In this document: piece by piece, positions 1-64,000 of the stretch
How the letters are laid out: every line of letters starts with the position of its first letter
Numbering within the stretch: the stretch's first letter is position 1
NCBI GenBank assembly: GCA_003021975.1
Contig: PXRR01000012.1
Location: 5,972-69,971, forward strand
DNA length: 64,000 nucleotides
Direction: 5' to 3'
Source of the DNA: Halobacteriales archaeon QS_5_70_17
GTDB taxonomy: Archaea; Halobacteriota; Halobacteria; Halobacteriales; Haloarculaceae
Notes under the pieces: model-generated
What the model was told of the DNA's origin: nothing
The model's database searches: none
What the model saw: only the letters and a program-made list of their open reading frames with translations
Position numbers and translations under genes: made by a program

Positions 1-166
1 CCCGCCGTTCTGTCACGACACGGACGTCCCGGTCTACCTCGACGAGACGCTGACCGACCACGGGACGGTCTGGGCGGCCGCCGGGACGCCACGGGCGGTG
101 TTTCCGATCGATCCCGACCGCCTCCGGGAGATCGCGGGGGCGACGGTCGCCGACTTCACGGAGTGA
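1..166 (+). CDS. YbaK/EbsC-type aminoacyl-tRNA deacylase, C-terminal part
   Basis: The window opens inside a gene; only the last 54 codons are present, in the frame beginning at base 2. The visible end reads PPFCHDTDVPVYLDE, then AAAGTPRAVFPI and a short tail to the TGA at 164-166. The GxxPPFxH segment and the AAGTP-hVFPI segment are hallmarks of the YbaK/EbsC family, which hydrolyses mischarged aminoacyl-tRNA(Pro) or is a free-standing editing domain. The N-terminus, including the catalytic lysine region, lies outside the window, so substrate cannot be judged. It could instead be the end of a ProX-like protein of the same fold. Confidence 0.75.
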   Translation, partial: PPFCHDTDVPVYLDETLTDHGTVWAAAGTPRAVFPIDPDRLREIAGATVADFTE

Positions 167-438
167 CCGAGGCGGGGCGGTCGGCCGGCGATCGATCCAG
201 TCCCCCGGGCGGAAAACTTCACTCGCCACCGTCGGTTTTGAAGTCGGGTAACAATCGGCAGCTGAGGCGTTAAGACGCCGCTAACGCCGTATACGAACGC
301 TGGGCTTATCCGTACGAGCGGCGAACCGACGACCGGAGCCTCACGGCTCCGTAGTGTCACACGCGGGACTACCCTTTCCCCTGCCCGCGTCCCCTTTCGA
401 TCGAAAACGACTACCCGGCGGTCCGCCGAACGGTCGGT

Positions 439-1193
439 ATGGACCACGGTCGCGTCGCGGTCGACGGCCACCGGTTACACTACGTCGCGGCGGGCCAAGA
501 AACCGACCGCGCGCCCGCGGTCTGCCTCCACGGCGGGATCGTCGACGCCGCGGCGCTCTCCTGGGGCGGGGTCATCGCGGACCTGGCGGCCGACCGGCGA
601 GTGATCGCGCTGGATCTACTGGGCTACGGCGAGAGCGATCGTCCGGCGGACGCCGACTACTCCACCGCGGCCCACACCGACCGCCTGCTCGGGACGCTCG
701 ACGCGCTCGGCGTCGACCGGGCGGTCCCGGTGGGACTCTCGCTGGGCGGCGCGCTCGCGCTTGGCGCGGCCTTCGAGGCGCCCGAGCGCGTCGCGAAGCT
801 CGTTCTCGTCGACAGCCACGGGCTGGGAGCGCCGGTCCCGGGCGGTCGGCTGACCTATCTCCTCTCGCGGGTCGACGCGCCCAACGAGGCCGTCATGGCG
901 CTGCTGGCCCGGAGCCGCCGGGCGACCCGCGCCAGCCTCGACGACATCGTGGCCGATCCCGACCGGCTCGACGAGGCGGCTACCGCACGGACTTCTCCGA
1001 CCGCCTGGACGAACTGGCGGTCCCGACGCTGCTCGTCCACGGGGAGCGCGACGAGGTGGTCCCCGTCCCGGTCGCCCGGCGCGCGGCCCGCCGAATCCCG
1101 GAAGCGACCCTCCGGGTCTTCGAGGCGTGCGCCCACTGGCCGCCCCGCGAGCGCCCGGAGGCGTTCGTCGAGACGGTGCGCGAGTGGTGGTAG
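439..1193 (+). pseudogene. alpha/beta hydrolase, frameshifted with an internal deletion
   Basis: The first 180 codons (from ATG 439) encode an alpha/beta hydrolase: oxyanion region LHGG near residue 30, nucleophile elbow GLSLGG near residue 100. Near base 980 the frame breaks; the remaining fold continues in the frame ending at TAG 1191-1193, with the acid in HGERDEVVPV and the catalytic His in ACAHWPPRERPEAF. Between the halves about 25-30 residues of the usual lid/core region seem to be missing, so this looks like a deletion that also shifted frame rather than a single-base error. All three triad residues are encoded but not in one reading frame. Substrate unknown. Upstream, bases 335-350 form a 6-bp inverted repeat with a 4-nt loop and no gene is evident at 167-438. 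Confidence 0.8.
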
Positions 1194-1276
1194 CCTCGCT
1201 CCGCACGGACCGGGCGGTCGCGTCGACCGCAGCGAGCAGTCCGGTCCCGCGGCCGAGGGACCGGGACGCTACCGGA

Positions 1277-1678
1277 TCAGGCGTACTGGTCGATCAGCGA
1301 CCGGAGGGTCGACTCGTCTTTCACTCCGACCAGCGTCTCCCGACGCTTCCCGCCGGCGTACAACTGGAGGGTCGGGACCCCCTGGACGTTCTCGCGTCGG
1401 GCGAGCGCCTCGTTGGCGTCGATGTCGACCTTTGCGACCGCCGCCGGGGAGTCGGTGGCGATCGACTCCACGGTCGGTTCGAGCATCTGACAGGGCCCGC
1501 ACCAGTCGGCGTGGAAGTCCACGAGGACGACGTCGTGGTCGGCAGTGAGGTCCTCGAGGTGCTCGGGCCCCTCGACGTGGATCGGTTCGGTCGGGACTGC
1601 GGGCCCCTCGGCCTCCTCGAGGAGCTCCTGCCGCTTCCGCTCGCGGATCGCCTCGCGCTCGTCGTCAGTGTCGGACAT
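1277..1678 (-). CDS. thioredoxin
   Basis: 133-aa thiol-disulfide oxidoreductase with the canonical WCGPC active site at residues 59-63, the cis-proline loop GVPTLQLY and the VDFHADW strand. The first 30 residues are a charged helix (EREAIRERKRQELLEE) preceding the fold, a frequent feature of haloarchaeal thioredoxins. It would reduce cytoplasmic protein disulfides, probably via a thioredoxin reductase encoded elsewhere. A TATA-like element (GATTTACT on the minus strand, near 1703-1710) lies about 28 nt before the ATG, so the mRNA is probably leaderless. It is tail-to-tail with the broken hydrolase. Confidence 0.93.
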   Translation of the reverse strand: MSDTDDEREAIRERKRQELLEEAEGPAVPTEPIHVEGPEHLEDLTADHDVVLVDFHADWCGPCQMLEPTVESIATDSPAAVAKVDIDANEALARRENVQGVPTLQLYAGGKRRETLVGVKDESTLRSLIDQYA

Positions 1679-1996
1679 GAGCGTGGATACGAGGCGCTAC
1701 GAGTAAATCTCTGCGGGGATCAAAAGACAGAGGGGTCGAACCCCTCGGAGCGGCGGCCCGGGCGAACCGCCGCTAGCGCGCGATACGCGCGCCTTGCCGG
1801 GCTGTCAGAGGCTTCCGGCATTGGTTCATTCGACGGGGGTATTCTTTACTTCGTCCCCCGAACAGGGCGTCGGAATCGGATTCATGGCATATAAAATTTT
1901 CTCTCTTTTATATAGCGGGTCGGGCGGGGAGATCCGGTTTCGCGGGGCCGTCGGGCGGCGGAGGTTTCTTGGTGGTCGATGGGAAGGCATCGACTG

Positions 1997-2785
1997 ATGT
2001 CCCTGTCGGGGTGTGGACCCATGGTCGAACTCCTCGCGCGGCGAGCGCCGGTGTTGCAGGCGCTCCGGCAGGATCCGTCGGGGAAGGGCGACCTGATGGC
2101 CCGGCTAGACGTCTCGCGGTCCACGGTCGACCGGTCGATCCGGGAACTACAGAGCAACGACCTCATCGAGCGCGTGGAGGGGACCTACCGACCGACGCTC
2201 GCCGGTCGGATCGCGCTGGCGTCCTACGAGGAGTTCAGCGACCGGGCCGAGAGCGTCCAGGCCGACACGGACATCCTGGCGTGTCTTCCCCCGGACGCCC
2301 CCCTGTCGACGGATCTCCTGGTGGGCAGCGAGACGGTCCGGGCGGAGCCGACGGCTCCGCAGCGACCCATCGAGGCGCTTCAGCAGGCCGTCGCGTCCGC
2401 CGACCGGATCCGGGGGAGCGTCGTCGGCGTCACCGCACAGTTCGTCGACGCCTACCGCCGGCGGGTGGCGTCGGGCTGTGAGATCGAACTGGTGGTCGCC
2501 GCGGACGCCCTCTCGCGGCTGGTCGGCCAGTACGCCGACGCCGTCGAGGAGCTGATCGAGTCGGGGCGCGTCGAGCTCCGGGAGGTGGAGTCGACGCCAC
2601 CGTACTCCCTGAAGATCTACGACAGCGACGGCGAGCGCCGCGTCGCCGTCGCGGTCTACGGCGACAACAGCCTCCGGGCGCTGATCCGCAACGACACTTC
2701 AGAGGCCGTCCGCTGGGCGGAGGACCGCTACGGACAGCTACGGGCGGCGTCCGAGCCGGTGACCGGGCAGCGGTCCGATCGGTAG
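1997..2785 (+). CDS. HTH transcriptional regulator (ArsR-like wHTH plus DUF1724/FilR1-type domain)
   Basis: Two-domain regulator. Residues about 10-70 form a winged helix (KGDLMARLDVSRSTVDRSIRELQSNDLIER), followed by the C-terminal domain seen in FilR1-like haloarchaeal regulators. The TATA box TTTTATATA (1906-1914) predicts a transcript start near 1938, leaving a 5' leader; the ATG at 1997 has a GGGAAGG Shine-Dalgarno-like sequence (1981-1987) at good spacing, which is why I prefer it over ATG 1979. ATG 2021 is also possible and would begin directly at MVELLARRAP. The ligand is unknown. The 300-nt region before it (1679-1978) contains two A/T-rich TATA-like stretches and nothing else I recognise. 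Confidence 0.85.
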   Translation: MSLSGCGPMVELLARRAPVLQALRQDPSGKGDLMARLDVSRSTVDRSIRELQSNDLIERVEGTYRPTLAGRIALASYEEFSDRAESVQADTDILACLPPDAPLSTDLLVGSETVRAEPTAPQRPIEALQQAVASADRIRGSVVGVTAQFVDAYRRRVASGCEIELVVAADALSRLVGQYADAVEELIESGRVELREVESTPPYSLKIYDSDGERRVAVAVYGDNSLRALIRNDTSEAVRWAEDRYGQLRAASEPVTGQRSDR

Positions 2786-2836
2786 CCGCGTTCCGGCCCA
2801 CCAAGGGTTATTACACCCCCGCCCCACCGCCCGGAT

Positions 2837-3124
2837 ATGGATCAGACGCCCCAGGAGATCACATCGCTCGTCGGCCGCGAAGTGTACTCGAACAACGGCG
2901 TGTTCGTCGGCCAGGTCGAGGACCTCCGACTGGACCTCGACACGGAGACGGTCACCGGACTGGCGCTGACGGAACTCAACGACGAACTCTTCCGGGACCG
3001 AGCGCAGGGCGCCCGCGGGGTCATCATCCCCTACCGGTGGGTCCGGGCGGTCGGCGACGTCATCCTCGTCAACGACGTCGTCGAGCGGCTGAAACAGCCG
3101 GAAGAGGAGGAGGCGGCGGCCTGA
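2837..3124 (+). CDS. PRC-barrel domain protein
   Basis: 95-aa protein consisting of one PRC-barrel: ITSLVGREVYSNNGVFVGQVEDLRLDLDTETVTGLAL, a middle loop, then IPYRWVRAVGDVILVNDVVERL and a Glu/Ala-rich tail. PRC-barrels in archaea are small beta folds implicated in RNA processing and, recently, as partners of the division protein SepF (CdpB proteins); which role applies here cannot be read from sequence. A TATA-like GGGTTATTACA about 30 nt before the ATG suggests a leaderless transcript. It follows the HTH regulator by about 50 nt but has its own promoter. Confidence 0.88.
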   Translation: MDQTPQEITSLVGREVYSNNGVFVGQVEDLRLDLDTETVTGLALTELNDELFRDRAQGARGVIIPYRWVRAVGDVILVNDVVERLKQPEEEEAAA

Positions 3125-3257
3125 ATCCGGACTCCGCGTCGCACCCGTACCTACACTCACGCTCGCCCTCGCAGGTCCGGGTTCGGTTCCAGTTCTCGCT
3201 CCTCCGATTCGCGGGTCGGCGGTCCGGGGCCGGTACGGAGCGCGGTCGGTCGCCGGC

Positions 3258-4706
3258 CTAGCTCCCGTTGCTGTCGCTGGCCTCGACGCCCATCGCGTCG
3301 AACAGCTTCCGACGCACGGCCTCCTCCGTGAGCTGGAGGAGCGTGTCGCGGTTCTCCTCGCTGGTCTCGATGCCGGTGAAGATACCCAGCGGGATCTCGA
3401 CGGTCGCGTCCGTCGAGTGGCCCCGCGCCTCGCCGATGTCGCCGAAGGCGTCCTCGAGCACCGAGCCGATGTTCATCCGGATGTCCTTCGAGCGGGCTGC
3501 GAGGTAGATGGTGTCCTCGGTGATCGCGAAGACGGCGGTAGTGGTGATCCCCTCGAGGTTGAGGAGGTGCTGGGCGGCCTGCGCGAGCGCGTCGCGGTCG
3601 CGGACGAACCCGGCGTTCGAGACGAGGTGTGACCCCTGGACCTCGCGGTTCCGGATCGCCTCGGCGAGCACGTCGAGCGTCTCGGGGGACATCGACGGCG
3701 ACTCGACCTGTTCGAGGGTGTCGTGGTTGACGAAGGGGTAGAGGTAGGCGGCGGCGGTCAGGTCCGCCGGAGTGGTGTCGCGTTTGAAGTCCAGCGTCTC
3801 GGCCCGGATGCCGTAGAGCAGCGCCGTCGCGACCTGCTCGGAGAGGCTGATGTCGAACTCCTGGATGTACTTCGTCAGGATCGTCGACGTCGAGGCGATG
3901 TTCGGGCGGATGTCCTCGAAGCGGGGTTCGTACTCCAGTTCGGGTTCGGCGTGGTCGATGTAGATGTCGACGGCGCGGTCGACGATTGGTTCCGTCGCTT
4001 CGGCGTGGTCGACCAGCGCGAGCGTGTCGTAGTCGTCGATGTCGACGTCCTCCCGCGACACCAGGTCGATCCCGAGCAGGTTGACGAACGCCCGGTTCTC
4101 CTGGATGCCGATCTCCCCGTCGTAGAGGATGTCGGCTTCGACGTCGCGGGCGTCCGCGATAGCCTGGAGGGCGACGGCGCTGGCGATCGAGTCGGGATCC
4201 GGGCTCGGGGACGTGAGGATGGTCAGTTTCCCGTCGGTTCCGTCGATCACCTCCGCGAGTTTGCCGGTCTTGTACTCGAGTTCGCCAGTCTCGAGCGCTC
4301 GCAGCGCCGAGTCGGCGATCACCGTCGAGGGGTTGATGACGACGTCGGCCCCCAGGTCGGCGAGGTCGTCGGCCGAGACCGGGTCGGAGGCCCGGGCGAC
4401 GATGAACTGGTCGCCGCCGCGCTGGCGGATGTTGCGCACCGCTGCCTCGTTGGCGTCGACGTCCGAGGAGAGAATGAGGATGACGTCGCGGTCGGCGACC
4501 TCGTTGCTGACGCTCTCGTCGCGGATGTCCGCCGCGTAGGCGTCCATGTCCTGGTCGCGAAGCGCCTCGACGCGCCCGTTGTCCTGGTCGATGATGAGGA
4601 CGTCTTTCCCCTCCTCCTCGAGCTCCTCCGCGACGGCGTGTCCGACGCTCCCGCAGCCCAGAATCGCATACGTGGACATCGACGCCATCGTGATGGCGGT
4701 GCTCAT
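3258..4706 (-). CDS. TrkA-N (RCK) / DHH-DHHA1 phosphoesterase fusion
   Basis: 482-aa cytoplasmic protein. Residues about 10-130 form a Rossmann NAD-binding TrkA-N domain (YAILGCGSVGHAVAEEL, then acidic VLIIDQD). A DHH phosphoesterase core follows (SPSPDPDSIASAVALQ; ALVDHAEAT; IYIDHAEPELEY, where the usual DHH reads DHA) and a DHHA1-type C-terminus. The architecture is common in haloarchaea and is thought to act on small phosphodiester substrates under nucleotide control; the substrate is unknown. The chosen ATG has GAGGT 8 nt upstream; in-frame Met codons 18 and 27 nt later are alternatives. The open frame extends further upstream but is Arg/Pro-rich non-coding-like sequence. Confidence 0.88.
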   Translation of the reverse strand: MSTAITMASMSTYAILGCGSVGHAVAEELEEEGKDVLIIDQDNGRVEALRDQDMDAYAADIRDESVSNEVADRDVILILSSDVDANEAAVRNIRQRGGDQFIVARASDPVSADDLADLGADVVINPSTVIADSALRALETGELEYKTGKLAEVIDGTDGKLTILTSPSPDPDSIASAVALQAIADARDVEADILYDGEIGIQENRAFVNLLGIDLVSREDVDIDDYDTLALVDHAEATEPIVDRAVDIYIDHAEPELEYEPRFEDIRPNIASTSTILTKYIQEFDISLSEQVATALLYGIRAETLDFKRDTTPADLTAAAYLYPFVNHDTLEQVESPSMSPETLDVLAEAIRNREVQGSHLVSNAGFVRDRDALAQAAQHLLNLEGITTTAVFAITEDTIYLAARSKDIRMNIGSVLEDAFGDIGEARGHSTDATVEIPLGIFTGIETSEENRDTLLQLTEEAVRRKLFDAMGVEASDSNGS

Positions 4707-5200
4707 GCTACCGTACCTCTGGCAGCCGTGTACTTGAAACTCTCCTCTTGCCGTGGACGGGGGGAGGGGGGAAGAACTCCCCTCCCGGTACGGAGGGAGC
4801 GGTAGAGGCCATCCCGTACCCGGGGGACCCCTACGTGCCATCGTCGGAAACCGTCCCCGCGGCGCAACGCCGCGGGCACCCACCTGTGGGAGGGACCGGT
4901 TCGCGGCGGCGAGTCCCGGCTCGCAGCACGCTATCCCTCTCGGGAGGAAATTATCCAGCCCGCGTTATATCGCTTGCGGCCAGCGTCAGACGCTGTCCGT
5001 CGAACGTACGGTCGTCAGTGTCCGGGAGACGCTCTCCGAGCGGTCGACCGACGGGTCGCTGTCGGCGTCGGAACCGACGGGGACCGGCCCGGTGCCGGTG
5101 AGTTTGGGGGGGGTTGACTGCGTCGGAGGACGACGGCGACGCGACGCGCCCGCCCGCGGGGCCCCGATCGACCGTGGCGCGGTAGATACGGTACGTCCAG
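4707..5200. other. 494-nt gene-free region with strong inverted repeats
   Basis: No convincing gene on either strand. Three palindromes stand out: 4763-4769 with 4779-4785 (GGAGGGG/CCCCTCC, 9-nt loop); a perfect 9-bp stem with CAA loop at 4856-4876 (CCCGCGGCG/CGCCGCGGG); and 4981-4995, CAGCGTC-A-GACGCTG, an operator-like palindrome. A TATA-like TTATAT sits at 4965-4970, 11 nt before the last palindrome. The region separates the DHH gene from the broken cytidine deaminase and may hold a small RNA or be decayed coding sequence. Confidence 0.5.
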
Positions 5201-5637
5201 TTACCAGGTCCGAACCGGGAGCAGATCGATAGCACTCACGATCCTGTGTTCTCCGTCAACGGGGACGATGACGCGCATCTCGTCGTTGTAGTCCGCCAGT
5301 AGCTCCCGGCAGTTTCCGCACGGTGGAACGACCCCGCGCTTCGTCCGTATCGTGAGAGGGCATCGGGTACGCGACGGCGGCGCAGGTGTCGATATCGTCG
5401 TGACTGTACCTGTCGGCAATCGCGGAGCCGAGTGCGACCGGCTCCGCGCACATCGACGCTCGACCGACGGACCGCGGGCAAGCTCACGCCCCCGTACACG
5501 GCGCCGTCGGTCGTTCGAACTCCAGCAGCCACGATACGTGCGCCCTCGAAGAAGTCCGGATCGAAGGTGCGCTCGTTCGTCTGTGCGATGTGCTCGACGA
5601 GAGCCCCGTCTTCGGACGAGAGCGGAGCGGTCTCCAT
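5201..5637 (-). pseudogene. cdd: cytidine deaminase, two frameshifts
   Basis: All parts of a homotetrameric-type cytidine deaminase are recognisable but in three frames. Start METAPLSSEDGALVEH with FFEGARIVAAGV and GAVYGGVSLPA is in one frame; the catalytic segment MCAEPVALGSAIADRY is in a second; VVPPCGNCRELLADYND with the zinc-binding PCxxC and the C-terminal IVSAIDLLPVRTW to the TAA at 5201-5203 is in a third. The breaks lie near 5455 and 5345. The intact enzyme would convert cytidine or deoxycytidine to uridine in pyrimidine salvage. Upstream Met codons at 5655 and 5679 are alternative starts. The composition is less GC-extreme than the neighbours. Confidence 0.85.
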
Positions 5638-5865
5638 AGCCGTACGACCGATCATCGAGCAATGGGGTTTCTGAACCACTGTCCCGAGTGATCGGCGAGT
5701 ACTGTTCGGTTCGTACGCCTACCTGACGGAGCTCTCACCGACGAACTATCGAACTGATAGGGTTTCGACGGAGCCGGAAAACGTGACGGCCAGTTCTGAG
5801 CTGCATGTACTCGGCGCGCTGGTAAAGGAAACGTATATCAGGCGACCGGCGTTACCCGAAATCGA

Positions 5866-5939
5866 GGGCTGATAGCTCAGCCAGGCAGAGCATCTGGCTC
5901 TTAACCAGACAGTCGGGGGTTCAAATCCCCCTCAGCCCG
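5866..5939 (+). tRNA. tRNA-Lys (anticodon CTT)
   Basis: 74-nt cloverleaf: acceptor GGGCTGA pairs with TCAGCCC at 5932-5938, discriminator G at 5939. The anticodon stem TCTGG/CCAGA encloses loop CTCTTAA, giving anticodon CTT (Lys, codon AAG). The T arm is GGGGGTTCAAATCCCCC. No intron and no encoded CCA. A TATA-like CGTATAT at about 5832-5838 lies about 30 nt upstream. Confidence 0.97.
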
Positions 5940-6192
5940 CTCGCAGCCCGTTCTCTTCGGAGGCTTTTCGCGTTCTCAACCCACAGGGACAGAGCGGCGC
6001 GTTCGTGGCCGCTTCGAGATACCGGAACGCGACGTAGAATTTCGAATAGGAACGGTCTCCGATCGGTACCCGGAGCTGTCCGGCGGTTTGCAGCACTTGC
6101 GCGGTGCGATAAGCGGGGCCGGCCAGGGCCCCGACATCGAGTCGTGGAACGGCCTCGACCCGATCCACGACACGGTCGGTCACGTCGTTCAC
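5932..6192 (-). CDS. hypothetical ORF beside tRNA-Lys (86 aa, doubtful)
   Basis: Antisense-oriented ORF whose stop overlaps the last bases of tRNA-Lys. Its middle (LAGPAYRTAQVLQTAGQLRVPIGDRSYSKFYVAFRYLEAATNAPL) is protein-like, with a normal residue mix, while the C-terminus past CPCG is Arg-rich and looks read-through. I do not recognise a family. It may be the remnant of a gene truncated at the tRNA end, a common integration spot. The remainder of 5940-6334 shows no other gene. Confidence 0.3.
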   Translation of the reverse strand: MNDVTDRVVDRVEAVPRLDVGALAGPAYRTAQVLQTAGQLRVPIGDRSYSKFYVAFRYLEAATNAPLCPCGLRTRKASEENGLRAG

Positions 6193-6334
6193 TTCCGTCG
6201 CTCGACCGCCCGAGACCGATCGCCGGCCCGGTCGGGCGATTCACAGTCCCGCCGCCCCGAACTCACCTGACGAATACGTTTTCAGAATCGGGACTATCCG
6301 AACCACTATTTCACCGTTCCATCAGGTATCTGGT

Positions 6335-7669
6335 ATGAGCAACGTGGTGGGATATCAGGTCGCCGCGGTCGTGCTGGTCGTGCTCGTCGCCGGATGTGGC
6401 GGCCCGGGGGCGACTGACACTCCGACGCCGACGGACATTCGCTCCTCGCCGGCGACCGATACGCCGACTGAAAGTTCGGCGGAAACGGCGACGGATCCCG
6501 GGACGCCCGACTCACCGACGGCCACCCCTATACCCACGCCAACAGTGACTGCGACGTCGACACCGACACTCACACCCACACCGACGCCGACGCCCACTTC
6601 GACGCCGACGCTGACGGCCACTGCAACTCCCACCGTTACGAGGATTGCCTCTCCGACTGCGGCGGGGACGCCGACAGCAACGCCCACGGAAACTGCGGCG
6701 TCTCCCCCGGCCGCAACGCCGACGGTCACCCCGACCGCGACTGTGACGCCCACTCCGACCGAGACGCCGCCGCGGTCCGAGCGGACCGAGTTCCGCGTCG
6801 AGGTCGTCGAGGTGGTCGACGGGGACACCCTCGAGGTCGAGTACGCCGACGGCGAGACCGAGACGGTCCGCCTGCTCGGGGTGGACACGCCGGAGGTCCA
6901 CACCGACACCGATCCGGCGGAGTGGTCCGGAATCCCCGACACCGAGGCCGGTCGCGCGCACCTGCGAGACTGGGGGCACAAGGCCAGCGAGTACGCCCGG
7001 ACGGAACTCGAACGCGGCGAGGAGGTCCGCGTCGTCGTCGACTCCGAGGCCGACCGCCGGGGGTCCTACGGCCGACTGCTGGCCTACGTCTACGACGACG
7101 GCGACCTGTTCAACCTCGCGCTGCTCCGGCAGGGCTACGCCCGGATGTACGACACCGAGTTCGCCGAGCGCTCGCGGTTCGCCGACGCCGGGGCGACCGC
7201 GCGAGCGAACGACGTCGGCGTCTGGGGATTCGAGGGCGCCACGCGAACGCGGACCGCCACGGCGACTGCGACGCCGACGCCCACGCCGACCGCGACGCCC
7301 GCGGGCCCTTCCGACGCCGGCGGTGACGACCCGGCGGCCGCGCTCGCCATCACCGAGGTCCACGCGGACGCCGATGGCAACGACCACGAGAACCTGAACG
7401 ACGAGTACCTCGTCCTCGAGAACACCGGCGACGAGGCCCTTGACCTCTCGGGGTGGGAGGTCCGCGACGAGGCGGATCACTCCTACCGGTTCCCGGCGGG
7501 GTTCACGCTCGACCCGGGTCAGCGCGTCACGCTGTACACCGGCAGCGGCGAGGACACCGGGACGGAACTGTACTGGGAGTCCGGCAGGGCGGTCTGGAAC
7601 AACGGCGGGGACACGATCTACGTGTACGACGATCGGGGGACTCTCAGGATCGAGCGGTCGTACTCCTGA
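6335..7669 (+). CDS. secreted lipoprotein nuclease: SNase domain plus lamin-tail domain
   Basis: 444 aa. A lipoprotein signal peptide with lipobox LVAGC places the lipidated Cys at residue 21. Residues about 25-150 are a Thr/Pro-rich linker (repeated TPTPT-type units), typical of haloarchaeal cell-surface stalks and potential O-glycosylation substrate. A staphylococcal-nuclease-like domain follows (VEVVDGDTLEVEYADGETETVRLLGVDTPEV, RRGSYGRLLAYVYDDG, NLALLRQGYARMY) with the expected Asp and Arg residues. After a short second TP linker comes a lamin-tail (LTD) domain, about 340-444 (ITEVHADADGNDHENLNDEYLVLENTGDEALDLSGWEVRDEADHSYRFP). It probably degrades extracellular DNA for phosphate, carbon or nucleoside uptake. 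ATG chosen as first Met before the signal peptide. Confidence 0.9.
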   Translation: MSNVVGYQVAAVVLVVLVAGCGGPGATDTPTPTDIRSSPATDTPTESSAETATDPGTPDSPTATPIPTPTVTATSTPTLTPTPTPTPTSTPTLTATATPTVTRIASPTAAGTPTATPTETAASPPAATPTVTPTATVTPTPTETPPRSERTEFRVEVVEVVDGDTLEVEYADGETETVRLLGVDTPEVHTDTDPAEWSGIPDTEAGRAHLRDWGHKASEYARTELERGEEVRVVVDSEADRRGSYGRLLAYVYDDGDLFNLALLRQGYARMYDTEFAERSRFADAGATARANDVGVWGFEGATRTRTATATATPTPTPTATPAGPSDAGGDDPAAALAITEVHADADGNDHENLNDEYLVLENTGDEALDLSGWEVRDEADHSYRFPAGFTLDPGQRVTLYTGSGEDTGTELYWESGRAVWNNGGDTIYVYDDRGTLRIERSYS

Positions 7670-7780
7670 GGCGTCTGCTCGCGGGGACCGATCCGGCGTT
7701 CGGCGGCGGAGGTCAGGTCGCGTGGCCGAGCGATCGCTGCCCGACCTCCGGTCTGCAACACCGTCCGCGTTCGGGAATCG

Positions 7781-8029
7781 CTACGAGCGCGACCGGGAGG
7801 TGCGTCGCTCGACCAGTGCGGCCGCCGGGTCGTCGAGATCCGCGAGCAGTCCGAGGTGGCCGAGGGCGGGCTTGACCGACGTACGAGGCGCCCGCGTCGC
7901 CCGCTGGACTTCGAGCAGCGAGCCCGCGTCCGCGACGATGTCGCGCAGTCGCTCCGGGTCGACGCCGAGACCGTAGTACTCGACGACCGCGGCCGCGTCC
8001 GCGTCGTCGGGGAGTTCCAGTTGCCGCAT
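7781..8029 (-). CDS. small HTH-like protein of unknown function (82 aa)
   Basis: 82 aa, no firm family match. The central part, LLEVQRATRAPRTSVKPALGHLGLLADL, resembles a helix-turn-helix with recognition helix TSVKPALGHLG, so it may be a small DNA-binding protein; this is inference. The C-terminus (VERRTSRSRS) is abrupt and may be truncated. A perfect 7-bp inverted repeat lies 5 nt upstream of its ATG, overlapping the TATA position, consistent with autoregulation. Bases 7670-7780 hold no gene. Confidence 0.5.
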   Translation of the reverse strand: MRQLELPDDADAAAVVEYYGLGVDPERLRDIVADAGSLLEVQRATRAPRTSVKPALGHLGLLADLDDPAAALVERRTSRSRS

Positions 8030-8033
8030 GCTG

Positions 8034-8058
8034 TTTTCACTGCGTCTACAGGTGAAAA
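8034..8058. promoter_or_regulatory. inverted repeat TTTTCAC-N11-GTGAAAA, candidate operator
   Basis: Perfect 7-bp arms (8034-8040 and 8052-8058) separated by 11 nt in the divergent intergenic region between the 82-aa HTH-like gene (start 8029) and the zinc-finger gene (start 8140). The distal arm overlaps the expected TATA position of the minus-strand gene (GATTTTCAC). The A/T-rich arms stand out in this sequence. Confidence 0.5.
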
Positions 8059-8139
8059 TCAGTGTGGCTACACCTATTGGAGTGCGCGCGGGTCGCCGGC
8101 TCGAAACGTTTAGTGACCGGCGATTGCACCATCGCTCGT

Positions 8140-8265
8140 ATGGCGTTCGACACGCTCACCTGCGAGAACTGCGGCGACGAGTTCAAAGCCACGAGCGGTG
8201 CCAACGCCGCCCAGGAGGGCTACTGTAGCCCGGCCTGCCCCACCGAGTCCGAGGGACTGATCTGA
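8140..8265 (+). CDS. 41-aa two-CxxC zinc protein
   Basis: Microprotein with one treble-clef-like zinc site: LTCENCGDEF near the start and GYCSPACPTES near the end, giving CxxC...CxxxC. Such small zinc proteins are abundant and conserved in haloarchaea; their roles are mostly unknown. A TATA-like CGTTTAGTG about 29 nt upstream implies a leaderless mRNA starting at this ATG; a longer in-frame reading upstream is therefore unlikely. It ends 1 nt before the stop of convergent guaB. Confidence 0.8.
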   Translation: MAFDTLTCENCGDEFKATSGANAAQEGYCSPACPTESEGLI

Positions 8266-8266
8266 G

Positions 8267-9748
8267 TCACCCGTCGGGCTTGTAGTTGGGCGCCTCGTCG
8301 GTGATGACGACGTCGTGAGGGTGAGACTCCTGCCGGCCGGCCGAGGAGACCCGGACGAACTCCGACCGCTCCTTGAACTCGGGGATCGAGGGAGCGCCCA
8401 CGTACCCCATCCCCGACTGCATCCCGCCGACGAGCTGGTGGAGTTCGCTCGCCAGACTCCCCTTGTAGGGGGTGGCGGCCTCGACGCCCTCGGGGACGAA
8501 CTCCTCGTCGCTCTCCTCTTTGAGGTAGCGATCGCCGCCCCCGGACTGCATCGCGCCGACCGATCCCATGCCGCGGTACTGTTTGTACTTCTTGCCGTTC
8601 ATCGTGATGACCCGGCCGGGAGCCTCGTCGGTGCCGGCGAAGTACGACCCGAGCATGACGGCGTCGGCGCCGGCCGCGATGGCCTTGATCGCGTCCCCCG
8701 AGTAGCGGATCCCGCCGTCGGCGATGACCGGGACGCCGTGCTCGGCGGCGACGTCGGCGACGTTCGCGACGGCCGAGATCTGGGGCATGCCCGCGCCGGA
8801 GACGACCCGCGTGGTACAGATCGACCCGGGACCGATGCCGACCTTCAGGCCGTCGGCGAAGTCGACCAGTGCCTCGGCGGCCTCGCGGGTCCCGATGTTG
8901 CCGACGACGACGTCGGCGTCGACGCGCCCGCTGATCGAGCGCGCGGAGTCGACGACGTCGCGGTTGTGCGCGTGCGCGCAGTCGATGAAGACGACGTCGG
9001 CGCCCGCCTCGTCGGCGGCCGTCGCGCGATCGTCCTCGAAGGGACCGACCGCGACGCCGACCCGGAGGCTCCCGTCGTCGGCGCGAGCGGCCTTGTCGTA
9101 CTCGCGGCGCTGGAGGATCCCCTGCATGGTCATCAGTCCCGTCAGCGCGCCGTCGTCGTCGACGATGGGGACGCGCTCGATCTTGTGCTCGTACATCAGT
9201 TCGAGGGCCTCGCGGGGGGTGACTTCCTCGCTGGCAGTGATGACCTCGCTGGTCATCGCTTCGCTGACCTCGTCCCGGTCGGAGACCTCCAGGTACGGAC
9301 GGATGTCGGTTCCCGAGATGATTCCGAGGACGGTGCCGTCGTCGTCGACGACGGGAGCGCCCGAGACCCCCTCGCGGTCCATCGTCTCGTCGACCTCCTG
9401 GACGGTCTGGTCGGGGCTGGCGGTGACGACGTCCCGGATGATCAGTTCGTCGGCACGTTTGACGCGCTCGACCTCGCTTGCGGTCTCCTCGACGGTCATG
9501 TTGCGGTGGAGGACGCCCAGGCCGCCGTGACGGGCCATCGCGATCGCCAGGTCGCTCTCGGTGACGGTGTCCATCGCCGCGGAGAGGACGGGGACCTCGA
9601 GTTCCACGTTCGTCGAAACGCGAGTCCGAGTGGCGGCCTCGTCGGGCTCGACGCTGCTCTCTTTCGGTTTCAGGAGCACGTCGTCGAACGTCAGCGCCTC
9701 CTCGACGCGGAGCTTCTCGGAGAACGTTCCCGGGGGAGTCTTCGCCAT
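8267..9748 (-). CDS. guaB: IMP dehydrogenase
   Basis: 493 aa, full length. Oxidises IMP to XMP with NAD+, the committed step of GMP synthesis. The TIM-barrel begins [14 protein letters not shown]; a CBS pair is inserted at about residues 95-210 ([58 protein letters not shown]). The catalytic Cys loop is [15 protein letters not shown], and the mobile flap/IMP-binding region shows [13 protein letters not shown]. The C-terminal [19 protein letters not shown] motif is intact. It stands alone, with no other purine genes nearby. ATG 9748 is the natural start. Confidence 0.97.
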
Positions 9749-9991
9749 GTAAGCGGTGATAGCCCCCCGAGGAAAAACGTTGCGAGAACCCGCTTCGAGG
9801 TGACGTCAGAGCGGTATCGGATCCCGCGAACCTTGCCGTCCGGAACCGGCGGAGCTTCCGACCGATCGTCCGGTATTAGCACGAAAAGAGCGAACGAATA
9901 GACGACCGTTCGGATCTGAGTCGACACTGTTTCGTTCTTTGGGGGCACGTCTCACACAACGTTTATGCGTATCTGCATGATTCTTTACCGT
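9749..9991. other. intergenic region between guaB and the next rightward gene
   Basis: Divergent promoter region. No coding sequence is convincing. A TATA-like ACGTTTATGCG around 9958-9967 points rightward, about 29 nt before the ATG at 9992. For guaB only a weak T-rich element (CGTTTTTCC on the minus strand, near 9770-9778) is seen. Confidence 0.4.
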
Positions 9992-10204
9992 ATGGACTCC
10001 GCAAGTCCCGTTGGAGGTCGCGTCGGAATTCAGTCCGCCACCGCCGAGGACGTTTTTACACCGACTGGGAACTTTGCGGGGAAATCCGTCACGTGGCGCA
10101 CGAATCCCGTCGACGCTTCCCCCGGGAACGCGACGACGCGACTGCGCCCGCGCTATCGCGACGGAGACAACCACCCGGCCGCCGGAGACGGCCACCGTGG
10201 CTGA
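9992..10204 (+). CDS. possible 70-aa leaderless ORF, unknown
   Basis: ATG 9992 lies at the right distance from a TATA-like element (9958-9967) for a leaderless transcript, which is the main support. The N-terminal half (MDSASPVGGRVG, DVFTPTGNFAGKSVTW) is protein-like; the C-terminal half is rich in Arg, Asp and His and less convincing. It stops 3 nt before the DUF5794 start. It could instead be the 5' leader of that gene or a truncated gene. Confidence 0.35.
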   Translation: MDSASPVGGRVGIQSATAEDVFTPTGNFAGKSVTWRTNPVDASPGNATTRLRPRYRDGDNHPAAGDGHRG

Positions 10205-10207
10205 TCG

Positions 10208-11263
10208 ATGAGCACGTCCCGTCACCCGGTCGCCCTCCGCCTGGAGCGACAGGTCGGCCGCGGTACGCGCCTACTCGGCACCGTGATGGCGCTGCCGCTG
10301 GTCGACGGCATCTTCCCCGCCCTCGTACTCGCCGGCGCGCTGACCGCCGCCGGTGGCAGCGCCCTCTCGATCACGGGCGTCCTCGAGGTCGGCCTGCTCG
10401 TGTTCGGCGGCAGTGCGACGCTCGCCGTCGTCCTCGCCGAGATGAAGGGCAGCCGCCGCCAGCGCGCCGCCGGCGTACTCGCCGTCGGTGCGCTGGTCGT
10501 CCCGCTCGCGGCCCTCGAAGCGGCGCTCGCGCCGACCCTCGAACAACTGCTCGCGATGGCCGTCTTCGAGCGGTTCGCGGCGCTGGTCATCTTCGCGATC
10601 GCGGCCAAGACCGCCAGTTCGACCGTCGGGGAGTGGATCCCGCGGCCCGGCGCGATCATCGGACTGGGTCTGGTGGCGAGCCTCGACGTCTCGGGTGTCG
10701 AACTCGTCGTCGATCCGAACCCGACGCTCGTGGGCGCCGCCGCGGCCGCTGCCGGCGTCGGCGTCCTGTTCGCGCTCGTCGTCGCCCTCGCCGGGCCGAC
10801 GCTGCGGGGCCTGGTCGACCTCGACCGGTTCCGCTTCGGCAGCGCCGTCGCCCTGGGGATCCTTCCGCTGACGCTGCTCGGCGTCGTCCCGAGCGATCGC
10901 CCGCTCGCGCTGGCGGTTCTCGGCGTGACCTGCCTGCTGTCGCTCGATCCCGACTCCGAGGAGGAGGCGACCGACGCCGCCGCTCCCGACCGAGGCCCGG
11001 ACCCGGATCTGGATTCGGACCCGAGAACGGACTCGGGCTCGGAGTCGGTTCCCGGGTCGCCCGCCGGAGCCGATCCGGCGGAGTCGGAGACCGGAGCGGG
11101 ACCGGAGCCGGAACCAACCCCGGCTCCGGGGACCGCCTCGGCGGCTGGCGTCTGCGGGGCCGAGCCGCCGACCCCCGAGGCTGTCGACGAGAGCGGTACG
11201 CTCGCCGACGGCGACGAGGACGGCGAGACGGGCCGCGATCCCGAGCGGGTTCCGTGGCTTTAA
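10208..11263 (+). CDS. DUF5794 family membrane protein
   Basis: 351 aa. The N-terminal part (MSTSRHPVALRLERQVG, then VMALPLVDGIFPALVLAGAL) matches the haloarchaeal DUF5794 family. About seven hydrophobic segments occupy residues 25-255, ending near LALAVLGVTCLLSL. After that comes a 95-residue acidic, Pro/Ser-rich cytoplasmic tail (DPDLDSDPRTDSGS and similar), low in complexity. Function unknown. The zinc protein DUF5795 follows after 24 nt, and the pair is generally conserved side by side, suggesting a joint role. No Shine-Dalgarno sequence is evident. Confidence 0.88.
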   Translation: MSTSRHPVALRLERQVGRGTRLLGTVMALPLVDGIFPALVLAGALTAAGGSALSITGVLEVGLLVFGGSATLAVVLAEMKGSRRQRAAGVLAVGALVVPLAALEAALAPTLEQLLAMAVFERFAALVIFAIAAKTASSTVGEWIPRPGAIIGLGLVASLDVSGVELVVDPNPTLVGAAAAAAGVGVLFALVVALAGPTLRGLVDLDRFRFGSAVALGILPLTLLGVVPSDRPLALAVLGVTCLLSLDPDSEEEATDAAAPDRGPDPDLDSDPRTDSGSESVPGSPAGADPAESETGAGPEPEPTPAPGTASAAGVCGAEPPTPEAVDESGTLADGDEDGETGRDPERVPWL

Positions 11264-11287
11264 CGCCGTCGCGCTCCGCCGTCCGGT

Positions 11288-11518
11288 ATGAGCCAGAACC
11301 GCGTCGTTCAGGGGCGGATGGTGACCCCCGAGAGTCTCGGAGAGATGATCGAGGGCGAGTCGATCATGGACGCCGAGGCGATCGAAGACGCCGACCGGGA
11401 CTGCCCCCAGTGCGGCGGTGACGTCCTGAAAGTGGGGTACATGCCGAGCATCACCGCCTTCGTGACCGGATACAAGTGCCAGGAGTGTGACTGGCAGGAG
11501 CGCGAGACCGAGGAGTGA
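11288..11518 (+). CDS. DUF5795 family zinc-ribbon protein
   Basis: 76 aa. N-terminal segment NRVVQGRMVTPESLGEMIEGESIMDAEAIEDADRDC is followed by a zinc ribbon, CPQCGGDVLKVGYMPSITAFVTGYKCQECDWQE (two CxxC knuckles). This is the haloarchaeal DUF5795 family, usually next to DUF5794 as here. Role unknown; a nucleic-acid or protein adaptor is plausible. It may be cotranscribed with the upstream membrane protein. Confidence 0.9.
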   Translation: MSQNRVVQGRMVTPESLGEMIEGESIMDAEAIEDADRDCPQCGGDVLKVGYMPSITAFVTGYKCQECDWQERETEE

Positions 11519-11662
11519 GCCCGGAAGGGCGGCGCGATCCGGCGAACGGGGATCGACGACCGGCGCTCGCGTCTGCCCGCGGCTCCGTCCCCGGATCGGT
11601 GGCCTCGGGACCGCTCCCCGAACCGAAACCGCTTTAGGGCGGATCGCCCTTGTCCGAGACGC

Positions 11663-11839
11663 GGGGACGTGGCCAAGCCAGGCATGGCGACTGACTCCAG
11701 AGGCCACGCGCCCGGGACGAGACTCCAGACTGATATACCGAGCGGCCGGCTGATCACCGACCGCGTTGACGACCCTCTGGAGTTCCGAGGCGCAACCGGA
11801 GATATCAGTCGATCGGGGGTTCAAATCCCTCCGTCCCCA
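11663..11839 (+). tRNA. tRNA-Trp (anticodon CCA) with 103-nt intron
   Basis: Acceptor GGGGACG (11663-11669) pairs with CGTCCCC (11832-11838), discriminator A 11839. The 5' exon ends in the anticodon loop (ACTGA stem, loop CTCCAG...), the 3' exon resumes ATCAGT at 11804. Exons 11663-11700 and 11804-11839 give a mature 74-nt tRNA. The long intron after position 37 is characteristic of haloarchaeal tRNA-Trp. A TATA-like CTTTAG lies about 28 nt upstream and a T-rich stretch follows. Confidence 0.95.
11701..11803 (+). ncRNA. tRNA-Trp intron containing a box C/D guide
   Basis: In haloarchaea this intron acts as a C/D guide RNA for 2'-O-methylation of positions 34 and 39 of its own tRNA. Visible here: TCTGGAGT (11776-11783), complementary to the anticodon region ACTCCAGA (11694-11701), followed directly by a degenerate D box (CCGA, 11785-11788). 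CTGA motifs occur at 11730-11733 and 11750-11753, and a C-like TTGACGA at 11766-11772. The exon-intron junctions fit a bulge-helix-bulge splice site. Confidence 0.8.
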
Positions 11840-11847
11840 TTCTGATC

Positions 11848-11858
11848 TTTACCTTTTT
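11848..11858 (+). terminator. T-rich terminator after tRNA-Trp
   Basis: TTTACCTTTTT starts 9 nt after the tRNA 3' end. Oligo-T tracts without a hairpin are sufficient archaeal terminators, and T-runs are scarce in this GC-rich DNA. Confidence 0.55.
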
Positions 11859-12035
11859 GATTAGCCGAGAGAGTATCGTTTAGCGACTGTTCGTTCTGGA
11901 CGTCCGTAGGTTCGGCGACGTCGAGGCGGCCGATAGAGGGTCTGCGGCGCTCTTCGAGGCGCTCGCGGTCGCCAGCGACGTCGTAGCTAGCGGTAGACGG
12001 AGAGCGTGTGTATAACACGCTGTCTGTTCTCAGTC

Positions 12036-12332
12036 TCACAGATCGCTCTTGGCCAGACTCGTCCGCCAGAGGATTCCGCCACCGCTCACGATCAGGAGCA
12101 GGCCGAGCGGAGCGAGAAGAATCACGGCCGGGACTGTACACGTGTTCACCCCACCATCGGGCGTGTAGAGCAATCGGCCGTCCTCGTACCCGACAAATTC
12201 GACGCCACCGGGAGGCTCGCCATGGTACCCGGCGTCCGAACAGGCGACTGTCCCACCGAGCCCGAATCCGACGAGAATCGACACGAGTCCCCCGATCCAG
12301 CAGACGGCGACTGCTGTGTCGGCGGTCCCCAT
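12036..12332 (-). CDS. small membrane protein, unknown (98 aa)
   Basis: 98 aa with two hydrophobic segments: residues about 5-28 (TAVAVCWIGGLVSILVGFGLGG) and about 70-92 (TVPAVILLAPLGLLLIVSGGGILW). Between them lies an external-looking loop with PPGGVEFVGYEDGRLLYTPDGG and two Cys. No family recognised. Start chosen at the Met right before the first membrane helix; the longer upstream reading is not hydrophobic and unlike the rest. It is preceded by the lipoprotein gene on the same strand and sits in a patch of visibly lower G+C downstream of tRNA-Trp. Confidence 0.6.
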   Translation of the reverse strand: MGTADTAVAVCWIGGLVSILVGFGLGGTVACSDAGYHGEPPGGVEFVGYEDGRLLYTPDGGVNTCTVPAVILLAPLGLLLIVSGGGILWRTSLAKSDL

Positions 12333-12492
12333 CGATCGGATGATTTGGGCGATTTTCCAAAAGCATTCGCTACAGTGAAACCACTGTTTGAACGATACGT
12401 GGCCCGCGTCTGGCAGCGAATACCTGAAGAGAACGACACAGAGCGTGTGGGTTGTATTACCTGGCGGTAGCACCAATGATGCGTACCCGTCG

Positions 12493-13044
12493 TCACCGCA
12501 GGCCAAAGACGGCGAGACACGTTATCCAGTCGTCCCCATTCGGGTTTGGGACGTTGATTGCCGCTGAGTACGCTCCCGAATTGAGCGTGGCCGACTCGGT
12601 GATGTATCCGACGACCGTTTCGACGCTCCACGTCTCCGAGTCGCCGGATGCGACCGTCAGCGTCCCGCCACCAGACCACTCCTGTTCAATCTCGGACCAG
12701 CCGGACGCGCTCTTCTTCCGCACCGACCACGAGTACGGGTCGAACGAAAGGTCGGTTGCTGACTCGTTCGCGAGGGTCAGTTCGAGCGAGTCGGGCGCGT
12801 CACCGACTGTCGGCGATGGAAGGAGGTACACTGGGGCCGAATCGGTCTCGACCGTCTGCGAACACACAGTAGCGTCCCCACCATCGTACGGCGGGCACTC
12901 GAAGCTCGCAATCTCGTCTGCCGATACTGGCGTTGCCGTTGGGGCTGTAGATTGCTCCACCTCACGAGAGGTACAGCCACTGAGGAGCGTACTTCCTATG
13001 CCTACCGCGTAGAGGACCGCACGCCGGGACCAAGGGCGATCCAT
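12493..13044 (-). CDS. haloarchaeal lipoprotein, beta-sandwich-like (183 aa)
   Basis: 183 aa. Signal peptide with an Arg pair (MDRPWSRRAVLYAVG) and lipobox LLSGC, so probably Tat-exported and lipid-anchored at about residue 24. The mature part has an STAPTATP spacer and then a beta-rich domain (LELTLANESATDLSFDPYSWSVRKK, GGTLTVASGDSETWSV) reminiscent of immunoglobulin-like or BsuPI-type surface domains. The function is unknown. A TATA-like ACTATA (13070-13075 region) lies 28 nt before the ATG: leaderless. The gene is A/T-richer than its surroundings. Confidence 0.75.
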   Translation of the reverse strand: MDRPWSRRAVLYAVGIGSTLLSGCTSREVEQSTAPTATPVSADEIASFECPPYDGGDATVCSQTVETDSAPVYLLPSPTVGDAPDSLELTLANESATDLSFDPYSWSVRKKSASGWSEIEQEWSGGGTLTVASGDSETWSVETVVGYITESATLNSGAYSAAINVPNPNGDDWITCLAVFGLR

Positions 13045-13257
13045 GTCAATGGTTTGGTTTCTGAGTGAGATATAGTTTCAGGGCAAAGAGACCGCAACTC
13101 CTGCTACACACGCGGCGCGTGTCTATCAGTACGGCAGGGCCTATCGCCACCGACTTTCGACCGTCGTTCGGTATCGGAGGCCGAGCACAGAGGTATTGAA
13201 CTGCTGGATGGTCGTCGGTGAGAGTTCCACGCGGGATATTCGGTGGTAGCCGACGCC

Positions 13258-15804
13258 TCACTGCCGCGTCTGGCGGTAGATCTCCAGGGCGTCGGAGATG
13301 TCGAATTGGCCGTCGTCGTTGACGTCGAACCGGCCGGGGACGTGGTTCTCGTCGGAGACGCTGCCGGCGTTCTTGACAGTTAGCGTCGCGGTCACGTCGC
13401 TGTCCGGATCGACCGTCAGCGTGTAGTCGCTGGCCTCGACGACGCGGCGGTCGAATCCGGGCACGTCGCCCGGGACGACTTCCAGCGCTCCGAGGTCGAC
13501 GTCGAGCGAGACGGTCTCGGTCTCGCCGGGTGCGAGACTGACGCGCTCGTAGCCGACGACCCGCTGGTCGCGGTGCATGACCGAGCCGTAGGACTCGGTG
13601 TTGTACAGTTCGACGATGTGGTCGCCGGCGACGTCGCCGGTGTTGGTCACGTCGACGGTGGCCGTGACGGTCCGGTCGCCGGACGGCCGCCCGATCGTCG
13701 ACGGTGACACCGAGAGGTCCGCGTACTCGAAGTCGGTGTAGGAGAGGCCGTGGCCGAACGGGTACAGCGGCTCGTGGAGGTTCGACGAGCGGGCGGTGTG
13801 CCGGACCGGACCGTGGCCGACCTCCTGGGGCCAACTGAAGCCGAGTCGGCCCGAGGGGTTGTTGTCACCCAGCAGCGTCTCGGTGACGGCCGTACCGCCG
13901 CCACTGCCCGGTTGTCCGGCGAACAGTAGCGCGTCGAGTTTCTGGAAGGTCTGCCGGCCGCCGCGGGGCGCGCCCGCGTACTCGACCCCGATGACGGGGG
14001 TGTCGTCGCTCGTGTTCGCGACGACCGTGTCGACGATCTCCTGCTGGGCGTCGGCGAGTTCGAGGGTGTCGCGGTCGCCGAAGCCCTCGTTGTGGGGACC
14101 CTCACCGAGGACGACGACGACCGCGTCGGCGTTCGGAGCGGCGCTCTCGACGTCGCTGCGCTGCTGATCGGTGAAGCCGTAGTCGCCGTTCTCGCTGTTG
14201 GTGTCCTCGGGGACGTCCCACCACTGGGACTTCTCGAAGTCCGTCGGCACGTGGGTCACCTGGCTGCTGGACAGCGCCGCCTCCAGCTCCTCGATCATCG
14301 TCGATCCGGCCGGACGGGGCCCGCCCTCGGAGAGCGATCCGCCTTCGATGCCTTGCCAGCCGAGCGTCCAGCCGCCGTGTTGCATCAGGATGCGGTTCTC
14401 GATGCCGGTCTCGGGGTCGACGCCGGGACCGGTCACCAGCACGCTCTCGTCGCCCGACAGCGGCAGGATCGGATCGCCGCGTTCGGTCGCGGGCTCGTTT
14501 TTCAGCAGGACCATCGACTCGCGGGCGAGGTCGGTCGCCATCGACAGCGACTCGTCGTTGCCCACGAGGTCGGCGACCTGGGATTCGTCGGCGTAGGGGT
14601 CCTCGAACAGGCCGAGGTCCTCTTTGAGTTCGAGGATGCGCCGGACCGACTCGTCGATGCGGTCCCCGGAGAGTTCGCCCTCGGCGACCAGTTCCTCGAC
14701 GAACGTGACGAACTGGCCGGGCGTGACGCTGTCCTCGTTGGTACTGCCGAGCATGGCCATGTCCACGCCGGCCTCGATGGCGGCTTTGGTGGCCATCTTC
14801 TTGCCCTCCCTCGTGTCGGGGAAGTAGTCGTGGAGGGAGATCATCCGGTAGAGGTCGTTCCAGTCGGTGAGGGTGACGCCCTCGAAGCCGTACTCCTCCC
14901 GGAGGACCTCGGTCAGCAGCCAGTGGGAGGCGTGGGCGGGGACGCCGTTGACCGAACCGCTGTTGACCATGACCATGCCCGCGCCCTCGTCGAGCGCGAC
15001 CTCGAACGGTGGGAGCAAGGTTTCGCGGAGGTCACGGAGCGACGTTTCGGCCGCCGCGCGGTCGTTGCCGTTGTGTGGCGCCTCGTAGCCGGCGAAGTGC
15101 TTGACCGTCGACGTGACGCGGTCGTTGCTCTCCAGGGCGCGCCGCCGGGCGAGCGACACGTCGCCGAGCAGTTTGGGATCCTCGCTGATCCCCTCGAAGT
15201 ACCGGCCCCAGCGGGGGTCGCGCTGGAGTTCGACTGTCGGCGCGAACGTCTCGTGACAGCCCGTCGCTGCGATCACGTCGGCGGTGTGCTGTTCGGCCTG
15301 CTCGATCAGGTCTACGTCGCGGGTCGCACCCATGTTGAGGCGCTGTGGGAGCATCGTCGCGCCGTCGACGTAACACGCGCCGTGAACGCCGTCGATGCCG
15401 AAGAAAAACGGGATGCCGTGTTCGGAGTTCTCGACGTTGTACTCCTGGAGGGCGTTGATCCGTGACACCAGTTCCTGGGGATCGAACGTCGGCGGGTTCG
15501 ACCCGCCGGAGAGTACCGATCCGGCACCGAGCGACGAGAACAGGTCGCCGACGGCGTCTACGTCGAAGATATCGGGCGCGTCACCCGACGGATCGAGCGA
15601 TCCGATGGCCGGCTGGATCATCTGCCCCGCCTTCTCGGCGACCGACATCCCCTCGATGAGTTCGTCGATCGACCGGCCCTGTGCCGCGACGCCCGCGCTT
15701 GCGCCGACGGCCACCGCCGTCGCCCCTGTCGCCTTCATGAACGTCCGCCGCGAGGGTCCGCCACCGATAGACGGCGTACCCCGTTGGTCGCTGTCGTTAC
15801 CCAT
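13258..15804 (-). CDS. Tat-exported glycoside hydrolase family 3 (beta-glucosidase-like) with dockerin-like C-terminus
   Basis: 848 aa. A twin-arginine signal (SRRTFMKATGATAVAVGAS, Arg 19-20) ends around AAQG. GH3 N-domain: GIDGVHGACYVDGATMLPQRLNMGAT, AFAPTVELQRDPRWGRYFEG-like region, KHFAGYEAPHNGNDR, and nucleophile loop GVTLTDWNDL (Asp near 314). GH3 C-domain: DLARESMVLLKNE, LSGDESVLVTGPG, VVVLGEGPHNEGFGDRD, then an FnIII-like domain (TVTATVDVTNTGDVAGDHIVELYN). The last 25 residues, FDVNDDGQFDISDALEIYRQTRQ, match one EF-hand-like dockerin repeat. It likely hydrolyses beta-linked glucans or oligosaccharides outside the cell. Leaderless from a clear TATA box. Confidence 0.93.
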   Translation of the reverse strand: MGNDSDQRGTPSIGGGPSRRTFMKATGATAVAVGASAGVAAQGRSIDELIEGMSVAEKAGQMIQPAIGSLDPSGDAPDIFDVDAVGDLFSSLGAGSVLSGGSNPPTFDPQELVSRINALQEYNVENSEHGIPFFFGIDGVHGACYVDGATMLPQRLNMGATRDVDLIEQAEQHTADVIAATGCHETFAPTVELQRDPRWGRYFEGISEDPKLLGDVSLARRRALESNDRVTSTVKHFAGYEAPHNGNDRAAAETSLRDLRETLLPPFEVALDEGAGMVMVNSGSVNGVPAHASHWLLTEVLREEYGFEGVTLTDWNDLYRMISLHDYFPDTREGKKMATKAAIEAGVDMAMLGSTNEDSVTPGQFVTFVEELVAEGELSGDRIDESVRRILELKEDLGLFEDPYADESQVADLVGNDESLSMATDLARESMVLLKNEPATERGDPILPLSGDESVLVTGPGVDPETGIENRILMQHGGWTLGWQGIEGGSLSEGGPRPAGSTMIEELEAALSSSQVTHVPTDFEKSQWWDVPEDTNSENGDYGFTDQQRSDVESAAPNADAVVVVLGEGPHNEGFGDRDTLELADAQQEIVDTVVANTSDDTPVIGVEYAGAPRGGRQTFQKLDALLFAGQPGSGGGTAVTETLLGDNNPSGRLGFSWPQEVGHGPVRHTARSSNLHEPLYPFGHGLSYTDFEYADLSVSPSTIGRPSGDRTVTATVDVTNTGDVAGDHIVELYNTESYGSVMHRDQRVVGYERVSLAPGETETVSLDVDLGALEVVPGDVPGFDRRVVEASDYTLTVDPDSDVTATLTVKNAGSVSDENHVPGRFDVNDDGQFDISDALEIYRQTRQ

Positions 15805-15829
15805 CGTGGACAGAACGTCCAGTAGCTAG

Positions 15830-15837
15830 TTTATAAA
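15830..15837 (-). promoter_or_regulatory. TATA box of the GH3 gene
   Basis: TTTATAAA, centred about 30 nt before the ATG at 15804, in an A/T-rich stretch that contrasts with the coding DNA. It predicts a leaderless mRNA. Confidence 0.75.
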
Positions 15838-18695
<2,858 letters not shown>

Positions 18696-18858
18696 CCCGA
18701 CCCGTACACCGAGTCGGTAGTCGCGTACGACGTCTCGCTGGAGCGTGACCGGGGATCCCGGTCCGGCTCCGAGACGAGAGCGGGAACGTTATCGAGTGGG
18801 GCCGACGGCCGCGGCTCGTCCCGAGAACCGTTTTTGCGGATCGGAACCAACGGGAGCT

Positions 18859-19059
18859 ATGGACGCACACCAGCTGATCGAGCTCGGTCTCCACTACGTC
18901 GCGATGCTGTTTGCGGTGTTCCTCGTGCTCTTGGTCGTGCGGACGCTCGTCGGTTCGGTCGGATTCTGGATCGAACTCGGCATCGTCGTCGTCGTCGCTG
19001 CGGCGTACCGGCCCGTCGTCCGCAACCTGGGTATCGCACCCGCCGCCTGGGAGGGCTGA
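18859..19059 (+). CDS. small membrane protein, unknown (66 aa)
   Basis: 66 aa with two transmembrane stretches: LGLHYVAMLFAVFLVLLVVRTLVG and VGFWIELGIVVVVAAAYRPVV. The first ends with short basic/polar loops; no catalytic motif. The ATG is preceded by GGGAG at short spacing, supporting this start over upstream in-frame codons. Likely a conserved haloarchaeal membrane microprotein; function unknown. The 160 nt between katG and this gene hold nothing recognisable. Confidence 0.75.
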   Translation: MDAHQLIELGLHYVAMLFAVFLVLLVVRTLVGSVGFWIELGIVVVVAAAYRPVVRNLGIAPAAWEG

Positions 19060-19149
19060 GTCGACGCGCCTCTCGGGAGCGTCGACTCACGACCCGCGGT
19101 CCCGTCGCTCCAGTGGGAAGACGCGCGCGGAGTGACAGTCCCGGCGACG

Positions 19150-19866
19150 TCAGTACGACTGGCACTCCATCTCGGGCGGTTCGACCGGGTCGACCTCCCC
19201 CCAGGAGTGGTAGTCGACGACGCCCTCGGCGAACTCGATCCGCCGCAGGTAGCCGGTCTCGACGCTCACGTAGTAGGTGACGTCCTCGTCGTAGTCGTTC
19301 GACCCCTCGGCGGGGAGGGCGAAGACGTACGTCTCCTCCCCGTCGAGGGTGGTCCGGCCCGCCGCCGTGATCTCGGGGTCGGCCTCCGCGTCGCTCTCGT
19401 AGCGCTCCGGATCGACCTGGGAGTCACCGCCCGGAACCTGATCGTCTCCCGCGTTCTCGAGACACCGGCCCTCGTCCGGGAAGACCGTGTACGTGTTCCC
19501 GTCGACGCTGTGGGACTCGACCGTCCAACCGTCCGCCTCCGTGCGCGTGTAGGTGTCGCCGTCGTGGTAGCGCACCGCGATGACCTGCTCCCGGTCGTCC
19601 AGGGTGATCTCCATCGCGTACGATGGCTCGAACCGGACCACGTCGCTCAGTTTCGGTCCGCTCTCCTCGATCGTCTCGGCGCTCTCGCCGGACTCGTCGT
19701 CCGTCGCTGTGTCGGTCCTCTCCCCGCTGGGATCGTCGGTCGGAGTCCCAGTCTCGGTCGTCTCGCTATCGTCGCTCGGCTCCTCGTCGGCCCCGCACCC
19801 GGCCAGCGGGAGCGCGGCGGCCGCCGCCAGGACGAACCGTCGTCGTATCGTGTCATGTGTTGACAC
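19150..19866 (-). CDS. lipoprotein of unknown function (LolA/LppX-like fold suspected)
   Basis: About 238 aa. Start taken at GTG 19866 (VSTHDTIRRRFVLAAAAALPLAGCGA); a TTG 12 nt upstream is in frame. Twin Arg followed by a hydrophobic run and lipobox PLAGC gives a lipid anchor. A long Asp/Glu/Ser/Thr-rich spacer precedes the folded part (YAMEITLDDREQVIAVRYHDGDTYTRTEADGWTVESHSVDGNTYTVFPDEGRC). The C-terminal DVTYYVSVETGYLRRIEFAEGVVDYHSW resembles the antiparallel sheet of LolA-like carriers, which many haloarchaeal lipoproteins share; that is inference. Substrate unknown. Confidence 0.72.
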   Translation of the reverse strand: MSTHDTIRRRFVLAAAAALPLAGCGADEEPSDDSETTETGTPTDDPSGERTDTATDDESGESAETIEESGPKLSDVVRFEPSYAMEITLDDREQVIAVRYHDGDTYTRTEADGWTVESHSVDGNTYTVFPDEGRCLENAGDDQVPGGDSQVDPERYESDAEADPEITAAGRTTLDGEETYVFALPAEGSNDYDEDVTYYVSVETGYLRRIEFAEGVVDYHSWGEVDPVEPPEMECQSY

Positions 19867-20040
19867 ACGATCCCGCAAAGTGTGTCTCTTCTGACGACGG
19901 ATCTGCGGCCGATAGTCCAGATCGGGGCGCTCGTTAGTTCAAACTGCTTCGGGAGGAATTCCCGCGCCCGCTCGCGGGTCCGGGGAGGCCGGGTGGGACC
20001 AGCTGCTACAGGGTGGCCGGTATTCCCGTCGCCGCACCCG

Positions 20041-20226
20041 TCACTCCTCGTCGTCGTCCGCCTTCATCTCCCCGAGGCGGTCGACGAGTTCCTCGGTGGA
20101 GCTGTCGCCGTCGACCGACACCTCGCCCTCGTGGTCGTGTTCGTGGACGTTGATCCCCTCGCCGCCCTCGTCGGTGTCGACCTCCTGGTTCTCCTGTTCG
20201 GACTCGTCGTAGCTTCCGAATCCCAT
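20041..20226 (-). CDS. DUF5786 family protein
   Basis: 61 aa, highly acidic. MGFGSYDESEQENQEVDTD at the start and NVHEHDHEGEVSVDGDSSTEELVDRLGEMK are the signatures of the haloarchaeal DUF5786 family. The ATG 20226 is preferred; the codon before it in frame is GTG. TATA-like CCTTTTCAGG about 28 nt upstream indicates a leaderless mRNA. No function is known; no cysteines or membrane segments. Confidence 0.88.
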   Translation of the reverse strand: MGFGSYDESEQENQEVDTDEGGEGINVHEHDHEGEVSVDGDSSTEELVDRLGEMKADDDEE

Positions 20227-20369
20227 CACTAGCCCGGGGCGATCCGGCCTGAAAAGGAGCGCGGTTCCCGAACCGTCCCGAACGCGACGAAACGACCGCT
20301 CGGGGGCGCGGTCGGGGCCGGTCGCCGACCGTGCGAAGGTTCACCACGGTTCGGGCCGTACCCGGTCCC

Positions 20370-20894
20370 GTGAGTGGGCTCGTCGCCACCCTGCAGATCG
20401 GCGAGCGACCGCCGCTGGGCGGCGGTCTGCGCCCGGCGGTCGTCGCACACCTCTACGGCGGCTCCCTGCCCCGGTTCGTCGTCCACGAGGTCGGCGACGA
20501 CGGGACGATGCGCCGCGTCGAGGGAGCCTACGCCCCGGAGTTCGACGCCGATCCGGCCTACCCGGTGACGGACCTCCTGCTGGCGACGCGGCGCGAGGGG
20601 TCGGCGGCGGCCCAGCGGCTGACCGTCCTTTCCCGGAAGGCGGCGGCCAACTACGGGCGGTCGTTCCGCGAGATGGTCTTCGAGAGCGCCGTCGCCCGCG
20701 GAGCGCCGGGCTACGGCCGGCTCTTCGAGGCGCGCAGCCAGCTCGAGGCCCACCCCTACGAGGGGGTGATCGCTGTCACCTTCCTCCCGGGAGTCGACGC
20801 CGTCGTCCGGACCTCGATCGCGGACAACGTCGCCCGGATCGGCCCCACCGACGCGACGCTCGCGGACGGCGAACCTGCGGGGAGCGGCGAGTGA
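20370..20894 (+). CDS. conserved haloarchaeal hypothetical protein (174 aa)
   Basis: Starts at GTG 20370 (SGLVATLQIGERPPLGGG); an earlier in-frame GTG at 20331 would add 13 residues. The protein is soluble, with a beta-rich start (AVVAHLYGGSLPRFVVHEVGDDGTMRRVEGAY) and a helical middle (SAAAQRLTVLSRKAAANYGRSFREMVFESAVA), ending TFLPGVDAVVRTSIADNVARIG. Residue use is typical of real coding DNA. I do not recognise a named family or catalytic motif. It is about 100 nt upstream of the Y-family polymerase. Confidence 0.65.
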   Translation: MSGLVATLQIGERPPLGGGLRPAVVAHLYGGSLPRFVVHEVGDDGTMRRVEGAYAPEFDADPAYPVTDLLLATRREGSAAAQRLTVLSRKAAANYGRSFREMVFESAVARGAPGYGRLFEARSQLEAHPYEGVIAVTFLPGVDAVVRTSIADNVARIGPTDATLADGEPAGSGE

Positions 20895-20994
20895 GCGTCC
20901 GGGTCGCCGCCGATCGATCCGCCGACCGCCCCGGGGAGCGATCACTTCCGCCCCGGGCTCAACAGCTACATACGAGCGGCCGTGGAGTCGGGGT

Positions 20995-22218
20995 ATGAGC
21001 CGGCCGCGTGGCGATCGGGTCGTCCTCCACGTGGACGTGGACTGCTTCTACGCCGCCTGCGAGCGGCGCCGCGAGCCAGCGCTGATCGGCGAGCCGATCG
21101 TCGTCGGCATGGGCTACGAGGACGGCGAGTCGACCGGCGCGGTCGCGACGGCCAGCTACGAGGCCCGCGAGCACGGCGTCGAGAGCGCGCAGGCCGTCTC
21201 GCGGGCCCTCGAACTCCTCCCGCGCGCGGAGGACGCACCCGACGGCGCCGAACCGGTCGGCCACTACCGCCCCGTCGACATGCCCTTCTACGAGTCGGTC
21301 AGCGAGGAGGTGCGGGCGGTGCTGCACGACGTCGCCGACACCGTCCGCGAGGTGAGCATCGACGAGGCGTACCTCGACGTGACCGACCGCGTCGGCTGGC
21401 ACAGCGTCGGGGTCTTCGCCGAGAGCCTCAGGGAGCGCATCGGGGAGACCGCGGGCGTCACTGCCAGCGTCGGCGTCGCCCCCGACATGGCGACCGCCAA
21501 GGTCGCGAGCGACCACGACAAGCCCGACGGCCTCGTCGTCGTCGAACCCGGCGAGGTCCGCGAGTTCCTCGCGCCGCTGCCGGTCGGCCAACTCCACGGC
21601 GTCGGCCCGGTGACCGCCGGCGAACTCGGCGAGATGGGGATCCACACGGCGGGCGATCTGGCGGCCGCCGACCCGGGGGCGCTGGCCGAGCGCTTCGGCG
21701 AGCGCGGCCGGGAGATCCACGCCCGGGCGAACGGTCGCGACGACCGGGACGTCGAACCCGTCGGCCGGCCCAAGAGCCTCTCCCGGGAGTCGGCGTTCCA
21801 CGACCCCACCGACGACGTCGACCGGATCCGCGAACGCTTCGCTGACCTCGTCGCGGACGTCGTCGCGCGCGCCGAGGACCGCGGCGCGCTCTACCGGACC
21901 GTCGGGATCAAGGTGGTCCGCCCGCCGTTCGAAGTGAACACCCGCGAGCGGTCGCTGTCGGGACCGGTCGCGGACGCCGACCTCGTGCGGTCGGTCGTCG
22001 CCGACCTCGCGGCGGAGTTCGAGGGCGACACCGTCCGCAAGGTCGGCGTGCGCGTCTCCAATCTCTCGTTCGACGCCGCCACGCAGGCCGACCTGCGGGG
22101 GTGGGCCGAGGGCGAGAGCGGGACCGACGACGCCGACGAGAGCCGTGACGGCCGGGGGACGGACGCGGGGCTCCGCGGGCAGACCTCGCTCGTCGACTTC
22201 CTCGGCGCGGATCGTTAA
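20995..22218 (+). CDS. dinB: Y-family DNA polymerase IV
   Basis: 407 aa. Translesion polymerase. Palm/finger motifs VVLHVDVDCFYAACERRREP (catalytic Asp pair) and EVSIDEAYLDVTDR (third carboxylate); thumb HhH region LPVGQLHGVGPVTAGELGEMGI; little-finger domain from about residue 250 (GRPKSLSRESAFHDPTDD). The extreme C-terminus QTSLVDFL (from about residue 396) is a consensus PIP box, so the enzyme should dock on the PCNA clamp. Monocistronic; damage response regulation is not evident from the promoter. Confidence 0.96.
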   Translation: MSRPRGDRVVLHVDVDCFYAACERRREPALIGEPIVVGMGYEDGESTGAVATASYEAREHGVESAQAVSRALELLPRAEDAPDGAEPVGHYRPVDMPFYESVSEEVRAVLHDVADTVREVSIDEAYLDVTDRVGWHSVGVFAESLRERIGETAGVTASVGVAPDMATAKVASDHDKPDGLVVVEPGEVREFLAPLPVGQLHGVGPVTAGELGEMGIHTAGDLAAADPGALAERFGERGREIHARANGRDDRDVEPVGRPKSLSRESAFHDPTDDVDRIRERFADLVADVVARAEDRGALYRTVGIKVVRPPFEVNTRERSLSGPVADADLVRSVVADLAAEFEGDTVRKVGVRVSNLSFDAATQADLRGWAEGESGTDDADESRDGRGTDAGLRGQTSLVDFLGADR

Positions 22219-22243
22219 GCCGCCGGCCGCACAACGTCGTCGC

Positions 22244-22522
22244 ATGAATCACCTCCAGCGGGCACCCGAGGACGAGGGCTACCGGCTCCCCCGACACGCC
22301 CACATCGTCGTCTACGACGACCGGGAGGGCGACGACCTGCTGACGGTCTACGACTGCGGGGCCGCCCAGAAGCCCCCCTCCGCGCAGTTCATCGGCCACC
22401 TCGTCCGGGTCGCGGCCGCCGCCGAGACCGAGCGGACCCCGACCGGGTGCGTCGTCCGCCTGCGCGAGGGCGGTCGACTGGTCGAGCAGGCCGACGACGA
22501 GTGGGTCGTCAGGCCCGCGTAG
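22244..22522 (+). CDS. conserved haloarchaeal hypothetical protein (92 aa)
   Basis: 92 aa soluble protein: MNHLQRAPEDEGYRLPRHAHIVVYDDREGDDLLTVYDCGAA at the start, QFIGHLVRVAAAAETERTPTGCVVRLREGG in the middle. No known motif; two isolated Cys. The ATG is 25 nt after the polymerase stop, so cotranscription is possible. It converges on the acyl-CoA synthetase gene. Residue composition is coding-like; the family is unknown to me. Confidence 0.65.
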   Translation: MNHLQRAPEDEGYRLPRHAHIVVYDDREGDDLLTVYDCGAAQKPPSAQFIGHLVRVAAAAETERTPTGCVVRLREGGRLVEQADDEWVVRPA

Positions 22523-22535
22523 CGGGGCCAGCGTT

Positions 22536-24218
22536 TCAGGACCCGGCGCCCTCCGGCGAGTCCGGCACGCGGTCGCGCAGTTCCGTCCGGCGGATCTTCC
22601 CGGTCACCGTCTTCGGGAGTTCGTCGACGAACTCGATGTCCCGGGGGTACTCGTGGGCCGCGAGCTCCGTCCTGACGTGGTCCCTGATGTCGTCTTTCAG
22701 GTCCTCGCTCGGCTCGTCGTCCCCCGAGGGGACGACGAAGGCCTTCACGACGTTCCCCCGCTCGGCGTCGGGCTTGGGGACGACAGCGGCCTCCGCGACG
22801 GCGTCGTGCTCGCCCAGCGACGACTCCACCTCGAAGGGACCGATCCGGTAGCCCGCGGAGACGATCACGTCGTCGGCCCGTCCCTCGAACCAGAAGTAGC
22901 CGTCCTCGTCGCGGTACCCGAGGTCCCCCGAGAGATACCAGTCGCCGACGAAGCAGTCGTCGGTCTTCTCGGGGTGCTCCCAGTAGCCGGCGAAGAAACA
23001 GGGGAAGTCGCCGCGCTCGGCGATGACGCCCGTCTCGCCGGCCGCCAGTTCCTCCCCGGTCTCGGGATCGACGACGGTGGCCGTCACGCAAGGGAGGGGT
23101 TTGCCCATGCTCCCGGGGCGGACCTCCATCTCCGGGTAGTTGTTGATGATCATGTTGCCCGTCTCGGTCTGGCCGTAGGTGTCGAGGATGGTCACGCCCA
23201 GCGCGCGCTCGCCCCACTCGACGACGCCGGCCGACAGCGGTTCGCCGATCGACAGCGCGTGCCGGAGGTCGTGGTCGACGCCGTCGAGGACGGCCTCCTC
23301 CTCGCGGAGCATCCGGTAGGCCGTCGGCACCGAGAACAGCACGGTGATCGGGTATTCGTCGAGCAGCGCGGCCCACGCCGCGGGGTCGAACTCCCCCTCG
23401 TAGGTGAAAAGCGAGGTCCCCCAGTACCACGCGCCTAGCGTGTTGATCGGGCCGGTCAGCCAGCCCAGGTCCGCCGTCGACCAGTAGAGGTCCTCGTCGG
23501 TCAGGTCGACCGCGAGCTTCTGGGTGAGCGCGACCCCCGCGACCCACCGGTGTTTGTGGAGTACGCCCTTCGCCGGCCCGGTCGTCCCGGAGGTGTAGTA
23601 CAGCAGGGCGTCGTCCTCGCCGCTAGTGTCGACGGCCTCGAAATCTGAGTCGCCGCCCGCGACCGCGTCGTGGTAGTCGACGTCGTCGTGGCCGACGCTC
23701 TCGCGGTCGACGACGATCACCTCCTCGACGCTCTGGGCCTCCTCGAGGGCCTCCCCGACCGTCTCGCGGTTCTCCGGGGTGGTGAGCACCACCCGCGCGC
23801 CGCAGTCGTCGAGGCGGTAGGCGATCCCCTGGGGACCGAACCGCTCGTTGACGCTCCCCCAGACGGCGCCGGCCTTCAGCGTGCCGAGCATCGCCGCGTA
23901 GTGCTCGGGGATCCGGGGCATGTACGAGAACACCCGGTCGCCGCGGTCGACCCGGTCGGAGAGAGCGTCGGCGAACCGGCTCGACCGGTCGCGCAGCTCG
24001 CCGAAGGTGACCGTCTCGCTGGCTCCGCCGTCGGCGTCGGGGGCCTCGCTGCCGGTCCACTCGAGGGCGACGCGGTCCGGATCGCGCTCGGCGTGTCGGT
24101 CACACGTCTCGTGTGCGACGTTCAGCGACCCCGGGGCGTCCCGGTCGGCGTCCGCGTACACGTCGTCCCAGGAGAACTCCGACCGGTCCGCTACGGGATC
24201 GAACTCGTTCCAGTCCAT
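22536..24218 (-). CDS. AMP-forming acyl-CoA synthetase (acetyl-CoA synthetase-like)
   Basis: 560 aa, ANL superfamily. It activates a short-chain carboxylate with ATP and CoA. P-loop-like YYTSGTTGPAKGVLHKH near residue 210; LDTYGQTETGN (motif A5); DWYLSGDLGYRDEDGYFWFEGRADDVI with the hinge Asp; C-terminal PKTVTGKIRR with the catalytic, acetylatable Lys. The segment YWSTADLGWLTGPINTLGAWYWG is like acetyl/propionyl-CoA synthetases of the medium subfamily, so acetate, propionate or similar acids are likely substrates. TATA-like GTAAATC lies about 30 nt upstream. Confidence 0.9.
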   Translation of the reverse strand: MDWNEFDPVADRSEFSWDDVYADADRDAPGSLNVAHETCDRHAERDPDRVALEWTGSEAPDADGGASETVTFGELRDRSSRFADALSDRVDRGDRVFSYMPRIPEHYAAMLGTLKAGAVWGSVNERFGPQGIAYRLDDCGARVVLTTPENRETVGEALEEAQSVEEVIVVDRESVGHDDVDYHDAVAGGDSDFEAVDTSGEDDALLYYTSGTTGPAKGVLHKHRWVAGVALTQKLAVDLTDEDLYWSTADLGWLTGPINTLGAWYWGTSLFTYEGEFDPAAWAALLDEYPITVLFSVPTAYRMLREEEAVLDGVDHDLRHALSIGEPLSAGVVEWGERALGVTILDTYGQTETGNMIINNYPEMEVRPGSMGKPLPCVTATVVDPETGEELAAGETGVIAERGDFPCFFAGYWEHPEKTDDCFVGDWYLSGDLGYRDEDGYFWFEGRADDVIVSAGYRIGPFEVESSLGEHDAVAEAAVVPKPDAERGNVVKAFVVPSGDDEPSEDLKDDIRDHVRTELAAHEYPRDIEFVDELPKTVTGKIRRTELRDRVPDSPEGAGS

Positions 24219-24386
24219 GTGATAGCACTCCTCACCCTGTCACTTAGCGATTTACGAACTGACACATCAGAGAGAACGTATTTCTGGCCGACACGAAGGG
24301 CGTTTACTCTCATTATCTATTGTAAGAATAATACTATCTATATCGTAAGTTTACTTATCCCGGACGTGATACAGCCGTGGAATAGA
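24219..24386. promoter_or_regulatory. A/T-rich divergent promoter region
   Basis: About 170 nt, strikingly A/T-rich between 24270 and 24360 (for example AATAATACTATCTATA), unlike anything coding around it. A TATA-like GTTTACTTAT about 32 nt before ATG 24387 serves the rightward gene; GTAAATC on the minus strand near 24250 serves the acyl-CoA synthetase. The extra A/T suggests several factor-binding sites or recently acquired DNA. Confidence 0.5.
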
Positions 24387-25379
24387 ATGAACTACAGGAG
24401 CGTCGCGGAGTTGAACGAGGAGGTACGCGGACTCGGGCAGACGCTGGCGAAGGACGTCGACCTGGTTGTCGGGATTCCTCGGTCCGGGCTCCTGGTCTCG
24501 AATCTCCTCTGTCTGTACCTCGATCGGCCGATGACCGACGTCGACGGTCTCGCCGCGGGGCGGGTGATGTCGACGGGGAACCGGTACGACGACGGCGAGC
24601 GCTTCGAGGACGTCGAGCGAGCGGTGATCGTCGACGACTCCGTCGACACCGGCCGCCAGATGGAGGCGACGCAGGACCGCGTCGCCGACCTCGACCTCCC
24701 GTTCGAGGTGGAGTACGCCGCCGCCTACGTCACCCCCGGCGGGCACCGGTACGTCGATCACTACGGCGAAGTGGTCCAGAAGCCGCGGATCTTCGAGTGG
24801 AACCTGATGCACCACCCCATGATCAGCAACTTCTGCGTCGACATCGACGGGGTGCTCTGCCGGGATCCGACCCGCCTCGAGAACGACGACGGCGACGGCT
24901 ACCGGGAGTTCCTGGAGACGGTCGCCCCGACGGTCGTCCCCAGCGAACCGATCGGCTGGCTGGTCACCTGCCGCCTGGAGAAGTACCGCGACGCCACCGA
25001 GGCCTGGCTCGCGAGACACGGCATCGAGTACGAGAACCTGGTGATGATGGACCACCCCAGCAAGGAGGCCCGACAGCGCGCGGGCGACCACGCCGAGTTC
25101 AAGGCGGAGGTCTACCGGGAGACCGGCCCGGCCCTCTTCGTCGAGAGTTCCGCCGGGCAGGCGGCCGCCATCTCCGAGGCGACCGGGAGACCCGTCTTCT
25201 GTTACGACGAAAACCGGATGCTCCAGCCCGACAGCCTCTCGCGGGCGCGCCAGCAGGGCGGCGAGTACCTCTCGCGGTTCCGCGACGATCCCGTCGGGTT
25301 CTCGCTGCTGGCCGGCAGACACGTCCTCCGGGAGTCGTACTACCGGGCCCGCCTCGCCGCCCGAGAGTACCGCGGCTGA
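24387..25379 (+). CDS. phosphoribosyltransferase-HAD-like fusion protein
   Basis: 330 aa. Residues about 20-140 are a type I phosphoribosyltransferase fold: DLVVGIPRSGLLVSNLL and the PRPP loop VIVDDSVDTG at 81-89. A second domain starts at NFCVDIDGVLCRDP (HAD motif I, DxD 152-154), with GWLVTCRLEKYRDATEAWLARHGI around motif II and later segments (HAEFKAEVYRETGPALFVESSAGQAAAISEATGRPVFCYDENRM). Related fusions occur in surface-polysaccharide and phage or plasmid gene sets, acting on sugar- or nucleotide-phosphates; the substrate here is unknown. It stands alone with an A/T-rich promoter. Confidence 0.8.
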   Translation: MNYRSVAELNEEVRGLGQTLAKDVDLVVGIPRSGLLVSNLLCLYLDRPMTDVDGLAAGRVMSTGNRYDDGERFEDVERAVIVDDSVDTGRQMEATQDRVADLDLPFEVEYAAAYVTPGGHRYVDHYGEVVQKPRIFEWNLMHHPMISNFCVDIDGVLCRDPTRLENDDGDGYREFLETVAPTVVPSEPIGWLVTCRLEKYRDATEAWLARHGIEYENLVMMDHPSKEARQRAGDHAEFKAEVYRETGPALFVESSAGQAAAISEATGRPVFCYDENRMLQPDSLSRARQQGGEYLSRFRDDPVGFSLLAGRHVLRESYYRARLAAREYRG

Positions 25380-25452
25380 TCGATCCGGGGCCGGCACGGC
25401 GTCCGCCGGGCGTCTGACGGATCGTTATGTCCCCGCGCGCGAACTCGACCAC

Positions 25453-25656
25453 ATGGACGACGAGACCGTCACGGTCGCGGAGGGAAGCGCCGGCCGGGCG
25501 TCGAGCGGTCCGCGAGCGGTCGCGACCCGCCGCGCCGGCGAACTGTGTCGCCCGCCGTCGAGGTCCCCGTGGACCGGGGACGACCGGCGGCCGATCCCGC
25601 TGCTCCGGACGGATCGAAGCGCGCGCGGAACTCCCCGCGGTAGCTCGTACCGATGA
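25453..25656 (+). CDS. doubtful 67-aa ORF overlapping the HerA-like gene start
   Basis: Begins MDDETVTVAEGSAG and ends on a TGA that overlaps the next ATG (ATGA at 25653-25656), an arrangement expected of translationally coupled genes. After about 25 residues the sequence becomes Arg/Ser/Pro-rich (PPSRSPWTGDDRRPIPLLRT), which argues against a functional protein; it might be a truncated gene. Confidence 0.25.
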   Translation: MDDETVTVAEGSAGRASSGPRAVATRRAGELCRPPSRSPWTGDDRRPIPLLRTDRSARGTPRGSSYR

Positions 25657-27285
25657 CCGACGAACCGACCATCGAGGTGGGCGAGACCGAGGACGGATCG
25701 GTCGACCTCCCGATCATCGACCTGCTCACCGGCCGCGGGTTCGTCACCGGGAAGTCGGGGTCCGGGAAGTCCAACACCGCGTCGGTCATCGCCGAGAAGC
25801 TCCTGGACCGGGGGTACGGCCTCCTGCTGGTCGACCTCGACGGGGAGTACTACGGGCTGAAAGAGCAGTACGAACTCCTGCATGTCGGCGCCGACGAGGA
25901 GTGCGACATCCAGGTGAGCGCCGAGCACGCCGAGAAGATCGCCGAGATGGCGCTGGGCAACAACGTGCCGATCATCCTCGACGTCTCCTCGTTTCTCGAC
26001 GAGTCGGAGGCCGCCGACCTGCTGACCGAAATAGCCAAACAGCTCTTCGCCAAGGGGAAAAAGCGCAAGAAGCCGTTCCTGCTGGTCGTCGAGGAGATTC
26101 ACGAGTGGATCCCCGAGGGCGGCGGTATGGGCGAGTGCGGGCGGACGCTCGTGAAGGTCGCTAAACGGGGGCGGAAACACGGGCTGGGGGTCGTCGGCAT
26201 CAGCCAGCGGCCCGCCGACGTGAAAAAGGACTTCATCACCCAGTGCGACTGGCTGTGCTGGCACCGCCTGACCTGGCGCAACGACACGAAGGTGGTCAAG
26301 CGAGTGCTCGGCAGCGAGTACGCCGAGGCCGTCGAGGGACTGGACGACGGCGAGGCGTTTCTCGTCACAGACTGGTCCGGCGAAACCCGCCGCGTGCAGT
26401 TCCACCGCAAGCAGACCTTCGACGCCGGCGCCACGCCGGGACTGGAGGACTTCGAGCGCCCCGACCTCAAGAGCGTCAGCGCCGACCTCGTGGGGGAACT
26501 GGAGTCGATCACCGACGAGCAGCGCCGCCGGGAGGACCGCATCGAGGAACTCGAGCGGGAACTCCGGGAGAAGGAGCGCCGCATCGAGATCCTCGAGCGG
26601 GACCTGGAGGAGGCCCGGGACCTCTCTCAGATGGCCGACCGGTTCGCCGAGGCCCTGTTCGACCACCCCGGCCGCTCCCGGATGCAGTTGCGATCCGAGC
26701 GGGGGACCGAACGGGACGAGCCGGCACACACCGCAGACGGAGGTTCGGGGGACGGCGGCGACGCCGACGCCGGTGTTGACCCCTCCGACGCGCCGGACGC
26801 CACCGGGGACGCCGACGCCCGGCGCGCGGTCGAACCCGCCCCCTCGGAGCAGGCGACGCTGGAGGAGAATCCCGGCACCGAGTACGACCCGGGCGTCGAG
26901 TGGCCCGACCCGCCGCTCGACGACGGCGGACGCTCGGTCGGCGGAGACGCCACCGCCGACGCGCGCTCCGAGGACCGCCCGAGCGGCGGCCGGATCGTCT
27001 CCACCGCCGACGGCGGGCGACCGGACGAGCGCGACGAGAGCGACGAGAGCGACGGGGAGGCCGACCGCCCCGTGGTCCGCCGCGTCCGAGAGGTCCTCTC
27101 AGGACTGGAGCCCGGGTCGCGCCGGTTGCTCGCGCGCTACCGCGAGGACGGCCCCTGCTCGCCGCTCGACGCCCACGTCGCCGCCGCTGCCGGACCTCGT
27201 CGCGGCCGCCCACGACGGCCGCCTCTCCGAGGCCGAGGTCGAGCGGACCGTCGCCGCCATCGAGGACGGACTGCTCGACGAGTAG
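25653..27285 (+). CDS. HerA-like ATPase (DUF87/helicase family), C-terminus frameshifted
   Basis: ATPase of the HerA/VirB4 group. Walker A GKSGSGKS at 33-40, Walker B FLLVVEEIHEW near 140, and the arginine-rich segment VKVAKRGRKHGLGVVGISQRP. A coiled coil occupies about residues 280-330 (RRREDRIEELERELREKERRIEILERDLEEAR), followed by a long acidic disordered stretch. Near base 27185 the frame breaks: the natural end LPDLVAAAHDGRLSEAEVERTVAAIEDGLLDE lies in another frame ending at TAG 27283-27285, and about 25-30 residues of the small C-terminal domain seem missing. Unshifted, the frame runs on to 27944 through unrelated sequence. The motor domain is intact. Likely role: DNA translocation or resection-type processing. 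Confidence 0.85.
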
Positions 27286-27336
27286 CGGCGGGACCGACGC
27301 CCGTGCGTTTTTGCCCTCCCGCACGCCCGGGATCGT

Positions 27337-27609
27337 ATGGAGCTGGAGTGTACCGTCTACGGTCCGCTTCGGGGGGCGACCGGCGAGAAGACGGTGACCG
27401 TCGAGTTCGGAGGCGGCACCGTCCGGGACGCCCTCGCGGCGTTCGTCGCGGCCTACCCCCGCGCCGAGTCGCAGCTGTTCGACGAGGAGGGTGCGGTCCG
27501 GCCGAGCGTCCGCGTCGCGCTGGACGGCGACCGGGTCGTCCTCGACGCGCGCTGTCGGCCGGACGCCGCGCTGGCGATCTATCCGGCGATGCGCGGAGGG
27601 AGACGATAG
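27337..27609 (+). CDS. MoaD/ThiS-like ubiquitin-fold protein (SAMP family candidate)
   Basis: 90 aa, beta-grasp. ECTVYGPLRGATGEKTVTVEF, TVRDALAAFVAAYPRAESQLFDEEG, RPSVRVALDGDRV and a C-terminal PAMRGGRR. Archaeal SAMPs and MoaD end in an exposed Gly-Gly for thiocarboxylation or isopeptide bonds; here two arginines follow the Gly pair, so maturation by a JAMM-type protease would be needed, or the protein is not conjugated. Possible roles: sulfur carrier for molybdopterin or tRNA thiolation, or protein modifier. Stands between the HerA-like ATPase and a formamidase-type gene. Confidence 0.8.
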   Translation: MELECTVYGPLRGATGEKTVTVEFGGGTVRDALAAFVAAYPRAESQLFDEEGAVRPSVRVALDGDRVVLDARCRPDAALAIYPAMRGGRR

Positions 27610-27631
27610 AGGTAGCCCGCGGGGGAGGCGG

Positions 27632-28939
27632 CTACAGGTCGTACTGCTCGCGCACTACGTCCGCGAGGCCGCGCTCCTCGAGCTTCGACATCGGCGCGAG
27701 CATGCTCAACTGGACGACCCCCGGCAGGCGGCCGATCTCGACGCCGCCGGTGAACGTACACCGCGCGCGGATCTCGCCCTCGGTCATGTCGAGCAGCGTC
27801 CCGGCGCGGTCGAAGGCGTTCTCGGTGGCGTCGTTGATCGTCGCGCCGCTGCCGATCACCTGGACCGGGCCCATCTCCTCGTTCAGTTCGACGCCGTGGG
27901 CGTCGGCCAGTTCCCGGCCCGCTTCGAGTTCCTCCTCGCCGTAGGGCTGTGCGATCGGCGGCAGGTCCTCGGCGTTAGGCAGGAGCAGCGGGCCGTCGAT
28001 GTCGAGGTCCTCGATCACCTCGACCCGGAGGGTCGTCGTCCCGCTCACGTCGGTCGTGTGCAGGGAGAGTTCGCCGTCGCCCTGGTTGGCGTGGAGGTCG
28101 CCGACGTAGAGGCCGCCGCCGTCGACCTTCACCGGGCAGATCAGCACGGCGCCGGGCCGGACGTCGTTGGAGTCGAGGTGGCCGTCGGTGCGCTCGGCGA
28201 GGTCGGCCTCGTCGCCGAGCCCCCAGTCGTGCTCGGCGCCGATCAGGAACTGCCCGAAGTCGCCGGCGTTGTGCGAGTCGGGGAGTTCCACCGGCGGCGT
28301 CGTCCCGATGTTGCCGATGAACGGCCGGAGGTGGCCGAGCGTTCCGGGCATCTCGCTGGGGCCGTACAGGAGGATCGGGTGCTGCCGGGCGTTCTCCGGC
28401 AGCGCCATGTTCGCCTCGGCGTTCTCGGCGAGGGCGCCGGCGGCCTCCTCGTCCATCGTCAGCCCGACCGTGCGGTCCTCGTCGAAGGCGACCGTGTAAC
28501 CGTACTCGAAGCCGAACGAGGAGGCGTCGGCGCCACACTCCGCACAGCGGATCGCGTCCTCGCCGGTCCCCTCGACGACGCTGTCGGGCCACTCGGTGCC
28601 GCACTCCGGACAGCGGTGGTCGACGAACGGGTCGTCGCCGAACGCCTCTTCCCGTTCGCGCATGCTCCCCGTCGAGGTGGCGAGGCTGGTCACCTCGACG
28701 TCCTCGATGTAGACGGCGATGGCGTCGCCGACCTCGGCGCCCTCGACGGCGATCGGTCGAGTCACCTCGTGGCCGCCCCGGAAGCCGGGAGTGATCATCG
28801 GCCCCCAGCAGGCCGGCGGCGTGTGCGTCCGGACGGTGCCGCCGTCGGCGACCGTCCCCGCCCACTCCTGGTCGGGTCCGACGAGTCCGAGCGTGTACTG
28901 GTCGACCTCCAGTTCCTGTTGGATCTCTCGCTGTGCCAT
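27632..28939 (-). CDS. acetamidase/formamidase family protein
   Basis: 435 aa. FmdA/AmdA fold: THTPPACWGPMITPGFRGGHEVTRPIAVEGAEVGDAIAVYIEDVEVTS at the start, then GHLRPFIGNIGTTP and NAGDFGQFLIGAEHDWGL, DGGGLYVGDLHANQGDGELS (metal-binding His/Asp), and the ATINDATENAFDRAGTLL segment. An inserted zinc ribbon (RCPECGTEW...RCAECGAD, about residues 108-145) is typical of the longer archaeal/bacterial acetamidases. Hydrolyses short amides to acid plus ammonia. No amide transporter or urease genes are adjacent. Confidence 0.92.
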   Translation of the reverse strand: MAQREIQQELEVDQYTLGLVGPDQEWAGTVADGGTVRTHTPPACWGPMITPGFRGGHEVTRPIAVEGAEVGDAIAVYIEDVEVTSLATSTGSMREREEAFGDDPFVDHRCPECGTEWPDSVVEGTGEDAIRCAECGADASSFGFEYGYTVAFDEDRTVGLTMDEEAAGALAENAEANMALPENARQHPILLYGPSEMPGTLGHLRPFIGNIGTTPPVELPDSHNAGDFGQFLIGAEHDWGLGDEADLAERTDGHLDSNDVRPGAVLICPVKVDGGGLYVGDLHANQGDGELSLHTTDVSGTTTLRVEVIEDLDIDGPLLLPNAEDLPPIAQPYGEEELEAGRELADAHGVELNEEMGPVQVIGSGATINDATENAFDRAGTLLDMTEGEIRARCTFTGGVEIGRLPGVVQLSMLAPMSKLEERGLADVVREQYDL

Positions 28940-28987
28940 GGTCGTCCGTACCGTAGGCCGCCGGGGGGATAAGCCTGCGCCGTGCGG

Positions 28988-29629
28988 TCAGATTCCCGAT
29001 ACGAGGTCGCGCAGCGCCGCCTCGGGGTCCTCGGCCTTCGCGACGCCGGAGGCCAGCAGGACGCCCTCGCTGCCCAGCTCGCGGGCGGCCGCGAGGTCCT
29101 CGCCCGTCGAGATGCCGGCGCCACAGAGCACGGGCACGCTGCCGACGGCCGCGGCGGCATCGACGGCGTCCTCGACGACCTCCGGGTCGGCCTGGCTGAC
29201 GGGCGTGCCGGTGCCGATCAGTTCCGGCGGCTCGACGGCGACCATGTCCGGTTCGAGGGCCGTCGCCGCGCCCACCTGCCGGGGGTTGTTCGCGCAGACG
29301 ACCGTCTCGAGGCCGGCCCGCTCGGCCGCCCGGAGGCCGCCGTCGATGTCGGCGAGTCTCCGCCGTCGCTCGGAGTGGTTGAGCAGCGTTCCGGTCGCGC
29401 CCGCCTCGGCGACGGCCTCCGCGAGCGTACTGCCGGTGTGGCTGCCCGGTTCGACGGGGTCGACGTGCTGGGCCCACGTCTCGACGCCCGTCGCTGCGAC
29501 CCGTTCGAGGTGCGCGGCCTGGGGCGCGACGGCGACGCGCGCTCCCGCGTCGTCGGCTACGTCTGCGGCCGCCGACGCGACGCCGACGGGATCACAGGGG
29601 TACGCCTTCAGGTTGACGAGGACGAACAT
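28988..29629 (-). CDS. tpiA: triosephosphate isomerase
   Basis: 213 aa, the compact archaeal form. Interconverts glyceraldehyde-3-phosphate and dihydroxyacetone phosphate. Active site: FVLVNLKAY (Asn, Lys), LLNHSERR (His electrophile), [17 protein letters not shown] (Glu base and phosphate loop), [10 protein letters not shown] and [13 protein letters not shown] for phosphate binding. Start taken at ATG 29629 ([10 protein letters not shown]), matching the normal archaeal N-terminus; an upstream in-frame codon would add nine residues of no family resemblance. Stands 48 nt upstream of the formamidase gene on the same strand; no other glycolytic genes nearby. Confidence 0.95.
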
Positions 29630-29723
29630 ACCGGAGAAGCCGGTTCCGGGGGCCAAATAGCTACCCGATTTCCGGCGCCGCGGTCTCTCCCCGTCGGACG
29701 CCGGCGGCCGACGAGCGACCGCT

Positions 29724-30858
29724 ATGGGTCAGCGCGAAGGCGGAGCGGTTCCGGCTCCCGGCCGAACACGAGGCCGTCAGGGAATTCGGCGAGCGGGAGA
29801 TCCGTCCGGTCGCCGCCGAGTACGAGGCCGAGGGACGCTACCTCGCGGAGCTGCCGGCGCGGGCGGGGGAGTACGGCTTCGTCGCGCCGCGGATCCCCGA
29901 GGCCCACAGCGGTACGGGAACGAACGTGCTGGGCGCGCCCGTCGTGACCGAAGAACTCTGGCGGGCCGACGCCGGCGTCAGCGGCTCCATCGCGGCCGCG
30001 GACTTCGGGACGGAGATGCTGCTCGCGTACGACGAGGAGTGGATGCGAGAGGAGTGGCTGCCGCCGATCGCCGCCGGCGAGACGCACATCGCGACGGCCA
30101 TCTCGGAGCCGGCCCACGGGTCGAACGTCGCCGGCATGGAGACCCGCGCCGAGCGCGACGGCGGCGAGTGGGTCATCGACGGTACCGAGATGTGGAACAC
30201 CAACGGCACCGTCGCCGACGTGATGATCTTCATGGCCAGGACCACGCCCGGCGCGGGCCACGGCGACATCACCGCGTTCCTCACCCGACGGACGCAGACG
30301 GGATCAGCGGCGAGCGCATCACGAACAAGCTCGGCATCGAGCCCCAGGACACCGCGGAGCTCGTCTTCGACGGCCTCCGCGTCCCCCACGAGAACGGCGG
30401 CGGCGCGGTCGGCGAGGGGTTCTACCAGCTGATGGAGTTCTTCCCGTCCGGACGGACGTGGCCGCCCAGGCCGCGGGCGTCTCGCAGGCAGCCCTGGAGG
30501 TCGCCGTCGAGTACGCCGGCGAGCGCGAGCAGTTCGGCCGGCCCATCGGCGAGTTCCAGGCCATCCGGCACAGGATCGCCGAGATGGCGACGAGCGTCGA
30601 GGCGGCCCGGTCGCTGGCCTACCGCGCCGGCGCCGCCATCGAGGCCGATGCCGACCGGGCCACGCGGCTGGCGAGCGCGGCGAAGCTGTTCGCCTCCGAG
30701 CGGGCCGTCGAGGTCGCCGACGAGGCGATTCAGGTGTTCGGCGGCGCCGGCTACGTCACCCCCCCCCCGTCGAGCGCTACTACCGCGATGCCCGGATCAC
30801 GAAGACCTACGAGGGGACCAGCGAGATCCAGAAGAACATCGTCGCCGCCCTGCTCTAG
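29724..30858 (+). pseudogene. acyl-CoA dehydrogenase, multiply frameshifted
   Basis: A full acyl-CoA dehydrogenase can be pieced together only by changing frame at least four times. The N-terminal part ERFRLPAEHEAVREFGEREIRPVAAEYEAEGRY has no in-frame start after ATG 29724; then TAISEPAHGSNVAGMETRAERDGGEWVIDGTEMWNTNG; a break near 30292; PTDADGISGERITNKLGIEPQDTAELVFDGLRVP; a break near 30455; DVAAQAAGVSQAALEVAVEYAGEREQFGRPI and QVFGGAGYVT; a break in the C-run at 30762-30770; then VERYYRDARITKTYEGTSEIQKNIVAALL to TAG. FAD- and CoA-binding motifs are all visible. It would have oxidised acyl-CoA in fatty-acid or amino-acid breakdown. Its stop shares CTAG with convergent aMBF1. Confidence 0.88.
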
Positions 30859-31388
30859 TCCTTGCGCTTGACGACGTCCCCGAGGGTGTACGACCCGGTG
30901 GACTTGCCGCCCTCCCACTCCTCGTCGTCGCCGGTGCTCCCGCCAGCGGTCAGCGAGATCGAGAGCCGGCGCTCGAGCTTCTGCTGGACGCCGTCGCTCG
31001 GGAGGACGTCCCCGCGCTCGAGCTTCCGGATGAGGCTCACCTTCTCGTTGAGGTCGTCGGCGAGTTCCTCCTGGGTGAGGTCGGCCCCCTCGCGGGCGTT
31101 CCGGATGCGCTCGTCGTAGTCCGGGGCCACCTCGTCCATCTCGTCGAACATGTCCCGGCGGCGCCCCGAGTTCCCGGAGGACGACGCGGACGACGCAGAC
31201 GAGGAGTCCCCCGATGAGGACGCGGAATTAGCGCCCGTCGAGTACTTGGTCGAGGCGCTCTCGGAGGACTCGGTGCGCACCTCCGTCCCGAAGTCGGCGC
31301 AGTCGTCGCAGACCTGGATCTCGGCCCCCTCGATTTTCACCGTCTCGGGCGACGCAGTCTCCGCTCCGCACATCTCGCATTGCGGCAT
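30855..31388 (-). CDS. multiprotein bridging factor aMBF1
   Basis: 177 aa. An N-terminal zinc ribbon (PQCEMCGAETASPETVKIEGAEIQVCDDCADFG) is joined by a Ser-rich linker to a C-terminal Cro/C1-type HTH (IRNAREGADLTQEELADDLNEKVSLIRKLERGDVLPSDGVQQKLERRL). This is the archaeal MBF1 architecture; the protein associates with the ribosome/translation apparatus or transcription machinery. Start at ATG 31388 (MPQCEMCG) agrees with the family; a TATA-like CATTTATG about 28 nt upstream supports a leaderless mRNA. The Ser-rich linker (ASSSGDSSSASSASSSGNS) is unusually long. Confidence 0.93.
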   Translation of the reverse strand: MPQCEMCGAETASPETVKIEGAEIQVCDDCADFGTEVRTESSESASTKYSTGANSASSSGDSSSASSASSSGNSGRRRDMFDEMDEVAPDYDERIRNAREGADLTQEELADDLNEKVSLIRKLERGDVLPSDGVQQKLERRLSISLTAGGSTGDDEEWEGGKSTGSYTLGDVVKRKD

Positions 31389-31529
31389 GCGTCGCTCTTT
31401 GCCACGGCGAGACATAAATGGTGCGACGCCGGTGGTTCGAGTCACTCCCTGATCTCCCCCGGATCGCCGCAGCGCCGCTCCTGTCTCGACTCCGCGTCGC
31501 CTCAGCACCGTTCCCGGATCGCTTCGCTA

Positions 31530-32285
31530 TCACTCCCGGACCGCGACCACGCGGAGCCGCCGGTAGTCCGCGACCCACTCCCCGTCGCGGTACAGCCCCG
31601 CCGCGCGGGCGCGCTCCTCGACGCCGTCCAGCACGGCCGCCCGCTCGTCGGCGGGGACGGGCGCGAGCAGCGACTCGCCGAACATCGCCACCCAGTCGCG
31701 CAGGCCGTCCTCGCCGTCCAGCGGCGTGGGGCGGTCGAACAGGCGCGCGCGCCGGACCTCGAGGCCCGCCCGCTCGAGTACCGACGCGTACTCGCCGACC
31801 GTCGGGAAGTACCAGGGGTTCGGTCCCGGGTCGTGGCCGGCCTCGCGGACGGCCGCCTCGACGGCCCCGACCACTCCTGCGACGTTGCCCGCGCCGCCGA
31901 GTTCGGCCGCCAGCCGACCGCCCGGGACGAGCGCTCCCGCGATGGACCGCGCGGCGGCCGGCGCGTCGGCCTCGGGAATCCAGTGCAGCGCCGCGTTCGA
32001 GAAGGCCGCGTCGAACTCCGCCTCGAAGGGGAGGCGTCGCGCGTCCGCCCGAACGGCCGGCAGATCGGGGTACTCGCCGCGCGCTTCGGCGAGCATCGCG
32101 GGGTCGCTGTCGACCCCGACCGCGCCGGCGGTCCGCTCTGCGATCCGCGCGGTGAGGTGACCGGTGCCGCAGCCGACGTCCAGTACCCGCTCTCCCTCGC
32201 CCGGACCGAGGACCTCCACGAGGTCGGCGCTCGCCTCGTGGACGAACCCGTGGCTCGACTCGTAGAGGTCAGCGTCCCACTCCAT
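31530..32285 (-). CDS. class I SAM-dependent methyltransferase
   Basis: 251 aa Rossmann methyltransferase. Motif I VLDVGCGTGHLTARIAE, acidic loop VGVDSDPAML, motif III/IV RLPFEAEFDAAFSNAALHWIPEADAPAAARSIAGALVPGGRLAAELGG. The FSNAALHWI segment and total length resemble trans-aconitate 2-methyltransferase-like enzymes, but the substrate cannot be fixed. Starts at the ATG in MEWDADLYESSHGFVHEASADLVEVL. Monocistronic, between aMBF1 and the hisC operon. No membrane segments. Confidence 0.88.
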   Translation of the reverse strand: MEWDADLYESSHGFVHEASADLVEVLGPGEGERVLDVGCGTGHLTARIAERTAGAVGVDSDPAMLAEARGEYPDLPAVRADARRLPFEAEFDAAFSNAALHWIPEADAPAAARSIAGALVPGGRLAAELGGAGNVAGVVGAVEAAVREAGHDPGPNPWYFPTVGEYASVLERAGLEVRRARLFDRPTPLDGEDGLRDWVAMFGESLLAPVPADERAAVLDGVEERARAAGLYRDGEWVADYRRLRVVAVRE

Positions 32286-32365
32286 GGGCGGAGTGAGAAG
32301 CGAGCGCGCTTAGTCGTTGGCCGGCGCGAGCGCCGCCCCATCGTGTCCCCGCCGGGCCCTCGCTG

Positions 32366-32974
32366 TCAGCGCAGCGCCCGCATCGCGTGGTAGAACCGCT
32401 GGAGGGCCGTCAAGTGCCCCACGACGGCGAAGAAGACCAGCAGCCCCCCGACGACCGTCAGCCCGTAGGCCGACCCGCGGACGAACGCCGCCAGCGCCCC
32501 TCCGAGGCCGATGATGACGAGCCGGTCTGCCCGTCCGACCAGCCCGCCGTAGACCCGGTCGAGGCCGACCGCCTGGGCCTGCGTGCCGAGGTAGGAGGTC
32601 ATCAGCACGCCCGTCACGGCCGCCAGCCCGATCGCGTACCGGTCGACGCCGGCCGCCAGCCCGACCAGCAGGAAGATGTCGGCGTAGCGGTCGAGCACGT
32701 GATCGAGCAGGTCGCCGGCCCGCGACTCCGTCCCCAGCCGGCGGGCCAGTGCCCCGTCGAGGATGTCCAGCCAGCCGTTGAGGAAGACCAGGACGGCGCC
32801 CCCGAGGTACAGGGCCGGGCGGGCGTCCGCGAGCGCGAACGCGATCCCGGCGGCCAGCGCCAGCGCGACGGCGACGACGCTCACCGCGTCCGGGGTCAGC
32901 CCCAGTCGCTCGGAGGCGTTAACGAACGGTTCGAGCAGTCGGTCGGCGACGTGCCGGAAGCGATCGAGGGTCAC
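32366..32974 (-). CDS. CDP-alcohol phosphatidyltransferase (archaetidylinositol-phosphate-synthase type)
   Basis: 202 aa integral membrane enzyme with about five or six helices. The family signature DGxxARx8Gx3Dx3D reads DILDGALARRLGTESRAGDLLDHVLD (about residues 69-94), after FLNGW. It transfers an alcohol phosphate, probably inositol or glycerol phosphate, onto CDP-archaeol in lipid head-group synthesis. It begins with GTG overlapping the stop of the upstream kinase (GTGA), so the two are translationally coupled. Assignment to the inositol branch is by similarity of the helix pattern and operon context only. Confidence 0.88.
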   Translation of the reverse strand: MTLDRFRHVADRLLEPFVNASERLGLTPDAVSVVAVALALAAGIAFALADARPALYLGGAVLVFLNGWLDILDGALARRLGTESRAGDLLDHVLDRYADIFLLVGLAAGVDRYAIGLAAVTGVLMTSYLGTQAQAVGLDRVYGGLVGRADRLVIIGLGGALAAFVRGSAYGLTVVGGLLVFFAVVGHLTALQRFYHAMRALR

Positions 32975-33522
32975 AGCCAGTCGGTGAAGTCGACCGCGCC
33001 GGCGCTCGGCGCGCGCTCGCCGGCCACCGCGGCCGCGACGTCGTCCGCGACGGCCGCCGGCGGCCGGTCGGTCGTGTCGATCTCGTAGACGTCCGCCGGG
33101 TCGTGGCGCTCGACGGTCTCCGAGAGGAGCACGTCCAGCGCCTCGGCCTCGGCGTTCTCCTGGGCGGTCGTCGCGTCCTCGCCGCGCTCGCGGAGGCGCT
33201 CGCGCAGCAGGTCCGGGTGACAGCGCAGCACGACGACCCGGTCGGCCGGGAGGCGGTGGGCGAGGTGGGACTCGACGACGACGGTTCGCCCGCGCTCGCC
33301 CGCGTCCTCGCGGGCGTCGAGCCAGTCGGCGACCGCCTCGAGGTCGGCGTAGAGACTGCCGCGCTCGGGGTCGGCGCCGTCGTGGAACCCCTCCTCGCGG
33401 ATGACCTCGTTGAGGTGGACGACATCGGCCTCGACCTCGAGCTCGACGCCGGCCTCCTCGGCCAGCCGATCCGTGACCGTCGTCTTGCCCGTCCCCGGGG
33501 TGCCGGTGACCGCGACCCTCAT
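32971..33522 (-). CDS. adenylate-kinase-like NMP kinase (Fap7/AK6 type)
   Basis: 183 aa P-loop kinase: MRVAVTGTPGTGKTTVTDRLAEEAG at the start, VVHLNEVIREEGFHDGADPERGSLYADL in the NMP-binding region, VVESHLAHRLPADRVVVLRCHPDLLRERLRERG for the core and lid. The broad-specificity AK6/Fap7 family phosphorylates nucleoside monophosphates and also participates in small-subunit ribosome maturation. The ATG overlaps the hisC stop (ATGA), and its stop overlaps the next gene (GTGA). The C-terminus (AGAVDFTDWL) is intact. Confidence 0.92.
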   Translation of the reverse strand: MRVAVTGTPGTGKTTVTDRLAEEAGVELEVEADVVHLNEVIREEGFHDGADPERGSLYADLEAVADWLDAREDAGERGRTVVVESHLAHRLPADRVVVLRCHPDLLRERLRERGEDATTAQENAEAEALDVLLSETVERHDPADVYEIDTTDRPPAAVADDVAAAVAGERAPSAGAVDFTDWL

Positions 33523-34586
33523 AGCACGTCGTCGAGGACGGCGACGGCCCGCTCGGTCTCCTCGCGGGTGCCGCAGGTGATCCGGACGCACTCGGGCAGG
33601 CCGAAGCTCGTGCAGTCGCGGATCAGCACGCCCCGCCGGCGGCAGGCCTCGGTGACGGCCGCGCCGTCGCCGACTGCCGCGAGCACGAAGTTCCCCCCGC
33701 TCTCCCAGGTGTGGGCGTCGAGTTCCTCGCGGAGGACCGCCCGGCTCTCCCGGGCGACGGCGACGCTCTCCTCGACGTGGCTCTCGTCGCCGAGGGCGGC
33801 GATCCCGGCCCGGCAGGCGAGTTCGTTCACCGCGAACGGGGTGTTGACCCGCGCGTAGGCGTCGGCCCACGCCGCCGGCGTGAGGACGTACCCGACCCGG
33901 AGCCCCGCCAGCCCGTAGGCCTTCGAGAACGTCCGGAGGACGGCCACGTCGTCGCGCTCCTCGACCAGCGACGCCTTCGAGGGCGACTCGGAGAACTCGG
34001 CGTAGGCCTCGTCGACGACGACCAGCGTCTCCTCGTCGGTCCCCTCGGCCAGCGCCCGGAGCTCCTCGCGGGGGAGTTCGCTCCCGCAGGGGCTGTGGGG
34101 GCTGATGCAGAAGACGATCCGCTCGCCGTCGTAGTGCTCGAGGACGCCCTCGGCGGTCTGCTCGAAGCCCTCGGCCTTCGAGAGGGGGTAGGTCGTCACC
34201 GTCCCGTGGTGGTAGCGAGCGCTCATCGAGTAGTAGGCGAACCCGGGGTCGGGCGCGAGGATGCGGTCGCCCGGTTCCAGCAGCGCTCGGTGGAGGTAGT
34301 CGAGCGCGCCGTCACCGCCGGGAGCCAGCCACACCTGCTCGGGTGCGAGGTCCTGGCGCTCGGCGATGGCCTCCGTTAGGTCGACGTGGGAGGCCTTCGG
34401 GTAGCGGTTGACGGCGGCGGCGTGCTCCCGGACGGCCGCGACGGCCTCGGGGCTGGGGCCGATGGGGTTCTCGTTCGAGGAGAGCACCACGAACTCCTCG
34501 GGGTCCATCCCGAGGTCGCGGGCCACCTCCTCGATCCCCCGTCCGGCCTGGTAGACGGCGTGTGAAGAGAGATCCCGTGGACGCAT
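33519..34586 (-). CDS. hisC: histidinol-phosphate aminotransferase
   Basis: 355 aa, PLP fold type I. Catalyses the seventh step of histidine synthesis. N-terminal MRPRDLSSHAVYQAGRGIEEVARDLG and VLSSNENPIGPSPEAV; WLAPGGDGALDYLHRALLEPGDRIL; VVVDEAYAEFS with the PLP-contacting Asp and Tyr; Schiff-base Lys in RTFSKAYGLAGLRVGY; Arg near SFGLPECVRITCGTREE. First gene of a three-gene overlapping unit with the NMP kinase and the CDP-alcohol phosphatidyltransferase, so these are probably on one mRNA. The reading frame continues upstream but without family resemblance. Confidence 0.95.
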   Translation of the reverse strand: MRPRDLSSHAVYQAGRGIEEVARDLGMDPEEFVVLSSNENPIGPSPEAVAAVREHAAAVNRYPKASHVDLTEAIAERQDLAPEQVWLAPGGDGALDYLHRALLEPGDRILAPDPGFAYYSMSARYHHGTVTTYPLSKAEGFEQTAEGVLEHYDGERIVFCISPHSPCGSELPREELRALAEGTDEETLVVVDEAYAEFSESPSKASLVEERDDVAVLRTFSKAYGLAGLRVGYVLTPAAWADAYARVNTPFAVNELACRAGIAALGDESHVEESVAVARESRAVLREELDAHTWESGGNFVLAAVGDGAAVTEACRRRGVLIRDCTSFGLPECVRITCGTREETERAVAVLDDVL

Positions 34587-34769
34587 ACCCGTAGCGTGCG
34601 GACGGGAGGGTATAAGCGTGCTCACACGGGATCGCCCGCCCCCCTCCCGCCGGCCCTCGATTGGACGCGGCGAGCGGTCGGGTCCGTCCCGACTCCACCG
34701 GGCGACGGCGACGGACGCCGTCGCGGCCGAAACCGCACCGTACTTCCGCTCCCCGTCCGACCGGCCGGC

Positions 34770-35225
34770 ATGGCTCTCGTCGACGCGGTCGCGTACGCCG
34801 TCCACCTGCTGTTCGCCGGCCTGTGGACCGGCACCGTGCTGTTCGTGACGCTCGGGGTGTTGCCCCTCGGCCTCCGGGGGGCGGTCGGCCCCGAACCGCT
34901 CTCGTTCGTGGTCTCCCGTCTGACGACGGTCTCGCGGGCCAGCGCGCTCGTCTTGCTGCTCTCCGGGGGCCACATGGCCGGAACGCGGTACACGTTCGAG
35001 TCGCTGCTGGGGAGCCCGCGCGGCCACCTCGTGGTGGCGATGGTCGCCCTCTGGCTCGCCCTCGGCGGACTCGTTGAGGTCGGAGCCGCGCGGATGCGCC
35101 GTGGCCTCGACGCCCGGAAGGTCCGAACGCCCGCTCGCGACGGGAAGCCGTTCCTCTACGCGGCGTCGGTCGCGTCCCTCCTCCTGCTGCTCGACGCCGG
35201 CGCCCTGGCGGCCGGCCTACCGTAG
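34770..35225 (+). CDS. CopD-like four-helix membrane protein
   Basis: 151 aa, four predicted membrane helices: VDAVAYAVHLLFAGLWTGTVLFVTLGVLPL, a middle LTTVSRASALVLLLSGGHMAG, HLVVAMVALWLALGGLVEVGAARMRRGLD and FLYAASVASLLLLLDAGALAAGLP. His residues in helices 1 and 2 (AVHLLF, GGHMAG) are placed as in CopD/YcnJ-type copper-transport or haem-binding proteins. Metal or haem binding is thus possible but unproven. Monocistronic, divergent from hisC. Confidence 0.75.
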   Translation: MALVDAVAYAVHLLFAGLWTGTVLFVTLGVLPLGLRGAVGPEPLSFVVSRLTTVSRASALVLLLSGGHMAGTRYTFESLLGSPRGHLVVAMVALWLALGGLVEVGAARMRRGLDARKVRTPARDGKPFLYAASVASLLLLLDAGALAAGLP

Positions 35226-35308
35226 CCCCTTCGGGGCGCCGTCGGGCGCCCGCACGGCCCGTCGCTGGCGTGCCGAACCGCTTTGCCCCGGCGGCGCGCG
35301 CCTGAGGT

Positions 35309-36312
35309 ATGGCCGTCGACCGCGCCGCCCTCGTCGCGGTCCCCCGCGACGTCGTCGCCGTGTTGCGCGCCAGGAACGTGCCGTTCATGGCCGGCAGCAT
35401 CGCCTACAACGCCTTCGTCTCGCTGATCCCCCTGCTGATCCTGGCGTTCGTCCTCGTGACGGCCGCCGGCGACCAGCAACTGGCGGGCCGCGTCGTCAAG
35501 GCGACCGAGGGGGTCCTCCCCCAGAGCGCCCAGGAACCCCTGGGGGAGACGATCGCCGGCGGCGGCGAGAGCGGGGACGAGGAACAGACGAGCGGCGTCT
35601 CCGTCATCGGGTTCGTCACGCTCAGTTGGGGGGCGCTGAAGATCTTCCGCGGCCTGGACACCGCCTTCTCCGAGATCTACGGCACGGAGGCCCGCGACTC
35701 GTTTCTCGACCAGTTGCGCGACGGAGTCGTCGTGCTGGTGGTCCTGCTCGTCGTGATCGTCGCGACGGTCGCCGCGCTGACGGCGGCGTTCGCGCCCATG
35801 TTCTATCTCTTCCCGGACGTCGACCACTCGTTCCGGGAGGTCCTCCCGGGGGCCGCGTTCGCCGCCGTCGGCTGGGCGACCCTGGAGGCGCTCTTCCAGG
35901 TGTACGTCGCCTTCGCCGGCAAGGCCGACGCTTACGGCGTCCTCGGCGCGGTGCTGCTGCTCGTGACCTGGCTGTACTTCTCGGGGCTGGTGATCCTGAC
36001 CGGGGCGACGATCAACGCCGTCCTCGCCGGCCGGGCCGGCCGGGACGCCGACCGCGACGCCGAGACCGGAACGGGGCACCCCAGCGGGGACGCCGATCCG
36101 GCGGCCGGGGCGAGCGCGGCGGTCGGCGGAGGCGATGAGGGCGACGTCGGCGGCGATGGCGAGCGCGAGAGGGGGGACGACCCCTCCGTGACTGCCTCGC
36201 TCCGGGCCGCGGACCGGACCGCCGCGCGAATCGAGGCGGCCGCCGCGCGGCGAAAGCGCAGCGATCTCGAGCGGCGGGTGGCCGACCTCGAGGCCTGCTC
36301 CCGGGCGACTGA
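35309..36312 (+). CDS. YihY/BrkB family membrane protein, stop lost by frameshift
   Basis: Starts MAVDRAALVAVPRDVVAVLRARNVPFMAGSIAYNAFVSLIPLLILAFVLV. About six membrane helices follow; FVTLSWGALKIFRGLDTAFSEIYG and PGAAFAAVGWATLEALFQVYVAFAGKADAYGVLGAVLLLVTWLYFSGLVILTGATINAVLAGRA are the YihY core. A charged coiled-coil tail (ARRKRSDLERRVADLEA) ends the recognisable protein near 36300. In the original frame no stop comes until 38041, deep inside the antisense GMC gene; one base shift would use TGA 36310-36312, so I end the gene there. The role is unknown (formerly called RNase BN by mistake). Confidence 0.82.
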
Positions 36313-36358
36313 GGCGATCCGGGCGGCCACAGAGTGGGCGAGAGCGGGGACCGGTGCC

Positions 36359-38026
36359 CTACAGGTCGGCGGCCACGTGGTCGGCCGCCTTCAACGCCAG
36401 CGCGGCGATGGTGAGCGTCGGGTTCATCGCGCCGCCGGTCGGGAAGACGCTCGAGGAGGCGACCGTGAGGTTCGCCACGTCGTGGGTCCGCAGGCGCCGA
36501 TCGACGACGCTCCGGTCGGGGTCGGTGCCCATCCGGGTCGTCCCCATGTGGTGGTAGGCGGGGCCGGTGTTCTCCGGGCCGACCGTCCACTCCACGTCGA
36601 CGCCGAGTTCCGACAGGATCGCCCGCTGGATCTCGTTGGCCCGTCGGACGGTGCGCCGCGTCCGGTCGTCGATCGACCACCGGACGTCGGGCACGGGGTT
36701 ACCGTGGTCGTCGGCCCGGGAGCGATCGAGGGCGATCCGGTTGTCGGCGCGGGGCGTCTGTCCGACGAGCGCGCCGATCGCGACGCCGTTCCCGTAGCGC
36801 TCCCGGATCCGGTCGAGCAGGCGGTCGCCCCAGGCGCCGTCGTCGAGCGCGATCCGGACCGGCGAGGGCGCCCGGACCGTCGAGGTCCCGTCGTAGTTGA
36901 GGAACTCGAGTTTGATCGGGCCGAGGTCGGCGTCGCTGCCGGGGATCCCGCGGGTCGATGCGCCGGGGTCGTCGTAGAACTGGTGGGACTCGCCGGTGAC
37001 GAAGCCGATCCGGTTGCCCCCGACGGGTTCGTCGAGCGTGCCCCCCATGCCCGCGAAGAGGTGGTCGGTGAAGTACCGCCCGACCGCGCCCGAGGCGTTC
37101 GCCAGGCCGTCGGGGTGGTCCTCGTCGGCCGACAGCAGGAGGAGTCGGGGGGTCTCGACGCCCCCGGCGGCGAGCACGAACTGGTCGGCCGTCACCGTCC
37201 GCTCGGCGCCGCCCGCGGCGTCGTCCGCGTAGACCGCCCGCGCGACTCGCCGGCCGTCGCCGCCGGTCTCCAGGCGCTGGACCGGCGCCTCGGGGATCAC
37301 CGTCGCCCCCGCCCGCTCGGCCCGCCGGACGTGCACCTCGGCGGTGTACTTCGCGCCGGAGGGACAGACGGGCTTGCAGGTGCCGTAGCCGACACACGGC
37401 GAGCGGCCGTCGTAGGCCTCGGAGTTGCGCGCGTTCGGCACCGAGTGGGTGGCGACCCCGAGCGCCTCGCAGGCCTCGGCGAACAGCGCGTCGCTGTGCG
37501 ACGGCGGGAACGCGGGCATCGGGTACGGCTCCTCGCGGGGCGGGGCGAAGGGGTTGTCCGCGGCGCCCGCGACGCCCAGTTCCCGCTCGGCGGCCGCGTA
37601 GTAGGGTCGCAGCGTCTCGTAGTCGATCGGCCAGTCGGTCCCGACGCCGTCGCGGGTCCGCCGCCGGAAGTCCGACTCGTGGAGGCGCATCACCATCCCC
37701 TGCCAGTGGAGCGTCGACCCGCCGACTCCCTTCACGCGGGCGTGGTTCAGGGGGTAGTGGCGCTCCCCGGACGAGGCGTAGGCGTCGCGCTCGCCGCCCA
37801 TCGACCACACCTCGAACGGGTGGTGGGCCGGCCGGAGCGCGCGCTCCATGCGCTCGGTCCGGTCGTCGCCCTCGAAGCGGGGCCCGGCGTCGAGGACGGT
37901 CACGTCGTGGTCGGGGGCGAGGCGGGCCGCGACCAGCCCGCCCGTCGGCGTCGGTCACGGTCTCTCACCCCCGTCCCCGACTCCCCGCGTCGGGAACGGC
38001 GCTCGCGGGTCGTCCGGACCGCTCAT
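36359..38026 (-). pseudogene. GMC-family oxidoreductase, FAD-motif deleted and frameshifted
   Basis: From about base 37945 down, one frame encodes a long GMC/gluconate-dehydrogenase-type flavoprotein: VTVLDAGPRF, VGGSTLHWQGMVMRL, PCVGYGTCKPVCPSGAKYTAEVHV (Cys-rich segment), QFVLAAGGVETPRLLLLS, and C-terminal AYHHMGTTRMGTDPDRSVVD with ASSSVFPTGGAMNPTLTIAALALKAADH. The natural start ATG 38026 overlaps the small-subunit stop (ATGA), but its frame stops after 23 codons, and the glycine-rich dinucleotide-binding motif expected between it and GLVAARLAPDH is missing. So a short deletion removed the FAD-binding motif and shifted frame. Substrate unknown; sugars or alcohols are typical. Confidence 0.87.
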
Positions 38027-38562
38027 GGCTCCCGCCGGTAAGCCTCCGTCCCGCCGGCGTGACCGACGACGTTCCCGACGCCGACGAGGTCGGCGCCGGC
38101 CGGCGACGTGTACAGCGCGTAGAGCAGCTCGTTGACGACGTAGTAGCGGACCCGCTCGGCGCGGGAGCCCGCCGGATCGGGGTCGGCCGCGTCGGCGCCC
38201 AGTTCGCGCAGGACTTCGTCGCGACTCGACCGGTCGAGGTCGGCGTAGGCAGCGCCGTACCACTCCCGGGCCGCCGCGTCGACCTCCCGAACCGCGCTCG
38301 CGAGGCCGTCGCGGTCGTCAGGGCGGTCGGCCACCCGCCCCAGCGCGTATGTCTCGACGAACTCGCCGATCCCGTCGAGGTCGCTCGGGTAGACCACCTC
38401 GGCGGCCGCGGTCAGCGTCGGGAGGACGGCCGTGGTCGCACCGGGGGAATCGTCCGGTCCCGCCTCCCCGAACGGGTCGCGGGCGAGCACGGCCGCGCCC
38501 CCGCCCCCGACGACGCCGGCGCCGGCGAGCGCGGCCAGCGCGTCCCGTCGCGTCAGTTCCAT
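38023..38562 (-). CDS. gluconate 2-dehydrogenase subunit 3-like protein, Tat signal
   Basis: 179 aa. N-terminal Tat-type signal MELTRRDALAALAGAGVVGGGGAA. The mature part (LPTLTAAAEVVYPSDLDGIGEFVETYALGRV, then EWYGAAYADLDRSSRDEVLREL, VRYYVVNELLYALYTSPAGADLVGVGNVVGHAGG) matches the small subunit of membrane-associated gluconate/GMC dehydrogenases. It should escort the GMC partner, encoded directly downstream with an ATGA overlap, through the Tat system. Because the partner is broken, this gene may now be without function. Confidence 0.87.
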   Translation of the reverse strand: MELTRRDALAALAGAGVVGGGGAAVLARDPFGEAGPDDSPGATTAVLPTLTAAAEVVYPSDLDGIGEFVETYALGRVADRPDDRDGLASAVREVDAAAREWYGAAYADLDRSSRDEVLRELGADAADPDPAGSRAERVRYYVVNELLYALYTSPAGADLVGVGNVVGHAGGTEAYRREP

Positions 38563-38631
38563 GACCGCGGATTAGGCGATCCCGAACAAATGGGTTGTCA
38601 TCGCCCGGGCGACCGCGAGGGGGCGATCCGG

Positions 38632-39402
38632 CTACGGGACCCTGAACGTGTTCGAGAGGGTCCCGACGCCCTCCACTTCGACCTCGACGCGGTCGCCGTC
38701 GGTGATCGGTCCGACCCCGGAGGGGGTGCCGGTGGAGATGACGTCGCCCGGTTCGAGCGTCATGTACTGGGTGATCTCCTCGATCAGCGCGGGCACCGTG
38801 AAGATGAACTGGTCGCGCGAGGACTCCTGGCGGAGGTCGCCGTTGACGCGCAGGCGGACGGCGGCGTCGTCGGGGACGACCTCGGGCTTGGCGATCACGG
38901 GGCCGATCGGCGCGGCCTTGTCGAAGGCCTTCCCCCGCACCCAGTTCTGCTCGCGGTCCTGGTCGTCGCGGTTGGAGACGTCGTTGAGGCAGGTGAACCC
39001 CCTGACGACGTCCATGGCGCTCTCCCGGGAGACGTTGCGCGCGCGCTCCGAGATGACGACAGCGAGTTCCGCCTCGTGATCGACGCGCTTCTTGCCGGCC
39101 GGGAGCGTGATCGCCTCGCGGTGGGCGGCGACGGTGTTGGGCGTCTTGAGGAACAGCATCGGCCGGTCGGGAATCTCCTTGTCCCGCTCGGCCGCGTGGT
39201 CGGCGTAGTTCAGGCCGACGCAGACGATCTTCGAGGGGTCAGACGGCGGCAGGACGTCCACGTCGTCCTCGGCGAACGTCTCGCTGTCGAACGCGAGGCG
39301 ACCGCCGTAGCTCTCCCGGGAGACGATCTCCTCGCCCGGCGTGTCGGTCCACTCTCCGCGTCGGACGTTCCCCGCGGGGTCCCGAAAGCGTACCAGTCGC
39401 AT
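38632..39402 (-). CDS. fumarylacetoacetate hydrolase family protein
   Basis: 256 aa. Short N-terminal domain followed by the FAH fold: [78 protein letters not shown] (metal-binding Glu/Asp), [13 protein letters not shown], and [29 protein letters not shown]. Typical activities are 5-carboxymethyl-2-oxo-hex-3-ene-1,7-dioate decarboxylase, acylpyruvase or oxaloacetate decarboxylase; the family alone does not tell. Monocistronic. Confidence 0.92.
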
Positions 39403-39677
39403 GGCCGCATTATCCGTCCGGAGGGGATAAAGGTGCGTCCACGGAGTCGGAGCAGTCCGCCCCGGGAGGCGGACGCGACGACGCGGCCGTCGCCGCCCCG
39501 CGCCGGGACATCGCGGCTCCCGTCGCCCTCGAGGTCGGTGACCGCGGGTTCGGTCAGTCAGGGCGGCGAGCAGTTCGCCGCCGTCGGCCGGACCGCCCGA
39601 CCGCGCCGCGGCGTCGCGCTCCCGTCGTTCCCGCCACGCGTACGGTTAAGTGCGCGACGCGAGACGGTACGCCCGTC

Positions 39678-40403
39678 ATGGAGCTAACCTGGCACGGCCA
39701 CTCGACGTGGTACGTCGAACTGGGCGACACGAGCCTGCTGATCGATCCGTTCTTCGACAACCCCAAGACGGACCTGGAGCCGGGCGACGTCGACGACCCC
39801 GACTACCTCCTGCTGTCCCACGGCCACGCCGACCACATCGGTCACGCCGGGGGGTTCTCCGACGCGACGGTCGTCGCGACGCCGGAACTCGCGGGCTACG
39901 TCGACGACGAGTTCGGCCTCGACGACGCCGTCGGCGGAATGGGGATGAACCTGGGGGGGACCGTCGAGTGCGGCGACGCCTACGTGACGATGCACCGCGC
40001 CGACCACACCAACGGCGCCCAGACCGGCTACGAGCACAGCCTGGGCATGCCGGTCGGCTTCGTCGTCTCGGACACGAAACCGACGCAGGTCGAGGACGCC
40101 GACTCGACGACGTTCTACCACGCCGGCGACACCGGCCTGATGACCGAGATGCGGGAGGTGATCGGGCCGTATCTCGACCCCGACGTCGCGGCGCTGCCCA
40201 TCGGCGATCACTTCACGATGGGTCTCTGGCAGGCGGCCATCGCCGCCGACTGGCTGGACGTCGATCACGCGCTCCCCATGCACTACGATACGTTCCCGCC
40301 CATCGAGCAGGACCCCCGGGACTTCGCCCGCGAGGTCGACGCCGCGGGCGCCGGCGCCGAGGTCCACGTCCTCGAGGGCGACGAGACGTTCAGCGTCGAG
40401 TAG
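39678..40403 (+). CDS. UlaG-like metal-dependent hydrolase (UPF0173, MBL fold)
   Basis: 241 aa. Metallo-beta-lactamase fold with the metal motif [20 protein letters not shown]-terminal [31 protein letters not shown], Asp ligand in [23 protein letters not shown], and terminal His in [15 protein letters not shown]. These UPF0173 enzymes are archaeal/bacterial hydrolases of unknown substrate. Predicted cytosolic. Monocistronic, 100 nt upstream of the OsmC gene. Confidence 0.92.
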
Positions 40404-40505
40404 TCCCCGCCGCGAGATCAGAGAGGGAGGTCTCCTCCACCGAGCGCCCTGCGTGACGTCTCCGGCCCATGCTTTTTCACCCGGGCAGACGATGATCCGC
40501 ACGCA

Positions 40506-40904
40506 ATGGCCGACGTCGAGTCCACTACCACGTCCGAGGAAGGGTACACGAGCGTCAGTCGCGTCGGCGACTACGAACTCACCGTCGACGCGACCGACCA
40601 GGACGGACCGAACCCCAACCAGGTACTGATCGCCGACTACGCCTCCTGTTTCATCCCCGCGTTCCGCGTCGGCGGGAACGAGGAGGGCCACGACGACCTC
40701 GGGAAGATCACCATCGAGGTCGAGGGCGACCTCGACGACGACGACGACCTGACGGCGATCCGCTTCACCATGCACGTCGGGGCGGACCTGAGCGACGACG
40801 AGTTCGACGCCGTCGTCGACCGCGCCGAGGACATCTGCCACGTCCACGCGGCGCTGCGCGAGGAACTCCACGCCGACATCACCGTCCACGGCGGCCAGTT
40901 CTGA
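40506..40904 (+). CDS. OsmC/Ohr-family peroxiredoxin-like protein
   Basis: 132 aa. Two conserved Cys in the positions of OsmC: DYASCFIPAFRVGG and EDICHVHAALREEL. Surrounding DATDQDGPNPNQVLIADY and the sheet TIEVEGDLDDDDDLTAIRFTMHVGADLS fit the OsmC fold; it would reduce organic or inorganic peroxides through a Cys pair. Strongly acidic. TATA-like GCTTTTTCACC about 32 nt upstream. Confidence 0.9.
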   Translation: MADVESTTTSEEGYTSVSRVGDYELTVDATDQDGPNPNQVLIADYASCFIPAFRVGGNEEGHDDLGKITIEVEGDLDDDDDLTAIRFTMHVGADLSDDEFDAVVDRAEDICHVHAALREELHADITVHGGQF

Positions 40905-41037
40905 CCGCCGGGGCGACTGGCGGAACTCCGACCGCTCTCCGGTTTACGGGCGTAGGATTCCGATCCCCGAGAGCGAGGCCCGGCGGCCGGTCGGAGGCCG
41001 TACGGGCCGGTCTCCGGCTACACACCCCGGGACCGGC

Positions 41038-41181
41038 TCACTCCCGACTGACGGCGATGTCGCGTACCCGCCCGTCGCAGTCGGGACAGGCGCCGACGTA
41101 TTCGCCCGACCGGACCCGACTCCCGCAGGACTGGCACTCGTAGTACGACTCCGACGACCTGTAGGGATCGACGCGATCCAT
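41038..41181 (-). CDS. rubrerythrin-like zinc-ribbon microprotein (47 aa)
   Basis: 47 aa: MDRVDPYRSSESYYECQSCGSRVRSGEYVGACPDCDGRVRDIAVSRE split by two CxxC knuckles (CQSC and CPDC). This is the haloarchaeal rubrerythrin-like-domain microprotein type; it should bind one zinc or iron. Start at ATG 41181 fits the family; an upstream Met would add 17 residues. No function is known. The 130 nt on its right side show nothing else. Confidence 0.82.
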   Translation of the reverse strand: MDRVDPYRSSESYYECQSCGSRVRSGEYVGACPDCDGRVRDIAVSRE

Positions 41182-41259
41182 GCGCGAACGCGATTCCGGC
41201 AGTCGCTCGAGCGTTGCGTACAAACACGTCACTCGGATATCAACGGCTCCTAGGTGTCC

Positions 41260-41874
41260 TTAGGACCGTCGCGCCCGGACGACGAACGTCTCGCGGCGCT
41301 CGTCGGCGTACTCGACTGCGAAGCCGTTGGCCTCCAGCGCCCCGACGGCGTCGGCGAGCGCGAACCGCTCCTCGCGGGGCGGGCCCTCCCGCCCCTCGCC
41401 GTTGCGCGTCCAGTCTGCGATCCCCAGTCGCGCGCCGGGCCGGAGGACCCGGGCGAGTTCGGCCAGCGCGGCGTCCTCGGGGGCGTCCTCCCCCCGGGCG
41501 GCCACGTCCGCGAACTCGTGGTAGGTCATCGTCGAGAACGCGCCGTCGAGGTCGCCGTCGGCGAACGGGAGGTCGGCGATCCCGGCGGTGACGAACTCGA
41601 CGGCGTCGGGGGCGCCCTTCTCGCGGTAGTAGTCGTGCATCTCGGACTGGGCGTCGACGGCGTAGACCCGATCGACGTAGGGGGCGACCTCGTCGGTGTA
41701 GAAACCCGTTCCGCTGCCGAGGTCCGCGACCGCCCCTAGCGGCTCGCGCTCGTCGTCGGCCCGCCCGTCCCGCGGGTCGAACAGCGCGAGCAGTTCGTCC
41801 GTGGAGAGATACCGGAACCGGGAGTCGTCCTCGAGTCCGTCGGCCCGGTCGACATCGTAGGTGTGAAACCCCAT
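41260..41874 (-). CDS. class I SAM-dependent methyltransferase
   Basis: 204 aa. MGFHTYDVDRADGLEDDSRFRYLSTDELLALF precedes motif I VADLGSGTGFYTDEVAPYVDRVYAVDAQ; then GIADLPFADGDLDGAFSTMTYHEF and LARVLRPGARLGIADWTRNGEGREGPP, ending VEYADERRETFVVRARR. It resembles UbiE/MenG-like methyltransferases acting on small molecules, but is not a true MenG. ATG 41874 chosen because the family-like sequence begins there; the frame upstream is Arg/Pro-rich. The start is divergent from the HEWD protein gene. Confidence 0.88.
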   Translation of the reverse strand: MGFHTYDVDRADGLEDDSRFRYLSTDELLALFDPRDGRADDEREPLGAVADLGSGTGFYTDEVAPYVDRVYAVDAQSEMHDYYREKGAPDAVEFVTAGIADLPFADGDLDGAFSTMTYHEFADVAARGEDAPEDAALAELARVLRPGARLGIADWTRNGEGREGPPREERFALADAVGALEANGFAVEYADERRETFVVRARRS

Positions 41875-41968
41875 GTCGGGCGTTGCGGGCCCACGAGTAT
41901 AGCGTGGCGGGGTCCCGACGGGGCGGACGAGCGTCGGATTGATAGCCGTCGGTCGCGTGCCCTCGCGC

Positions 41969-42127
41969 ATGACCTCCATCGTTCCGCCCGACGAGCGGAC
42001 CTGCGAGGAGTGCGGGCGCACCGACCGCTGGGACGACGACCGCGGAAGCTGGGTCATCGACGACGACGGCGACCCCTACTGCCTCCACGAGTGGGACATC
42101 AACGGGACCTACGACCCCGTCACGTAG
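41969..42127 (+). CDS. HEWD family zinc microprotein (52 aa)
   Basis: 52 aa: CEECGRTDRWDDDRGSWVIDDD, GDPYCLHEWDINGTYDPV. The HEWDINGTYDPV tail is the defining motif of the haloarchaeal HEWD family; CxxC plus the C-H pair probably binds zinc. Function unknown. Start at ATG 41969, divergent from the methyltransferase. Confidence 0.88.
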   Translation: MTSIVPPDERTCEECGRTDRWDDDRGSWVIDDDGDPYCLHEWDINGTYDPVT

Positions 42128-42164
42128 CCGGAGCGTTTTCCCCCTCTAGCCCGCCGGTCGGCGC

Positions 42165-42467
42165 ATGCCGGCCGCGTACGCGACCGCCCCGCCGGAGGCG
42201 GCCGAGGACATCGCCCCGACGCTCGTCGAGGAGCGGCCGGCGGCCCGCGTCAACCGCTTCGACTGCCGGTCGACCTACCGCCGGGAGGGCGGCGTCCACG
42301 ACGACGAGGAGGTGCTCCTGCTGGCGAAGACAACCGAGGACCGCTACGCCGACCTCGCCGCCCGCGTCGAGGAACTCCACCCCTACGAGGTCCCCTGCGT
42401 CGAGCGCTTCGAGGAGGCCGACGTCCCGTCGGCGCTCGCCGACTGGCGCGCCGGAGTCGTTCGGTAG
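42165..42467 (+). CDS. cutA: CutA1-like divalent-cation tolerance protein
   Basis: 100 aa. Ferredoxin-like trimeric CutA1: AEDIAPTLVEERPAARVNRFDCRSTYRREGGVHDDEEVLLLAKTTEDRYADLAARVEELHPYEVPCVERF. The HPYEVPC segment is diagnostic. Short C-terminus (DVPSALADWRAGVVR) normal for haloarchaeal forms. CutA1 proteins are linked to metal-ion tolerance but have no firm enzymatic role. Follows the HEWD gene after 37 nt. Confidence 0.92.
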   Translation: MPAAYATAPPEAAEDIAPTLVEERPAARVNRFDCRSTYRREGGVHDDEEVLLLAKTTEDRYADLAARVEELHPYEVPCVERFEEADVPSALADWRAGVVR

Positions 42468-42507
42468 CCGGGCGGACGCACTGATCGACGGAGCGCCCGA
42501 CGGTTCG

Positions 42508-42644
42508 CGAAGTCAGAGCGGGACGCGGTCGTCGTCTACGACGGCGACTGCCCGTTCCGCTCGACCGGCGCTCCGGCGCTGGACCGCCTCCCGGACGCCG
42601 GCGCGTCGATACCGGATCTGCCTCGCGCCGCGACCGCCGGCGAG
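42508..42644 (+). pseudogene. remnant of a DCC-family (DUF393) thiol oxidoreductase
   Basis: In the frame through 42528 the sequence reads VVVYDGDCPFRSTGAPALDRLPDAGA. VxxYDGxCPFC is the signature of DCC/DUF393 proteins, but the second Cys is replaced by Arg-Ser and everything after about 40 residues is missing. There is no clear start codon. It lies directly against the end of the Mrr-like gene. Best explained as gene debris. Confidence 0.5.
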
Positions 42645-43541
42645 TCACCCGTCCAGCGCGCGCTCGACGGCCGGCCGTAGCTCCGCCAGCAGGTCCGACA
42701 CCGGCGGCTGGCGCTCGCGGTACGCGGTCAGCCGGACGACCGGCTCCGGCCGGCCCTCCGCCGCGACGAACACGAGGAAGCTCGTTTCCGTGAACCGCAC
42801 CCGGACCGGGACCCGCTCGCCGGCCCGACAGCGCAGTTCCGTGCTCGCGTCGGCGTGGCGGACCTCGTAGTCGAAGTCCCCGAGGTCGTCGAGCGCGCCG
42901 ACGACTTCCAGGGCCCGCTCGCCTAGCGCCGCGGGCCAGTACCCGGCGTACCGTCCGGCGGCGCGCTCCGGGACCGACGCGTCCGCGGGGTCGTCCCCTC
43001 GTTCTCGGCCCCGCTCTCGGCCCCTCGCTCGTTCCCGGCCGGCGGCCCCGCGGGAGTCGGAGTGGGGATCGGAATCGGAATCGACGTCGGTGCCGGAGCC
43101 GGGCGACGGTCTCGGGAGCTCGACCCCCGCGGATTCGGCCCACTCCATCAGTTCCCCGGGGCCGACTAGCCGGACGCTGCGTTCCCGGGCCGCCTCGCGG
43201 GCGGCCCCGGAGAAGGAACTGGTCGTCGCCAGCGCGACCCGGTCGAGGTTCCGGGGGTCGCGCAGCGCCGCCACCTCGCGGACGTCCGGCGCACCGACCG
43301 CCCTCGACTGCGGGTACTGCCGGACGTGCAGGAGCCGCCGCTCCCCGTCGCCCTCGAGGACCACGTCGATCCCGCTCCGAGGAGAGGGCGGGGAGAGGTC
43401 GACGGTCCACCCCTCGCTCTCCCCCCAGCGGGCCGCCGCGAGGTCCCCCAGGAGGGCGTAGAAGTCGGCCTCGGACAGCGCCGCGAGCCGGTCGGCCGGG
43501 GCGAGGTCGCGCCCGTCGCCGGAATCTGCGGGGTCGCTCAC
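42645..43541 (-). CDS. Mrr-like restriction-endonuclease-fold protein
   Basis: 298 aa, GTG start. Residues about 20-140 follow the Mrr_cat pattern: ALSEADFYALLGDLAAARWG, SGIDVVLEGDGERRLLHVRQYPQSRAVGAPDVREVAALRDPRNLDRVALATTSSFSGAAREAARERSVRLVGPGELMEWA. In active Mrr the second strand has QxK or ExK; here it reads HVRQ, so catalysis may be altered or lost. A linker of Ser/Asp and Arg/Gly/Glu repeats (about 150-190) joins a second alpha/beta domain ending VVRLTAYRERQPPVSDLLAELRPAVERAL. Could be a DNA-binding or defence-related protein; no methylase nearby. Confidence 0.75.
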   Translation of the reverse strand: MSDPADSGDGRDLAPADRLAALSEADFYALLGDLAAARWGESEGWTVDLSPPSPRSGIDVVLEGDGERRLLHVRQYPQSRAVGAPDVREVAALRDPRNLDRVALATTSSFSGAAREAARERSVRLVGPGELMEWAESAGVELPRPSPGSGTDVDSDSDPHSDSRGAAGRERARGRERGRERGDDPADASVPERAAGRYAGYWPAALGERALEVVGALDDLGDFDYEVRHADASTELRCRAGERVPVRVRFTETSFLVFVAAEGRPEPVVRLTAYRERQPPVSDLLAELRPAVERALDG

Positions 43542-43861
43542 ACGCGCGCTACGAGCGCCGCCGGCATGAACCTACGGCCGACGCCCGCTCCGATTCGACG
43601 GCGGTGTGCCCCGAACACCGGGCTTTTGCGGGATCCGCTGCTGTCGCCGGGCGGATGCAGTCCACCGTCGGAATCGAAGTGCCGTCGAGGCGGATCTGGA
43701 CCGGGCGAGACGGCGGCAGTCGACGTCGACAACGAGGCCGACCTCGTCCTCCCGCGCACCGCTAGGTCGCGCTCGGACCTCCGGATCGGGAGCCGCCAGC
43801 ACGAGGCGACGCTCGGCCACGGGGCGAGCACGACCTCCCGGCGGGCGGGTCCGAGCGGCAG
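43542..43861. other. 320-nt region without a convincing gene
   Basis: Bases 43710-43860 on the plus strand stay open (VDVDNEADLVLPRTARSRSDLR and onward) but quickly turn Arg/Ser/Thr-rich; no family match. No tRNA or repeat. Might include decayed coding sequence. Confidence 0.35.
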
Positions 43862-44614
43862 TCAGACGAACGTCTCCTCGTGGAGCGCTGCGGCGACGTC
43901 GTCCATCAGCAGCCGGAGGTTGGCGGCGTCGTCGCGGTTGTACGAGACGAGCGTCTCCAGGGCGTCGGCGGCGCCGCGCTCGTAGCGCCGCCAGAGCCGG
44001 ACCGCCTCCCGGCCGTCGACGTCCGGGCGGTCGCGCTCGACGCCGAGTTCCCGCTCGACGGCCTTCAGCCCGCCCGTCAGCCCGAGTTGCTTGCAGGGGT
44101 ACATGAGATCGATGTGCGGGGCGTCGAGCGAGAGGTCGAAGGCCTCCTCGAGGAAGGGGACGTCGAAGCGCTTCCCGTTGAACGTCACCAGCAGCGGGGC
44201 GTCGCGGAGTTCCTCGCGCAGCGCCTCGACGGTGAGCGGGTCGCCGACCGGCGGGTCCGGGTCGTTGACGTAGGTCCGGGTCTCGCCGTCGCGGTGGAGG
44301 CTCACCGTCGTCACGTCGTCGCTGTACTGTGAGAGGCCGGTCGTCTCGATGTCGAAGAAGCAGGCCTCGGACCGGAAGTTCTCGTAGAGGCGCCACCGGT
44401 GCGAACTCGGGAAGGCGTCGTGGAAGAAGCGAGCGTCGCCGTCCGCGAGGCGCTCGCGGCCCCGCTGGATGAACGCCTCGACGCGCTCGCCGGTCGTCGA
44501 CCCGACCGCGTCGGGGTCGAAGTCGTCCCAGTGGGTGATCCCCCGCTCCCAGAGCGACCGCTCGGTGGCCTCGCCGACCCCGCGCACCGGGATGAAACTG
44601 TTCTCGATTCGCAC
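43862..44614 (-). CDS. YprB-type ribonuclease H-like 3'-5' exonuclease
   Basis: 250 aa from GTG 44614 (VRIENSFIPVRGVGEATERSLWERGITHWDDF). An HhH-like N-terminus is followed by the RNase H-like exonuclease core: CFFDIETTGLSQYSDDVTTVSLHRDG (DxE), LLVTFNGKRFDVPFLEEAF (Asp), HIDLMYPCKQLGLTGGLKAVERELG and LVSYNRDDAANLRLLMDD (NRDD, final catalytic Asp). This is the YprB/DnaQ-like domain found with helicases; substrate probably RNA or DNA ends. The longer frame upstream of the GTG is Pro/Arg-rich and ignored. Confidence 0.87.
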   Translation of the reverse strand: MRIENSFIPVRGVGEATERSLWERGITHWDDFDPDAVGSTTGERVEAFIQRGRERLADGDARFFHDAFPSSHRWRLYENFRSEACFFDIETTGLSQYSDDVTTVSLHRDGETRTYVNDPDPPVGDPLTVEALREELRDAPLLVTFNGKRFDVPFLEEAFDLSLDAPHIDLMYPCKQLGLTGGLKAVERELGVERDRPDVDGREAVRLWRRYERGAADALETLVSYNRDDAANLRLLMDDVAAALHEETFV

Positions 44615-44873
44615 GCCTCGATAGGGGGAGCGGACCCATCTAAACCCTCCGGTGACGCATCTCCGGCGGCGAACGTTGAAGTCCGATGGGGGGCCCACGC
44701 TCCCCGTGCTCTGAGAGGTCGGCGCGCGGGGGTTCGCGGGGTGCGACGACCGTCCAGGTCCCGGCCCCGGACGCGGGTGCGACGGCCCGCGAGCGCGGTC
44801 CGGTCCCCGCGCGGAGCCGTCACGGGTCGCCTGCACGCATGCCGTCGCGAGTGCCGCGAGCGCCGCCCCCGCG

Positions 44874-45590
44874 TCACCCCTCTCGGGCGAGTTCCGGTTC
44901 CGACTCCGGTCCGGGGCTCACGTCGATCAGGCGGGCGACCCCCGCCGGCAGGCTCTGTTCCCCGTCGGGGCCCTCGACGGTGATCATCCCGAAGGGGGCG
45001 ACTTCGGCGAGCGTCAGCGCCGTCCCGGGTTCGATGCCCGCCTCCGCGAGGTACCGCAGTTCGTCCTCGGTGCGATGGCGGACCCGCTTGACGGTGACCC
45101 GGTCCCCCACCTCGCACTCGTCGAGGCGGTCGCCTTCGCCGCGCTCCGGCGGCGAGAGGTCGGCCCGGGGGATGGGATCGCCGTGGGGGTCGACTGACGG
45201 GTCGCCGAGTACCTCCGCGATCCGCTCCTCGAAGCGCTCGCTGATGTGGTGTTCCAGTCGGTCGGCCTCCTCGTGGACGTCGGTCCACTCGTAGTCGAGC
45301 GCCTCCGCGAGGTACGCCTCGATGAGGCGGTGGTGACGGATGACTTCGATGGCGACGGTCTCTCCCTCCGGGGTCAACTCGACGCCCCGGTACTTCTCGC
45401 GGTCGGCGAGACCGCGCTCCTCTAGCTTGTCGAGCATACTCGTCACCGTCGGGGCCGTGACGTCCATCCGGTCCGCGATCGCCGACGTGGAGACGCGCGC
45501 CGGGCGGTCGTCCTCGCCGCCCTCCTCGTCCGCCTCCCGCTGGAGGATGTAGATGGTCTTGAGGTAATCCTCCGTCACGGCGCTGAGCAT
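44874..45590 (-). CDS. DtxR/MntR-family metal-dependent regulator
   Basis: 238 aa. N-terminal winged helix MLSAVTEDYLKTIYILQREADEEGG, TSAIADRMDVTAPTVTSMLDKLEERGLADREKYRGVELTPEGE, then the metal-binding/dimerisation helices (VIRHHRLIEAYLAEALDYEWTDVHEEADRLEHHISERFEERIAEVL, rich in His/Glu/Asp) and a C-terminal SH3-like FeoA domain (GDRVTVKRVRHRTEDELRYLAEAGIEPGTALTLAEVAPFG). Likely represses iron or manganese uptake genes when the metal is bound. TATA-like TTTTATC about 27 nt before the ATG. It lies in front of the DUF368-aglB pair but has its own promoter. Confidence 0.93.
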   Translation of the reverse strand: MLSAVTEDYLKTIYILQREADEEGGEDDRPARVSTSAIADRMDVTAPTVTSMLDKLEERGLADREKYRGVELTPEGETVAIEVIRHHRLIEAYLAEALDYEWTDVHEEADRLEHHISERFEERIAEVLGDPSVDPHGDPIPRADLSPPERGEGDRLDECEVGDRVTVKRVRHRTEDELRYLAEAGIEPGTALTLAEVAPFGMITVEGPDGEQSLPAGVARLIDVSPGPESEPELAREG

Positions 45591-45696
45591 ACAGGAACGG
45601 AGTCCGCGCGAGATAAAACGGTTCCCCTGTGTCGCGTCGACGCCCCGGCAGCGCGGCGGTTCGGCGGTCCGGCAGTCCGCCGGTCGACTCCCGCGG

Positions 45697-46665
45697 CTAC
45701 TTGGCGCTGGGGGCCGGACGGTCCTCGCTCGCGATGTCGATGTCACCGGTGTAGGCGTCGACGGCGATCACGAGGGCGGCGCCGAGCGCGGCGCTGGCGA
45801 GGACGGCGAGCGCGGTCGTGACCGTCCACGCGCCGACGTTCGCCGCGATCTGTCGTCCCGGGTAACGAAGGGCGCCGACCATCAGCGCCACGAGGAAGGT
45901 CAGCGTCGCCTCCCGGTAGCGGTTCAGCGCGTACTTGACGGCGTGGGCCACCGAGAACAGGCCGGCCACCGCCCCGGCGACGAAGACGACGACGACCGTC
46001 GCCGGGGCGATCAGTCCCGCGGGGTCGCCGCTACCGCCGGCGACCCCGATCAGGGCGTCGACGAACCCCGACAGCGTCTCGGTGAGATAGAGGTACTGGC
46101 CGAGCAACAGGAGGATGAGCGCCCCGGAGATGCCGGGGAGGATCATCGCGCAGATGGCCACTGCGCCGGCGACGGCCACGACCGGCAGCGTGTGCGGGAG
46201 CGCCCCGGTGACCTCGCCCGCGAGCAGGAACGCCACCGCGAACCCGGCGGCGCCGGCGAGCGCGCGCCGGGGCGTGTCGAGGAACACCTCGTCGCGGAGC
46301 ACGACCGCGCTGGCCGCGATCAGCCCGAAGAAGAAGGCGAAGAGCAGCGCCGGGGCCGCCTCCTGGGCGTAGTGGATCGCCCGGGAGACCGATATCACCG
46401 CCGTCAGCACCCCCAGTCCGAGCGCGACGAGAAACGGGACGTCCACCGCGATCAGTCGTTCCCGGATCCGCGTGCGGCCGTGGGAGGTGGTCGCTTCGGG
46501 CAGCAGCGCCACCACCGTCGGGTCGAGTTCGGTCAGCGCGGTGATCAACCGCTCGTAGATGCCGGTGATCAGGGCGATGGTCCCGCCGGAGACTCCCGGG
46601 ACGGCGTCGGCAGATCCCATGGCGACCCCCTTCAGGTAGACGCTCAGCAGGTCACGCGCGGTCAT
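45697..46665 (-). CDS. DUF368 membrane protein, candidate dolichyl/polyprenyl-phosphate translocase (PopT family)
   Basis: 322 aa with eight to ten hydrophobic segments. Starts MTARDLLSVYLKGVAMGSADAVPGVSGGTIALITGIYERLI, the DUF368 signature; a second PGISGALILLLLGQYLYL repeats it around residue 175, giving an inverted-repeat transporter fold. Bacterial DUF368 proteins are now known as polyprenyl-phosphate transporters that recycle the lipid carrier. The gene overlaps the stop of aglB (TGATG, 1-nt overlap), so it is translated with the oligosaccharyltransferase that consumes dolichol-linked glycans and leaves dolichyl (pyro)phosphate. A recycling role in N-glycosylation follows naturally, as inference. 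Confidence 0.88.
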   Translation of the reverse strand: MTARDLLSVYLKGVAMGSADAVPGVSGGTIALITGIYERLITALTELDPTVVALLPEATTSHGRTRIRERLIAVDVPFLVALGLGVLTAVISVSRAIHYAQEAAPALLFAFFFGLIAASAVVLRDEVFLDTPRRALAGAAGFAVAFLLAGEVTGALPHTLPVVAVAGAVAICAMILPGISGALILLLLGQYLYLTETLSGFVDALIGVAGGSGDPAGLIAPATVVVVFVAGAVAGLFSVAHAVKYALNRYREATLTFLVALMVGALRYPGRQIAANVGAWTVTTALAVLASAALGAALVIAVDAYTGDIDIASEDRPAPSAK

Positions 46666-49592
46666 CAGTTCGCCGGGGCGACCCCGTTCCGGGAGCCACG
46701 GTCACCCGCGGCCGGGTCAGCGGTCCGGGACGGCGCGGCGACGGACCCGGCGCTGGAGTCGTTCGCGCCGTCGGTCGCGGTCCCCGCGTCGGCGGACTCG
46801 TTGCCCGCCTGCCGGGACTCGATCACCGCGGACTCGGTGAGTTCGACCTGCACCGCGCTGTCGTCCTCACCGAGCACCTGTCCCTCGCTCACGTCCGCCG
46901 AGGCGTTGTACACCGTCGTCGTTCCGTCCTGGGACTGGGCGGCGGTGCGGAACTCGTAGGGGCCGGTCGCCCGAACGCTCGTGTTGGTGTACCCCTCGTC
47001 GGTCCCCCACTGGTCGTAGCCGGTCGTCGAGTAGGGCAGCGTCATGGTGAACTGCCCGTCGGCGTCGGTCTCGGCGCGCTGGACGTAGGTGAACGTCTCG
47101 TTGCTGCCGGGCATCCGCATCCGCACCTCCGCGGTGACCGTCGCGTTGGCGGGACCGGTCCCCTCGACGGTGGCGCCGGGGACCCGCTCGAAGGTCTTCA
47201 CCCACGGGCCGACCCCCTGCCGCTGGGTCTCGCTCGCGTGGACCAGCCGGTAGCGTTCGAGCGCCTCGACGCGCTCAGAGGGCACCCCCGGAACCCCGCC
47301 GATCTGGGCCGACCCGTCCTCGCGGACGAACTCCTCGGCCTCCGCCGTCGTACTGAACGTCTTGAACATCGAGCCGTTCTCCGGCGCCGCCGGAAGCGGG
47401 CGGGTCTGCTGGCCGCCGTGGGTCAGCGCCCGGCGCTCCCAGTCGACGACCAGCACCTGCCCGTTCGAGAGGACGGGGTCCCGGGCGCTCCCGTGGAACC
47501 GGTAGAGCCGAACCCGCATGCTCTCGTAGTGGCGCTGGCTGCGGACGTACCGGGCCAGTTGAGCCCGCCCCGGTTGCTGGACGTAGATCCCGGTCGTGAT
47601 CAGGTCGCCGTACGACACGCCCCGATCGTCGAACGCCGTCGGGGCGCTGTACTTGTTCGAGCGCGGTTCGGCCAGCTTCCAGTCGATCATCACGTAGCGG
47701 GTCGTCTCGTTGCCCTCGGCGACGAGTTCGTTCGCGTCGCTCTCGTTGGCTGCCAGCAGGTAGTTGGCGGCCCTTGAGGCGCCCTGCTGGAACGGGTTGG
47801 CGTCGGGGATCCGCTGGCCCTGGACGGTGATGAAGTGGCCGTAGTCCCACCACGACATCACGCCGTAGGCGCCTCGCGGGTAGTCGAAGTCCTCGGTCCG
47901 GTCGTAGGTGCCGTAGTACTCCATGGACTCGCCGCCGGGGTCGGCGTACCGGCCTTCCTCGGGCGTGTTCTCGGAGAGCCATTCGAGGCTCCCCTCCCAC
48001 CCGCGGATGTCGCTCCCGGGGCCGTTGGTGTCGGCAGCCTGGACGGAGTCGAGCGAGACGCTCCCCCCGGCCGCGGGGCCGGTGACGGCGACGAACGGCG
48101 CGACGACTACCAGGACGACCGCGGCGACGGTCATCACCTGCCAGGCGTCGAGGTCGGTCGCCGAGCGAACGGAGCCGACCTCCGCAAGCGCCGCCACGTA
48201 CCCCACGACGTACGCCGTCAGGACAGCGACGGGGACGGCGAGGTAGTACTCGAAGCGGTTCTGGGTGAGCGTCGCCAGCAGCATCAACACGCCCCAGACG
48301 ACCAGCAGCAGCGACTCGCCGCGCGGACGGTCGCTGAGTAGATACTCGCCGAGCAGGATGAGCGCGCCGACGGCGGCGACGAAGAACGTCAGCCCGTAGA
48401 CCCGGAAGAAGTAGCTGCTGGCCTCCCCCAGCGGGATCGGCTGGGCCTCCCGGACGGTCCGGGCCGCCGCCGTGGCGTCGAGCCCGTAGATCCGGAGGGT
48501 CTGGCCGACTAGGAAGTCGAACAGGCCGGGGAGCGCGAGCGCGACCAGGCCGAGTCCGACGACGATCGCGCCGAGCACGATCCCCGGGTAGGCGTAGACC
48601 GCGTCTTCCCGGGTCTCGACGGCGCGCGCGAGCGCGGCCATCGCCGCGAGACCGACCGCGAGCAGGGCGAACAGCGCCGGCTGGAGCAGGGAGAAGTCGG
48701 TCGCAGTGAACTCGAGCGTCGAGATCCGGAGCGCGGAGAGCAGCGCAGCGACGAGGAAGGTCACGACGCCGCTGATGGCGACGTGTTCGGGACTGTGGCC
48801 CCGGACGAAGGTGATGAGCAGGTGGGCGAGGAAGAACAGCCCCAGCACCGAGACGAAGAAGATCGCGGGCGGCCACACCCAGACGTACAGTCCGAGGGCG
48901 ACGCCGGCCAGGACGGCGTAGCCGACGGGACGGCGCAGCGAGCGGTACTCCCGAGCGGTGAACTGCTCGAACACCGGGCGGTCGCGCTCGGCCACCGCGA
49001 CCGCGGCCATTACCGCGAGCATCGCCGTCACCTGAAAGAGCGCCTCGGCGATGTGGTGGTCGGAGAAGCCCACGACGCCCCGGTAGAGGAAAGCGCCGGG
49101 GGTCAGCGCGAGGATCAGGACGGTGACGATGCCGCCCATCCGGCCGGCGAAGCGCTTGCCGATGAAGTACGCCGGAACGGCGACGAGCGTGCCCACCACC
49201 GCCGGGGCGAACAGGACCGTCAGGGCCGTCGCCTGGTCCTGGGGCATGAACAGGCCGACCACGAGCGCGCCCGTGGCCATCAACTGGTCGAACAGCGTCC
49301 CGAACTGCCCCGACGCGGTCCCGTACGGGAAGTGCGTCCACGGGTCGAAGGGCATCGTGAACGGCCAGTTGCTCACCGTGTAACTGGTCTGCCGGAAGTG
49401 ATACCAGGCGTCGTTCCCCCGGTAGAGGACCTCGCCGTCGGCGGTGAAGTTCTCCCACGTTCGCACCCGGTTCCACAGCATGAACACGAGCAACAGCGCG
49501 AGCACGGGGATGTGATACAGCTCCCGGACGCGGCCGAGGAGGGCCTCCCTGTCGGAGGCCCATCCCTCCTCGCGTTCCGTCCGCTGACTCAT
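46665..49592 (-). CDS. aglB: archaeal oligosaccharyltransferase AglB
   Basis: 975 aa, STT3 family. About 13 membrane helices in the first 500 residues; YRGNDAWYHFRQTSYTVSNWPF holds the first conserved Asp, VVGFSDHHIAEALF the second acidic motif. The external C-terminal domain carries the catalytic WWDYG near residue 580 (VMSWWDYGHFITVQGQRIPDANPFQQGA) and ends in beta-rich, Thr/Asn-rich segments. It transfers lipid-linked oligosaccharide to Asn-X-Ser/Thr of S-layer and pilus proteins on the outer face of the membrane. Start ATG 49592 is preferred since a TATA-like GCTTATGC lies 24-31 nt upstream; an earlier ATG at 49619 would overlap this box. Confidence 0.96.
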   Translation of the reverse strand: MSQRTEREEGWASDREALLGRVRELYHIPVLALLLVFMLWNRVRTWENFTADGEVLYRGNDAWYHFRQTSYTVSNWPFTMPFDPWTHFPYGTASGQFGTLFDQLMATGALVVGLFMPQDQATALTVLFAPAVVGTLVAVPAYFIGKRFAGRMGGIVTVLILALTPGAFLYRGVVGFSDHHIAEALFQVTAMLAVMAAVAVAERDRPVFEQFTAREYRSLRRPVGYAVLAGVALGLYVWVWPPAIFFVSVLGLFFLAHLLITFVRGHSPEHVAISGVVTFLVAALLSALRISTLEFTATDFSLLQPALFALLAVGLAAMAALARAVETREDAVYAYPGIVLGAIVVGLGLVALALPGLFDFLVGQTLRIYGLDATAAARTVREAQPIPLGEASSYFFRVYGLTFFVAAVGALILLGEYLLSDRPRGESLLLVVWGVLMLLATLTQNRFEYYLAVPVAVLTAYVVGYVAALAEVGSVRSATDLDAWQVMTVAAVVLVVVAPFVAVTGPAAGGSVSLDSVQAADTNGPGSDIRGWEGSLEWLSENTPEEGRYADPGGESMEYYGTYDRTEDFDYPRGAYGVMSWWDYGHFITVQGQRIPDANPFQQGASRAANYLLAANESDANELVAEGNETTRYVMIDWKLAEPRSNKYSAPTAFDDRGVSYGDLITTGIYVQQPGRAQLARYVRSQRHYESMRVRLYRFHGSARDPVLSNGQVLVVDWERRALTHGGQQTRPLPAAPENGSMFKTFSTTAEAEEFVREDGSAQIGGVPGVPSERVEALERYRLVHASETQRQGVGPWVKTFERVPGATVEGTGPANATVTAEVRMRMPGSNETFTYVQRAETDADGQFTMTLPYSTTGYDQWGTDEGYTNTSVRATGPYEFRTAAQSQDGTTTVYNASADVSEGQVLGEDDSAVQVELTESAVIESRQAGNESADAGTATDGANDSSAGSVAAPSRTADPAAGDRGSRNGVAPAN

Positions 49593-49687
49593 TGGTTGAA
49601 CGATCCCCAAAGCGCGCATAAGCCTTTTGACCTCGCCCGCGCCGAAAAAAGGAAAACCACTTTCGAGGGGAGGCGAGACTCGGGAGC

Positions 49688-50605
49688 ATGCGCGTCTCGG
49701 TCGTCGTCTGCACCCACACAACCGACCGCTACGAGCACCTGCGGGCGGCCGTCGAGAGCGTCCTCGCGAACGACTACGGGGATCGCGAGGTGGTCGTCGT
49801 CAGCGACGGGAGCGAGGCGGTCTACGAGCGCGCCCGGGAGGAGTTCGGCGACCGGACGGACGTCCGGGTGCACCTCCAGGAACCCAACCGGGGGTTGCTG
49901 GCGGCCCGCAACACCGGCGCGGAGGTCGCAGACGGCGACGTGGTCGCGTTCATCGACGACGACGCGCTGGCCGACGAGGCGTGGCTGTCGGAACTGGTCG
50001 CCGCCTACGAGGCGGGGTGGCCGGCTGTCGGCGGCCGGATGATCCCCGAGTGGGTCGCCGGGAAGCCCGACTTCCTCCCCGAGGAGTTCTACTGGTTGAT
50101 CGGCGCCACCCACCGCGGGTACGCCGACGGCCCGGGCGAAGTGCGCAACACGTTCGGTTCGAACCTCTCCTTTCGCCGCGACCTCTTCCTCGAACTGGGC
50201 GGGTTCGACGCGGCCATCGGGGGCCGACAGGGCGACCGCAACCTCCAGGGCGGCGAGACCGAACTGTGCGCGCGCCTCCGGGCCGAGCACGGCGCCGGCG
50301 TCTACTACACGCCCGACGCCGTCGTCGCGCACAAGATCTTCGACTACCGGACCGACCCGGAGTGGCTGGTCCGGCGGGCGTTCTGGCAGGGCTACTCCAA
50401 GCGGGGAATGGAGACGCTGGTCTCGGAGTCGACGGGGGAGGAGCGGGCCTTCCTGGGGGACCTGCTGACCCGGTTCGTCCCCGGACGGATCGCAGGGCTC
50501 GTCCGGGACCCCTCCCGGGCCCGGGCGTTCCAGCTGGTCTCCCTGTTCGTCCTGACGGCGGCGGTCGGCGCGGGCTACCTCTACGGGATCGTCAAGTGGC
50601 GCTGA
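49688..50605 (+). CDS. aglG: AglG-type glycosyltransferase (glucosyl-dolichyl-phosphate glucuronosyltransferase)
   Basis: 305 aa, GT2 fold. MRVSVVVCTHTTDRYEHLRAAVESVL, nucleotide-binding VVVVSDGSE, LQEPNRGLLAARNTGAEVADGDVVAFIDDDALADEAWL (DDD for metal), then FGSNLSFRRDLFLELGGFDAAIGGRQGDRNLQGGETELCARL. A C-terminal membrane helix (LVSLFVLTAAVGAGYLYGIVKW) anchors it. AglG adds the second sugar to the dolichol-linked chain in Haloferax; assignment here rests on the sequence pattern plus divergent pairing with aglB. Confidence 0.9.
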   Translation: MRVSVVVCTHTTDRYEHLRAAVESVLANDYGDREVVVVSDGSEAVYERAREEFGDRTDVRVHLQEPNRGLLAARNTGAEVADGDVVAFIDDDALADEAWLSELVAAYEAGWPAVGGRMIPEWVAGKPDFLPEEFYWLIGATHRGYADGPGEVRNTFGSNLSFRRDLFLELGGFDAAIGGRQGDRNLQGGETELCARLRAEHGAGVYYTPDAVVAHKIFDYRTDPEWLVRRAFWQGYSKRGMETLVSESTGEERAFLGDLLTRFVPGRIAGLVRDPSRARAFQLVSLFVLTAAVGAGYLYGIVKWR

Positions 50606-50621
50606 CGACGGGGCGACCGAC

Positions 50622-51473
50622 TCACTCCCCGGACCCGCCCGCGCCGCGCTCGCTCTCGTGAGTCCAGACCAACTCGAAGTACCGGTTCAGGCCGGCGACG
50701 AACGCGCCGTTCTCGGTGATCGCGGCCTGTCGCATGTGGTTGGGTATCTCGTCCTCCTGGACGAGCAGGATCGCCTCGCCGTCGTCGTAGCCGTCGCTCG
50801 GATCCGCGATGGTGCCCCGCCAGGGCAGCGCCCCCCTGGTGAACCGGATGCCGAACTCGGGGTAGGACCCGCGGATCCGGTCGACGACCGCCCGCTGGCG
50901 CTCGCGGTTCTCCGCCGCGAGGGCATCGGGGTGGCGCAGCAGCGCCCGGAGGTCGATCCCGCGGTCGACGGCGTCGGCGACGGCGGGTTCGACCGTCTCG
51001 AAGTACTCGAAGGCCTTCGTGAGCACGCGCACGCGCTCGTCGGCCTCGCGGTAGATCCGCCGGGTCTCGCGCTCGGAGGGGTCGCCGACGTCGACGACGT
51101 AGAACAGTTCCTCGGCGGCGGTGATGTCCTCGCCGGCGCGCTCGTAGCGAGGGCCGTACTCCTCGAGGAACGCCGCCCGCTGGTCCTCCAGGTCCGCGAC
51201 GAACGACTCGTATTCCTGGCGGCGGTTCTCCTCGGCCCGGTCGAGGATCTCCGTCGGGGGATGGGGCTGGTAGTGCTTCGGTCGCCCGGGGATCTCCTTG
51301 ACGAACCCGCGGTCGCACAGCGAGTCGAGGACGCCGTAGACCCGCGCCTTCGGGATCCCCGCCGCCTCCGCGAGGTTGGGCGCCGTCGTCCGCCCCAGCG
51401 AGAGCAACTCGGTGAGGGCGGTCCGCTCGTACTCGGTGAGCCCGAGTCGGTCGAAGACGTCCGTCTCGCCCAT
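50622..51473 (-). CDS. TrmB-family sugar-responsive transcriptional regulator
   Basis: 283 aa. N-terminal TrmB HTH: DVFDRLGLTEYERTALTELLSLGRTTAPNLAEAAGIPKARVYGVLDSLCDRGFVKEIPGRPKHYQPHPPTEILDRAEE, a coiled-coil dimerisation stretch (ENRRQEYESFVADLEDQRAAFLEEY), then the TrmB effector domain (RRIYREADERVRVLTKAFEYFETVEPAVADAVDRGIDLRALLRHPDAL, TIADPSDGYDDGEAILLVQEDEIPN). The family controls sugar metabolism. It reads toward aglG (convergent) and starts about 115 nt from a TACT-N8-GAGTA element in front of the next gene. Confidence 0.92.
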   Translation of the reverse strand: MGETDVFDRLGLTEYERTALTELLSLGRTTAPNLAEAAGIPKARVYGVLDSLCDRGFVKEIPGRPKHYQPHPPTEILDRAEENRRQEYESFVADLEDQRAAFLEEYGPRYERAGEDITAAEELFYVVDVGDPSERETRRIYREADERVRVLTKAFEYFETVEPAVADAVDRGIDLRALLRHPDALAAENRERQRAVVDRIRGSYPEFGIRFTRGALPWRGTIADPSDGYDDGEAILLVQEDEIPNHMRQAAITENGAFVAGLNRYFELVWTHESERGAGGSGE

Positions 51474-51566
51474 ACTCCGTCTGTCTCCCCCTGGCGCCCT
51501 AAATCCGCCGGCCCGGGGTACGTTCGGCCACAGCAGCCGCGCTCGATCCGCCGGGGGGACCCGAAG

Positions 51567-51607
51567 AAATATATGCCTAGCGATTAGTTACTCACGCAGC
51601 GAGTAAC
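51567..51607 (+). promoter_or_regulatory. TATA box plus TrmB-like operator
   Basis: TATA box AAATATAT at 51567-51574 and, downstream of it, a perfect 7-bp inverted repeat GTTACTC-N7-GAGTAAC (51587-51593, 51601-51607). It contains TACT-N8-GAGTA, the binding consensus reported for Halobacterium TrmB. It overlaps the expected transcript start about 10 nt before ATG 51609, a position that fits repression. Confidence 0.75.
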
Positions 51608-51608
51608 C

Positions 51609-51725
51609 ATGTCAGGGACGACCGACGACGACCGGGCGCACCTCGAAGACGTCGAGGACGGCTGTGGCTGTGCCGAAGTGTGGGACCACCTCAGCGAGCA
51701 GCGCGCTGCCGAGGCCGACGACTGA
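51609..51725 (+). CDS. 38-aa CxC acidic microprotein
   Basis: Too short for usual gene finding but well supported: MSGTTDDDRAHLEDVEDGCG then CAEVWDHLSEQRAAEADD. The DGCGCAEVWDHLSE core has a CxC pair and the overall style of haloarchaeal microproteins. A TATA box and a palindromic TrmB-like operator sit directly before it, and the TrmB-family gene is its divergent neighbour. Unknown function; possibly a metal-binding small regulator under sugar control. Confidence 0.78.
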   Translation: MSGTTDDDRAHLEDVEDGCGCAEVWDHLSEQRAAEADD

Positions 51726-51825
51726 CTCGGACGGCTCCCGGAGCCGCCCAGAACGCGGCTCGCCGGGCCGCGCTGCGTCGGGCGCGGCCGGCAGGTTTTT
51801 GCGCGCGTAACGAGGATTTCCGCCG

Positions 51826-52875
51826 ATGACGGAGTCCGAGGTGTGCGTCCTCGTCCCGACGCTCGACGAGGCCGAGACGATCGGCGAGGTGATCGACGGC
51901 TTCGGCGAGCAGGGGTTCGAGAACCTGCTGATCGTCGACGGCGGGTCGACGGACGGCACCCGCGAGATCGCGAGCGAGCGCGGCGCGCGCGTGATCGAGC
52001 AGTCCGGCCACGGGAAGGGACAGGCCGTCCGGGAGGCGGTCCGGCGGATCGACGCCCCCTACGTCCTGATGGTCGACGGCGACGCCACCTACGACCCCGC
52101 CGACGCGCCGGCGATGCTCGAACCGCTCGTCGAGGGCCGCGCCGAGCACGTCATCGGGAACCGCTTCGCCGACATGCACGACGGGGCGATGACCCGACTC
52201 AACGCGGTCGGTAACCGGATTATCAACGGCGCGTTCTCGACGATCCACGGCCGGGACTTCGGCGACATCCTCAGCGGCTACCGGGCGTTCACTCGACAGT
52301 CGATCGAGCGGATGGAGCTGGAGTCCAACGGGTTCACCATCGAGACCGAGATGGCCGTCGAGTGCGTGAAACACCGCATCCCGACGGCGGTCGTCCCGGT
52401 CAGCTACCGGCCCCGCCCCGGAGCCTCGGAGACCAACCTCCACCCGATCCGCGACGGCGGCCGGATCATCGTCTCGCTGTACAGCCTCGCGAAGACCAAC
52501 AACCCACTGTTCTACTTCGGCAGCGTCGGGGTCGCGAGCGTGCTCGCGGGCGCGGCGGTCGCGGCGTACGTCGCCTACGAGTACTTCGTCGTCGGTATCA
52601 GCCACGACGCGCTCGCGGTCGTCGGCTCGGCCGGCATCCTGCTGGGCGCCCAGCTACTCATGTTCGCGGTCCTCTCGGACATGATCGTGGCGGTCAACCG
52701 CGAGCAGACCCGGCGGCTCGAAGAACTCAGCGACCGGCTCGCCGCCGCCGGCTCCGCCCGCGACCGGGGTCGCGGCGCGGACGCGCCCGGATCGGCCGGG
52801 GCCGCCGAGGGAAGCGAGAGCGGCCGGGACGCCGACGACGCGCCGGGCCGGGAGCGCGAGGAGCGCGTCCACTAG
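51826..52875 (+). CDS. aglJ: AglJ-type dolichol-phosphate glycosyltransferase
   Basis: 349 aa, GT2. MTESEVCVLVPTLDEAETIGEVIDGFGEQGFENLLIVDGGSTDGTREIASERGA, ADDP-type MVDGDATYDPADAPAMLEPL (catalytic Asp), NRFADMHDGAMTRLNAVGNRIINGAFSTIHGRDFGDILSGYRAFTR, and FTIETEMAVECVKHRIP. Two C-terminal membrane helices (FGSVGVASVLAGAAVAAYVAYEYFV; LAVVGSAGILLGAQLLMFAVL) and a low-complexity acidic tail. AglJ attaches the first sugar to dolichol phosphate at the start of N-glycan assembly. Consistent with the neighbouring aglB and aglG. Its stop shares CTAG with the convergent DUF5789 gene. Confidence 0.93.
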   Translation: MTESEVCVLVPTLDEAETIGEVIDGFGEQGFENLLIVDGGSTDGTREIASERGARVIEQSGHGKGQAVREAVRRIDAPYVLMVDGDATYDPADAPAMLEPLVEGRAEHVIGNRFADMHDGAMTRLNAVGNRIINGAFSTIHGRDFGDILSGYRAFTRQSIERMELESNGFTIETEMAVECVKHRIPTAVVPVSYRPRPGASETNLHPIRDGGRIIVSLYSLAKTNNPLFYFGSVGVASVLAGAAVAAYVAYEYFVVGISHDALAVVGSAGILLGAQLLMFAVLSDMIVAVNREQTRRLEELSDRLAAAGSARDRGRGADAPGSAGAAEGSESGRDADDAPGREREERVH

Positions 52876-53204
52876 AAGGGGACGAACGACCGCAGTCGGC
52901 CGAGCAGGCCCGTCCGGTTGCTCTCCCGGGCCTGCTCGAAGACGGGGTGAAGCGCGTTCAGCAGGTCCTGTTCGTTCTCGAAGTGCTCCGCGTTCGCCCG
53001 GTCGAGGGCCGTCGCCACCGTTATCGTGCTGCCGGAGGCGTTGTAGGGGACCTCCTCGTCCCCGACCGCGGTCCGCACGGCGCCCGCGTCCGCCGGGAAG
53101 TCGATCTCCGCCGAGTCGAGTCTGGCGTCCAGCGCTGCGATCCCGAACGCGACGGTGTCGGGCTCGTCGTCGAGGTCGTCGTCCGCGGGTGGCCGCACGC
53201 TCAT
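52872..53204 (-). CDS. DUF5789 family protein
   Basis: 110 aa. MSVRPPADDDLDDEPDTVAFGIAALDARLDSAEIDFPADAGAVRTAVGDEEVPYNASGSTITVATALDRANAEHFENEQDLLNALHPVFEQARESNRTGLLGRLRSFVPF in pieces matches the haloarchaeal DUF5789 family. No catalytic motif. The start is ATG 53204 by TATA-like CTTTTCAAC about 28 nt upstream, so leaderless. Function unknown. Confidence 0.87.
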   Translation of the reverse strand: MSVRPPADDDLDDEPDTVAFGIAALDARLDSAEIDFPADAGAVRTAVGDEEVPYNASGSTITVATALDRANAEHFENEQDLLNALHPVFEQARESNRTGLLGRLRSFVPF

Positions 53205-53317
53205 TGCCTTCGAGTACGACGGAGCGGTTGAAAAGGCTACGCCTCCACCGACGCCCGCGAGTCCCGGCCGGTCCCGCGTCACAACCCCTTTGCCGGCGCG
53301 CGGCCTCCGGTCGAACG

Positions 53318-53527
53318 ATGACGGAGTACACGACGGTCTCCATCCCGAAGGACCTCGCCGACCGGGTCGAAGAGACGATCGAGGGGACGAGCTTCTCCTC
53401 GACGAGCGACCTCGTCAGGTTCCTCCTGCGGAGCATCGTCATCCAACACCAGAAGGCCGGCGGCCTCAGCGAGGCCGAGTTCGAGGAGATCGCCGACCAG
53501 TTGCACGACCTGGGGTACCTGGAGTAG
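53318..53527 (+). CDS. ribbon-helix-helix (CopG-like) DNA-binding protein
   Basis: 69 aa: TEYTTVSIPKDLADRVEETIEGTSFSSTSDLVRFLLRSIVIQHQ, the ribbon strand and two helices of an RHH dimer, followed by an acidic tail EAEFEEIADQLHDLGYLE. Likely a small transcription regulator; target unknown. Its TAG is directly followed by the stop of the next convergent gene. CCCTTTGCC about 31 nt upstream may act as a TATA box. Confidence 0.88.
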   Translation: MTEYTTVSIPKDLADRVEETIEGTSFSSTSDLVRFLLRSIVIQHQKAGGLSEAEFEEIADQLHDLGYLE

Positions 53528-53932
53528 CTAGTCGACCCGCTCGACCGGCGGGACCGCCGACAGCACGTCCAGTTCGAGCCGGTCGCCGGTCCGGCCGAAC
53601 GGTACCACCTCCTCCCAGGGCGGCACCGCGAGGAAGACCACCTCGTGGAGGTCGTCGGTCCGCTTGACCGCCAGCCGGCCGTCCGGGTGGGAGACGAACC
53701 GCCCCTGGGTGGGCGGGCTCGCGAGGTCCATCCCGAAGACGGCCTGCACGGAGTTCCCGGCGTCCGGGAGATAGAAGTGGTTGAACACGGGCGCGTCGGG
53801 ATCGACCCCCGCGAGGTCGCCGTCCAGTCGCTCGGCCGGCGTGACCGTGAGTCCGATAGTCACCGAGGACGGCTCCCGGTCGCGGGCGAACCCCAGCAGC
53901 GCCTCGACTAGCCCGCTCGTGATGTAGACCAC
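53528..53932 (-). CDS. conserved protein with a degenerate JAMM-like motif (134 aa)
   Basis: GTG start at 53932, supported by a TATA-like TTTATTG (minus strand, 53956-53962) centred 27 nt upstream. VVYITSGLVEALLGFARDREPSSVTIGLTVTPAERL resembles the N-terminal helix-strand unit of MPN/JAB domains, PVFNHFYLPDAGNSVQAVFGMDL the middle, and RFVSHPDGRLAVKRTDD aligns with the JAMM motif HxHPx7Sx2D but has Val for the first His and Lys for Ser. So the fold could be MPN-like without isopeptidase activity; this is inference. The frame extends upstream across other genes without meaning. Confidence 0.65.
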   Translation of the reverse strand: MVYITSGLVEALLGFARDREPSSVTIGLTVTPAERLDGDLAGVDPDAPVFNHFYLPDAGNSVQAVFGMDLASPPTQGRFVSHPDGRLAVKRTDDLHEVVFLAVPPWEEVVPFGRTGDRLELDVLSAVPPVERVD

Positions 53933-54059
53933 GCTGTTCCCAAGGGGCGCCGCGGCAATAAATCGGCGGCCGGCCTCTCCGTGCGGCCCGCGCGGGGACG
54001 GCCGCGGCGCGACCGTCGATCCCGGACCGTCCTCCGCGGCGGCCGCATCGGCCGGCGAC

Positions 54060-54684
54060 TCAGGCGACGAGGTCCCGGATCGCCTCCGCGTAGAGCCGCG
54101 GCGCCCGTCACGCCCTCGCCGTGACCGACGAGGACCCGTTCGGCGGCGCGGTCGCCGAGGTCCCGGGGGGGCGTGAACCGGACCATGGGGTGGACGCCGA
54201 TCTGCTCGCCGCCAGTCAGGAAGTACGGCGCGGTGCCCAGCGACTCCGGGACGACGAGCGTTCCTTCCTCGGGGTGATAGAGGGACGCCTCCCGCCAGAC
54301 GGGGGTGTCGATCAGCTTGTGGACCGCGTAGTCGGTCGATCCGACCGTGTTCCCCAGCGTCTCGACGGGGGCGTCCACCTCGGAGTCGACGCCCCGCATC
54401 CAGGCCGGGCGGTGGACGGCGACGCCGTGGCGGCGAGCGATGGCGCCGGCGTCGCGGGTGTGCCGATCGAGCAGGACGACCGCGCCGGCCACCTCCCCGT
54501 GGTCGGCCAGCAGGTCGTCCAGGCCGTCGGCGTCGACCGGGTCGATCACCCACACGTCGTCGCCGTCGACGAGCGCGTGGCTGGCCCGCTGCATCCGTTC
54601 CTCGGGGTAGGCTATCCAGCCGACCCCGCCGTCGAAGCGGTCGATCTCGCGCAGCGCCGTCGCGCCGGAGCCTTTCATCGGCAT
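54060..54684 (-). pseudogene. haloarchaeal MBL-like hypothetical protein, 1-nt frameshift near the end
   Basis: From ATG 54684 (MPMKGSGATALREIDRFDGGVGWIAYPEERMQRASHALVDGDDVWVIDPVDADGLDDLLADHGEVAGAVVLLDRHTRDAGAIARRHGVAV) the protein resembles a metallo-beta-lactamase-like fold in which the HxHxDH motif reads LDRHTRD. It continues to ERVLVGHGEGVTGAAA, where one extra base shifts the frame; the expected end LYAEAIRDLVA with stop at 54060-54062 is in the next frame. About 95 percent of the protein is intact. Function unknown. Confidence 0.7.
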
Positions 54685-54885
54685 ACTCGAACCGAGGGAC
54701 GCGAGGCATAAACCCGCACCGCTCGCTTCGCCCCCCGAGACCGCGCCCCTGTGACGGGTCCGCCGGCGGTCCCCAGGGGGGCCGTCGACCCTCCCTGGGG
54801 TCGACCCGGGACCGTCGGGCGAGGAGGCCGACGCCGGATCCGCTCCGGGGACCGGGTTTTTGTCCGCCGGCCGCGAACGCGTCCC

Positions 54886-55477
54886 ATGCTCACTGCCCTG
54901 GAGTGGCTCGCCCTCGAGGTCAAGTACCTGGACCCGGCCCGGGAGTTCTACGAGACCCATCTCGACCTCCCGGTGGCGCGCGAGGGGGACGCCGAGGTGG
55001 CGTTCGCGGCCGGGGACACCGACCTCGTGCTCCGCCGTCCCGGTCCGGTCCCCCGGGGCGGTCTCCACGTCCACTACGCGCTGTCGACGCCGGCCGACCG
55101 CTACGAGGCGTGGTGGGAGCGCCTGGAGCCCCACTTCGACCTCACCGAACACCGGTTCGGCGACGCCCGGTCGCTGTACTTCTACGACAGCGAGGGCAAC
55201 TGCGTCGAGATCGGTCAGTCGGAGCGCGACGGCGCGGACGTCACCGGCGTCTTCGAGGTCGTCCTCGAGGTGGAGGCGCTGGACCCCGCCGAGGCGTTCT
55301 ACACCGCGCTGGGGCTGGACGTCGTCGACCGCGGGGACGACCGCCGGCGGATCCGGCTGACCGCGGGCGCGTTCGACCTCGAACTCTGGGAGCCCCAACT
55401 CGGGCTGGCGGACGCCCGCGGCGGCGTCCACGCCGACCTCGGGCGACCCCGACGGCCACTACCTCACCTTCCTGTAG
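54886..55477 (+). pseudogene. VOC/glyoxalase-family protein with C-terminal deletion-frameshift
   Basis: ATG 54886: LEWLALEVKYLDPAREFYETHLDLPVAREGDAEVAFAAGDTDLVLRRPGPVPRGGLHVHYALSTPADRYEAWWERL, SLYFYDSEGNCVEIG: one full vicinal-oxygen-chelate module with His and Glu ligands. A second module starts VFEVVLEVEALDPAEAFYTALGLDVVDRGDDRRRIRLTAGAFDLELWEPQLG and reaches GGVHADL. Then about 30 residues are missing and the end GDPDGHYLTFL follows in another frame to TAG 55475-55477. So the second metal site is incomplete. Without frame correction the ORF runs on over the cupin gene. Likely originally a ring-cleavage or isomerase-type enzyme. Confidence 0.8.
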
Positions 55478-55526
55478 CCGGGGCGTTCGGACAGCGTTTT
55501 GGGCACCCGGAGCCGACCTGCCGTCC

Positions 55527-56054
55527 ATGGCCGGCGACGCTACCGACACCGACTGCGACCGCGAGCACGACTACCGGCGCGTCGACGTCGAGGACCTCCC
55601 CGACGCCCCCAACCCGACCCGCCGCAAGAAGGAGGTCGACGAGGCGGTGGGCGCGACGGAGTTCGGGTTCAACCTGCTGGTCGCCGACCCCGGCGAGCGG
55701 CTCCCATGGGGGTACCACCGCCACCCCGACCACGAGGAACTGTTCTACGTCCTCTCGGGGACGGTCCGGTTCGAGACCGCCGACGGCACGGTCGAGGTCG
55801 GCGAGGGGGAGGCCTTTTTCGTCCCCCGGGGCGCGCCCAACCGCGGCGAGGCCGTCGGCGACGAACCTGCACGCGTCGTCGCCGCCGGAGCGCCCAAGGA
55901 CGCCGACCGTGCCGTCGTCGAGGAAGAGTGCCCCGAGTGCGGCGCGGCGACCGACCGCGAGTACGAGGTCGTCGAGGCCGACGGCGAGCGGGCCTACCGG
56001 CTGACCTGCGCGGGGTGCGGCGCCGAGGTCGACGTGCTCACCGCCGGCCCTTAG
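55527..56054 (+). CDS. cupin-domain protein with zinc-ribbon tail
   Basis: 175 aa. Cupin core: FGFNLLVADPGERLPWGYHRHPDHEELFYVLSGTVRFETADGTVEVGEGEAFFVPRGAPNRGEAVGDEPARVVAAGAP, with HRHPDHEE metal ligands. After the cupin, a zinc ribbon EECPECGAATDREYEVVEADGERAYRLTCAGCGAEVDVL. The N-terminal 40 residues are acidic. Small-molecule binding or an enzyme role; the ribbon suggests nucleic-acid or protein contact. Its stop overlaps convergent DUF5779 by 4 nt. Confidence 0.88.
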   Translation: MAGDATDTDCDREHDYRRVDVEDLPDAPNPTRRKKEVDEAVGATEFGFNLLVADPGERLPWGYHRHPDHEELFYVLSGTVRFETADGTVEVGEGEAFFVPRGAPNRGEAVGDEPARVVAAGAPKDADRAVVEEECPECGAATDREYEVVEADGERAYRLTCAGCGAEVDVLTAGP

Positions 56055-56341
56055 AGCCGGTCGGTATCGATCTCCACCCCGGGCGGGGAGACCACGAGGA
56101 ACTGCCGGAAGTGAACGAGCTGTCCGCCCATGTCCCGGATCTCGCGGGCGAACCCCGACGCGAGTTCGTTCAGGTCGCCCTCGACGGCGAGCACGAGCAC
56201 CGCTCCGTCCTCGATCAGGTCGATCCACTCCCCGGGGGGCGTGGCGCCGTCGAGCACCCCGAGGACGACCTCGCCGTCGCCGTCTCCCTGCCGGTCGATC
56301 TCTCGCTCGACCGACTGGAGGTCGAGTTCGAACTCGCCCAT
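56051..56341 (-). CDS. DUF5779 family protein
   Basis: 96 aa: MGEFELDLQSVEREIDRQGDG, VVLGVLDGATPPGEWIDLIEDGAVLVLAVEGDLNELASGFAREIRDMGGQLVHFRQFLVVSPPGVEIDTDRL in pieces matches haloarchaeal DUF5779. A small soluble alpha/beta protein of unknown function. ATG 56341 fits the family; an upstream in-frame start would add eight residues. Confidence 0.87.
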   Translation of the reverse strand: MGEFELDLQSVEREIDRQGDGDGEVVLGVLDGATPPGEWIDLIEDGAVLVLAVEGDLNELASGFAREIRDMGGQLVHFRQFLVVSPPGVEIDTDRL

Positions 56342-56417
56342 ACGCCTCCCTGCGCGCAGGACCACAAAAATACCCCGCTCGGCGGCCCGCGCGGTCGCCG
56401 CGCCGACTCGCGTCCGC

Positions 56418-58166
56418 TTACTCGCGCTTGACGCCGGGGTTGGTCACGGCGCCGTTGGCCGCCGAGTCGAACGCGAGGCCGTACTTCGCGAGCACGCCGC
56501 CGGCGTAGGCCGGCTCCGGCCGCTCCCAGTCGACCAGCCGGTCGTCGAGGTCGACGCCGTCGACCTCCAGGGTGCGGTCGGGGACGTCGACGCGGACCGT
56601 GTCGCCGTCCTCGAGGCCCGCGAGCGGGCCGCCGACGAACGCCTCGGGGGCGACGTGGCCGATCATCGGGCCGCGGGTCGCCCCGGAGAAGCGCCCGTCG
56701 GTGATCAGCGCCACGTCGTCCTCGTGGCCCTGGCCGACGACGGCGGCGGTCACTCCGAGCATCTCGCGCATGCCGGGGCCGCCGCGGGGCCCCTCGTTGC
56801 GGATGACGATGACGTCGCCGGACTCGATGCCTCCCTCCTGGACGTAGGCCATGGCGTCCTCCTCGTTCTCGAAGACGCGGGCGGGCCCCTCGTGGTGGAG
56901 CGTGTCGTCGCCGGTCACCTTTAGGACGGCGCCGTCGGGCGCGAGGTTGCCCGTGAGGATCTTGATCGCGCCCTCCTCGTGGATCGGGTCGTCCGTCGAG
57001 TAGAGGAAGTCGACGTCGATCTCGTCGTCGGGCGGGATCTCGCCCTCCGCTTCGAGGCGGTCGAGTTCCTCGGCGACGGTGCGACCGGTGACCGTCAGTG
57101 CGTCGCCGTGGAAGTGGCCGGCCTCCAGCAGGCGGCGGATCACGACCGGGACGCCGCCGACCTCGTGGAGGTCGTTCATCACGCGCTCGCCGCCGGGCTG
57201 GAGGTCGGCGATCTTCGGCGTGCGCCGGGAGATCTCGTCGAACTCCTCGATCGAGAGGGCGACCCCCGCCTCGGCGGCCAGCGCCAGCAGGTGAAGCACG
57301 GCGTTGGTCGATCCGCCGACGGCCACCTGCAGCGCGACGGCGTTCTCGAAGGACTCCTTGGTGAGGTAGTCGGAGGGCGAGCGGCCCTCCTCGACGACCT
57401 CGACGGCGAGTTCGCCGGCCCGGCGGGCCTCCGCGTAGCGGGACTCGTCCTCCGCGGGCGGGGAGGCGCTGCCCAGCGGCGCGAACCCGAGCGCCTCGCT
57501 GATCGAGGCCATCGTGTTGGCGGTGAACATCCCGCCGCAGGAGCCCGCGCCGGGGCAGGCGTTGCGCTCGAGGTCGTCGAGTTCGTCCTCGCTCATCTCG
57601 CCCTGGGAGACGGCGCCGACCCCCTCGAAGACGTTCTGGATGGTCACCTCCCGGCCCTCGTGCTCGCCGGGCATGATCGATCCCCCGTAGAGGAACACGG
57701 TCGGGAGGTCCGTCCGGATGGCGGCCATCATCATGCCGGGGAGGTTCTTGTCGCAGCCCGCGACGGTGACGAGGCCGTCCATGCGCTCGCCGAACGCGAC
57801 GAGTTCGACGGAGTCGGCGATCACCTCCCGGGAGATCAGCGAGGCCTTCATCCCCTCGGTGCCCATCGAGATGGCGTCGGAGATGGTGATCGTCCCGAAC
57901 TCGATGGGCATGCCGCCGGCCGCGTCGATCCCCTCGTAGGCCGACTCGGCGACGTCGTCGAGGTGGACGTTGCAGGGCGTGATGTCGGCCGCCGGGTTGG
58001 CGATGCCGACCATCGGCGAGGAGAGGTCCTCGTCGTCGTACCCCATCGCCCGGAACATCGCCCGGTGGGGGGCGCGCTCGGCACCCTCCGTCACCTCCCG
58101 GCTGCGCAGGTTCTCGGGCTTGCCGCCGCTCTCACCGTCCTCCGGCCGCGGCTGCTGCTGGCTCAT
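56418..58166 (-). CDS. ilvD: dihydroxy-acid dehydratase
   Basis: 582 aa, full length. Converts 2,3-dihydroxy-isovalerate or -methylvalerate to the 2-keto acids in valine and isoleucine synthesis. Iron-sulfur cysteines in [36 protein letters not shown] and [26 protein letters not shown]. Later motifs [37 protein letters not shown] and [36 protein letters not shown] are intact. A TATA-like GTTAAG 25 nt upstream gives a leaderless mRNA. Divergent from leuA, so both share the 330-nt control region. Confidence 0.97.
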
Positions 58167-58494
58167 ACTCGATCCATCGACCGCGCGGACTTAACGTCCT
58201 CGGGCGGCGGCGGAGCGCACCGGTCGGCACCGGCGCCTCCGTCGTACCGGTACGCCGCCGAGCGGACTCGCCGGGGCGAGCCGGGTTCGATCCGGTCGGC
58301 GTCGGCGCTTGCCGGGTCGCCGCTCCCCGCCTCGCGTCGCCCGGAGCGAAGCGACGTGGAGGCGGGGGTTGGAACAAAGGGCGTATTAGGCCGCGCAGTC
58401 GGGCGATTCCCTCTGACCGGTTCGAAACCGGATAGGTGCGGAATTCGCCAGCAGGGGTAGGTTTATGTGCGTCGTGTTGCTTGGGACGGATACA
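58167..58494. promoter_or_regulatory. ilvD-leuA divergent control region
   Basis: About 330 nt without a gene. ilvD TATA near 58189-58194; leuA TATA TTTATG at 58462-58467. A perfect palindrome CCGGTT-CGA-AACCGG lies at 58417-58431, about 35 nt upstream of the leuA TATA box, a good place for an activator or Lrp-type regulator of branched-chain amino-acid genes. Confidence 0.55.
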
Positions 58495-59722
<1,228 letters not shown>

Positions 59723-59845
59723 TGTCGACGCCCGCGGTTCGCCCCGACCGACAGCACCAGCGCAAGCGCCGGCACCGCCGCCGTCGGCCGGGCGACCGTC
59801 CGCGGGGGCGAGAGCGGGGTGCCGAAACTTGCCCGACGAGTAACC

Positions 59846-59852
59846 CTTATAA
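59846..59852 (+). promoter_or_regulatory. TATA box of the ilvB operon
   Basis: CTTATAA, centred 27 nt before ATG 59876. This is the normal spacing for a haloarchaeal leaderless start, so the transcript should begin at the short leader ORF rather than at ilvB. Confidence 0.75.
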
Positions 59853-59875
59853 CCGCGGGCGCGAACGGACTGGCA

Positions 59876-59947
59876 ATGACGCTCCCGACCCCGCTCGCAC
59901 GCGGCGCGCGGACGACGAGCGTCGCGTCCGTTATCGTAGGGGCCTAG
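59876..59947 (+). CDS. candidate ilvB leader peptide (23 aa), Val/Ile-rich end
   Basis: 24-codon ORF, ATG to TAG, at the predicted transcript 5' end. The N-terminal part is MTLPTPLARGARTT and the C-terminal part SVASVIVGA; four of the last eight residues are Val or Ile, the end products of the operon, and the GTT ATC GTA codons (59930-59938) run into the 5' arm of a strong hairpin. GTA is an uncommon codon in such GC-rich DNA. This resembles the design of bacterial ilv leader peptides. ilvB itself starts 67 nt after the stop with no Shine-Dalgarno sequence. Whether the ORF is translated is unproven. Confidence 0.6.
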   Translation: MTLPTPLARGARTTSVASVIVGA

Positions 59948-59954
59948 CCCCTAC
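59936..59954 (+). promoter_or_regulatory. 8-bp hairpin over the leader-peptide stop, candidate attenuator
   Basis: GTAGGGGC (59936-59943), loop CTA (59944-59946), GCCCCTAC (59947-59954): a perfect stem with six G-C pairs. Its 5' arm contains the last Val codon and its loop holds the start of the TAG stop. A ribosome stalled on Val/Ile codons would keep it open; one that has left would let it form. No T-run follows, so termination would be unconventional; the site could also be a DNA operator, since it is palindromic. Confidence 0.55.
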
Positions 59955-60014
59955 TCCACTCTCCTCACCGCCGGCCGACGCATCGCGGTCCGACCCACCA
60001 GCGACTACCAGACA

Positions 60015-61775
60015 ATGAGCGAGCCCGCAAGTCCAACGTATCCAGACGAAGACGAAGCCACCGAGGAAGCAGCATCGAGCGACCGATCGACCGAGAGCCA
60101 GCCGACCACCGGCGCGGAGGCGACCGTCGCGGCCCTGGAGGCCGCCGGCGTGGAGCACGTCTTCGGCGTCCAGGGCGGGGCGATCATGCCCGTCTACGAC
60201 GCCCTCTACGACTCGGACGTGACCCACGTCACGATGGCCCACGAGCAGGGCGCGGCCCACGCCGCCGACGCCTACGGGCAGGTCACCGGCGAGCCCGGGG
60301 TCTGCATGGCCACGTCGGGGCCGGGGGCGACGAACCTCGTCACCGGCATCGCCGACGCCAACATGGACTCCGATCCGCTGGTGGCGCTGACCGGGCAGGT
60401 GCCGACCGACTTCGTCGGCAACGACGCCTTCCAGGAGACCGACACCATCGGCATCACCCGCCCGATCACGAAGACCAACTACTTCGCCAGCGACTCCGAC
60501 ACGGTCGGTGACACCGTCAGCGAGGCGTTCTCGCTGGCGCGCACCGGACGCCAGGGGCCGACGCTGGTCGACCTCCCGAAGGACGTCTCCAACGGCGAAA
60601 CCGACGCCGGCGTCGCCGAACCCGACGAGGAGGAAGCGCCGCCCGCCGCCGAACCGGCCGCCGTCGAGGTGGCCGCCGAGGCCGTCGCGGAGGCCGAGCG
60701 GCCGCTGATCCTCTCGGGCGGCGGCGTGACGAAAGGCGAGGCCAGCGAGGAGGTCCGGGCGTTCGCCACGGAGTACGGCATCCCCGTCGCCACCACGATG
60801 CCCGGCATCGGGACCTTCCCCGAGGACCACGAGCTCTGTCTCTCGTGGGCGGGCATGCACGGGACGGGCTACGCCAACATGGCCATCTCGCACACCGACT
60901 GCCTGATCGCGGTCGGGACCCGCTTCGACGACCGGCTGACCGGCGGCGTCGAGACCTTCGCGCCGGGCGCGAAGGTCGTCCACGTCGACATCGACCCGGC
61001 CGAGATCAGCAAGAACGTCCACGCCGACTACCCGCTGATCGGCGACGCGGCGACGGTGCTCGAACAGCTCGACGAGGCCATGCCCGCGGCGCCCGACGCC
61101 GAGGCCTGGCGCGGGCGCTGTCAGGACTGGAAACGGGAGTACCCGCTGACCTACGATACGCCGGACGACGAGCCGCTGAAGCCCCAGTTCGTCGTCGAGG
61201 CGCTCGACGAGATGACCGACGACGACGCCATCGTCACGACCGGGGTCGGGCAACACCAGATGTGGGCCGCGCAGTTCTGGACCTACACGGAGCCCCGCAC
61301 GTACGTCTCCTCGCACGGCCTCGGGACGATGGGCTACGGGCTGCCCGCCGCGATCGGCGCGAAGGTCGCCGCTCCCGACCGCGAGGTGGTCTGCTTCGAC
61401 GGCGACGGCAGCTTCCTGATGACGATGCAGGGGCTGTCGGTCGCGGTCCGCGACAGCCTCGACATCACGGTCGTCGTGCTCAACAACCGGGCGATCGGTA
61501 TGGTCCGGCAGTGGCAGGACGCCTTCTTCGAGGGCCGGCGGATGGCCTCGGAGTACCCCTGGATCCCGGACTTCGAGACGCTCGCGGAGGCGTTCGGCGC
61601 CCGCGGGTTCACGCTCCGGGAGTACGACGACGTCGCCAACGTCCTGGAGGAGGCCATGGAGTACGACGGTCCCAGCGTCGTCGACGCGCACATCGACCCC
61701 GCGGAGAACGTCTACCCGATGGTTCCCAGCGGCGGCGACAACGCGCGGTTCGCCCTCTCGGAGGACCAGCTATGA
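60015..61775 (+). CDS. ilvB: acetolactate synthase, large subunit
   Basis: 586 aa. Thiamine-diphosphate enzyme condensing pyruvate with pyruvate or 2-ketobutyrate. An acidic 30-residue N-terminal extension precedes GAEATVAALEAAGVEHVFGVQGGAIMPVYDALYDS; catalytic Glu in HVTMAHEQGAAHAADAYG; GPGATNLVTGIADANMDSDPLVALTGQVP; the FAD-binding middle; and the ThDP motif VCFDGDGSFLMTMQGLSVAVRDSLDITVVVLNNRAIGMVRQWQ. Intact. Its TGA overlaps the ilvN ATG (ATGA). First structural gene of the ilvBNC-leuC unit, preceded by the leader ORF. Confidence 0.97.
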   Translation: MSEPASPTYPDEDEATEEAASSDRSTESQPTTGAEATVAALEAAGVEHVFGVQGGAIMPVYDALYDSDVTHVTMAHEQGAAHAADAYGQVTGEPGVCMATSGPGATNLVTGIADANMDSDPLVALTGQVPTDFVGNDAFQETDTIGITRPITKTNYFASDSDTVGDTVSEAFSLARTGRQGPTLVDLPKDVSNGETDAGVAEPDEEEAPPAAEPAAVEVAAEAVAEAERPLILSGGGVTKGEASEEVRAFATEYGIPVATTMPGIGTFPEDHELCLSWAGMHGTGYANMAISHTDCLIAVGTRFDDRLTGGVETFAPGAKVVHVDIDPAEISKNVHADYPLIGDAATVLEQLDEAMPAAPDAEAWRGRCQDWKREYPLTYDTPDDEPLKPQFVVEALDEMTDDDAIVTTGVGQHQMWAAQFWTYTEPRTYVSSHGLGTMGYGLPAAIGAKVAAPDREVVCFDGDGSFLMTMQGLSVAVRDSLDITVVVLNNRAIGMVRQWQDAFFEGRRMASEYPWIPDFETLAEAFGARGFTLREYDDVANVLEEAMEYDGPSVVDAHIDPAENVYPMVPSGGDNARFALSEDQL

Positions 61776-62432
61776 GCCAGGGGAGCGAGGGCCCCGCGCC
61801 CGTCGGCCCCGGCCCCGACCAGCGGGAGATGCCGGCCGGTCGGCGGTCCAGCCAGGGGATCCGCGTCGACCCCCAGGTCGAGGCGACCCACGAGTCCCGC
61901 CGGACGGTGCTGTCGGCGCTGGTCTACCACGAACCGGGCGTGCTCGCGGAGGTCTCGGGGCTGGTGAGCCGCCGGCAGTTCAACATCGAGTCGCTGACGG
62001 TCGGCTCGACGACCAACCCCGAGACGGCCCGGATCACGCTCGTCATCGAGGAGCCCGAACCCGGCGTCCGGCAGGTCGAGCGCCAGCTCGAGAAGCTCCA
62101 GCCGGTCATCTCGGTGCGGGAACTCGGCGACGACGCGGTCCGGCGGGAACTGGTCGTGCTGAAGGTCCACGGCGACAACCCCGACGAGGTCAACGCCATC
62201 ACCCGGATGTACGACGGGACGACCCTCGACGCCGGCCCCCGGACGATCACCGTTCAGATCACCGGCGACGAGCAGAAGATCGACGACGCCATCGACGCGT
62301 TCCGGCAGTTCGACATCCGGGAGCTCGCCCGGACGGGCCAGACGGCGCTGTCGCGGGGCGACGAGTGGACGACAGACGCGGAGGAGGAGCGCTACGAACA
62401 GATGCGACAGGAGCAGGCAGCTACCGACGACG

Positions 62433-62440
<8 letters not shown>
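61772..62440 (+). CDS. ilvN: acetolactate synthase, regulatory (small) subunit
   Basis: 222 aa. An ACT domain after a disordered start: [76 protein letters not shown], then the C-terminal domain ([74 protein letters not shown]). It binds valine for feedback control and stimulates IlvB. Start overlaps ilvB (ATGA); end overlaps ilvC by 8 nt, so translation is coupled. A charged C-terminal tail of about 25 residues. Confidence 0.96.
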
Positions 62441-63485
<1,045 letters not shown>

Positions 63486-63486
63486 C

Positions 63487-63858
63487 ATGACAGACACGAA
63501 CGACCCCGACCCCGAAGCCCCGGCGCGACACGAATCGACGGCAGCCGACGAGCAGGAGCGGTATCGCCCGACCCTGGCCGACCTGAGCCACAGCAACCCC
63601 CGGACCGGCGAGCGGTTCGGCGAGGCCATGGTCTACCGCCGCGGGCCCGCGGTGGCCGCCGACGGCGGCGCGGCCGGGGCCACACCCGAAGACGGCGAGC
63701 CGGAACCGGCTGCGGACGCCGAGAGCGAGCCCGAAACCGAGAGCGACGCCGGGACCTCGCGGGACCTCCGCGACGTCGACCACACTCCGCCCCGCGACGC
63801 CGAGGGCGCGAACCGCGTCCACGAGCGCGGCGGCGAGGGGCGCACGGAGAACGTATGA
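63487..63858 (+). CDS. conserved acidic protein of the ilvC-leuC interval (123 aa)
   Basis: Starts 1 nt after the ilvC stop and overlaps leuC (ATGA), so it is a real member of the operon. The N-terminal half is conserved-looking: [39 protein letters not shown]; the rest is acidic low complexity ([24 protein letters not shown]) and ends [24 protein letters not shown]. No known domain. Its place between ilvC and leuC suggests a link to branched-chain amino-acid synthesis, for example as a complex organiser, but nothing in the sequence proves it. Confidence 0.75.
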
Positions 63859-64000
63859 GCGAGGGGACGCTCTACGACAAGGTCTGGGACCGCCACAAAG
63901 TGCGGACCCTGCCCAACGGCCAGGACCAGCTGTTCGTCGGCCTCCACCTCATCCACGAGGTGACCAGCCCGCAGGCGTTCGGCATGCTCCGCGAGCGCGA
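63855..64000 (+). CDS. leuC: 3-isopropylmalate dehydratase large subunit, 5' part
   Basis: 48 codons visible before the window ends: [47 protein letters not shown]. This is the N-terminus of the aconitase-like LeuC, isomerising 2- to 3-isopropylmalate in leucine synthesis (or citramalate in the parallel route). Iron-sulfur cysteines lie beyond the window. ATG overlaps the preceding stop. Confidence 0.92.

Follow-up and report, generated by a model that had tools for sequence, protein, structure and literature searches.

What would be made by an enzyme that joins a phosphoribosyltransferase (PRTase) to a HAD phosphatase in one polypeptide? The question is raised by a gene in the haloarchaeal DNA analyzed here, a stretch of 64,000 nucleotides that we call the window. 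The first-pass annotation had placed both activities in one 330-aa protein within positions 24219-25379, and this span indeed consists of an open reading frame at 24387-25379 (+ strand, ATG start) and the intergenic region before it. The PRPP loop VIVDDSVDTG that had been recognized corresponds to residues 80-89 and the HAD motif DIDGVL to residues 152-157. The reading frame is open 5' of 24387, and nearly all homologues start at the same alignment position. AlphaFold2 models the protein with a mean pLDDT of 85.6 and a pTM of 0.59. It comprises a PRTase domain (residues 1-140; 24387-24806, + strand), a HAD phosphatase domain (residues 141-283, about 144-275; 24807-25235, + strand) and a weakly conserved C-terminal helical extension (residues 281-330; 25227-25376, + strand) that is missing from most phage homologues.

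We compared both halves with known families and solved structures. Residues 20-138 match PF00156 (E 2.1e-06), as do 46/46 relatives, and Foldseek aligns the N-terminal half with purine PRTases of Sulfolobus, Pyrococcus and E. coli. The closest solved PRTase relatives, found with a profile of 46 members against PDB sequences and with Foldseek, are GpT-1, GpT-2 and XPRT. No Pfam family matches the HAD half, whose matches are instead phage PNKP families (E 4e-07) and the solved Pnkp1 (E 6.3e-06); modeled alone, this half reaches a pLDDT of 92.8, and Foldseek returns Pnkp1 at rank 1 together with the T4 Pnkp phosphatase. Structural comparison with orotate PRTases and HAD phosphatases, the check first proposed for this protein, bore out the HAD fold, but the nearest PRTases are the purine enzymes XPRT and GpT and not orotate PRTase. 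The catalytic residues of the HAD half are kept: D152 and D154 in 44/46 relatives, T194 in 44/46, K239 in 46/46 and E253 in 45/46.

Kinship with purine PRTases opens one explanation, which we consider unlikely. The protein would be a nucleobase (purine or other) PRTase fused to a nucleotidase, making a nucleoside monophosphate and then dephosphorylating it for salvage, for export or as the precursor of a modified nucleoside. Besides GpT-1, GpT-2 and XPRT as closest solved relatives, this explanation can call on the best NCBIfam match, a xanthine PRTase model that is far under its cut-off (20.6 vs 138 bits), and on W138 at the purine-stacking position, which is Trp in 46/46 members. In E. coli XGPRT, we take the roles to be that a Lys contacts O6 of the purine, an Asp contacts N7 and a Trp stacks on the base. 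HMMER alignments with four purine PRTases tell against a purine enzyme at the first two of these positions, since the position aligned to the XPRT-type purine-contact Lys is Lys in 0/46 members and that aligned to the XPRT-type PRPP-loop Asp is Asp in 8/46. Aromatic side chains can stack against sugars no less than against bases; the invariant Trp could stack a nucleobase equally well, which counts against the glycan ribosylation proposed below. The PRPP-handling residues are conserved, with a PPi loop GIPRSG at residues 29-34 (G34 in 46/46, R32 in 45/46) and a PRPP loop in which D84 and G89 occur in 46/46 and D83 in 42/46. Because these loops are conserved while the Lys and Asp contacts are lost or variable, the enzyme should still bind PRPP, and a purine is probably not its acceptor. 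In addition, making a nucleotide only to destroy it at once would be futile for salvage, and the loci examined have no nucleotide-gene linkage; the gene is linked or fused to glycan enzymes instead. Pyrimidine salvage was rejected as well: an orotate PRTase-like model scores 14.4 bits against a cut-off of 115, and the UPRTase Pfam family matches 2/46 relatives, weakly. The homologues thus did not turn out to be plain pyrimidine salvage enzymes, the outcome named at the start as refuting a more unusual role.

In the window the gene is flanked by housekeeping genes, with no glycan or nucleotide gene adjoining. A divergent acyl-CoA synthetase (AMP-binding; 22536-24218, - strand) lies on one side and a HerA/DUF87-type ATPase (25653-27300, + strand, end approximate given a probable frameshift near 27100) on the other, and we place both outside the system. 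The synthetase sits near HerA in congeners too, and in two of them (G378 and G240) the interval between them lacks the fusion gene, which sits elsewhere; this interval measures 962 bp in G240 vs about 1530 bp in the window genome. In two further genomes (G400 and G401) the fusion gene lies on the other side of the acyl-CoA synthetase, ~3 kb away. The location of the fusion gene is not conserved, even inside the genus. The isolation from nucleotide and polysaccharide operons described in the first-pass annotation therefore holds for the window but not for the family, which is linked to polysaccharide genes in relatives. Among congeners the synthetase-HerA interval (24219-25653) differs in content and in length (gaps of roughly 0.96 to 2.5 kb), resembling a small hot spot for insertions. 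We also observed an apparent frame shift near 27100 in the HerA-like ORF (25653-27944) and a probable acyl-CoA dehydrogenase (29926-30871) broken across two frames, both likely assembly frameshifts of a draft genome (78 contigs, 73% complete). A search of the DNA surrounding the fusion gene found no RNA families, and its repeats were GC-rich chance matches only.

The intergenic region upstream (24219-24386), a probable promoter, had been singled out as exceptionally A/T-rich, and it is: at 42% GC in a window of 70% GC, it is the lowest among the 37 intergenic regions of at least 80 nt (next 53%, median 71%), with a minimum of 33% in 90 nt. We examined the upstream DNA of 29 haloarchaeal homologues, in which A/T content peaks at positions -33 to -27 relative to the start codon; within -42 to -21, 17/29 homologues carry five or more consecutive A/T, vs 2% of 22-nt segments drawn at random from the window. 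For a leaderless haloarchaeal transcript, the TATA box would be expected to give such a peak. Since the homologues share it, the likeliest reading of the region is as an ordinary haloarchaeal promoter and intergenic region. The upstream DNA of the window gene is unusual in the degree of its A/T-richness, and a special explanation is unnecessary.

The PRTase-HAD family occurs in 42/394 genomes of the class Halobacteria, in 11/86 genera, and on 41 plasmids of Alphaproteobacteria, with scattered members in Verrucomicrobia, KSB1, Planctomycetes, Cyanobacteria, Spirochaetes, Gemmatimonadota and Bacteroidales. In a tree, a single branch (95/90 support) has the haloarchaeal sequences all on the same side, as would fit one acquisition or one origin. 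One haloarchaeon (G170) carries a tandem pair of PRTase-HAD genes (L061:8744-10964). HAD motif I of the second copy is degraded, with DLS for DxDG, so this copy may lean on the phosphatase of the first.

The neighborhoods of relatives point toward glycans. In Paracoccus, Rhodobacter and Bosea the gene lies beside a flippase annotated as 'lipopolysaccharide biosynthesis protein', glycosyltransferases, acyltransferases and a nucleotide sugar dehydrogenase. Using an HMM made from the flippase cluster, we detected a PF13440-type (Wzx-type) flippase at most 4 kb from the gene in 7/7 alphaproteobacterial plasmid loci opened, and in three of the seven it is directly upstream and co-directional with gaps of 18-39 bp. 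The GT2, Polysacc_synt and GT4 families top the Pfam tallies of bacterial neighbors. Haloarchaeal neighbors are mixed, sulfatases being commonest (4/106), and at most haloarchaeal loci examined, as in the window, no glycan gene adjoins the PRTase-HAD gene, which argues against glycan ribosylation. A flippase is adjacent or near in five haloarchaeal loci (L056, L064, L051, L053 and L065). It is directly upstream of the gene in L056 and L064, the latter also with a GT4 and a phosphomannomutase-family gene nearby, while in L051 and L053 the gene is inside clusters with a sugar dehydrogenase, a sulfatase, a pyruvyl transferase and a flippase. Sulfatase-family genes of one cluster (c9) recur a few genes from the PRTase-HAD gene in L051, L052, L053 and L054, which suggests sulfated glycans. 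Location in a glycan cluster is seen at the plasmid loci of Alphaproteobacteria and, among haloarchaeal loci, in a minority; it is absent in the window. The window genome does encode a flippase of the right type, but elsewhere (G000:C53), and the window gene itself is connected to glycans only through this flippase and its family membership.

Flippase and fusion gene also tend to occur in the same haloarchaeal genomes. A strong PF13440 flippase (E <= 1e-50) is present in 41/42 gene-positive vs 67/352 gene-negative genomes and, by genus, in 11/11 gene-positive vs 19/75 gene-negative genera, both counts ignoring kinship. That class-wide statistics disregard kinship, and that the cut-off was picked after seeing the first 23 positive genomes, weigh against the glycan reading. 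Within a single genus of 53 genomes, the flippase occurs in 10/11 gene-positive vs 10/42 gene-negative genomes (Fisher p 8e-5). Two positives new to this within-genus search (G394 and G399) both have the flippase, in G394 at 0.7 kb from the gene. For two control families in the same genus, Cas1 (4/11 vs 9/42) and pyruvyl transferase (2/11 vs 8/42), the association with the gene is slight or absent.

Scanning IMG/VR with a profile yielded seven full-length viral relatives; a single-sequence viral scan returned none, and GenBank phage records contained no relatives. In one metagenomic phage contig (IMGVR_UViG_3300001533_000175; L078:5896-7767), a single 623-aa frame combines PRTase (48-164), HAD (about 181-291) and GT4 (449-584) domains directly after portal, Mu F-like and capsid genes, making it a candidate for glycosylating the virion or the host surface. 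A search for a second viral PRTase-HAD-GT4 fusion returned this contig alone, a further point against glycan ribosylation. In three other IMG/VR contigs (L073, L077 and L079) a short PRTase-HAD gene overlaps the start of the downstream gene by 8-16 nt. The downstream gene matches the PF03407 nucleotide-diphospho-sugar transferase family in L073 and L077, the two tested, both of which also have methyltransferase genes upstream; those of L073 include a rhamnosyl O-methyltransferase family member just upstream. This arrangement is that of a putative small phage glycan module. Given the fusion and the overlap coupling, the partners seem to act on the same product. The survey of neighborhoods in archaea and viruses that had been called for at the outset thus revealed glycan linkage in bacteria, phages and a minority of haloarchaeal loci, most haloarchaeal loci being without glycan genes.

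Because relatives accompany, and once fuse to, sugar-polymer enzymes, we favor ribosylation of surface glycans over nucleotide salvage, and propose that the protein is probably a compact, two-step, PRPP-dependent ribosyltransferase for glycans. The observations behind this proposal are the domain make-up, the catalytic motifs, the altered purine contacts and, in relatives, the linkage, co-occurrence and fusion with glycan genes. The N-terminal PRTase domain would bind PRPP-Mg and place the 5-phosphoribosyl group on a sugar hydroxyl. The acceptor is probably a lipid-linked glycan, to be exported later by a Wzx-type flippase. The C-terminal HAD domain would then strip the 5-phosphate to leave a ribofuranosyl residue. 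In a Halomarina-like host, where the gene lies apart from glycan clusters, the enzyme would act in trans from its own promoter. We infer the substrate, the acceptor, the stereochemistry, the order of the steps and the action in trans. The proposal comes close to the first-pass suggestion of a bifunctional enzyme that forms a ribosyl compound and removes its phosphate, or of a surface-related enzyme, which the motifs and glycan linkage support; the defence-related alternative offered with it found no support, as no PADLOC model matched up to E 1, and we rejected an anti-phage defence protein.

The flippase association would also suit an enzyme that places ribose-5-phosphate on polyprenyl phosphate and dephosphorylates it to a lipid-ribose donor, in the manner of DPPRS/PPPRS. 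The C-terminal helix of cellular members could touch the membrane, and lipid-ribose has precedent in mycobacteria and Citrobacter (PMC11127046). We nevertheless regard this route as quite improbable, since the lipid PRTases known so far are membrane proteins of the UbiA type (PMC11127046) whereas the family here has a soluble type I PRTase fold, and the helix is missing in most phage members. Finally, a gene that stands alone in most haloarchaea and is found in phages might serve regulation, stress responses or defence through an enzyme that produces a nucleoside-like metabolite, a role proposed for Ter-associated PRTases; its neighbors would then be there by chance. The glycan association and the missing PADLOC match speak against such a role, as does the weak match, in 1/46 members, to PRTase_2 (PF15609), which we take to be the Ter-associated PRTase family; we hold it to be very unlikely.

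Returning to glycan ribosylation, a broader claim seems to us about evenly balanced: that the family constitutes a second class of PRPP-dependent ribofuranosyltransferases, one that evolved separately, combines a PRTase of purine type with a HAD of PNKP type, and serves bacterial and haloarchaeal cell-surface glycans and the glycan decoration of phages. We know of no PRPP-dependent ribofuranosyltransferase described for cell-surface glycans in archaea, and a literature search for the PRTase-HAD family in haloarchaeal glycans found nothing. For bacterial glycans, to our knowledge, the donor and transferase of ribose went without identification until about 2022. If the claim is true, PRPP ribosylation chemistry would extend to a new domain of life through a compact second architecture, a family filed so far only as 'phosphoribosyltransferase' would gain a functional name, and ribose would be predicted in haloarchaeal and some phage glycans.

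The proposed chemistry has a bacterial counterpart. The ribofuranose of the Klebsiella O4 and O7 O-antigens, the Hib capsule and the Campylobacter HS:2 capsule comes from PRPP in two steps, in which a glycan PRTase adds ribose-5-phosphate and a HAD phosphatase then dephosphorylates it (PMC11127046, PMC10299916, PMC11231755, PMC12096443). The gPRT-PRP enzymes (Klebsiella O4 ORF5 and O7 ORF7, with a structure from Thermobacillus composti) likewise join a PRPP-using PRTase and a HAD in one polypeptide in glycan clusters, a combination found in the family here by domains and motifs, with PRPP binding predicted. In contrast, our family has an N-terminal PRTase of only ~140 aa. No known gPRT-PRP chain, T. 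composti and Bcs3 included, was retrieved when the 46-member profile (to E 1) and a HAD profile (to E 10) were run against PDB sequences, nor was one named among the top 50 Foldseek matches of either model, the presence of these chains in the libraries being unconfirmed; this weighs against glycan ribosylation. We therefore class the family as working like gPRT-PRP enzymes and not as a member of them.

Hib Bcs3 CriT-CrpP and Campylobacter Cj1432 also have a HAD plus a PRTase, and Cj1432, which carries GT4, HAD (357-573) and PRTase (574-914) in one chain (PMC12096443), shares its GT4 fusion with the phage protein of L078. In Cj1432, however, the HAD precedes the PRTase, whereas in our family the PRTase comes first; and in CriT the PRTase DD motif is formed by differently placed side chains (PMC10299916), whereas our family keeps the canonical VDDS loop. 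With the purine PRTases (Sulfolobus GpT-1/GpT-2 and XPRT) the family has in common the PRTase fold, the type I PRPP and PPi loops and the Trp at the stacking position, but it lacks the purine-contact Lys, has mostly lost the Asp and carries a fused HAD. It resembles the PNKP 3'-phosphatase HAD domains (Pnkp1 and T4 Pnkp) in HAD fold and motifs, but has no polynucleotide kinase domain or RNA-repair partner, its N-terminal half being a PRTase. As there is no listed sequence or fold match, and both the domain order (compared with Cj1432) and the type of PRTase differ, the PRTase-HAD family looks like a separate, compact solution relative to the gPRT-PRP enzymes.
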